Shown: positions 1 to 33,504 of the stretch, in pieces | Layout of the letters: each line of letters opens with the position of its first letter | How positions within the stretch are numbered: the first letter of the stretch is position 1 | Assembly (NCBI GenBank): GCA_025934495.1 | Contig: JAICXY010000031.1 | Coordinates: forward strand, 1-33,504 | Reading direction: 5' to 3' | Source of the DNA: Candidatus Nitrosocosmicus sp. | Lineage (GTDB): Archaea > Thermoproteota > Nitrososphaeria > Nitrososphaerales > Nitrososphaeraceae | DNA: 33,504 nucleotides | Notes under the pieces: generated by a model | Seen by the model: only the letters and a program-made list of their open reading frames with translations | The model's database searches: none | What the model was told of the DNA's origin: nothing | Translations under genes and position numbers: made by a program

Positions 1-290
1 CATATTCATTTACAACGCTCGACAGACAACGTTCGGCTACTACTGCAAATATATTTTTTGTTCTTTTGATATGTTAATTGAAAGAATTTCTCTATATTTT
101 GGTTCGATAATGGCGACCCAAATCCATATTAATCCTGAACCAATCTTGATAACTGTTTCATCTTTTTGTATACAAGAATACTATGAGGCTTTCTTTTTCT
201 TGGAGGATATTTTCTTTGGTTTGCTTTTTTGTATATATTTTCAATTAGAAACCTGATTTCGTTTGATAAAATGCGATGATGGTCTTTCAG
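1..290 (-). pseudogene. Decayed IS6-like transposase fragment (relic A), cut by window edge
   Basis: Read on the minus strand, roughly 20-175 encodes a recognisable DDE-transposase core: DETVIKIG, then IWIWVAIIEP, then EILSINISKE. A stop codon and a frameshift follow before AERCLSSVV. The same core occurs in relics B and C of this window (DETLIKVGS, DETQIKAGS), so these are copies of one family. The DET followed by a Trp/Val-rich strand fits archaeal IS6/IS240-type transposases. The family name is inference; the homology between copies is directly visible. The N-terminal part is unreadable and the C-terminal part lies outside the window. It sits just upstream of aroD. Confidence 0.6.
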
Positions 291-439
291 AAGATCTTCT
301 TAAAGAAAGAACTGAAAAGTAAAAATATAGATCTTAGAAGATACTCTGAAAATATTCTATTCCCTTTATTAATATTCATAAAAAATTTATAACGTCTTCA
401 AGCTATATGTTTTTTCTAAATTTTAAAGCCAAATAAAAG

Positions 440-456
440 AAAATGTTATAATACAA
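440..456 (+). promoter_or_regulatory. Putative TATA box for aroD
   Basis: The stretch GTTATAATAC lies about 28 bases before the TTG at 477, the distance expected for an archaeal TATA box driving a leaderless or nearly leaderless transcript. No Shine-Dalgarno-like sequence is visible before that start. Inferred from spacing and composition only. Confidence 0.4.
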
Positions 457-476
457 ATTTTTGCATAAAAATTAAT

Positions 477-1190
477 TTGTTAAAGAAAAAAAAAATCTGT
501 ATCTCTATCCCTTTAGAAGAAGATGAGGAAATAGAAAAAATAGAAAAAGAAATAGAAATTATTCAAAACGAAGATGAACAAGCGTTAATAGAATTTCGCT
601 TTGATTATTTGAAAGAATTTAAAAATATTGATATAATCCTAGAAAAGATTTCAAAATACAAAAATCATTCAATATATACAATAAGATCCACCAGTGAGGG
701 TGGTAATTTTTCCAAAGGGGAAACCGAAAGGTTGGTTCTAATAAAAAAACTAGCACTATCTAGACCAATGCTGTTAGATTTAGAATATAACTCTATATCA
801 AAAAATAATGAGCTAGCTGACTTTATAGATGAAAACCAAGTTAGAATATTGGTATCGTGGCATGATTTCACAGGGACCCCCAATAAAGAAACCTTGATAA
901 ATCTAATTGATAAAATGAGAATATTCAGCAATTTTATTAAAATAGTAACTACTGCAAAATCTATAGAAGATTCAATTACTATTCTAGAATTATATAGTAT
1001 AATAGATACAACTATTAATTTAGTTGCATTTTCAATGGGAGATTTAGGTATTATAACACGAATTTTATGTAATATTGTTGGTGATTGTCCTTTTACATAT
1101 GCAACGATTGATAAAGCAGTTGCACCGGGGCAACTTACGAGAAATCAAATGAAATCCATCTATACACTTTTTCACAATAAATTAATTTAA
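477..1190 (+). CDS. aroD: 3-dehydroquinate dehydratase, type I
   Basis: Converts 3-dehydroquinate to 3-dehydroshikimate, step 3 of the shikimate pathway, by Schiff-base chemistry in the cytosol. The 237-aa product has the type I (beta/alpha)8 markers: EFRFDYL near residue 41, the catalytic-His segment VSWHDFTGTP near 126, the Schiff-base lysine in FIKIVTT near 154, SMGDLGIITR near 187, and the C-terminal FTYATIDKAVAPGQL. The N-terminus has an acidic insert (EEDEEIEKIEKEIE) after the first strand. The start is a TTG at 477; no ATG lies nearby in frame, and a TATA-like box sits at the right distance. It is the first gene of the aromatic block. DHQ synthase and the preceding aldolase are not upstream, where only an IS relic is found. 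Confidence 0.93.
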   Translation: MLKKKKICISIPLEEDEEIEKIEKEIEIIQNEDEQALIEFRFDYLKEFKNIDIILEKISKYKNHSIYTIRSTSEGGNFSKGETERLVLIKKLALSRPMLLDLEYNSISKNNELADFIDENQVRILVSWHDFTGTPNKETLINLIDKMRIFSNFIKIVTTAKSIEDSITILELYSIIDTTINLVAFSMGDLGIITRILCNIVGDCPFTYATIDKAVAPGQLTRNQMKSIYTLFHNKLI

Positions 1191-1265
1191 TATTGTGGAT
1201 ATTCTTATATTCTTTTATATATTATGTTTTAGATCAATTTTAAATTTATATAATATTTAAGAATT

Positions 1266-1463
1266 TTATTCTATATATTTTTTAATTTTATATTTTTGTA
1301 TCCTTGCATTATGCCTTAATCTATAGCCACAACAAGGACAAAATAATCCATTCCATCGAATAAATATATCACAAATTTGACAGCGTTTTTCATTTTCTCC
1401 ATAACGCAAAGTCTTTGGTATTTTTTTTGACTTATGTCTAATGCAAATCCCTCTACAAGTCAT
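1266..1463 (-). CDS. Small zinc-ribbon protein (65 aa)
   Basis: A short basic protein with a clear four-cysteine zinc-ribbon: CQIC near residue 28 and CPCCG near 43, followed by YRLRHNARIQKYK. It opens with MTCRGICIRHKS, adding two further cysteines. Very small proteins of this layout (CxxC, about 12 residues, CPxCG-x-RLR) are widespread in Thaumarchaeota, but their role is not established; nucleic-acid or protein binding is a guess. It is convergent with aroD and divergent from aroE, so it is not part of the aromatic operon transcript. It starts at an ATG. Coding status is supported by motif spacing rather than length. Confidence 0.75.
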   Translation of the reverse strand: MTCRGICIRHKSKKIPKTLRYGENEKRCQICDIFIRWNGLFCPCCGYRLRHNARIQKYKIKKYIE

Positions 1464-1766
1464 TGTCTAAATGTGAACTCCATGCTTTGAATGTATAACG
1501 CCATATTTTGAATGTATATTTATTTTCATCTTTAATATAATACTTATTCAACAAACGGTTTAACGACACATTACCGAAAATTGAAAAGAATAATCAATTA
1601 TTTCTGATCTAATTGAATCAAGTTAATTTTGTAAGACAATTCAATAGAGCAAATCCTTAAAATCTATTAATTAGTTTGAGTTTTCCCAATTAATTTATTT
1701 AACTTTATAGTTAGATTTAAAAATATTAAAAATAAATTATCCTTGATTTCATTGAATACATTCTGA
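1464..1766. other. Divergent intergenic region between zinc-ribbon gene and aroE
   Basis: About 300 bases without a gene. It contains a short direct repeat, TTTGAATGTATA, at about 1487 and 1511, close upstream of the minus-strand zinc-ribbon gene. An AT-rich TATA-like stretch (AAAAATAAATTATCC, about 1727-1741) lies some 30 bases before the aroE ATG and is the likely aroE promoter. Nothing else is recognisable. Confidence 0.4.
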
Positions 1767-2654
1767 ATGAATGAAGATAGAACAATCAATAGTAAAAAAT
1801 TAAAAAAAGAATTTAAAACATTTTGTATAATTGGAGATCCTATCGATCATTCATTATCACCATTAATACAAAATTCCGCTTTTGACTCGTTAAATTTGAA
1901 TTACTCCTATATTGCCTTTAAAGTTCCACCTCTGGAACTAGAAGAATCAATTAAATCTTTAAAAACTATAAACATATCCGGATTTAATGTTACCTTACCC
2001 CATAAGGTAAATATTATAAATCATCTTGATAATTTATCAGATGAAGCAAAAGTTACAGGTGCTGTTAATACGGTTAAAAATGAAGATGGCAAATTTGTTG
2101 GTTATAATACAGATATTAATGGTATAATTACTCCACTTGAAGAACGACAAATAAATTTTAAGGATATAGAAATTTTAATATTGGGTGCAGGTGGCTCATG
2201 TAGAGCTGCCTTAGTAGGACTATCGAAGAAAAAAGATATTAAAAAAATTAATATAGTCAACAGAGACCAAAATAAATTAGATAAAGTCATAGATTTAGGT
2301 AAAGGATTGGGGTTAAGATGTAATCCATTGAATTATGATGATCAAAAAGCTTTGGGTGAAGTATCTTTTAATTCCAAATTAATAATTAATACGACATCTA
2401 TAGGATTAAATAATGAATCAAGTCCTTTAAAATCAAATTTTATGAGTAAAGATGCTTTTGTTTTTGATATAGTTTATAGACCTGTATTTACTAATTTGTT
2501 AAATAACGCCAAAGAGGCAGGCTCTAACATAATTTTTGGTTACGAAATGCTAATACATCAAGGTGCAAAGTCATTTGAACTATGGACCGATATGAAGGCG
2601 CCCATCAATGTAATGAAAAAAGCATTATTTGGAATTTTTGGTGAACCAAAATAA
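1767..2654 (+). CDS. aroE: Shikimate dehydrogenase (NADP+)
   Basis: Reduces 3-dehydroshikimate to shikimate with NADPH. The 295-aa product shows the whole family signature in order: IGDPIDHSLSP (substrate-binding Ser residues) near residue 22, GFNVTLPHK with the catalytic Lys near 76, GAVNTV, GYNTDINGI with the catalytic Asp near 118, the Rossmann loop LGAGGSCRA near 138, the NADP-specificity region NRDQNK, INTTSIGL, and the C-terminal FGYEMLIHQGAKSFELWT. Its ATG start has an upstream TATA-like stretch. Its end overlaps or abuts the shikimate kinase gene, indicating co-transcription and translational coupling of two consecutive pathway steps. Confidence 0.95.
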   Translation: MNEDRTINSKKLKKEFKTFCIIGDPIDHSLSPLIQNSAFDSLNLNYSYIAFKVPPLELEESIKSLKTINISGFNVTLPHKVNIINHLDNLSDEAKVTGAVNTVKNEDGKFVGYNTDINGIITPLEERQINFKDIEILILGAGGSCRAALVGLSKKKDIKKINIVNRDQNKLDKVIDLGKGLGLRCNPLNYDDQKALGEVSFNSKLIINTTSIGLNNESSPLKSNFMSKDAFVFDIVYRPVFTNLLNNAKEAGSNIIFGYEMLIHQGAKSFELWTDMKAPINVMKKALFGIFGEPK

Positions 2655-2655
2655 A

Positions 2656-3501
2656 TTGAAAAAACTAACATCCACTTCTACAGTATTTGGAGCTATTTCT
2701 ATAATCAATGCCATTGCAACTGGTAAAGGATCTACATTAGGAATATCTCTAAAGGTGAAGGCAAAAATAACATTGGAACCAGGTTTTTCAGGTATTTCAA
2801 AGAATTTTGCAAATGACAAACTTATCAATAAAATAATAAAATCAATCATTCCTAATAAGGTACTAAATAATAATTTTGTTACCATTAATTTAACCTCTGA
2901 TATTCCTGCTGGTTGGGGTCTAAAAAGCTCCAGTGCTGTTTCTAATGCGATTTCGCTAGCATGTTATAAACTGATCAATGATGAGATATATGATAGATCT
3001 GTTCTAAATACTGCCGTTAACTCATCTCTATGGGCAAAAGTAAGTATTACTGGTGCTTTTGATGATGCATGTGCCTGCTATTTTGGAGGAATAATTTTGT
3101 CTGATAATTATTATAAAAAATTAATAAAAAGAGAAACAATAAATAATGATCTATGGGTAATAATTTTTTTACCAAGCGGTATGTCGCGAGGGGATATTAT
3201 GAAATTAAAACTACACAAAGAACTATTTAATCATGCATTTAAACTGGCAATAAGAGGTGATTATTGGAAGGCAATGAATTTAAATGGAATATTGATAAAT
3301 TCCATACTTTACAACAATTATGACCCATTGCTTCATGCAATAGAAAACAATTGTTTAGCTGTAAGTTATTCAGGTAATGGTCCCGCAATTGCAGCTGTTG
3401 TCTATAAAGACAACATTGAAAATTTAAAAAACTCTTTGGAGAATTTTAATGGCAGGTTGATTGTAGCTCAAGTTAATAATTCTAAAGCTTTTGTAATATG
3501 A
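2656..3501 (+). CDS. aroK: Shikimate kinase, archaeal GHMP type
   Basis: Phosphorylates shikimate to shikimate-3-phosphate. This is the archaeal non-homologous kinase of the GHMP superfamily, not the bacterial P-loop AroK. Seen: the N-terminal GAISIINAIATGKG block, the GHMP ATP loop PAGWGLKSSSAVSNA, the middle segment SITGAFDDACACYFGG, and the C-terminal glycine motif SYSGNGPAIAAV. The frame is open from an ATG at 2629 inside aroE, but TTG at 2656, one base after the aroE stop, is preferred: a GGTGA Shine-Dalgarno-like sequence lies at 2640-2644, and the start falls about ten residues before the conserved block, as in known members. Start choice moderately sure, function very sure. Confidence 0.92.
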   Translation: MKKLTSTSTVFGAISIINAIATGKGSTLGISLKVKAKITLEPGFSGISKNFANDKLINKIIKSIIPNKVLNNNFVTINLTSDIPAGWGLKSSSAVSNAISLACYKLINDEIYDRSVLNTAVNSSLWAKVSITGAFDDACACYFGGIILSDNYYKKLIKRETINNDLWVIIFLPSGMSRGDIMKLKLHKELFNHAFKLAIRGDYWKAMNLNGILINSILYNNYDPLLHAIENNCLAVSYSGNGPAIAAVVYKDNIENLKNSLENFNGRLIVAQVNNSKAFVI

Positions 3502-3542
3502 CTTTTAAAAATTCTCAAATTGAATTATGTTGTTGATAAGCA

Positions 3543-4991
3543 ATGGTAAAAATAACAGTTAAAAAATCACAACTAACTGGAAAAATCTCATGTCCACCGA
3601 GTAAAAGTTATTCTCATAGAGCAATAGTTATATCTACTTTATCAAATGGGTTATCCAAATTAGAAAATGTTCTCCTTTCAAGGGATACCATAGCCACAAT
3701 TAATTGTTGTAAATTACTTGGAAAAACCATTGAAACAATTCCATTAAATGATGGAGAGGATTTATCATTAAATAATGTTGGAAATCTAAAAATTTCAGGT
3801 AATGGGGGCAGATTGGGTTTTAATACTCCTGATGATGTTTTAAATGCTGAAAATTCAGGTACAACGATAAGGCTTTTAACATCTGTAAGCGCCTTTGTTA
3901 ATAAGGGTTTTACGATTTTAACCGGTGATAAAAGTTTAAGAAAAAGGCCGATGGGGGATTTAATCGATTCTCTTAATCAATTGGGAGTTAAATGCTTCTC
4001 ATCTAAATCATGTAATACTCCACCATTAATAGTAAAAGGAGGAGGTATGCATGGAGGGGAAGCTAAAATAAATGGACAAATATCAAGTCAATTTATTTCC
4101 TCATTACTGCTATCTAGTATATATGCCAAAACAAAAGTCACCATTAAAGTTTTGGGAACACAAGTTTCCAAACCATATATACTTTCTACAATTTCTATTA
4201 TGGAAAAATTTGGTATTGAAATAAAAAATGATACATATGACCTTAATAACAATCAATATATATCTAATCCTTTACTTCAAAAAAAAACTTTTTACGATAG
4301 GGAATCGTGCATTATTCCAACTCCTTCATTTGATGGAAAAAAAAATAATATTGTAACTGAATTATATGAAATCCCATTTGAAAAAGATTATTTACCAACT
4401 ACCTTTACTATTCCAGGCGATTTTTCAACTGCTGCGCTACTCTTATCTTCAGCAATATTAAGTGAAGGCGAATTAATTGTATCCAACTTAGATTTTACAT
4501 TGCCACAAGGAGATGCCCATATTGTCAATATTTTGAAAGAAATGGGTGCAGATATAGTAGAAAATAAAATTAAAGGAACAATTAAAGTTGTTGGAAATCG
4601 ATTACTGGAAGGAGGAAAATTTGATTTACGGAATACTCCTGATTTACTTCCAGTATTATCCATTCTCTCATTAAAATGTAAAAATCCTGTTGAAATTACA
4701 GGGATATCTCATGCCAGATACAAAGAAACAGATAGGGTTGCTATTATTGCTTCTCAATTAGTAAAGTTTGGAGCAGAGATTAAAGAGAATTTTGATTCCC
4801 TTTTTATTAAACCACCTAGTAAAATAAAAAATGCAATTATTAATTCTTATGATGATCACAGGCTTTTTATGGCATTTTTTATTGCTGCATTGGCTTCTGG
4901 AGAATCAACTATTGATGGATTAGAATCGGTGGATGTATCATATCCTAGGTTTATCGATGAGATGAAAAATTTAGGAGCTAATATGATATAG
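3543..4991 (+). CDS. aroA: 3-phosphoshikimate 1-carboxyvinyltransferase (EPSP synthase)
   Basis: Condenses shikimate-3-phosphate with phosphoenolpyruvate to EPSP. Motifs in order: CPPSKSYSHRA (substrate loop) near residue 17, NAENSGTTIRLL near 101, TGDKSLRKRPMGDL near 127, GQISSQFISSLLLSS near 178, IPGDFSTAALLLSSA near 291, NTPDLLPVL, ARYKETDRV near 391 and YDDHRLFMA near 438. At 482 aa it is longer than the usual roughly 430. The extra length is a low-complexity insert between about residues 236 and 282 (Asn-rich, then SCIIPTPSFDGKKN) joining the two lobes, plus an Asp/Asn-rich loop near residue 68. It lies 41 bases after aroK in the same operon. Confidence 0.95.
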   Translation: MVKITVKKSQLTGKISCPPSKSYSHRAIVISTLSNGLSKLENVLLSRDTIATINCCKLLGKTIETIPLNDGEDLSLNNVGNLKISGNGGRLGFNTPDDVLNAENSGTTIRLLTSVSAFVNKGFTILTGDKSLRKRPMGDLIDSLNQLGVKCFSSKSCNTPPLIVKGGGMHGGEAKINGQISSQFISSLLLSSIYAKTKVTIKVLGTQVSKPYILSTISIMEKFGIEIKNDTYDLNNNQYISNPLLQKKTFYDRESCIIPTPSFDGKKNNIVTELYEIPFEKDYLPTTFTIPGDFSTAALLLSSAILSEGELIVSNLDFTLPQGDAHIVNILKEMGADIVENKIKGTIKVVGNRLLEGGKFDLRNTPDLLPVLSILSLKCKNPVEITGISHARYKETDRVAIIASQLVKFGAEIKENFDSLFIKPPSKIKNAIINSYDDHRLFMAFFIAALASGESTIDGLESVDVSYPRFIDEMKNLGANMI

Positions 4992-5039
4992 TTGTATATT
5001 TTATTGAGATTAATTCTTGATAAAACATATTTAAATTGT

Positions 5040-5060
5040 ACTTTATTTAAATATATCAGG
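5040..5060 (+). promoter_or_regulatory. Possible internal promoter before aroC
   Basis: The 114-base gap between aroA and aroC is much longer than the other gaps in this block and contains TTTATTTAAATATATC at about 5041-5056, a good TATA-like match. It is about 50 bases before the ATG, leaving room for a short leader. It could allow aroC and downstream genes to be expressed apart from the upstream aro genes. Position-based inference only. Confidence 0.3.
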
Positions 5061-5105
5061 TATTATTAAAAATAATAATATAGTGGATTAGAAAATAATT
5101 TTTAT

Positions 5106-6230
5106 ATGCCAGCAAACATTCTCGGTGAACGATTTTCAATTACAAGCTTTGGAGAAAGTCATGGCAAATGTATTGGTACAATTGTTGATGGATGTCCAGC
5201 TGGCCTAAAACTAGACGAATCCGATATACAACCTTTATTAAATTTAAGGAGACCAGGTCAATCCGTAATTACAACACAGAGAAAAGAAACAGATCAAGTT
5301 TCAATATTATCAGGAGTATTCCGCGGATATACTACAGGTGCTCCTATCTGTTTAATAATTTGGAATACTGATTCCGACTCAAGATCATATGATGAAATTA
5401 AGAATACTCCACGACCAGGACATTCAGATTATCCCGCATATTTGAAGTACGGTGGTTTTGCAGATTATCGAGGAAGTGGGAGATTTTCTGGGCGTTTAAC
5501 TGCGACTTTAGTAATGGGGGGAGCTGTAGCATTAAAAATATTATCAAAATATTTGAATATCGAAATAATCAGTTATACTCAGGCCATAGGAAACATAATT
5601 TGTAATACTGACAACATATCATTTGATGAATTATCTCGTAAAAGATATTCAAACGATGTACGGTGTCCGGATCATGAAATTGCCATAAAAATGAAAGAAG
5701 ATATACTAGTAGCAAGAAAAGCTGGTGATTCTCTTGGTGGTATTATAGAGTGTACTACCAAGGGTATTCCACCTGGCCTTGGAGAACCTATTTTTGAATC
5801 GATTGAATCGGAATTGTCTAAAGGACTTTTTAGTATTCCAGCGGTTAAGGGAGTCGAATTTGGCTCAGGTTTTATAGGATCGAGTCTCAAAGGTTCGCAA
5901 AATAATGATATATTTTATATCGAAAAATCATCTGGGAAAATTTTGACATTAACTAATAATTCTGGTGGGATACTCGGAGGTATAACTAATGGTATGCCCT
6001 TAAAAATCAGAATCGCATTCAAACCCGCAGCATCTATATCAATGTCACAAAAAACAGTAAATATTGAAAAGGGAGTCGAAACAGATCTACATGTCAAAGG
6101 AAGGCATGATCCATGCGTTGTTCCAAGAGCTCCTCCTGTTGTTGATAGTATAGTTGGTATAGTATTATTAGATCATTGCATCAAATGTAATTTAATACCA
6201 CCAGTTTTAAAGGAATTGCATAGTAATTAG
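5106..6230 (+). CDS. aroC: Chorismate synthase
   Basis: Removes phosphate from EPSP to give chorismate, using reduced flavin. The 374-aa product has the expected landmarks: FGESHGKCIGTIVDGCPAG at residues 15-33 with the catalytic His, RRPGQS, the FMN-binding RPGHSDYPAYLKYG, DYRGSGRFSGRLTA near residue 122, NSGGILGGITNGMPL near 281, and the C-terminal GRHDPCVVPRAPPVVD. The length is normal for the family. The ATG start is unambiguous (MPANILGERF). The next gene begins 8 bases later, so the two are co-transcribed: chorismate is handed straight to the mutase fusion downstream. Confidence 0.96.
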   Translation: MPANILGERFSITSFGESHGKCIGTIVDGCPAGLKLDESDIQPLLNLRRPGQSVITTQRKETDQVSILSGVFRGYTTGAPICLIIWNTDSDSRSYDEIKNTPRPGHSDYPAYLKYGGFADYRGSGRFSGRLTATLVMGGAVALKILSKYLNIEIISYTQAIGNIICNTDNISFDELSRKRYSNDVRCPDHEIAIKMKEDILVARKAGDSLGGIIECTTKGIPPGLGEPIFESIESELSKGLFSIPAVKGVEFGSGFIGSSLKGSQNNDIFYIEKSSGKILTLTNNSGGILGGITNGMPLKIRIAFKPAASISMSQKTVNIEKGVETDLHVKGRHDPCVVPRAPPVVDSIVGIVLLDHCIKCNLIPPVLKELHSN

Positions 6231-6237
6231 AAATGAG

Positions 6238-7749
6238 GTGGATGAAATCAAAGTGACTTTAGATAAATTAGATGATTTAAGATATCATATGAAAACAGTT
6301 ACACAACAGATAGTAACATTGATTAACCAAAGAATGGAAATTGCCAAAAAAATTGGCGAAATAAAAAGTGAATTAAATCTTAATATAGTTGATGATAAAG
6401 TTGAACAAGAAATTAGAAATTTTATTTTGCATAATTCAGATAATAAAGGATTGGACCCTGATTTTTCCGGTCGTATTCTAAATTTGCTTATAAATGAATC
6501 AGTGATGATTCAAAATTATGAAAAAAACAAAAAGAAATTATTGCTTGATTCCGTCTCGAATAAAGATAAAGCATTTTTGATAGATGATAATTTAAAAAAT
6601 AGGGAGGATATCCCAATCAACCTAAAAATCCGGACTCATATGGATGTATTTAATAAAGCAAAACAATTAGATTCTTTAGGTAAAAAAATTATTCATATGG
6701 AAGTTGGTGAACCTGATTTTTCTCCACCTCCTCAAGTAAAGGACGAATTAAGATTGATTTATGACAAACACAGATATCATTATACCGAAACTGCTGGTAT
6801 AAGTGAACTTAGAAAAGAATTATCATATTATTTAGCTCAATTGAGTGAGAATAAATCAAATTCTCCTAATCCTCGAAATATTATGATAACAGTAGGTGGC
6901 AGATTTGCAATTTTCTGTACTTTTTCAGCAATACTTAGACCCGGTGATGAAATTATAGTAATAGAACCTGCATGGCCTGCATACAAAGATTGTGCTAATT
7001 ATATGGGTGTTAAAACAAAAATTATTAGGACAAATCTTGAAGAAAATTGGGAACCTGATATTTCGGTAATTGAAGGTTCTATAAATATAAATACCAAAAT
7101 AATTTGTCTTAATTATCCGAATAATCCTACTGGAAAAATTTTAAGTGAAAATATCATAAAATCAATAATTCATTTGGCAGAGAAAAATAATTTATATATA
7201 TTAAGTGATGAAGTTTACTGTAATTTTGCTTATAAAAAATTTTCGAGCATAGTAAAGTTTCCTTTTCAGAATGCCATTATGATAGGTTCATTTTCAAAAA
7301 CTTACTCCATGACAGGTTTTAGAGTTGGTTTTGCGTATTCAATAAATAGAGAATTAATTGATAAATTAATTAAAATTCAGTCTTTATCTTTAACATCTGT
7401 ATCTGAGCCAATGCAGTACTGTGCTTTAGCTGCATTGTCATTCAATTCAGTCGAATATGCTCAGATAATGAATAGAAGGATCGATTTTGTGTGCTCGAAG
7501 TTAAAAGATATGCCTTTTGAATTTAACTATCCTGATGGTGCCATGTATGTATTTGCAAAAATTAATGAAGAAATAAATATAGATGATTTAACACTAATTG
7601 AAAAATTGTTAGAGAGAGGAGTTGCTGTAGCACCTGGAAGTGGGTTTGGAAATACCTATACAAAGTATATTAGAATTTCTACTTGCAACAATGAAGAAAA
7701 TTTAAACAAAGGCTTGGACATTATTAATCAATTAGTATCTTCATTATAG
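6238..7749 (+). CDS. Chorismate mutase (AroQ) - aminotransferase fusion
   Basis: Two domains in 503 aa. Residues about 5-95 form an AroQ helical chorismate mutase (LDDLRYHM, LINQRMEIAKKIGEIK, a later ISGR-like SGRI...IN helix) making prephenate. After a Lys/Asp-rich linker (about 95-125), residues 130-503 are a fold-type I aminotransferase: HMEVGEPDFSPP, TVGGRFAIF, EPAWPAYKDCA, NYPNNPTGKI, LSDEVYCNF, the PLP lysine in GSFSKTYSMTGFRVGF, and RISTCNNEEN. It probably transaminates prephenate or aromatic 2-oxoacids, given the neighbours. The substrate is inferred. The start is uncertain: GTG 6238 lies inside a GAGGTG sequence, which could instead be the Shine-Dalgarno for GTG 6253 (MTLDKLDD). tyrA follows 35 bases later. 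Confidence 0.88.
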   Translation: MDEIKVTLDKLDDLRYHMKTVTQQIVTLINQRMEIAKKIGEIKSELNLNIVDDKVEQEIRNFILHNSDNKGLDPDFSGRILNLLINESVMIQNYEKNKKKLLLDSVSNKDKAFLIDDNLKNREDIPINLKIRTHMDVFNKAKQLDSLGKKIIHMEVGEPDFSPPPQVKDELRLIYDKHRYHYTETAGISELRKELSYYLAQLSENKSNSPNPRNIMITVGGRFAIFCTFSAILRPGDEIIVIEPAWPAYKDCANYMGVKTKIIRTNLEENWEPDISVIEGSININTKIICLNYPNNPTGKILSENIIKSIIHLAEKNNLYILSDEVYCNFAYKKFSSIVKFPFQNAIMIGSFSKTYSMTGFRVGFAYSINRELIDKLIKIQSLSLTSVSEPMQYCALAALSFNSVEYAQIMNRRIDFVCSKLKDMPFEFNYPDGAMYVFAKINEEINIDDLTLIEKLLERGVAVAPGSGFGNTYTKYIRISTCNNEENLNKGLDIINQLVSSL

Positions 7750-7784
7750 GTATTAATTATATCTAATCAATTACCTGAAGAAAA

Positions 7785-8735
7785 ATGGGATATACTTTAA
7801 CAATAGTCGGTGCTGCAGGAAGAATGGGAAAATGGTTCTTCGAATATTTCAATATTATAAAAAATAAGGCTTATCATTCAAATATTAATTGCAGTTTAAT
7901 CATTGATAAAATACTGCTTTATGATATAAGAGAAATAAACTATTTAACAAATTATAATGATGAGAATATAGTTGTCATAAATGATGTTTCTAAATCAATC
8001 AAAACATCTGATATTATCCTATTCTGTATTCCTATTAATGATATTATATCAACGATTCGGAATAATATTACATTATTTAAACCTGGATCAATAATTATTG
8101 AGATATCATCAATCAAAACAGCGATTCATAATATTTTATTAGATATTTCTATGGATAAGAACGTGGTGACATTATGCATACATCCTATGTTTGGTCCTGG
8201 TGCTTCCATTTTTTTTTCAAATAAGATTATATTTATACCAGTTTATAAAAATAATTACCAGGCCGAAAAAAATCTTTTGAACAAGATATTCCCCTATTTC
8301 GAGAAAATTATCATTGAAGAACCAGACAAACATGATTTGGCTATCGCTGTTATTATTAGTTTGATTTATTTTATTAATTTGGTTTTTTCCAAATTTCTAC
8401 TAGATTTATCTACCTCAAAAGAATTTAAATTCGAAGATAATCTAATGCATTTTTTTAAAAAAATATCTGGAAGTACGTTTAAAATTCAATCCTTATTAAG
8501 TGAAAGCATTTTAACCGATGATATTTCACTTTTTTTGTCTCTTTTTATTAATAATGATAAATCTCTTAAAACAATTAATGCATATAGTCGTCTCTTTAAC
8601 CAATTGTTAGAAAAGATAGAAAAAAAAGATATAGATTTTATAAAGGATTATATAGCATCAACCAAAAACGGCATTTTAAAGGATATTGACATCTACAAAT
8701 CTTATGACATATTATATAAATTTTTAAATTCTTAA
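7785..8735 (+). CDS. tyrA: Prephenate (or arogenate) dehydrogenase
   Basis: Oxidative decarboxylation of prephenate, or arogenate if transamination comes first, toward tyrosine. The 316-aa product opens with the Rossmann motif IVGAAGRMGKWF near residue 8, continues with DIILFCIPIND near 87, EISSIKT near 114 and the family marker HPMFGPGA near 137, then a helical C-terminal dimerisation region with several Lys-rich helices. No ACT domain is visible. It lies directly behind the chorismate mutase-aminotransferase fusion, fitting the same branch. The C-terminal half (about 190-316) is diverged, so whether the substrate is prephenate or arogenate cannot be read from the sequence. Confidence 0.88.
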   Translation: MGYTLTIVGAAGRMGKWFFEYFNIIKNKAYHSNINCSLIIDKILLYDIREINYLTNYNDENIVVINDVSKSIKTSDIILFCIPINDIISTIRNNITLFKPGSIIIEISSIKTAIHNILLDISMDKNVVTLCIHPMFGPGASIFFSNKIIFIPVYKNNYQAEKNLLNKIFPYFEKIIIEEPDKHDLAIAVIISLIYFINLVFSKFLLDLSTSKEFKFEDNLMHFFKKISGSTFKIQSLLSESILTDDISLFLSLFINNDKSLKTINAYSRLFNQLLEKIEKKDIDFIKDYIASTKNGILKDIDIYKSYDILYKFLNS

Positions 8736-8759
8736 ATAAAATATCAATGAATAAAACAA

Positions 8760-8773
8760 CATAATATATAATC
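8760..8773 (+). promoter_or_regulatory. TATA box for ilvC
   Basis: CATAATATATAATCC lies about 26 bases upstream of the ilvC ATG at 8793, the expected distance for a leaderless archaeal transcript. It lies in the 57-base gap after tyrA, so ilvC probably has its own transcript rather than being only an operon member. Confidence 0.55.
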
Positions 8774-8792
8774 CAGTTTTTATTTTTAAACT

Positions 8793-9797
8793 ATGGTTAC
8801 AAGAAAATGGTTAGATAATGAGGTATCATTAGATCCAATTAAAGAACTAACAGTTGCAGTTATAGGATATGGAATTCAGGGATCTGCCCAAGCTTGTAAT
8901 ATGAAAGACTCAGGCATCAATGTCGTAGTCGGTTTGAGACGCGGAGGAAAAAGCTGGACCAAAGCTGAGACAGATGGTCATAAGGTTATGTCAGTTACTG
9001 ATGCTGTTAAGCAATCCGATATTATACATATCCTAATACCAGATATGGAGCAAGAAAATACATTTAGAACTGATATCAACCCTTTCCTATCTGACAATAA
9101 AACGATAAGTTTCTCTCATGGTGCCTCAATCCATTGGAAATGGATAGTTTCCCCTAAAAATGTTGATATAATCATGGTTGCACCAAAAGGCCCTGGTCAA
9201 AGAGTCAGAGAACTCTATCTTGATGGATTTGGAACTCCGTCACTTGTTGCAGTCCATCAAGATTATTCTAAAAAAGCGTGGGATAAAGTACTTGCATTAG
9301 CGAAATCTATAGGCAGTACTCGGCCTGGAGTTATAGAAACTAACTTTAAGGAAGAAGTTGAAACTGATTGGTTTGGTGAACAGGTTGACCTCTGTGGAGG
9401 GGTTCATAACATGATAATAAAATCATTTGAAACTCTTACTGAAGCTGGATATCAACCTGAAATTGCTTATTTCGAATGTTTACATGAATTAAAGCTCATT
9501 GTAGATTTAATTCAGAAATATGGCATTGCAGGAATGTATAATCGAGTTAGTGAGACTGCTAGATATGGCGGGCTTACTAGAGGCAAAAGAATAATAGACC
9601 AAAACTCAAAGAACAACATGAAACAAGTATTAGATGAAATCCAATCTGGGCAATTTGCGAAAGAATGGGTTGATAATTACAGAAAAGATAGCAAAATCGC
9701 ATTTGCCAAATTACTTGAAGAAGTAGAAAACCATGAAATTGAAAAAGTCGGCAAAGATTTAAGAAAAATGATGTGGCCTAGTGACACAATAAATTAA
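8793..9797 (+). CDS. ilvC: Ketol-acid reductoisomerase, class I
   Basis: Isomerises and reduces acetolactate or acetohydroxybutyrate in valine, isoleucine and leucine synthesis, using NAD(P)H and Mg2+. The 334-aa length is typical of class I. Seen: VAVIGYGIQGSAQA near residue 22, RRGGKSW in the cofactor-specificity loop near 49, HILIPDMEQ, SFSHGASIHW (catalytic His) near 109, VAPKGPGQRVRELY near 129, the metal-binding DWFGEQVDLCGGVHNMI near 192, and FECLHELKLIVDLI near 228. It is in an aromatic amino acid block but belongs to the branched-chain pathway; no other ilv gene is in the window. Confidence 0.96.
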   Translation: MVTRKWLDNEVSLDPIKELTVAVIGYGIQGSAQACNMKDSGINVVVGLRRGGKSWTKAETDGHKVMSVTDAVKQSDIIHILIPDMEQENTFRTDINPFLSDNKTISFSHGASIHWKWIVSPKNVDIIMVAPKGPGQRVRELYLDGFGTPSLVAVHQDYSKKAWDKVLALAKSIGSTRPGVIETNFKEEVETDWFGEQVDLCGGVHNMIIKSFETLTEAGYQPEIAYFECLHELKLIVDLIQKYGIAGMYNRVSETARYGGLTRGKRIIDQNSKNNMKQVLDEIQSGQFAKEWVDNYRKDSKIAFAKLLEEVENHEIEKVGKDLRKMMWPSDTIN

Positions 9798-9816
9798 GAT
9801 ATTGTCAAGTTTATTA

Positions 9817-10257
9817 TTATTTTTTTACATTATTTCGTATATGATTTATAATTATTTGAAGACTTGTTCCAGGTCCAAAGTTTCCAGTAATACCTTCATT
9901 TTCTAATGCCTTTTTATCGGATTCTGGAATAACTCCTCCTCCAACCAATAATATATCATGGATATCTTTTTCTTTAAATAATCTTGATACTTTTGGAAAT
10001 ATTGTAAGATGTGCTCCGTTTAACAAACTCATTGCTACTACATCTACATCTTCCTCTATAGCTGTTTTAACAACTTGCTCCGGGGTGCAAAACAAACCTG
10101 AATATATTACCTCCATTCCAGCGTCTCTTAAAGCCCGACAGATAACAAGTGCACCCCTATCATGACCATCTAAGCCTAATTTGGAAACTAAAATTCTTAT
10201 TTTTTTTTTAGATGAAAAATCCGATTCTTGCTGATGCATTATTGATGAAGTAGACAT
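9817..10257 (-). CDS. mcmA2: Methylmalonyl-CoA mutase, B12-binding (alpha C-terminal) subunit
   Basis: A stand-alone cobalamin-binding subunit of 146 aa. It carries the base-off B12 motif LGLDGHDRG near residue 28 (DxHxxG), SLLNGAH near 82 and GGGVIPESD near 105, the usual order for these domains. It pairs with a separate catalytic subunit, not in this window, to interconvert methylmalonyl-CoA and succinyl-CoA. In Thaumarchaeota this serves the 3-hydroxypropionate/4-hydroxybutyrate carbon-fixation cycle; the assignment to that cycle is inference from lineage. It is convergent with ilvC with only 19 bases between the stops, including a T-rich run that may terminate ilvC. Start is ATG. A TATA-like stretch lies about 28 bases upstream on the minus strand. 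Confidence 0.92.
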   Translation of the reverse strand: MSTSSIMHQQESDFSSKKKIRILVSKLGLDGHDRGALVICRALRDAGMEVIYSGLFCTPEQVVKTAIEEDVDVVAMSLLNGAHLTIFPKVSRLFKEKDIHDILLVGGGVIPESDKKALENEGITGNFGPGTSLQIIINHIRNNVKK

Positions 10258-10520
10258 ATACTAAAATATAATAATAGAGGAGATTAAAATATTTTTTATC
10301 CCATTACTAATATTATCTGATATCATTTAAGAAAGTTGCAAAATTATTAGTATCAAACAATATAGTTATATTATAAATTTTAGATGATCGGGTTAGTCAT
10401 AATTTCAAAATTATCTATCTTTATCTGGAGTTTCATACCGACCAATACCTAGCATATATTTTATTGATTTTATATCAAATTTGCCTGCTTTCTAGTTAAA
10501 ATATGCATATATTTAGCGGA
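10258..10520. other. Intergenic region upstream of mcmA2
   Basis: An AT-rich gap of 263 bases. The part next to 10257 holds a minus-strand TATA-like sequence (AATATTTTA, near 10286) that probably drives mcmA2. No other gene, RNA fold or repeat was recognised. Confidence 0.35.
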
Positions 10521-10667
10521 TCATTTTTTTAGACAGTCATTACAAATCCAGACATTATTAACGTATTTACCTTCTTTAATTATGCCTTCTTTTTCTACTT
10601 CTGGTTCTACCTTATCTATAACGTGCACTCCGCATATATTGCAAGAAGGTAGGACATTTTTGACCAT
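10521..10667 (-). CDS. Tiny zinc-ribbon protein (48 aa)
   Basis: An open frame from ATG (CAT at 10665-10667) to TGA encodes 48 aa. It starts MVKNVLPSCNICGVHV, runs through an acidic middle (VEPEVEKEG) and ends VWICNDCLKK. Two CxxC pairs (CNIC near 9, CNDC near 42) spaced about 30 apart are a treble-clef or zinc-ribbon arrangement. It is too short for usual gene callers. A zinc-binding role follows from the motif; the function is unknown. Transposase relic B begins about 100 bases downstream on +, and the gene could be either an independent small gene or a truncated remainder of a longer one, but the clean start, motif and stop favour a real small protein. Confidence 0.5.
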   Translation of the reverse strand: MVKNVLPSCNICGVHVIDKVEPEVEKEGIIKEGKYVNNVWICNDCLKK

Positions 10668-10767
10668 AAAACAGTTTAAGAAACAATCATTTTTAAGAGT
10701 TTACATACCAAATGAAGACATCAATCAAACTACAGTCATAAAGAAGAATAATTATAATTTAAAATAA

Positions 10768-11225
10768 ATGCTCTAAAGTACGATATTATTTCTTTATTGT
10801 AATAATCAACAAATAGATTCAACCAATTGATACATGCTTTAATTTACATTTCTTTTTTCTACATTGAAAATAATCATCAATCCCTTCTGTTCTGTCTTTG
10901 ATGTATTGCATTATTCTTTCAGCAATACTTTTTTCAAATGAGGAATGAATATGATGTTTTAATTTTAAAAAGTGACAGGGTTGAGATATCATATACTACA
11001 TCTGTTGAAACAGGATGTCGACCATGTTTATCTACAACTTTTGAAATAAATCGATCAGCGACAAACATATTTCGTTCTTTGGATATGCTTATTCCGAGGA
11101 TTTCTTTACTTTCAGATTCGATAGCAATCTAAAACCATATCAATTCAGAGCCAACTTTAATTAGAGTTTCATCAATTATGAATTCAGATATTTTGATCTT
11201 GGTCTATGATAATAGTCTCCTATCA
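10768..11225 (-). pseudogene. Decayed IS6-like transposase (relic B)
   Basis: On the minus strand the order of a DDE transposase can be read through stops and shifts: KISEFIIDETLIKVGSELIW, a stop, then ESKEILGISISKERNMFVAD, then KHGRHPVSTD, and further on AERIMQYIKDRTEG and DDYFQCRKKKCKLKH. DET, the later Asp (STD) and the downstream Glu (AER) are placed like a DDE triad. The same segments are found in relics A, C and D. The C-terminal end is degraded after KLKH. The family is best matched to archaeal IS6-like elements from the ends of the better-preserved copies. Dead copy. Confidence 0.65.
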
Positions 11226-11712
11226 AATGAACGTTTACTGCATGATATTATTATAATACTACAGGCTATTGCTAGTTTACGGTTATACTGACAGCAGTCT
11301 ATCATAAGAAAAATATGTAATGCATTATTGGGATCGATTTTAAACCAGATTAGTGCATTAAAGCATCTCAAAATTACAGTAGGCGAATATACATACGGTC
11401 TACCATATTTTCCTCTTGGGATACTAGGCCATGGTATACACCGTATCAGATACAGAATGTTGAGTATGGATTCCTTTAATCTATCAAGATTTTATCTTTG
11501 GGACAGTATTAATCAAAATCATATCTCAAGGATTATCTTTAACCAGTATGACTGCGTTGAAAATGGATTTGAATTGAAGCCCATATAAATAACTGAATAA
11601 TTAAATCAAAAATCAATAAAATAATGGTGGAGCATATACCCGGAGATCCATGATAGAGACAAATGATTTGGAATTGTATCAAGGCTCAACCAATTAAAAA
11701 ACAAATGACATC
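11226..11712. other. Region without an intact gene, upstream of relic B
   Basis: A + strand frame at 11328-11588 stays open for 86 codons but does not look like an intact protein. Its start, LKITVGEYTYGLP, resembles the opening of CatB-like hexapeptide acetyltransferases; the rest (IHRIRYRML and following) does not continue the fold. It may be a decayed acetyltransferase fragment or chance. Nothing else is recognised between relic B and aIF5A. Confidence 0.2.
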
Positions 11713-12105
11713 TTATCCCTTGACTCGGACTATTTTAATTCTATCAAGCACTTTCCAATATTCCACTTCTCCACCTTGAGTAATTTTATCCCGAATTTCG
11801 TCTTCTACGGCAGAAGTTTCAAATACTTCAAAAGATTCCAAATCCATAATTTGCAGCGTTTGACCTGATAAAGAAATTATTTGACCATTTTTTTTATTGA
11901 TAAGCGGAACATCTACATTTGCAGAGACCGGGGAAACGAGACTATGCCTTGAACCATCAAATACCCCAATAGCAGCTACTCTAGCTTTTGCTGAACCATG
12001 TTTACCTGGTTTACTATGATCATATGATACAATTCTACAAGGTTCTCCATCAATAATAATATAAGATCCAACTTTCAAACTACCTAGATCCATGGGTTTA
12101 CTCAA
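11713..12105 (-). CDS. eif5a: Translation factor aIF5A (hypusine-containing)
   Basis: Archaeal homologue of eIF5A/EF-P, which binds the ribosomal E site and relieves stalling at difficult peptide bonds. The 130-aa product has the hypusine loop KPGKHGSAKARV, with Lys35 the expected modification site, then the SH3-like and OB-fold domains (VDVPLINKKNGQIISLSG, LQIMDLESFEVFE, VEYWKVLDRIKIVRVKG). The length is normal. The first codon is TTG at 12105; an in-frame ATG lies four codons later at 12093. A minus-strand TATA-like box (GTTAAATATCC, near 12138) is close upstream, so both starts remain possible. No deoxyhypusine synthase gene is in the window. Confidence 0.95.
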   Translation of the reverse strand: MSKPMDLGSLKVGSYIIIDGEPCRIVSYDHSKPGKHGSAKARVAAIGVFDGSRHSLVSPVSANVDVPLINKKNGQIISLSGQTLQIMDLESFEVFETSAVEDEIRDKITQGGEVEYWKVLDRIKIVRVKG

Positions 12106-12240
12106 TAATATTCAAAAAAATGGAATTAGGAAGGATATTTAACAGTTATGATATTTGAGTTTTCTCTTCCTAAAGTAAAAGTAGTATCATAAATTTTTTT
12201 AAATAATGTATTAGATCTCGTATAATTAGAAACAACCAAT

Positions 12241-12272
12241 GGGTTCTGTTCAATTAAGGGACATGGGAAATA
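12241..12272 (+). repeat. Left terminal inverted repeat of the 12241-15603 element
   Basis: Begins GGGTTCTGTTCAATTAAGGG and continues ACATGGGAAATA. It matches the reverse complement of 15572-15603 with two mismatches (positions 3 and 12). Confidence 0.85.
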
Positions 12273-12362
12273 TTACAGACCACACACATATTGTCATAAT
12301 CATTATATTCTATAAATTTTATAATATTTTGTCCAATATCTTTAGATAATTCCATCGACTTC

Positions 12363-13091
12363 TCATAAATACTTAATATCTGCAATAAATTCCGTGAATT
12401 TTTTCTTGATTTCATCAAGTTCTTTTAAATCATTTATAAGATTTTTAACTTTTACTTCATTTTCCTTACTGTATATGGCGATCTCTCCATGACCCATCCC
12501 AGTAGGAATTCCTAATGAGTCTCCATAACGAGTAACAGGTATATCACTTTTATCTCCAAACCAATATGATATCAATTCCGGTAGTAATATCGATAAATTT
12601 ATTGTTTTTGGGGGAGTAACAGTATTAGAATCATAAGTTACTTCAAAATCCTTCTCAATTATATAATTAGATACATGTCTTTTTATTAAATCATCATTGA
12701 ATTTACGGCGTTTCGTTTCATACTGACTTACTTTTTCTTTTATTTCATTCAGCCTTGGTAGAAATTTGTCTATATATTTTTCTAAGTGTTCGAGTCCATC
12801 GTCATAATAGATAGATTCAATAATTTGGGAAGCAGTAAATGTGATTATAGGAAAATTACCTTCGGGCATCTCGATATTAATAATGTTTTGATATAATGGA
12901 TAAAAAATTTGGTCGTTCAATACCCTATGTTTCGTATGAATCTGTTCCAATCTCTTATCCGAGACAGATTTTTCTTTAATTTTTGATTCCCTTTGTAAAT
13001 TTAACATTTCAATTATTCCGTTCATAGTACCTAGCAACGCTTTGATAGTCTCTCCATCTATTTCGAATCCATTCGTATCCACTAAACTCAT
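12363..13091 (-). CDS. Unknown coiled-coil protein, passenger gene (242 aa)
   Basis: Not recognised. The product is hydrophilic and mostly helical: residues about 25-60 are charged (RESKIKEKSVSDKRLEQIHTK), followed by LNDQIFYPLYQNI, a long heptad-like stretch at about 112-150 (LPRLNEIKEKVSQYETKRR), a central LSILLPELISYWFG, a Gly-rich turn GIPTGMGHGEIAIYS near 200 and a terminal amphipathic helix pair. No membrane segment or enzyme motif is visible. The start is ATG at 13091; a longer frame using TTG at 13094 adds one residue. A TATA-like stretch (TATATATAAATTT) lies about 33 bases upstream. It is divergent from the transposase and just inside the left repeat, so it travels with the element. 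Confidence 0.75.
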   Translation of the reverse strand: MSLVDTNGFEIDGETIKALLGTMNGIIEMLNLQRESKIKEKSVSDKRLEQIHTKHRVLNDQIFYPLYQNIINIEMPEGNFPIITFTASQIIESIYYDDGLEHLEKYIDKFLPRLNEIKEKVSQYETKRRKFNDDLIKRHVSNYIIEKDFEVTYDSNTVTPPKTINLSILLPELISYWFGDKSDIPVTRYGDSLGIPTGMGHGEIAIYSKENEVKVKNLINDLKELDEIKKKFTEFIADIKYL

Positions 13092-13243
13092 CAAAGATCT
13101 TGAGAAGATTGGTCATTGTTAAAAATTTATATATACTGTAATTCATTCAAAGCTTTATATATAAACTAGAAAGTAGTTAATAGCTTTAACTGTTCAATAT
13201 AAATGTATCTTATACTATCCATAACTTTATATATCTGATATAA
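13092..13243. promoter_or_regulatory. Divergent promoter region between passenger gene and transposase
   Basis: The 152-base spacer is rich in TATA-like boxes on both strands. Minus-strand TATATATAAATTT near 13120-13132 fits the passenger gene. A perfect 12-base palindrome, TTTATATATAAA, lies at 13154-13165, and ACTTTATATATCTG at about 13219-13232 sits 12 bases before the transposase ATG, nearer than ideal for TATA. The palindrome could be an operator for the element's RHH-like protein; this is a guess. Confidence 0.4.
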
Positions 13244-14119
13244 ATGAATTGCAAATACTGTAACTCGAATAATGTCGTAAAAAACGGCAAGAAGTTCGAC
13301 CTTCAGAGATATAGTTGTAAGAACTGTAATCACAAATTCTATGATAATAATTCGAATCTTCCTAGAATGAGAAGTAATACCAAAATCATAGTTATATCTC
13401 TTAATTTATATTATAGTGGACTTTCGATGAGGAAAGTAGTAGAACAAATAGAAATCATATTTGAAGAACATCTTTCTCATTCTACCATCCATTACTGGAT
13501 TCATAAATATGCCTCTCTTGTAAAAGACTTTGTTGATACCCTTAAACCAGAACTATCTGGTAAATATCATCATGATGAAACTGAAATAAAGGTTGACGGA
13601 GAGGGAAGATATTTCTGGGAGACAATTGATGAAGATACTCGATTTATAGTTGCAAGTTTATTGACAGAAGAAAGGACGAGCGAAGATGCAATCAAAGTTT
13701 TCAGACAAGCATTGGATAAACAAAGACCAGCTGCCTTTTTTACCGATGGTTCATTTGCCTATGATGAAGCATATAATAAGGTATTTTATTCTAGGTTCAA
13801 GTCTGCAAAAGTTGAATGGATTAGAAGAGTAGGGATAAAGGCAAGAGAAACAAACAACATGGTAGAAAGGCTTCATGGAACATTCAAAAACCGAGTTAAA
13901 CCAATGAGAGGACTTAAAAATGATGAATCTTCCCAAGAGCTTCTTGATGGATATGTAATTAACTATAACTTTTGTAGGAAACATTCTGTGATCAAAACTA
14001 CTCCAGCTGAAATGGCAGGCTTGCAGGAAGTAAAAGGATGGCAACAACTTATAGAAAAATCACAGTATCATAAAGTAGAACAAAAGCAGACAAAAATTGT
14101 AGAGGTAGAAGCTCAATGA
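13244..14119 (+). CDS. IS6-like DDE transposase with N-terminal zinc ribbon
   Basis: The 291-aa product appears intact. Residues 3-31 form a zinc ribbon (CKYC, CKNC) for DNA binding, about 40-85 a helix-turn-helix-like region (GLSMRKVVEQI, SHSTIHYWIHKY), and about 105-255 an RNase-H-fold catalytic core: first Asp in HHDETEIKV near 109, second Asp in FFTDGSFAYDEA near 166, Glu in NNMVERLHGTFKNR near 205. The C-terminus has YNFCRKHS and TPAEMAG, then a Lys/Gln-rich tail. This matches archaeal IS6-family transposases with zinc ribbons. The stop overlaps the next start in an ATGA, so a second protein is translationally coupled. No disruption is seen, so it may be active. The surrounding element is larger than a plain IS6. 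Confidence 0.9.
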   Translation: MNCKYCNSNNVVKNGKKFDLQRYSCKNCNHKFYDNNSNLPRMRSNTKIIVISLNLYYSGLSMRKVVEQIEIIFEEHLSHSTIHYWIHKYASLVKDFVDTLKPELSGKYHHDETEIKVDGEGRYFWETIDEDTRFIVASLLTEERTSEDAIKVFRQALDKQRPAAFFTDGSFAYDEAYNKVFYSRFKSAKVEWIRRVGIKARETNNMVERLHGTFKNRVKPMRGLKNDESSQELLDGYVINYNFCRKHSVIKTTPAEMAGLQEVKGWQQLIEKSQYHKVEQKQTKIVEVEAQ

Positions 14120-14421
14120 GACGAGCCTTAGTATCACTACCTGATGGAGTATGGAACATTATTGATACCGATTTGAAGGGTCAAATTGGTGACGGTGATT
14201 CAGAAGTAATTAGGAATTTAGTTATTGCATATCTGACTGAAAAAGGTTATTTACTTAAAGGAAAAAAAGTTGGTAATGAACATGTAAATACAGAACAGAT
14301 AGCATCAGAACTTGATGTTCATGATACAATGATTACCGCTTTAACAGAACTACTAGAAGAAAAAGGACAACTGAACCCTGAAGAATGGGAGAAAAGAGTA
14401 CAGAAGAAATTACATCAATAA
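14116..14421 (+). CDS. RHH-like DNA-binding protein coupled to the transposase (101 aa)
   Basis: A small protein whose ATG overlaps the transposase stop by 4 bases (ATGA), indicating translational coupling. Residues 2-45 (RRALVSLPDGVWNIID, SEVIRNLVIAYLTEKGYL) match the beta strand, helix, SEVIR helix pattern of CopG-like ribbon-helix-helix proteins. Residues about 60-95 form acidic helices (TALTELLEEKGQ, PEEWEKRVQKKL) that could contact a partner. An RHH protein usually represses its own operon or, less often, serves as an antitoxin; here it may control transposition. The fold is inferred from the pattern, and the role is a guess. IS6 elements normally lack a second gene. Confidence 0.68.
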   Translation: MRRALVSLPDGVWNIIDTDLKGQIGDGDSEVIRNLVIAYLTEKGYLLKGKKVGNEHVNTEQIASELDVHDTMITALTELLEEKGQLNPEEWEKRVQKKLHQ

Positions 14422-14448
14422 TATCTCTATACAACAACAAAATAAATT

Positions 14449-14460
14449 CTTTTATATGGT
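14449..14460 (+). promoter_or_regulatory. TATA box for the 14479 operon
   Basis: TCTTTTATATGG lies about 25 bases before the ATG at 14479, suitable for a leaderless transcript covering the three small genes to 15557. Confidence 0.5.
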
Positions 14461-14478
14461 TTTTTAATCTACATTATT

Positions 14479-14865
14479 ATGAGTCAAGTGGAAATTTTTA
14501 CTTCCCAAGATTCGTCTAATAATAGGTTGAAACTTGAATCTACAGTTATTGATACTAGAGAATATAATAAATATCATATAATAATACAGAATGATAATCA
14601 GCAAGATGTATCTTCTGTAAATGTGGTGAAAAGATGGTTTAGTTTAGAAATATTTAACGAGCCTATCAGAATAGAAATAAAAAAGCCTGTATATGTATAT
14701 AAAGATGATTCAGGAACTGAGAGTGTTTATTATAATAGTCGATTGATGAAAGATGGGCACTTATATGAAATAGAATGGAAAGGATCAAAATGGGCACTTA
14801 AGAAAACTGATAATGAGGTACAATTTATTGAATGGAAATCTAATGAAAATTGTGAATCAGAATGA
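14479..14865 (+). CDS. Unknown passenger protein (128 aa)
   Basis: Not recognised. A soluble, charged protein with no membrane helix. The middle looks beta-rich (YHIIIQ, FSLEIFNEPIRIEIKKPVYVYKDDSG, YEIEWKGSKWAL, EVQFIEWKS), suggesting a small beta-sandwich or barrel. The ATG start has a well-placed TATA box, and the stop overlaps the start of the following small frame in ATGA. It is the first gene of the right-hand passenger operon. Base composition is like its neighbours. No signal peptide. Function unknown. Confidence 0.7.
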   Translation: MSQVEIFTSQDSSNNRLKLESTVIDTREYNKYHIIIQNDNQQDVSSVNVVKRWFSLEIFNEPIRIEIKKPVYVYKDDSGTESVYYNSRLMKDGHLYEIEWKGSKWALKKTDNEVQFIEWKSNENCESE

Positions 14866-15093
14866 GTGTTGAGGCCAACTCCGAAATAAACGTATCTGTT
14901 ACTGGAGACTTAACTAAGTGGCGGTTTTAAATATCAATTTAGCCAACCATTAATTCTTAAGAACTGTGAACATCATATACAGACGAAAGAAAGTAAAAAT
15001 ATATTTAAGAAGAAAGAAATTTGGAAGATAATTACACATGGACAGGAAAACGGCGAGTGTAAAGTTGCAAAACATTGTTTGAAACTGAATTAA
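14862..15093 (+). CDS. Small passenger gene needing a +1 frameshift (about 76 aa)
   Basis: ATG at 14862 overlaps the preceding stop (ATGA). The frame runs 22 codons (ending DLTKWRF) to TAA at 14928. Slipping one base forward on the T run joins KYQFSQPLILKN and continues without a stop to TAA at 15091-15093, six bases before the next ATG. The exact layout, an overlap upstream and a tight gap downstream, suggests one gene of about 76 aa. The site reads TTT followed by TAA, where a Phe-tRNA on TTT could re-pair on TTT one base on. Alternatives: a T-run sequencing error (one T fewer restores the frame) or a real disabling mutation. The protein itself is not recognised. Confidence 0.5.
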
Positions 15094-15098
15094 AAAAG

Positions 15099-15557
15099 AT
15101 GGAATCTATAGATATAATTGAAAACAGAATTAAAGATATGGGTTATCTAGTGGTAAAACCAATTAAAGTTTTACCTAGTTATTATGAATTAAAAGATGAA
15201 TCAATACTAGAGGTATTACTTAGGATAGAGACTGTTATTAAGGATAAAAACAATCCTACGGGTTATTTTATCAATACTTCTAATACAACAAGAGCATATA
15301 TTCATACAAATAAACGAGATCCAACAAAATTTGTAAATTATACTGCTGCTGACTTAGCAAGCGGAATAGTAGATCAAGATGTAGATTCAAAAGAATTATT
15401 TTCGGATTATAATGAATATGAACTTTCTAATGGAATATTGATAAAAATTAAACCCATAGTTAGTCAAATACGAAAAACAAAATTTTATTCACAAGACGGT
15501 GAACCAATCTACATAGTATCAATTACCTCAATGATGAAACATATAAACAAAAAATAG
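15099..15557 (+). CDS. Unknown passenger protein (152 aa)
   Basis: Not recognised. From the ATG at 15099 the product is 152 aa; the frame is open further upstream to a TTG at 15075 (eight residues more), but that start overlaps the preceding gene's end, so the ATG is preferred. The protein is soluble, with a helical start (IDIIENRIKDMGY), a central GYFINTSNTTRAYIHTNKRD and YTAADLASGIVDQDVDSKE, and a C-terminal basic IKIKPIVSQIRKTKFYS. No catalytic motif is evident. It ends 14 bases before the right terminal repeat, placing it as the last gene of the element. Confidence 0.68.
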   Translation: MESIDIIENRIKDMGYLVVKPIKVLPSYYELKDESILEVLLRIETVIKDKNNPTGYFINTSNTTRAYIHTNKRDPTKFVNYTAADLASGIVDQDVDSKELFSDYNEYELSNGILIKIKPIVSQIRKTKFYSQDGEPIYIVSITSMMKHINKK

Positions 15558-15571
15558 AAATCATATTTCTT

Positions 15572-15603
15572 TATTTCCCATGTCCCTTAATCGAACAGAA
15601 GCC
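15572..15603 (-). repeat. Right terminal inverted repeat of the 12241-15603 element
   Basis: On the minus strand this reads GGCTTCTGTTCGATTAAGGG then ACATGGGAAATA. It differs from the left repeat at two of 32 positions. Confidence 0.85.
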
Positions 15604-15935
15604 GTTTATTCAATCAAACTAAAGAACATGATACAGAATATGATGCTAAAAGCATCATTGTATATCATGATGATATCCATTTAGACAAAACAGATGATAG
15701 TAAAATCAGAGTATAGGAATCTTACAACAAAGCAATCTTATAGATCTGTTTATTCTAATTATGCAAGAGATCTATTAAATACAAATTAGTAAGATTCGTC
15801 AGGCAGATTGGATATTAGAATTTTATGGATAAATTAGTAATAACCGATTTTTACAAAAAATGTAGTTTTTGGAAATTATAAAATAAAGGTCAAATTGTGA
15901 TCAATTTAAATAGAATTTAAATTCATATTATTTAA
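15604..15935. other. Region between element and site-2 protease gene
   Basis: Directly outside the right repeat a + frame is open from the junction to TAG at about 15713, reading FNQTKEHDTEYDAKS and IVYHDDIHLDKTDD. It has no start on this side and may be the 3' end of a gene cut by the element, but no matching 5' part is visible left of 12241. The rest is AT-rich, with a TATA-like TTTAAATTCATATTA before the 15936 start. Confidence 0.3.
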
Positions 15936-17162
15936 TTGCAACAACAATCAAAAATAAAATTTGATGTAAAACTGCCATTGATATTAATTCATACTCCATA
16001 TGGTTTAAAATTTTTTGATAAAATTGCTCAGACCAACGCTGCAAAATTTTATGCTAAATTTACTACATATTTAATGCCTATTATAACAGCATTAGCTTTA
16101 TTTTTAATAATTGGAGGTATTGTTGCTCTTTTTTCAAGCTCTGTTGCCCGAGAGGGTGTAAGAGGCATAGGCCCTCAATCTAATTTATTAATACCGGGAT
16201 TAAATCCTTATCTTCCAATTGCTGACGGGTGGATAGCCTTGGTCATAACAATCATAATTCATGAAGCAGGCCATGGAATAGTGGCACGAGTTCATGGTGT
16301 AAAAGTTGAATCTACTGGGATTGTGTTATTGTTTATCTTACCAATTGGTGCTTTTGTAAACATTGAAAGAGAAGAAATGGAAAAAATTTCAATAAAACAA
16401 AAAAGTTCTATTATGACTGCCGGGCCTATGAGTAATATCATTTTAGCTGTTGTATCACTGCTTGGTATCTTTATAATAACTTCTAGTTTAACTGTAGTTC
16501 AACCATCAAATCCAAATATTTTTGGAATATCGATAACAGGTGTCGGTCAAAAGTCACTCGCAGAATCTTTGGGATTAACAAAAGGCTCGATTATTCAACA
16601 AATACAAAATAAAAATATGAAAACTATTAATGAATTAAATGGAAATTTAAGTGCAAATCTTGGAAACACTATATCAATTACATGGTTGAATGATAAAGGA
16701 GAAAAAATTACTAAACCGGCTACTTTACCAAAAGAGAGAATACCAGGTAAAGGAATTTTGGGTGTAACCATAATTGAGATTTCTGATCCCAAAAAAGTCT
16801 TAAATACTTATAATTCTCTATTTGCTTCAAACCCAATTGCTTTATTGGCACCACCTACAATAGCACAGGGTAGTGTACCATATTCTAGTTTATTGCAAGA
16901 AAAATACTCATCACCCATTTTTGGGACCAATTTTGCAATCCCTGCAAATTTTTTGTTTTGGATATGGTTCATCAATTTCAATGTTGCCATTTTTAATGCT
17001 CTACCTATAGGACCATTAGACGGTGGTCAATTATACAGTACAATAATCGACAAGAAAACCGAAGGCAAAAAAGGTATTCTTCGCCACGCATCCAAGATGC
17101 TCACATATGGAACTATTATTATTGTTGCATTAGCATTTGTTGTTCCATGGTTAATGCGATAA
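15936..17162 (+). CDS. Site-2 protease family membrane metalloprotease (M50) with PDZ domain
   Basis: An intramembrane zinc protease, probably acting in regulated cleavage of membrane-bound proteins. The 408-aa product has a membrane segment near 47-66, the active-site helix TIIIHEAGHGIVARVHG with HExxH near 107, LFILPIGAFV, SIMTAGPMSNIILA and another membrane segment near 166-185, a PDZ-like region about 195-270 (AESLGLTKGSIIQQI), the second zinc-ligand motif NALPIGPLDGGQLYS near 351, and a final membrane helix. The start is a TTG (LQQQSKIK) preceded by a TATA-like stretch; no ATG is available near. Substrate unknown. It is alone on its transcript; the nearest neighbour is convergent. Confidence 0.88.
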   Translation: MQQQSKIKFDVKLPLILIHTPYGLKFFDKIAQTNAAKFYAKFTTYLMPIITALALFLIIGGIVALFSSSVAREGVRGIGPQSNLLIPGLNPYLPIADGWIALVITIIIHEAGHGIVARVHGVKVESTGIVLLFILPIGAFVNIEREEMEKISIKQKSSIMTAGPMSNIILAVVSLLGIFIITSSLTVVQPSNPNIFGISITGVGQKSLAESLGLTKGSIIQQIQNKNMKTINELNGNLSANLGNTISITWLNDKGEKITKPATLPKERIPGKGILGVTIIEISDPKKVLNTYNSLFASNPIALLAPPTIAQGSVPYSSLLQEKYSSPIFGTNFAIPANFLFWIWFINFNVAIFNALPIGPLDGGQLYSTIIDKKTEGKKGILRHASKMLTYGTIIIVALAFVVPWLMR

Positions 17163-17202
17163 TGTAATATTATCTATAGAAATACCAAATTTCTAATCCT
17201 TT

Positions 17203-17230
17203 TTTTCCATTACCAATAAAAAATGGAAAT
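17203..17230 (+). terminator. Hairpin next to a T run after the site-2 protease gene
   Basis: TTTCCATT at 17204-17211 pairs perfectly with AATGGAAA at 17222-17229 around a 10-base loop, beside a run of seven T at 17200-17206. It sits in the convergent gap between 17162 and 17326. The T run itself could terminate + transcription in archaea; the stem may be incidental. Confidence 0.35.
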
Positions 17231-17325
17231 TTTCATTTAATACGTAATTTATATTATAATGGGGTTATAATAGCAATTTAGATACCTTTACAATTTAAAG
17301 ATGAAATTATAATAAAAAGGTTTAA

Positions 17326-18312
17326 TTAATATTTATGTTTTGAAACTTTTTTAGCTTCTATAAGATCAAGAAAGTAGAATAAATACGTTCTCTCATTAAT
17401 CTTTAACATCCATGGAATAAATGATTCTTGTTGTGTTCGATGGGAGATGTCAAAGCCGTTTTTTTGGACTATTTCCCTCATTCTAATATCATCCATTTGT
17501 TGTTCGTAGGTATTTTCACGATTATAATCATAGGGAGAAGTAATGATGAAAGTACAATGAGGTTTTAATAAGTTGTGAACTTCAACTAATAAGCCAGTAA
17601 CAGATACAAATTCAATGATGTTTAAACCAAAAATTAGATCAAATTTTTGATTTTTAAACGGAAGATATAGGATATCTGCAACAATAAATTCGGCATTAGT
17701 TACTCCTTGTTCTATAGATTTTTTTCGGGCTTCCTTAATAAAAGAAAATGAAGTATCTACCCCTATTACAAATGAAAATTTTTTTGCAATTTCAAAAGTT
17801 GATAAACCCAAAGCACATCCTAAATCCAAAGCCATACCTTCTGGATTGTAAATTATGTTTGAAGCTAATTTTCTATATATATCCGATGGTTTGATTTTCC
17901 ATCTTAATAGATGTAAGAATTTATCACTCTCAAAATTTTCGTTATGTAACCAATTATAGCTCTGATAATATAACCCGTCAGTTTCATATTTATTATCTAC
18001 AATATTTTTTTTTTCTATTTTTTTAGCGATATCTTTAAGATAATCTTTTAATTTATCACTTTTTACATTCAAAAGCCATTTTCCAAAGGTAATCATTCTC
18101 TCAGAGCAATATCTAACAAAATTATTGATAATTACAGCTATGCCATCAATTATGGGATATTTTTGATCACAATCATTACATATTAAAATTCCTTCTAAAC
18201 AATCGTTATTATTTAATGGATCAACAATATAACTTTCTAAAGCAAGATAGTTCTTTTTTTCCTTGTGATTTATACAGATCAAATGATTATAAGAAGATAA
18301 ATTTATTTTCAA
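17326..18312 (-). CDS. SAM-dependent methyltransferase with N-terminal Trm112-like zinc domain
   Basis: The 328-aa product has two parts. Residues 1-70 resemble a Trm112p-like zinc-binding domain: a Cys near residue 13, then LEGILICNDCDQKYPIIDGIAV, which matches the CxxC-x-YPI-x-DGI pattern. Residues about 150-265 are a class I methyltransferase: the SAM loop MALDLGCALGLSTFEIA near 158, VIGVDTSFSF, ADILYLPFKNQKFDLIFGLNIIEFV near 212. The substrate cannot be read from the sequence; this architecture occurs in small-molecule and quinone-type methyltransferases as well as uncharacterised ones. Start is ATG. It stands alone in orientation next to the site-2 protease, converging with it. Confidence 0.82.
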   Translation of the reverse strand: MKINLSSYNHLICINHKEKKNYLALESYIVDPLNNNDCLEGILICNDCDQKYPIIDGIAVIINNFVRYCSERMITFGKWLLNVKSDKLKDYLKDIAKKIEKKNIVDNKYETDGLYYQSYNWLHNENFESDKFLHLLRWKIKPSDIYRKLASNIIYNPEGMALDLGCALGLSTFEIAKKFSFVIGVDTSFSFIKEARKKSIEQGVTNAEFIVADILYLPFKNQKFDLIFGLNIIEFVSVTGLLVEVHNLLKPHCTFIITSPYDYNRENTYEQQMDDIRMREIVQKNGFDISHRTQQESFIPWMLKINERTYLFYFLDLIEAKKVSKHKY

Positions 18313-18825
18313 TATAGATTATTTTAAATAAAGCATTATAGATGTTTGTTTATAATTTCAATTTTATCATAAATAATTTTAACTGAAGTAATTAATTATA
18401 CAATTTTTCTCTATTGGTGAAACTTAAATATATCATTATCCAAATGTCAAATTATTCTGCTTTGTTAAATAAATCAATAAACTGTAATAATCAGGACTAT
18501 TAAAAAATCTCAATTATTATGAATTAATATGACATAAGGTGCAAATCATAATTGGTTTGATGAATAAATCTTATTTATAAAAGGAATTGAAAGTATCTAA
18601 TCATGTAAGATTGTTCATTATTCAATTTGTTAGGTTTGAAAATATAAAAGATATATCGTGTTGCTAGCCTTTTAAAATTATATCATGTATAGATTTCTTA
18701 TACTGCTTTTTACTATTGACTATGTATTATTTGCACGTGACTTCATTTTCTTTGACCTCGAACAAAGTAACATTTACAAAGATAAAGAAAAGATTATAAA
18801 TTTTGTATATAGGGATTACAAATAT
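18313..18825. other. Gene-poor region between methyltransferase and membrane-anchored protein
   Basis: AT-rich, with several TATA-like stretches but no intact gene that can be supported. A 66-codon + frame at 18685-18885 overlaps the tail of the minus-strand gene and is judged chance. No tRNA-like fold was seen. Confidence 0.3.
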
Positions 18826-19314
18826 TTATCGACTACTATTATTTGCCTCATCAAAGGCAGTGCGAGCTTTTGTCTCGTAGTTTAGCGCAGCAGATAAATA
18901 ATCATTTGATAATTTATTTGCTGTAGAGTTTTTGGTTCTCAAAAATTTATCAAATAATTCATAACTTTTAATCTCATTAGCAAATGACTTTAAATAATTT
19001 TCCTTTACTTTGCTATATTTAGTTGGTGCCTCAGTAGTGTTAAATTGATTAAGCTGAGACACAAATTTTGGTATATATGTTTCTGTAATTTTTGCCATAG
19101 TTGTATTAGAATAAAAATGACTGTTCCATAAAGCAACTTCATCTTGATAAGAGCTTGTTAAATTAATAGACTTGCCTGTTATTTCTTTTAAATAATTTGG
19201 ATATGTATCTTTGGATGAGGGTAATAATCGATAATTAATTGAAAGCAATAAAATAATGCCTACTACTAATATAGTACCTAGTATTATAGTTTTTTTTGGG
19301 TTTAATCTGTTCAT
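18826..19314 (-). CDS. Membrane-anchored extracytoplasmic protein, unknown function
   Basis: The 162-aa product starts MNRLNPKKT, then a single hydrophobic helix at about 9-27 (TIILGTILVVGIILLLSI), and the rest is a helical, hydrophilic domain with several N-glycosylation-like sites (NLTSS, NTTMA, NTTEA, NSSR). The orientation rule (positive residues before the helix) places the domain outside the cell. No enzyme motif is visible. Not recognised; the helical outer domain with Asn/Ser/Thr-rich surfaces is consistent with archaeal surface proteins. ATG start at 19314. It is divergent from the 19429 gene. Confidence 0.7.
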   Translation of the reverse strand: MNRLNPKKTIILGTILVVGIILLLSINYRLLPSSKDTYPNYLKEITGKSINLTSSYQDEVALWNSHFYSNTTMAKITETYIPKFVSQLNQFNTTEAPTKYSKVKENYLKSFANEIKSYELFDKFLRTKNSTANKLSNDYLSAALNYETKARTAFDEANNSSR

Positions 19315-19399
19315 TTATTATGTTATAGTTTATAACATAATAAATTATAAAGTAACTTTTTATTCTTGTTTTCTAACACAATAAAACAATAACAAAAAA

Positions 19400-19412
19400 A
19401 TCATATAATACA
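19400..19412 (+). promoter_or_regulatory. TATA box for the 19429 gene
   Basis: TCATATAATACA lies about 24 bases before the ATG at 19429, the usual spacing for a leaderless archaeal promoter. Confidence 0.45.
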
Positions 19413-19428
19413 TTAGTAAACATATTTT

Positions 19429-19797
19429 ATGAGTAATAATGGCGGTAATGGTCAATCAGAATATAATAAAAATCTAACCTTCTTTAAATACAAATCACTG
19501 GAAGATATGTTGAAAGTAATTCTATATTCATCTCAATCTCCTATAGGTTTGATACCAATGCTTTATCACACTTATAAAAACAATAAAGAGGTATTGTTTA
19601 TTCAAACTGGTAATATTGGTGGAACAACAATACATTATTTTATTCCTTCTGAAACAATTCATAAAAAATTCATTCAATTAAAAAGGCTTACCGGAGAATT
19701 TAACTTTGTCGAAAATATTGGGTTGGATACACTTTCAATCTATATTCCAATATTGGAATTAGAAGAAGTTAATCTTTATTTTCCAAAATTTGGATAA
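19429..19797 (+). CDS. Conserved-looking hypothetical protein (122 aa)
   Basis: Not recognised by name. The product starts MSNNGGNGQSEYN (flexible), then looks like a compact alpha/beta domain: LEDMLKVILYSSQSPIGLIP, a strand pair EVLFIQTGNIGGTTIHYFIP, then a helix KKFIQLKRL and a closing strand LSIYIPILELEEVNLYFP. It is soluble with no obvious catalytic residue. A TATA box precedes the start at the right distance. It ends just before and converges with cysS (gap of 6 bases), so it is transcribed alone. Confidence 0.68.
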   Translation: MSNNGGNGQSEYNKNLTFFKYKSLEDMLKVILYSSQSPIGLIPMLYHTYKNNKEVLFIQTGNIGGTTIHYFIPSETIHKKFIQLKRLTGEFNFVENIGLDTLSIYIPILELEEVNLYFPKFG

Positions 19798-19803
19798 AAT
19801 ACA

Positions 19804-21219
19804 TTATTTAATTTTTTTCCAAACCGTAAAACCCTTGTGATCAATTAATTCTATACCATGATTATTTGATAGTTCTCTTCTAATTTTGTCAGATTCTTGA
19901 TAGTTTTTATTGTTTCTAAATTGGTTTCTCTTTTCTACCAATAATTGGATTTCATCTTTTTCTTTTTCTGAAATTGGATTAATTTTTAACCCTAGAATGA
20001 ACATGAACTTTTCTAAAAGTTGGTTAGAAAAAGAAAAAATCTCCTTATCATGTATTTCCATTGAAATAATGTTATTCATTTTATTGATAAATTTAAAAAA
20101 AGATGTTAATGCATTTGAGAAATTTAAATCGTCTTCAATAAAATTTTCAAACTCTTTGAGAATTAGTCTACAGTCATTTTTAAAACCGGTAATATCAAAA
20201 GTAGACCTTGTACTAGTTGGATCTGATTTAATATTATTGTCAATATGATATGTTAATTCGTAGTAAACATGTTCTATTTGACTCCATTTATTACGTATTT
20301 CAATAATGGTCTCATCAGAATAATCCAAAGGTTTTGAATAATGAGAAGATAAACAAAATAATCGAATTATGTTTGGATTTATTTTATTTAAAAGCTCTGA
20401 AATTTTTATTGTATTGCCTAAAGATTTAGACATTTTTTCCGAATTTATTGTTACCATCCCAACATGAAGCCATAGTTTAGCAAATATTGTATTAAATAAT
20501 CCTTCTGATTGAGCAATTTCATTTTCATGATGTGGAAATATTAAATCCTGCCCTCCGCCATGGATATCAATACAATTATCTAAATATTTTATCGCCATTG
20601 TAGAGCATTCAATATGCCATCCTGGTCTTCCTGATCCCCACGGACTATTCCAATTAGGATCTTTTGAAGAAAATTTCCATAAAGCAAAATCTCTTGGATC
20701 GTCTTTTGTTTCATCTATTTCAATACGAGCTCCAGCTTCCAAAGACTCATTTATTTTTTTAGAAAGTTTACCATAAGATGGGAATGAGCTAACTTTATAA
20801 TAAATTCCATTTACTCCTACATAAGCTTTATCTTTTTTTAATAAACCATTAATAAATCCAATTATATCATTAATATGTTCTGTAGCTTTTGGATATAACG
20901 TAGCTCGAAGAACATTTAATGCATCAAAATCTTTAAAATAACTTTTAATGTATTTTTCAGTAATTATGTCATATTTGGTTTGTTCGATTTCTGCTTTATT
21001 TATTATTTTATCATCTATGTCTGTAAAATTCTGTATAAATATAGTCTTAAAATTCCTTGACAAGAAAAATCTTCTCAGAACATCAAAAACTATTATAGTC
21101 CTTGCATGCCCTATATGACAATCATCATAAACAGTAACTCCACAAAGATATATCCTTATGGTATTATTACAATAACAAAACTCTTCTAATTGGTTTGTAA
21201 GGGTATTTAATAATTTCAT
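19804..21219 (-). CDS. cysS: Cysteinyl-tRNA synthetase
   Basis: Charges tRNA-Cys with cysteine. The 471-aa class I synthetase shows YLCGVTVYDDCHIGHART near residue 24 (first zinc Cys and the HIGH motif), RPGWHIECSTMA and HGGGQDLIFPHHENEIAQSEG near 200-240 (zinc-binding Cys, His and Glu residues) and the KMSKS loop EKMSKSLGNT near 263. The C-terminal helical anticodon-binding part is present (EIQLLVEKRNQFRNNKNY, SDKIRRELSNN, VWKKIK). Length is normal. ATG start at 21219. The Rieske protein gene lies upstream in the same direction with 27 bases between, suggesting a shared transcript. Confidence 0.95.
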   Translation of the reverse strand: MKLLNTLTNQLEEFCYCNNTIRIYLCGVTVYDDCHIGHARTIIVFDVLRRFFLSRNFKTIFIQNFTDIDDKIINKAEIEQTKYDIITEKYIKSYFKDFDALNVLRATLYPKATEHINDIIGFINGLLKKDKAYVGVNGIYYKVSSFPSYGKLSKKINESLEAGARIEIDETKDDPRDFALWKFSSKDPNWNSPWGSGRPGWHIECSTMAIKYLDNCIDIHGGGQDLIFPHHENEIAQSEGLFNTIFAKLWLHVGMVTINSEKMSKSLGNTIKISELLNKINPNIIRLFCLSSHYSKPLDYSDETIIEIRNKWSQIEHVYYELTYHIDNNIKSDPTSTRSTFDITGFKNDCRLILKEFENFIEDDLNFSNALTSFFKFINKMNNIISMEIHDKEIFSFSNQLLEKFMFILGLKINPISEKEKDEIQLLVEKRNQFRNNKNYQESDKIRRELSNNHGIELIDHKGFTVWKKIK

Positions 21220-21246
21220 TTAAATTAAATCGATATATGTTAAAAA

Positions 21247-21552
21247 TTAAATATCTAGAAAGATTTCATTTTTTCTTACTTCAATATCAAAAGTATTGAG
21301 TTTCACACCATCTATATAATCCAATAATTCTCCGGTCCTTATGTTATAATGCCAGAAATGCAAAGGACATTCAACTACCTCCCCCTGGACTTTACCCGGA
21401 GCAAGGGATCCATCTTGGTGTCTACATAATGCTTCAATGGCATAATATTTATTATTAGATAAAAATAGAGCTATTCTTTGGCCATTTACATTTACTTCTT
21501 TCCCATTTCCTTCATGAATTTCATCTTTGTTTGCAATTTTTACCCAAGTCAT
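21247..21552 (-). CDS. Rieske [2Fe-2S] ferredoxin-type protein
   Basis: A small 101-aa soluble Rieske protein. The two cluster motifs are clear: ALCRHQDGSLAPG (C-x-H) near residue 43 and VECPLHFWHYNIRTGE (C-x2-H) near 61. Such stand-alone proteins transfer electrons to oxygenases or reductases, or match the NirD small subunit fold; the partner cannot be determined here. It starts MTWVKIANKDEIHEGNGKEV from an ATG. It lies upstream of cysS on the same strand; no oxygenase gene is near. Confidence 0.9.
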   Translation of the reverse strand: MTWVKIANKDEIHEGNGKEVNVNGQRIALFLSNNKYYAIEALCRHQDGSLAPGKVQGEVVECPLHFWHYNIRTGELLDYIDGVKLNTFDIEVRKNEIFLDI

Positions 21553-21670
21553 TTATTGAATATATAGTTATAATTTAAAAATTATTAAACGTTTATTTAA
21601 ATGTAAAAATCTGCTATATAGTTAAATTAAAATTCTTTTGATATACTACATAAAGAAAAGAAAGAAAACC

Positions 21671-23500
21671 ATGGATAGTCCTTCATTTTATAATAATGGA
21701 AATATACAATCTGATTCAGATTTAAATAATTTTTCCAAATTAGTAATTAATAAAACTGATGAAATTTCGAAAGTAAATAATAACGATATTAAAAGAGAAA
21801 GACCGATTAAGAATGAATATATAAAAATAAAGGATAAAAAAATAATACTGACTTCGGCATTACCATATGCAAATGGGGAAATTCATTTAGGTCATATTGC
21901 TTCTACCTATTTACCTGCAGATATTTTTACAAGATTTATAAAACTAACTGGAAGTCAAATATATCATATTTGTGCAACCGATGATTTTGGTACACCTATA
22001 CTAATAAAATCAGAAAAAGAAGGCAAAACACCGCAAGAGTACGTTCGAATCTGGAATGAAAAAGATAAAAAAGATTTTGAATCGGTAGGAATAATTTTTG
22101 ATTTTTTTTATAAAACAAGTTCGAAAGAAAATATTGATTTTGTTCAATATGTTTTTTTAAAATTATATGAGAAAAACCACATAATAGAAAAACAGGTTGT
22201 ACAATTTTTTTGTCCATATGATAACAAATATCTACCCGATAGATATGTGATTGGAAAATGTCCATTTTGTAATGCAGATAATCAATATTCGGATTTGTGT
22301 GAATCTTGCGGAAGAGTACCTGAAGAAATACAGGATCCAAAATGTGCAATCTGTGGCAAGACTCCTATAAAAAAAGAAAGCAATCATTATTTTTTTAAAT
22401 TATCTGATTTTTCCAATGATTTAAAAAATTGGTTATTAAATAATAATAATCTTCAAAATGATATCATAAAATATGTACTAAATTGGATCGATTCAGGATT
22501 ACAGGACTGGGATATTACAAGAGATCTTAGCTGGGGAGTACCAATACCAATTATAGATGACTCAAAAGCTAATAAAGACAAGGTTTTCTACGGATGGTTT
22601 GATAACCATTTATGCTATATATCGTCATTAGTAACATTTGCTTCTAATTATTTAAAAAAGGATGGAAAAAAATTATGGAATGATTCGGAAATATACCACT
22701 ACATAGGAAAAGATATAGTTTATCATCACTATCTCTTCCTACCTTCTATTAGAATTGGAATTGATAAAGAGTATAAATTGCCTGATAAAATAATAACTAG
22801 GGGTCATTTATTATTTCAAAATCGAAAACTATCAAAAAGTAAAAATTGGTATATAGGATTAAGCGAATTTGTCAAAAATTTTTATCCTGATTATTTGCGA
22901 TTTTATTTTTCTTCGATTGTACCTTATTCACAATCAGATATCAATTTTGACTGGGATAACTTTTACGAAAAAATAAATAATGAACTTATTTCTAATATAG
23001 GAAATTTTGTAAACAGAATTCTTTCATTTACAAAAAAACAATTCAATAACATAGTTCCCTCTCCATCTCAATTGGATGATTTAGATAAGGCGGCGATAAC
23101 AAGAATAGAGAATATCGCCTTTGAGGTTGGTGATTTAATATACAGTAACAATATTGATAAAGCAATTAAACGTATTTTACAATTTAGTACATTTTTTAAT
23201 CAATATTTTCAAAATAAGCAACCATGGAAATCTAAATTAACTTCAAATAATACTTTGTGGATATCGATTAATGCTACTAGGTCATTGGCTATCCTTTTAT
23301 ATCCATTTATACCTACATCTGCCAAAAAAATTTGGTGTCAACTAGGATTTTACACCGATTTAGAAGAACAAGATTGGTACGGCGCATCTGAAATACTTGT
23401 AGAAAATGGTCATGTCTTAAGCAAGGAAATAGAACCAATATTCAAAAAAATAGAAAAAGAAGATATAGAGAGGCAAAAAGTATTACTAGTTGAACAATGA
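21671..23500 (+). CDS. metG: Methionyl-tRNA synthetase
   Basis: Charges tRNA-Met, including the initiator. Class I markers: TSALPYANGEIHLGHIAS (HIGH motif), CATDDFGTPI, a zinc-knuckle region with paired CxxC motifs (CPFC, CESCG, CAICG), GWFDNHLCYIS, and the KMSKS-equivalent KLSKSKNW. The C-terminal helical anticodon-binding domain is present (LIYSNNIDKAIKRILQF, QPWK). The EMAP-like tRNA-binding domain carried by some homologues is absent. The N-terminus carries an unusual Asn/Lys-rich extension of about 55 residues before the first strand (KKIILTSALP). The ATG at 21671 is chosen; the frame opens at TTG 21638. It is divergent from the Rieske gene. Confidence 0.95.
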   Translation: MDSPSFYNNGNIQSDSDLNNFSKLVINKTDEISKVNNNDIKRERPIKNEYIKIKDKKIILTSALPYANGEIHLGHIASTYLPADIFTRFIKLTGSQIYHICATDDFGTPILIKSEKEGKTPQEYVRIWNEKDKKDFESVGIIFDFFYKTSSKENIDFVQYVFLKLYEKNHIIEKQVVQFFCPYDNKYLPDRYVIGKCPFCNADNQYSDLCESCGRVPEEIQDPKCAICGKTPIKKESNHYFFKLSDFSNDLKNWLLNNNNLQNDIIKYVLNWIDSGLQDWDITRDLSWGVPIPIIDDSKANKDKVFYGWFDNHLCYISSLVTFASNYLKKDGKKLWNDSEIYHYIGKDIVYHHYLFLPSIRIGIDKEYKLPDKIITRGHLLFQNRKLSKSKNWYIGLSEFVKNFYPDYLRFYFSSIVPYSQSDINFDWDNFYEKINNELISNIGNFVNRILSFTKKQFNNIVPSPSQLDDLDKAAITRIENIAFEVGDLIYSNNIDKAIKRILQFSTFFNQYFQNKQPWKSKLTSNNTLWISINATRSLAILLYPFIPTSAKKIWCQLGFYTDLEEQDWYGASEILVENGHVLSKEIEPIFKKIEKEDIERQKVLLVEQ

Positions 23501-23737
23501 AAAGATATTTCTCAATATTTTTTATATTTTTTATATTTTGATATTAATCGAATACAATGGTACATAGGCTCTGGTAAAAGTTATGTAAATACTTGAACAA
23601 TCATTGAAGTAAAGAGAATGTGCTTTTTTAGATTTGTTAATTATTAAAACCTGAATATAAATTAAAAAATACAACAATATTTTTGTGGATGAAAACAAGG
23701 TGTATCAGTTTACAGAAGAACATGCAGCATTCTATAC

Positions 23738-24423
23738 ATAACTGTTAACTTAAGGTGTCATCTTCCATGGTGTTGGTCAACTAATAGATTAAACCATTGT
23801 TTCACATACATAGGTTTACATTTGTTCATCTTGAAAGGAAAATAATCATCAATTTTCGATTCTATCCTTTAGATATTATATTATTATTTCAATAATGCTT
23901 TCTCATAAGTAAATGGATATTATGCTTCAGTTTCAGGAATCTACAGGCTTGAGGTGGATAAAACGTACCAACGTCTGTTGAAATAGGGTGCTTTCCATGC
24001 TCTTTTATAACATTTAAAATAAATCGTTCGATTACTACAAACATTTTACGTTCTTTTGATACGCTGATTGAGAAAATTCTTTATCTTTTGTTGGTTCGAT
24101 AATAACCTAAAATCACATTAAACTAGATCCAGCTTTAATTTGAGTTTCATCAATTTCATACTCCTCATTTTTCTTATTCTCTTTTGATATTTTCTTTGGT
24201 TTGTACTTTTGTATTCTTGAACCCGGTCCAAATATAACATGAAGACTTATCTAACTAGATGTAAAAAATAAAGATACTGCTTTTGCAACGTTTCTGAATG
24301 ATGAACCAACAAGGTACAGATATACTTCATAACCGATAATTTGTGAATATGTGGGCTGTTTTTAAATATCATAAAAAGAGATGGTCCTTTTCAATATATC
24401 GGTTTTTCCCTAAATTAAGAGCC
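23738..24423 (-). pseudogene. Near full-length decayed IS6-like element (relic C)
   Basis: On the minus strand the element starts near 24423 with GGCTCTTAATTTAGGG and ends near 23738 with CTGTTAACTTAAG (plus-strand reading), about 686 bp in all. Between them the transposase can be followed through stops and frameshifts: YLYLVGSSFRNVAKAVS, then IQKYKPKKISKENKK, EYEIDETQIKAGS, IIEPTKDKE, ACRFLKLKHNIH, DDYFPFKMNKCKP. Its left end and N-terminus match relic E, its core relics A and B, and its right end relic D. This copy best defines the family ends. It lies between metG and egtD. Confidence 0.7.
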
Positions 24424-24428
24424 ATTAC

Positions 24429-24716
24429 ATAAAAGCCTTTATCTGTAGGAGAATTTATTTATTTCAAGTTTAAAATATCGTTTGTATTTTTTAACAAATC
24501 AGACAACTTAAAATGCAATAAAATGAGATATTACGCCATTATATTAAAAATATTATTCTTTAATATAATTAAAGAAATAAACTGTAATATCGAAAATTAT
24601 TATTTATCATATATTATCATCTAAATGACTATCATTATTTTTAACACTATATAAGAAGGCATTTAAATGAAATATTATTTATTTGATTTGACCTTAAGAA
24701 CTGTAATAAACTTTTG
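24429..24716. other. AT-rich gap with a perfect hairpin downstream of egtD
   Basis: No gene. A perfect 11-bp stem of A/T only (ATTATATTAAA at 24538-24548 pairing with TTTAATATAAT at 24559-24569, loop of ten) lies in the gap after the egtD stop on its transcribed side. It may be a 3' processing or termination structure, or chance given the composition. Confidence 0.3.
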
Positions 24717-25697
24717 CTAGTTTGGTCTTAAGAGTACCAGTTCATACCATTTATTTTTGTCAAAGAATTCTCGTTCTATTGAGAATCCTGTTCTTTTTAT
24801 CAATTTATCAATATCCTCTGGACTGTATTTATAAGAATTTTCAGTATGAATAGATTCATTTTTTTTAAAATCTATTTTTTTATTTAAAGACGATATGAAA
24901 ACTTGTTGATCCATGCCAGATACAATATGCATTTCAATTCTTTTTTTATCCTGGTTGTAAAAAGCTTTATGTGAAAAATTTTCGATTTTAAAGTTTCCAC
25001 CAAGTTCTTTATTTATTCGATTTAGTAGATTTAAGTTAAATTTCGAAGTAATGCCTTTATTATCATTATATGCAGACTCAATTAAAGATATGCCTTTTAT
25101 TAGATCAAATCCAACTAATAAAAAGTCATCATTTGTAATGTGCAGTCTTATATCCTTTATAAAATTACGTGCATCGTCTACTTCAAAGTTTCCTATACTT
25201 GAACCCAAAAAAATAATTAATCTTGAAATATTTTTTATTTCAATATCATTTTCAAATAAAATGTTATTACAATGATTGATACCGTCTATATATTCATATG
25301 GAATTCCTTTTACGATGATGTTTGATAAGGAATTTTCAAGGTTTGATACAACCGAGGTTAAAAAATTAAAAGAAATGTCTATAGGAAAATAATATAATTG
25401 GTTTTGTTTTTTTAAAATTTCATTGAATAAGAATTTTGTTTTTTTTGAACTCCCACTTCCCAATTCTATCAATACAATTTCTTTTTGAATGTATTCTACT
25501 ATTTTAGAGGCATATCTATCTAGTATTTCTATTTCTGTTCGAGTTGGGTAATATTCAGGTTGTAATGTGATTCTTTCAAATAATTCTGACCCTGTATCGT
25601 CATATAGATATTTCGATGGAGTTGATTTTTGAAATGCATTACTTAAACCTGATAGCACATCTTTTCCGAATTCATTTGTACTTTTATCTAAAAACAA
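24717..25697 (-). CDS. egtD: L-histidine N-alpha-methyltransferase (ergothioneine synthesis)
   Basis: Adds three methyl groups from SAM to the alpha-amine of histidine, making hercynine, the first step to ergothioneine. The 326-aa product matches the family throughout: KYLYDDTGSELFERIT near residue 29, PEYYPTRTEIEIL, LIELGSGSSKKTKFLF near 77, YFPIDISFNFL, IIFLGSSIGNFEVDDA near 165, and FDLIKG. The C-terminal lid has HTENSYKYSPEDI, giving the Glu286-x-Ser288 pair corresponding to the histidine-binding residues E282 and S284 of mycobacterial EgtD. The start is TTG at 25697. No EgtB-like partner is in the window, so sulfur insertion must be encoded elsewhere or be absent. It lies 87 bases after cofH in the same direction. 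Confidence 0.88.
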   Translation of the reverse strand: MFLDKSTNEFGKDVLSGLSNAFQKSTPSKYLYDDTGSELFERITLQPEYYPTRTEIEILDRYASKIVEYIQKEIVLIELGSGSSKKTKFLFNEILKKQNQLYYFPIDISFNFLTSVVSNLENSLSNIIVKGIPYEYIDGINHCNNILFENDIEIKNISRLIIFLGSSIGNFEVDDARNFIKDIRLHITNDDFLLVGFDLIKGISLIESAYNDNKGITSKFNLNLLNRINKELGGNFKIENFSHKAFYNQDKKRIEMHIVSGMDQQVFISSLNKKIDFKKNESIHTENSYKYSPEDIDKLIKRTGFSIEREFFDKNKWYELVLLRPN

Positions 25698-25784
25698 CTT
25701 TTATTTTTTAAAAAATATCAATATAAAGATTTTTGCTTTGATCCTATATAATTTTAATATTATTAAAATATTAACTAAAAAATA

Positions 25785-27032
25785 TTATTTGTTTTTAAAC
25801 CTATATTTATTTAGAGTTATCAATTCTTTATACGATCCAAAAATAGATGGATCGATTCTATCTAAATTTGATTCATATTCTATTTGTTCTTGTTTTTCAA
25901 ATTCTTTAATTATTTTATAAGTTGAAGTTCTTTGAGCTGGAACTTTACCACTAGATCTTATAAGTTTTCTCATATCTTTAGGCCTCAATAGTTGACCATA
26001 TTGGGATCCTGCTGAAGTGGATATACTTTCATTTATCAAACATCCTCCTAAATCATTAGCACCCGCTCCTAAAATAATTTGAGATAACTTTTGACCTTCC
26101 TTTACCCAGGAGACTTGGATATTCTTTATTTGTGAATTAAAGAAAATCCGAGATATTGCGTGCATTTTCATAATTTCAACACCTTCAGCTCCAGGTTTCA
26201 TATCATGAATCGCCCCTTGATTATACATTGGAGATTCGGTATGAATAAAACTAAGTGGAACGAATTCTGTAAAATGTTTTGTTTCTTTTTGAATTTTTCT
26301 CAATATATCTAAATGTGTTACTATATTTTCATATGTTTCTATATGACCATACATAATGGTAGATGTTGTAAAAATATCTAGTTGATGTGCGGTCCTAATA
26401 ACATTAATCCAATCCTCTACACTTATTCTACCTGGAGATATTTTATTTCTAACTTCTTTAACAAGTATCTCAGCGGATGTTCCTGGTAAGCTTCCTATTC
26501 CCTCTTCCTTTAACATTTTTAAATATTCTAATACGGATGTATTAGATCTCAATGAAGCATAAAGAATTTCTTCTGGCGAAAAAGCATGAATATGAATATC
26601 GGGTAATTCTTTTTTTATGGCTCTACATATATCAATATAAAGATATCCATCCATATTAGGTGGTAATCCGGCTTGAATGCATACTTCTGTCGCTCCAAAT
26701 TTCCATGCTTCTTTTGCTCTTGATACTATTTCTTCGATTGGTAAAATATATCCTTCTTCCTGTCTAAAATCTCTACTAAAAGCACAAAATCCACATTGTT
26801 TTACACAGACATTTGTAAAATTGATATTTCTATTTATTACATATGTTACAGTATTTCCATTTTCTCTTCTTCGTAGTTCATCGGCGATTAAATTTATTAG
26901 AGATAATTCGACATCTTTGCTATTGAATAATTTTATGGCTTCTGAATTTGATATTTCCTTATTACTGAGTGAATTATCTAGTATTATTGAAATTTCTGGG
27001 TCTATATTTTTTAATATAGTATCAATATTCAT
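25785..27032 (-). CDS. cofH: FO synthase subunit 2 (CofH), radical SAM
   Basis: Joins a tyrosine-derived fragment to 5-amino-6-ribitylaminouracil in the synthesis of FO, the chromophore of coenzyme F420. The 415-aa product carries the CX3CX2C cluster in NFTNVCVKQCGFCAFSRD near residue 73, then GATEVCIQAGLPPN near 115, HIHAFSPEEI, TSTIMYGH, FVPLSFIHTESPMY, and GANDLGGCLINESIS near 331, all typical of CofH/MqnC-like proteins. Its ATG overlaps the cofG stop in ATGA, showing translational coupling. With cofG next to it, CofH rather than menaquinone-type MqnC is the right call. The C-terminal tail is Lys/Glu-rich. Confidence 0.93.
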   Translation of the reverse strand: MNIDTILKNIDPEISIILDNSLSNKEISNSEAIKLFNSKDVELSLINLIADELRRRENGNTVTYVINRNINFTNVCVKQCGFCAFSRDFRQEEGYILPIEEIVSRAKEAWKFGATEVCIQAGLPPNMDGYLYIDICRAIKKELPDIHIHAFSPEEILYASLRSNTSVLEYLKMLKEEGIGSLPGTSAEILVKEVRNKISPGRISVEDWINVIRTAHQLDIFTTSTIMYGHIETYENIVTHLDILRKIQKETKHFTEFVPLSFIHTESPMYNQGAIHDMKPGAEGVEIMKMHAISRIFFNSQIKNIQVSWVKEGQKLSQIILGAGANDLGGCLINESISTSAGSQYGQLLRPKDMRKLIRSSGKVPAQRTSTYKIIKEFEKQEQIEYESNLDRIDPSIFGSYKELITLNKYRFKNK

Positions 27033-28243
27033 TGCAAATACTCCTCTTTAACTAAACCAGTGTTATCTATTAAAGCTTCAATGTAATCTTTAACATTTTC
27101 TGTTACAAAATATGTATATTTACTTGGATTCGTGATAAATTCTGGATATATTGGTAATCTAGCTCGTAAGGTAAATCCCTTCGATTTGGTAACCGTTTGT
27201 ACATCATCTATTGCAGGCCATGGATATTCAGGATTAACATAATCTGGCGTTAAGGGCGAAATACCTCCCCAATCATTTATACCCGCATCAATGTATCTTG
27301 AATATACTATTGGAGTTAGATTCGGAGGAACTTGGATATTAATATTCTTCAATAAAATTCTAGCAATTGCTATACATTTTAAGAAATAGTCTTCTGAAGG
27401 GGGATTGGCATTTTCCATGCGAGTGCCTACTTTTGGTGCAAAGTTTTGAATTATTACCTCCTGAATATGGCCATATCTTTCATTCAATTCTTTTATGAGT
27501 AATAATGATTTAACAACATCAATTAATCTTTCGCCTATTCCTATCAATAAACCTGTGGTAATGGGTATTTTTAATTCGCCAGCAGAAATTAACGATTTGA
27601 TCCTTACCTTCGGATTTTTACTGGGAGCTTTTTCATGAGCATTTCCTGGTTCTAGTAGTTTTTCGCTAGAATTTTCTAACATCATCCCAAGGCTAACATT
27701 GGTAGATTTTAAGAGAGACATCTCTTTTTTTGTCAAACTTCCTGCATTTGTATGTGGCAATAACCCTGTTTTTTTCAATATCATTTCACTTAAATTTGAA
27801 ATTAATTCAACTAACGTCTTGTATCCTAATTTATTTAACCAATTTTTTGCTTCTATATATTTTAACTCTGGACGTTCGCCTGTTACAATTAATGCTTCAG
27901 TACATCTTAATTTTTTTCCTGCTTCAACCATCGAAAGAACCTGGGAAGGATTTAACATAATAGACTCAATAGCAGATGGTTCTTTTTTATAAGTACAATA
28001 TGAGCAAGTATCTTTACAGAGATTGACTAAATTAATAAATATTTTCCTAGAATAAGTAATTATTTTAAGATTATTTTCTCTATTTCTTAGGTATTGTGAA
28101 AATTTTAAAAGATCAGAAGTGTTTGAATTTAAAATAAAGTTTATAATTTCTGTCTCATCTATGTATCTGTTTTCAGATATTTTATATGCTGTCTCCTGAT
28201 GTTGAAAATCCCTCCGATAATTTAAATTACTAAACTTATTCAT
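27029..28243 (-). CDS. cofG: FO synthase subunit 1 (CofG), radical SAM
   Basis: Partner of CofH, it completes ring formation of the 8-hydroxy-5-deazaflavin FO. The 404-aa product has the cluster motif NLCKDTCSYCTYKKEP (CX3CX2C) near residue 71, then LIVTGERPEL, LPHTNAGSLTKKEM near 164, SLGMMLENSSEKLL, IPITTGLLIGIGE, IIQNFAPKVGTRM near 263, PPNLTPI and INDWGGISPLTPDYVNPE near 320. It has an N-terminal extension of about 60 residues before the cluster. The start is ATG at 28243; an extra TTG codon upstream is unlikely. It overlaps cofH by four bases. An IS relic lies upstream of the gene. Confidence 0.93.
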   Translation of the reverse strand: MNKFSNLNYRRDFQHQETAYKISENRYIDETEIINFILNSNTSDLLKFSQYLRNRENNLKIITYSRKIFINLVNLCKDTCSYCTYKKEPSAIESIMLNPSQVLSMVEAGKKLRCTEALIVTGERPELKYIEAKNWLNKLGYKTLVELISNLSEMILKKTGLLPHTNAGSLTKKEMSLLKSTNVSLGMMLENSSEKLLEPGNAHEKAPSKNPKVRIKSLISAGELKIPITTGLLIGIGERLIDVVKSLLLIKELNERYGHIQEVIIQNFAPKVGTRMENANPPSEDYFLKCIAIARILLKNINIQVPPNLTPIVYSRYIDAGINDWGGISPLTPDYVNPEYPWPAIDDVQTVTKSKGFTLRARLPIYPEFITNPSKYTYFVTENVKDYIEALIDNTGLVKEEYLQ

Positions 28244-28473
28244 CAACCTAAATGATTCTAAAATAATACCCTATTGATAATAAGGATTACTCTATTTCTA
28301 ATTTGCAATTTGTATTACATAAATAATATTCGATAAATACAGGCCATTTTTGATATTATTATTAATGTGTAAATATATAATAGATTTAGTCAATGAGACT
28401 TAATTATACCAAGCATATATTCCATTTAATTATATTTTTTATTTAATGTTTATATATTCAGATAGGAGATATA

Positions 28474-28674
28474 GCCCTGTTAAGTGAAGGGAAAACCGAT
28501 AGCTTGAAAATGATTATTTTATCTATGATCTCTTGAAACAGAACATCTTTAAAAATTATAGATTATGGTGATTATTTGTACTTTCTTGGTTTATCGTTTA
28601 GAAACTTTGCCAAAGCATTATCTTTTTTACTTTCAACAAAGATGAGTTATGCTTCAATCTGGAACAGATACAAA
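28474..28674 (+). pseudogene. N-terminal fragment of an IS6-like transposase (relic E)
   Basis: The left-end sequence GCCCTGTTAAGTGAAGGG then AAAACCGATA matches the left end of relic C. The frame then reads, after one stop, IIDYGDYLYFLGLSFRNFAKALSFL and MSYASIWNRYK, homologous to YLYLVGSSFRNVAKAVS in relic C. It is the only relic of this family in + orientation. It stops abruptly where the inverted repeat at 28675 begins, so the rest was lost or replaced. Confidence 0.55.
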
Positions 28675-28814
28675 AGTGCTTCGTTGCATGATTATTTTTT
28701 CGTTATTTGCTAACGTTTTGTTGCTGTAGGTAAAACGAAAATAGTTCAATTCGATTGTATTATAATACATAAATCTTCTTTTTAACTGATTTTCGAATCA
28801 TGCAACAAAGCACT
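28675..28814. mobile_element. MITE-like 140-bp inverted-repeat unit
   Basis: AGTGCTTCGTTGCATGATTA at 28675-28694 and its reverse complement at 28795-28814 match at 18 of 20 positions, bounding 140 bp without a coding frame. The left arm begins exactly where transposase relic E becomes unrecognisable, consistent with insertion into that copy. No target duplication was clear. It could be a MITE of another IS family, or a large fold-back. Confidence 0.4.
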
Positions 28815-28912
28815 GGAAAAGCATCAGAAGAGGAACTTCAAAGAACATCTTCCTAAATTAAAAATATGAGAAAATAGATATCATTGGTTTAATTTTATCT
28901 TATTCCTTTACT

Positions 28913-29095
28913 ATGGTCTCTTCATTAGGTGTAGATATACATAATTTTGATAATCTTTTTTATATGATTTTATTTCTTATTATTTCAGGCTTTATAACAA
29001 TACTTACAGTTATAACATTTTTTATTATGTTTAGAAAAATGGATCAGTTTGAAGATAAATTGGGTATTGATATATCTATCCTAGACAACCATTAG
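28913..29095 (+). CDS. Small single-span membrane protein (60 aa)
   Basis: An ATG-started frame with one strong hydrophobic helix at about 15-43 (FYMILFLIISGFITILTVIT), followed by a short charged tail MFRKMDQFEDKLGIDISILDNH. A TATA-like TTTAATTTTATC lies about 28 bases before the ATG. It is not recognised, and length alone gives weak support, but the clean membrane helix plus charged tail looks selected rather than random. It stands in a zone of IS debris. Confidence 0.45.
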   Translation: MVSSLGVDIHNFDNLFYMILFLIISGFITILTVITFFIMFRKMDQFEDKLGIDISILDNH

Positions 29096-29252
29096 TATTT
29101 TGATTTAAAAAATAGTCTGATTCAAATTTATTCATACCAACTTTATGTTTAATTTTACTATTAGAAGCATGAATAGGATATGAAAATATATATCATATAA
29201 TAAATCAATCAAGTGTTGTGATTGATATGGTTCTATAATTTTTTTTATGTTA

Positions 29253-29587
29253 TTAATATATTTTTTTATTATCGTCAATAAATTCTTTGATATGCTCTTT
29301 TCCTTTTTCAGTTATTTTTACTAATCCAAGAGTGTAGTCATAATCTGCAGATACTGATTCATTTATATATATCACTCACCTTCCAAATTACAAACATCTT
29401 TTATTAGTTTTTTAGAAACTGGTCCATAGTGACTCGGTTTTCAGTCACTATAAAATCATTTATTAACGATATCTTTTATTCTTTTAGCTGTTAAAAAAGC
29501 ATATTTTTGTAAACAAGTAATACCTTTGATACTATCTACTGTAGATATTAATGTCAATGCTCATTGTGCTTGATGGTCATTACTCAT
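29253..29587 (-). pseudogene. Decayed YwgA-like gene
   Basis: Minus-strand frames read MSNDHQAQ, stop, ALTLISTVDSIKGITCLQKYAFLTAKRIKDIV, stop, HYGPVSKKLIKDVCNLEGE, stops, then DYDYTLGLVKITEKGKEHIKEFIDD to a TAA at 29253. The GITCLQKYAFL helix and the HYGPVSKKL segment followed by a winged C-terminus are the pattern of small YwgA-like or related helix-turn-helix proteins. At least four in-frame breaks in 335 bp show it is dead. The family call is from pattern only. Confidence 0.45.
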
Positions 29588-29629
29588 ATACATAAATGTA
29601 TTTACATTGCAAATAGATTTATATTTTAT

Positions 29630-30010
29630 TATTATTACTCGCGTTTTGTATCAATGTTATCCATTTGTTAATGCCTTCTACTTTAATTCCGCACTCCTCA
29701 ACTGGAGGCTTACCTAGTGCCTGATGTTTTCTAATATAATTATGAAATATCTGACAACCCTTCAAGATGGGAGGATCAATCTTTTCAAACCTCTCGTGGT
29801 CTTCTCTCTATCTCTGATTTCGCCATTCATCCCTTCCATCTTGTTGCGGAACAGGGTTTAACCTATATTGGTATCCTCGTGATACATAATAATTATTTTA
29901 ATTTATTCTATAACTTCTATAAGAGGGATATTTTACGATGTTCTTTGGAAAAATTCTGTTTATACACTAATTCTTCATTACATGTTTCACAAAAAACTTA
30001 TTAGTCTTCT
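29630..30010 (-). pseudogene. Decayed zinc-ribbon DDE transposase, C-terminal part (relic F)
   Basis: Reading minus: FCETCNEELVYKQNFSKEHR near 29945-29996 (zinc-finger-like), then, after loss of most of the catalytic core, NKMEGMNGEIRDREKTTRGLKR, a frameshift, and GCQIFHNYIRKHQALGKPPVEECGI with KWITLIQNAS at the end near 29640. It aligns in order with the end of the intact transposase at 13244 (NNMVERLHGTFKNRVKPMRGLK, YNFCRKHS, TPAEMAG, GWQQLIEKS), so it belongs to that zinc-ribbon type rather than to relics A-E. Internally deleted and dead. Confidence 0.6.
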
Positions 30011-30115
30011 AACCCCATTATTTTGGAACTTGACATACACAGGATTAATATAAATGTTACTTGCTTATAGCTTTTTAAATTATTTCTAAATAAATATGCA
30101 TTATTATTAAAAAAA

Positions 30116-30268
30116 TTAAGAGAAGGCGTCTTTTACTTTTTCTTTTGCCTTGTTCAATGTCTCTGAACTTGGCTTGCCCTCTGCATGGTCTTCAATAGTC
30201 TTTTCTTTTGCATTTACATTCTGTTCTGCATTTTTCATTTTCTTTACATCTTTATCTAAGTCAGTCAT
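30116..30268 (-). CDS. Small highly charged helical protein (50 aa)
   Basis: A clean frame from ATG (CAT at 30266-30268) to TAA encodes 50 aa, starting MTDLDKDVKKMKNAEQNVNA and ending TLNKAKEKVKDAFS. It has many Lys, Glu and Asp residues, no Cys and no hydrophobic core, so it is likely a helical or disordered protein. The composition and the KAKEKVKDA repeat resemble CsbD- or LEA-like small stress proteins; this is a loose match. It has no breaks although both sides are decayed IS sequence, which favours a live gene. A tail-end T-rich stretch lies after the stop. Confidence 0.6.
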   Translation of the reverse strand: MTDLDKDVKKMKNAEQNVNAKEKTIEDHAEGKPSSETLNKAKEKVKDAFS

Positions 30269-31243
30269 TAGATTATAATACATAACAAAGTTTATTATAT
30301 CAATCTATTGGTTTATATAGAATTATCAAACGGTTTTTTACACTACTACATTAACTTGCCACCAAACGACAACTTGACAGAGCCCTATTTTCAATAAATG
30401 TCAAAACAACTTTAAAATAACTATTTAGATAAATTTGAGATAAATTGTCCTAAATATAAGATCAACAGGGCGAATATATCATCTTTCTATTATTCTGTAT
30501 CTTGATAGGTCATATACCGGGGGTTCATTATGGCGAGGAAAGAAATATCGCAGACCTTTTCTATATGTTGCACAGAGATTTTAATATCTTTTACAATACG
30601 GATATGGTTTATACCATGTTTCAATAATATACTACATAAACTTTGTAGTATATTCAAAAACAGTTAAAACTACTTCGGTTGGATAAATGGTATCTAATAT
30701 CCACTGTTTCCGTAATAATTATATCAACAATACGTTAACAGATAACGAATAAAATAATCCTACAAAAAAAGCATATCAAATAAGCCAAATAGAAGAAGAA
30801 TACCTGAAAGAGACAATGTATCAAAAGAAACATTCTTCTACAAAAAAAGTAGGTTATGGAAAGAACATATTGATGATGTCATAATGGGCTCTAGAAACTA
30901 ATTAGATACGATAAGAATGGTGGATACCGATTTTATTTATAATGGTGGCCTATAGTATAATCATTTATTGAAAAATTGTTTTGGGTTAGGCTCTTTGAAT
31001 ATAATACCATACTTGAAGGTTAGATTATTTCTAATTAGGGATCTCAAGTTCAATATTTGATAGTTATCAAACGCGTCAGTAATTAAACCATGTCTAAGAA
31101 TTATAGGAAGGAGATTTGGTGATAATCAAATTGCTTTTATTTTTTTAATGGACAGATAAATTTCCCTATTTTGCATCAAGATCTTTTGAACATTATTTCT
31201 TTAAATCTTTTACAATGAAAAAGAATACAATACAAAAAACAAA
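30269..31243. other. Region without intact genes, with one IS-end-like sequence
   Basis: About 970 bases of decayed sequence. The minus strand at 30367-30385 reads GGGCTCTGTCAAGTTGTCG, which resembles an IS6-type end and could be the left end of relic F's parent. On + at about 30520-30620 a frame reads YGEERNIADLFYMLHRDFNI then NTDMVYTMF to a stop, possibly a gene fragment, and near 30776 IEEEYLKETMYQKKH; neither has a proper start and both end quickly. No RNA gene was seen. Confidence 0.35.
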
Positions 31244-33103
31244 TTAACTTTTTAAATATAAATAAAAAGAGAATGTTGCTCCAATGCCATCCTCATTATT
31301 TTCTGCCCATATTTTTCCGCCATGAGCCTCAATAATATTTTTGCAGATATATAACCCCAAACCAGTGCCTTGAAATGATTTTGTAGTGAATTTCCTAAAA
31401 AGATTTGGTAGGATATCATTATCAACGCCCGATCCTGTATCTTTTATTTTTAATAAAACTATTTCATTAACATCGTTACCATTTATTTTTCCCTTTTCGA
31501 TATCTATAAAAATTGTTCCTTCTTTTATAATAAACTTTATAGAATTATTAATCAAATTTGAAATTACTTGAGATATTCTATTTTTATCCGCATAAACTAT
31601 GTGTGGATTTAAATTATTATTTTTGTACTCGAATTTCATTTTTTTATTATCATTTAAGCTTTTTTTAAATTCTTTGATAATAGTTTGAATTAATTCGTCA
31701 ATATTAAATTCTTCTTTATTTAGATGTAATGTACTACTTTCAAATCTAGTAATGTCTAAAATATCTTCAGTTAAATTCTTTAATCGTTTGGTATTTTTAA
31801 TGATGACATCCAGTAATTCCTTTTCTTCTGTATCTTTTACTTTATTCTTAAAAAGTTCTGTTAAACCTAGGATAGGTTGTATTGGAGTCCTTAATTCATG
31901 AGCTGCGATATTGATGAATTCCTTTTGCATTTTATCATGAACTTTGAGTTGATCGTTGGCTGCTTCAAGTTTTGTATTTGTAATTGAGATCTGCTTATTT
32001 GATTCTTCCAATTCATTTGTTCTTCTTTTTACCTCTTTATCCAATGTATTATTCCATCGGATTAAAAATATAATTAAAATCATAATCGCAGTAGTAAAAC
32101 CGGCAATAAGTGAAAACATTTCTGATCTTTCAATAGAGATTACATCATTAATTTTTGAATATATAGATGATGTAGGAGTTATCACAAATAGAGAATATCG
32201 TGGGCTTGTATTTGCATCAACTGAAATTGGATAGCCTGTGTTTAGTCTTTCACCTTTATTAATGGCATATATAACAGAAGATGGGTTCCCGTCCATTACT
32301 GATTTCACCATATTATTAAGCAATTCATTGTGTCCTGTGATGTTTTGAGATTTATTACCAAAAAAAGGCAATCCAATCAATGATTGCAATGGATGAATTA
32401 GTTGGACCGCCTTACTATCAAGTACTACGAGATATTGAGAATTTATATCATATATATTTCCAAAATGCTTGAAGAAACTGCTTGCAGGAATAACAACTCC
32501 AATTACTCCTATAAACGCTTTTCGTGTATTATTTGTAATAATGGGATAAGAAACACCAATTTTAATATTACCATCTTTTCCTATATATCCATTAGAAAAT
32601 ACAGGAGATAAAGTATTCTTTGCAAGACGGAATATTTCTCTATCAGAAAAATTTTGGTTGTTATATGCTTTTTGCCCTTTTGAAACCATGTTTACTTTTG
32701 CAATCCCATTTTTATCAAGTAGAAATAGCCTATCTATGGGTGTAATTTCATTGATCTGGATATATCTGCTTTCCAAAACCTTGTGGGTACCGTCTGATTG
32801 AAAATCTCCCTCTTGTAAATATTTAGAATAAGCAAGCCCTTGGATATTTGCTTTTATAAAAAATAAATTAGATTGAATATTTTCAGCAAGTGCTTTTGTT
32901 GTATCCATTTGTTCTTTTTGTTGTTGTTCAAATATGGTATTTTTAATTCTATTTTCTGATTGTTGTTGAAAATAAAAGAATAATGTAAAAGAAGTTAAAA
33001 TTATGATTAATGCAAATATGATGACAGTTATTCTTCCATCTATTTTTTTATGAAAGTGAATATTTTTATTGAACATTTTCCTTATATTATTAACCTTGTT
33101 CAA
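31244..33103 (-). CDS. Sensor histidine kinase with extracellular Cache-like domain
   Basis: A membrane sensor kinase of 619 aa. Residues about 25-46 are the first membrane helix (VIIFALIIILTSFTLFF). About 50-325 form an external double-Cache-like sensor (RYIQINEITPIDRLFLLDKNG, FSDREIF, VFSNGYIG, KIGVSYPI, AFIGVIGVVIPA). The second helix is near 330-352, then a coiled coil (RRTNELEESNKQISITNTKL). The HisKA phosphoacceptor is His402 in NIAAHELRTPIQPIL. The HATPase domain has N box VISNLINNSIKF, G1 DTGSGVD and G2 GTGLGLYICKNIIEAHGG. No receiver domain or response regulator is adjacent, so it is an orphan. Ligand unknown; Cache domains bind small organic molecules. Start TTG 33103 or ATG 33076. 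Confidence 0.9.
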   Translation of the reverse strand: MNKVNNIRKMFNKNIHFHKKIDGRITVIIFALIIILTSFTLFFYFQQQSENRIKNTIFEQQQKEQMDTTKALAENIQSNLFFIKANIQGLAYSKYLQEGDFQSDGTHKVLESRYIQINEITPIDRLFLLDKNGIAKVNMVSKGQKAYNNQNFSDREIFRLAKNTLSPVFSNGYIGKDGNIKIGVSYPIITNNTRKAFIGVIGVVIPASSFFKHFGNIYDINSQYLVVLDSKAVQLIHPLQSLIGLPFFGNKSQNITGHNELLNNMVKSVMDGNPSSVIYAINKGERLNTGYPISVDANTSPRYSLFVITPTSSIYSKINDVISIERSEMFSLIAGFTTAIMILIIFLIRWNNTLDKEVKRRTNELEESNKQISITNTKLEAANDQLKVHDKMQKEFINIAAHELRTPIQPILGLTELFKNKVKDTEEKELLDVIIKNTKRLKNLTEDILDITRFESSTLHLNKEEFNIDELIQTIIKEFKKSLNDNKKMKFEYKNNNLNPHIVYADKNRISQVISNLINNSIKFIIKEGTIFIDIEKGKINGNDVNEIVLLKIKDTGSGVDNDILPNLFRKFTTKSFQGTGLGLYICKNIIEAHGGKIWAENNEDGIGATFSFYLYLKS

Positions 33104-33363
33104 ATACCGTCATCCATATAATTTAATAAACAACTCTTCTAAATAAAATACTATTTAATATTAGATTTTTGTAGGATTTTGATGTATCGGATATACCATC
33201 ACTAATTGTATAATTCTATAAATTGTATTATTTAGTAACGCTAATTTTTATATCGGTTTGTTTCCATATAGTATTTTTAAAAATCAAGTTGGGATTATAA
33301 TTGATTATCGTTTTCACTTCCCTATTTTATTAAACTTGTTTGTAATGATCAAATTTATAGAGA

Positions 33364-33504
33364 GGCTCTGTTAACTTAAGCCCTTATTCCTCTGTTATAG
33401 TAGCAAACAAATAGGTTTAACCAATTTCTTATATGCTTTAGTTTGCATTTCTTTTTTCTACAAGGAAAATAGTCGTCAAAGCACTCGGTTCTATCCTTGA
33501 TATA
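33364..33504 (-). mobile_element. Intact C-terminal end and terminal repeat of an IS6-like element (relic D, runs off window)
   Basis: The minus strand, from the window edge, reads YIKDRTECFDDYFPCRKKK, then HIRNWLNLFVCYYNRGIRA, to TAA at 33376-33378, 42 codons without a break. The + strand end GGCTCTGTTAACTTAAG starts at 33364 and fits the terminal repeat of this family; the stop lies within it. It is the best-preserved C-terminus of relics A-D and could be part of an intact copy continuing beyond 33504. Confidence 0.65.

Follow-up and report, generated by a model that had tools for sequence, protein, structure and literature searches.

A probable cargo-carrying unit transposon of the IS6 family in Candidatus Nitrosocosmicus and its relatives in ammonia-oxidising archaea

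Introduction

IS6 elements have so far been known almost solely as tiny one-gene jumpers. The usual members measure 700-890 bp and encode a transposase alone (PMC7986276), as the initial annotation of the DNA studied here had also assumed. In this DNA, a stretch of 33,504 nucleotides from Candidatus Nitrosocosmicus sp. (contig JAICXY010000031.1; hereafter, the window), an IS6-like transposase gene lies together with five other genes, one of them broken (C2), between inverted repeats that delimit 3363 bp (12241-15603). This is not the simple organisation of the family. The question is therefore whether this segment is a single transposon with cargo, or whether its genes and repeats came together in some other way.

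Results

Ends and transposase of the window element

The features of the element are the following.

12241-12272, plus strand: left terminal inverted repeat, 32 bp, GGGTTCTGTTCAATTAAGGGACATGGGAAATA
12254-13094, minus strand: cargo gene A, coiled-coil type, with a frameshift close to its 3' end
13244-14119, plus strand: T, intact gene for an IS6-family DDE transposase of 291 aa with an N-terminal zinc ribbon (D111, D168, E208)
14116-14421, plus strand: B, core accessory gene of 101 aa, with a 4-bp ATGA overlap with T
14479-14865, plus strand: cargo gene C, 128 aa
about 14862-15090, plus strand: cargo gene C2, frameshifted, starting on the ATGA of the C stop
15075-15557, plus strand: cargo gene D, 160 aa
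15572-15603, minus strand: right terminal inverted repeat, 32 bp, matching the left one at 30/32 positions

The likeness between the two ends breaks off sharply at base 32. When the window was scanned for the end motif allowing up to 3 mismatches, only two sites were obtained, which are the two ends, while shuffled sequences give an expectation of 0.00. Thus, the alignment and the scan bear out the 32-bp repeats first noticed around these 3.36 kb. Nearby IS relics sharing the same end pattern had also been claimed, and these were not recovered: the whole window contains no third end of this type at up to 7 mismatches, and the ends concerned lie elsewhere in the genome, in a decayed element (C37) and as single ends (C24 and C159). 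Both window ends read GG(G/C)TTCTGTTC..., that is, they present the GG tips and the cTGTt of short related ends of the IS6 type.

The product of T scored 134.8 bits against the NCBIfam IS6 model NF033587, above the cut-off of 125, and matched Pfam PF13610 (DDE_Tnp_IS240) at 2.4e-20. Its N-terminal zinc domain matches NF050000, and the zinc-ribbon cysteines C3, C6, C25 and C28 are kept. In an alignment of 41 transposases, the D111/D168/E208 triad, R209 and R217 are invariant, and the IS6 feature of a DDE motif followed by K/R is present. With the model score above cut-off and both cysteines and triad conserved, the description of T as an intact zinc-ribbon IS6-like transposase is confirmed. Membership of the IS1595 family was considered and discarded, since no transposase model of that family matched and the catalytic domain is of the IS6/IS240 type.

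Cargo genes of the window element

Gene A is represented by an ORF at 12363-13094 and a tail in another frame at 12254-12418. In G137, a genome of another species of the same genus, the intact homologue (L054:5855-6718) runs on into sequence matching this tail. The same genome has an intact C2 homologue of 78 aa (L053:2733-2969), and both frameshifts were called against these G137 genes. The cargo had been described as unrecognised, and so it remains in the libraries searched: A, C and D have no significant Pfam match, and A has no PADLOC match. The predicted structure of D is beta-rich and confident (pLDDT 91), with no significant fold match in the PDB or in the viral library. Distant homologues of D are host genes within the genus.

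An unrecognised cargo could suggest an integrated virus or plasmid derivative that gained an IS6 transposase, an origin that had been proposed for this segment; in addition, a virus contig (L234) has a single similar end beside two unknown genes. Yet B and T have no relatives in IMG/VR, the plasmid collection contains only distant IS6 transposases, all below 60% identity, and none of A, B, C, C2 and D matched PHROG below E = 0.03. Furthermore, no replication, capsid or integrase gene is present in the window element. We consider a viral or plasmid origin extremely improbable.

The insertion site

The element sits between the genes for aIF5A and an M50 protease. All 13 of the other genomes of the genus having both genes lack the element there, with gaps of 149-576 bp, so that a locus without it was found in relatives, as the initial annotation had advised looking for, in intergenic sequence too diverged to yield an exact empty site. 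The 8-bp target duplication expected of an IS6 element is absent at the window copy (0/8). Two features lie directly outside its ends.

12204-12235, strand not assigned: likeness to a terminal repeat of another IS of about 1.06 kb (L132, L133); the opposite end of that IS is at about 15753-15785
15604-15736, plus strand: 3' part of an IS5-type transposase relic, abutting the right end; family assigned by reading and not by profile

The 133-bp stretch starting at 15604 has matches at about 40 genomic sites and corresponds to the C-terminal part of the IS5-type transposase. In other genomic copies this transposase continues upstream of the equivalent point; consequently, the right end of the window element cuts an older IS. 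On the left side, the likeness to the repeat of the 1.06-kb IS comes within 6 bp of the element. The simplest reading is that the element would have inserted into older nested ISs and that DNA beside its left end was subsequently lost. Adjacent deletions are known for IS6-type elements. Given that the duplication is missing while the right end cuts the IS5-type relic, an adjacent deletion at the left side has probably removed the target duplication of this copy. The stack of older IS relics, the two broken cargo genes and the probable trimming of the left side mark the window copy as an old one.

Copies in the same genome and in the genus

Further copies with the same boundaries, another check that had been called for, were found in the same genome and in G137. 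The former (C37), 1334 bp long and decayed, retains the same ends and a broken B and is flanked by a perfect 8-bp duplication, CTATTTTA. The latter (C102) measures 1498 bp and contains part of B followed by C, C2 and a D with a frameshift, and lacks T; both of its ends match the left end of the window element identically over 23 bp, and it is flanked by the duplications CTATTATT/CTACTATT (7/8). On a second G137 contig, the same end is followed by gene A. The same gene set therefore recurs elsewhere, as B, C, C2 and D in G137.

These copies bear on the possibility that an ordinary small IS6 landed next to genes already resident in the host, with a second relic supplying the outer repeat. Such ends do occur singly, at C24 and C159, and the host-gene homologues of D would be in line with this. 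Against it, G137 again has C, C2 and D enclosed by the same ends, the coding frame of A ends inside the terminal repeat both in the window and in G137, and relatives have both flanking genes without the cargo. This explanation appears very improbable to us. Compared with its copies, the segment 12241-15603 behaves, at the level of sequence, as a real transposon unit; this status derives from the duplication at C37, the T-less copy in G137 and the element-free gap, and not from a duplication at the window copy.

Gene B and the core of the element

Relatives of T were surveyed in 151 genomes sampled from the GTDB order of the host. Among those with at least 45% identity, B adjoins T in 17/17, the window copy not counted; beside about 100 further IS6 transposases of these genomes, with 29-41% identity to T, there is no B. 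These B-less transposases are longer, mostly about 370-450 aa, and present a SWIM zinc finger plus a zinc ribbon, a call made by profile for one transposase and by eye for the others. In a tree of 41 transposases, the split between the group with zinc ribbon and B and the SWIM group is fully supported. In one branch of the B clade (L069, L071), B is split into two small ORFs. There are also minimal elements with T and B (L168, L169), which measure 1868 and 1891 bp and have ends matching at 22/22; the remaining genes are thus optional. Since B adjoins every close relative of T and is retained in these minimal forms, it belongs to the core and not to the cargo. Of the genes originally taken for passengers, A, C, C2 and D thus keep this role, and B does not.

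The sequence of B follows a strand-helix-helix pattern resembling a ribbon-helix-helix protein. No significant Pfam match and no sequence match in the PDB were obtained for it, and its AlphaFold model (pLDDT 61) was too poor for a fold search. Most likely, B is a small DNA-binding regulator of T, or a helper at the ends. Just one RHH_1 gene was found in the genome of the host.

IS6 units in the wider order

By searching for inverted ends and direct 8-bp duplications around the transposase genes, we could delimit 21 IS6 loci with perfect duplications, of 2.2-6.9 kb. Seven are of the type with zinc ribbon and B (2769, 2892, 3125, 3476, 3627, 3634 and 4356 bp; ends 17-20/20), and 14 of the SWIM type (2179-6928 bp, one of them 3260 bp). 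In two SWIM-type units just 14/20 positions of the ends match, yet the GG-CTG tips are present. The SWIM clade had been taken in as a size control and proved to be cargo-sized as well. Reversed sequence is uninformative as a control for the end-finder, because inverted ends and duplications survive reversal; hybrid flanks, in which the left side of each locus was paired with the right side of the following one, were used instead. Ends of at least 17/20 with an 8/8 duplication were found in 18/48 loci, against 0/48 hybrid pairs, even at 14/20.

About half of the transposase loci examined could not be delimited with a perfect duplication, and perfect or near-perfect ends without one were observed at L076, L078, L167, L172, L174 and L189. 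Most of the named hosts are uncultured members of the Nitrososphaerales and relatives, and Nitrososphaera sp. L.E.AR.1 is also among them. A Diapherotrites locus of 3807 bp (L088) combines 20/20 ends and a perfect duplication with B-like genes, two large ORFs and part of a transposase. A locus of Aenigmatarchaeota (L086, 5502 bp, 17/20 ends) was set aside, since its ends are A+T-rich and interrupt ORFs. No copies identical along the entire element were found, so that recent activity is no more than a possibility; the best near-identity was 97.6% over the 1286-bp T-B core of two G083 elements that differ outside it.

The window element might also be the remnant of a pseudo-compound IS6 structure, in which two copies surrounded host genes and one was reduced to an end. 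This would fit the known behaviour of the family (PMC7986276), the missing target duplication at the window copy and the nested IS relics around it. In compound IS6 structures, however, the ISs are directly repeated (PMC7986276), while the outer ends of the window element are inverted, and more than 20 related elements with one transposase have perfect 8-bp duplications precisely at their outer ends. A pseudo-compound origin is in our opinion quite improbable. A composite transposon was rejected as well: there is one transposase gene, the ends form a single inverted pair, and there are no two flanking ISs.

Cargo across the units

The cargo varies between units, and three sets of genes are found again with transposases that are only distantly related. 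A GHKL-ATPase set is carried by two transposase lineages (L059, L079), and so is an Ntn-hydrolase gene (L187, L190). The third set is that of the window itself: D or C-D occur in the B clade (window, G137/L053) and also in the SWIM clade, beside a different IS6 transposase (C-D in G129, D in G267; L228/L229). These units contain transposition-unrelated genes between the ends of a single IS, which is what defines a tIS. Recognisable cargo includes the following.

L061: IetS-like subtilase (9.1e-39), beside a weakly PD-(D/E)XK-like protein
L180: AbiV/HEPN protein (5.6e-13)
L182: N6/N4 methylase with a weak Mrr-like part
L186: Eco57I/type IIG restriction-modification protein
L194: response regulator

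Sequence comparison between units shows that cargo travels with the ends and is exchanged between transposase lineages. As several sister elements carry defence-family genes, the cargo of the window, which probably gives the host a selective benefit, may plausibly serve in defence.

Discussion

Taken as a whole, the segment 12241-15603 is very likely a unit transposon of the IS6 family that carries cargo. The initial suggestion of an undescribed archaeal transposon type is well supported, and the type is broader than supposed, since it spans at least two clades of IS6 transposases. We lean, with some reserve, towards a more general proposal: the IS6 transposons of ammonia-oxidising archaea would as a rule be cargo units that swap cargo across clades and constitute a main vehicle for the spread of defence and other accessory genes, with B as part of the core in one clade.

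According to the mechanism that we propose, T would recognise ends of about 20-32 bp and join them to target DNA, with the chemistry of the IS6 family, and this joining would produce the 8-bp duplications, which are seen in the relatives. T and B would form the core, B being translated from the stop of T, and A, C, C2 and D, located between the core and the ends, would ride along as cargo. IS6 transposition is replicative and is resolved by the host (PMC7986276). If it is replicative here as in IS26, the cointegrates would presumably be resolved by host recombination, given that none of the delimited elements from this archaeal order shows a recognisable resolvase-like gene. This raises the question of how a resolvase-less IS6 transposase, thought to form cointegrates, mobilises a unit of 3-7 kb.

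Such units would offer a simple route for accessory genes (restriction-modification, AbiV, IetS-like) to pass between ammonia-oxidising archaea. In the account of Krupovic et al. 2019 (PMC6563490), one or two genes are typical of thaumarchaeal IS-like transposons, and no composite transposon with passengers had been detected in archaea. Varani et al. 2021 (PMC7986276) named just one passenger-bearing member of the IS6 family, ISDsp3 of Dehalococcoides BAV1. As general pictures, both are contradicted by the elements described here. We found no description of cargo-carrying archaeal IS6 elements of this kind in the open-access literature searched. Apparently, then, a widespread and undescribed set of IS6 elements moves cargo in ammonia-oxidising archaea.

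With the IS6 family (IS26, IS257, archaeal clades A), these elements share the DDE transposase, the GG-tipped cTGTt ends and, in the relatives, the 8-bp duplications. They differ from its usual, transposase-only members in their size of 1.9-6.9 kb with B and/or cargo, and in transposases that bear a zinc ribbon, or SWIM plus zinc ribbon. In the IS1595 family passenger genes are known, and the zinc ribbon is of the same IS1/IS1595 type, whereas the catalytic domain here is that of IS6/IS240. ISDsp3, compared by its description, also combines an IS6-type transposase with a passenger, in line with the tIS concept; it is one element with one hypothetical gene, whereas here there are many elements with multi-gene, exchangeable cargo. 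IS6 clades h and i resemble the present transposases in their length and extra zinc-binding N-terminal domain; clade h, likewise compared by description, differs in belonging to Clostridia, with elements of 1230-1460 and 1710-1760 bp and no stated cargo. Finally, Tn7-like transposons with defence cargo, whose transposase Benler et al. did not find in archaea (PMC8649781), are similarly unit transposons with variable, defence-rich cargo; they employ TnsABC, whereas the elements described here have a single IS6 transposase.

Cargo gene homologues and other IS relics

In the GC-rich genome G246, two pairs of cargo genes C and D lie in tandem (locus L227, contig G246:C1, about 2112637-2121159), and no IS6 transposase was detected near them. 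Cargo gene A has a homologue (29-31%) at 4080-4880 of locus L072 (G079:C8), close to an ORF with a histidine-kinase-like ATPase domain; the flanks of this homologue lack the window-type transposon ends.

The window's own genome carries about 40 decayed pieces of a single IS5-type transposase, one of them at 15604-15736 of the window, and several adjoin the ends of other ISs. Related repeats (families D1-D4, D6 and D7), which are probably relics of a further IS family, are present in the window at:

53-234
10818-11177
23779-24214
33406-33504

Other IS6-type ends and elements

A single IS6-type end, adjoining two unknown genes, was observed at 6661-6683 of L234 (IMGVR_UViG_3300033977_000275), a tailed-virus contig whose portal protein was matched by PHROGs; a partner for this end was looked for and not found.

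At locus L228 (G267:C9), two elements are arranged in tandem (5839-9754):

5847-9106, SWIM-type IS6 unit
9115-9746, element without transposase, 632 bp

The 8-bp target TTAAAAAG is present three times around them, as if a single target had been hit two times.

Candidatus Diapherotrites SKW289 (locus L088) presented a further element:

9718-13524, element of 3807 bp, 20/20 ends and duplication GTTAAAGT

It contains B-like genes, a transposase present only as a fragment, and two large ORFs; judged by eye, these resemble a radical-SAM-type protein and a tyrosine integrase.
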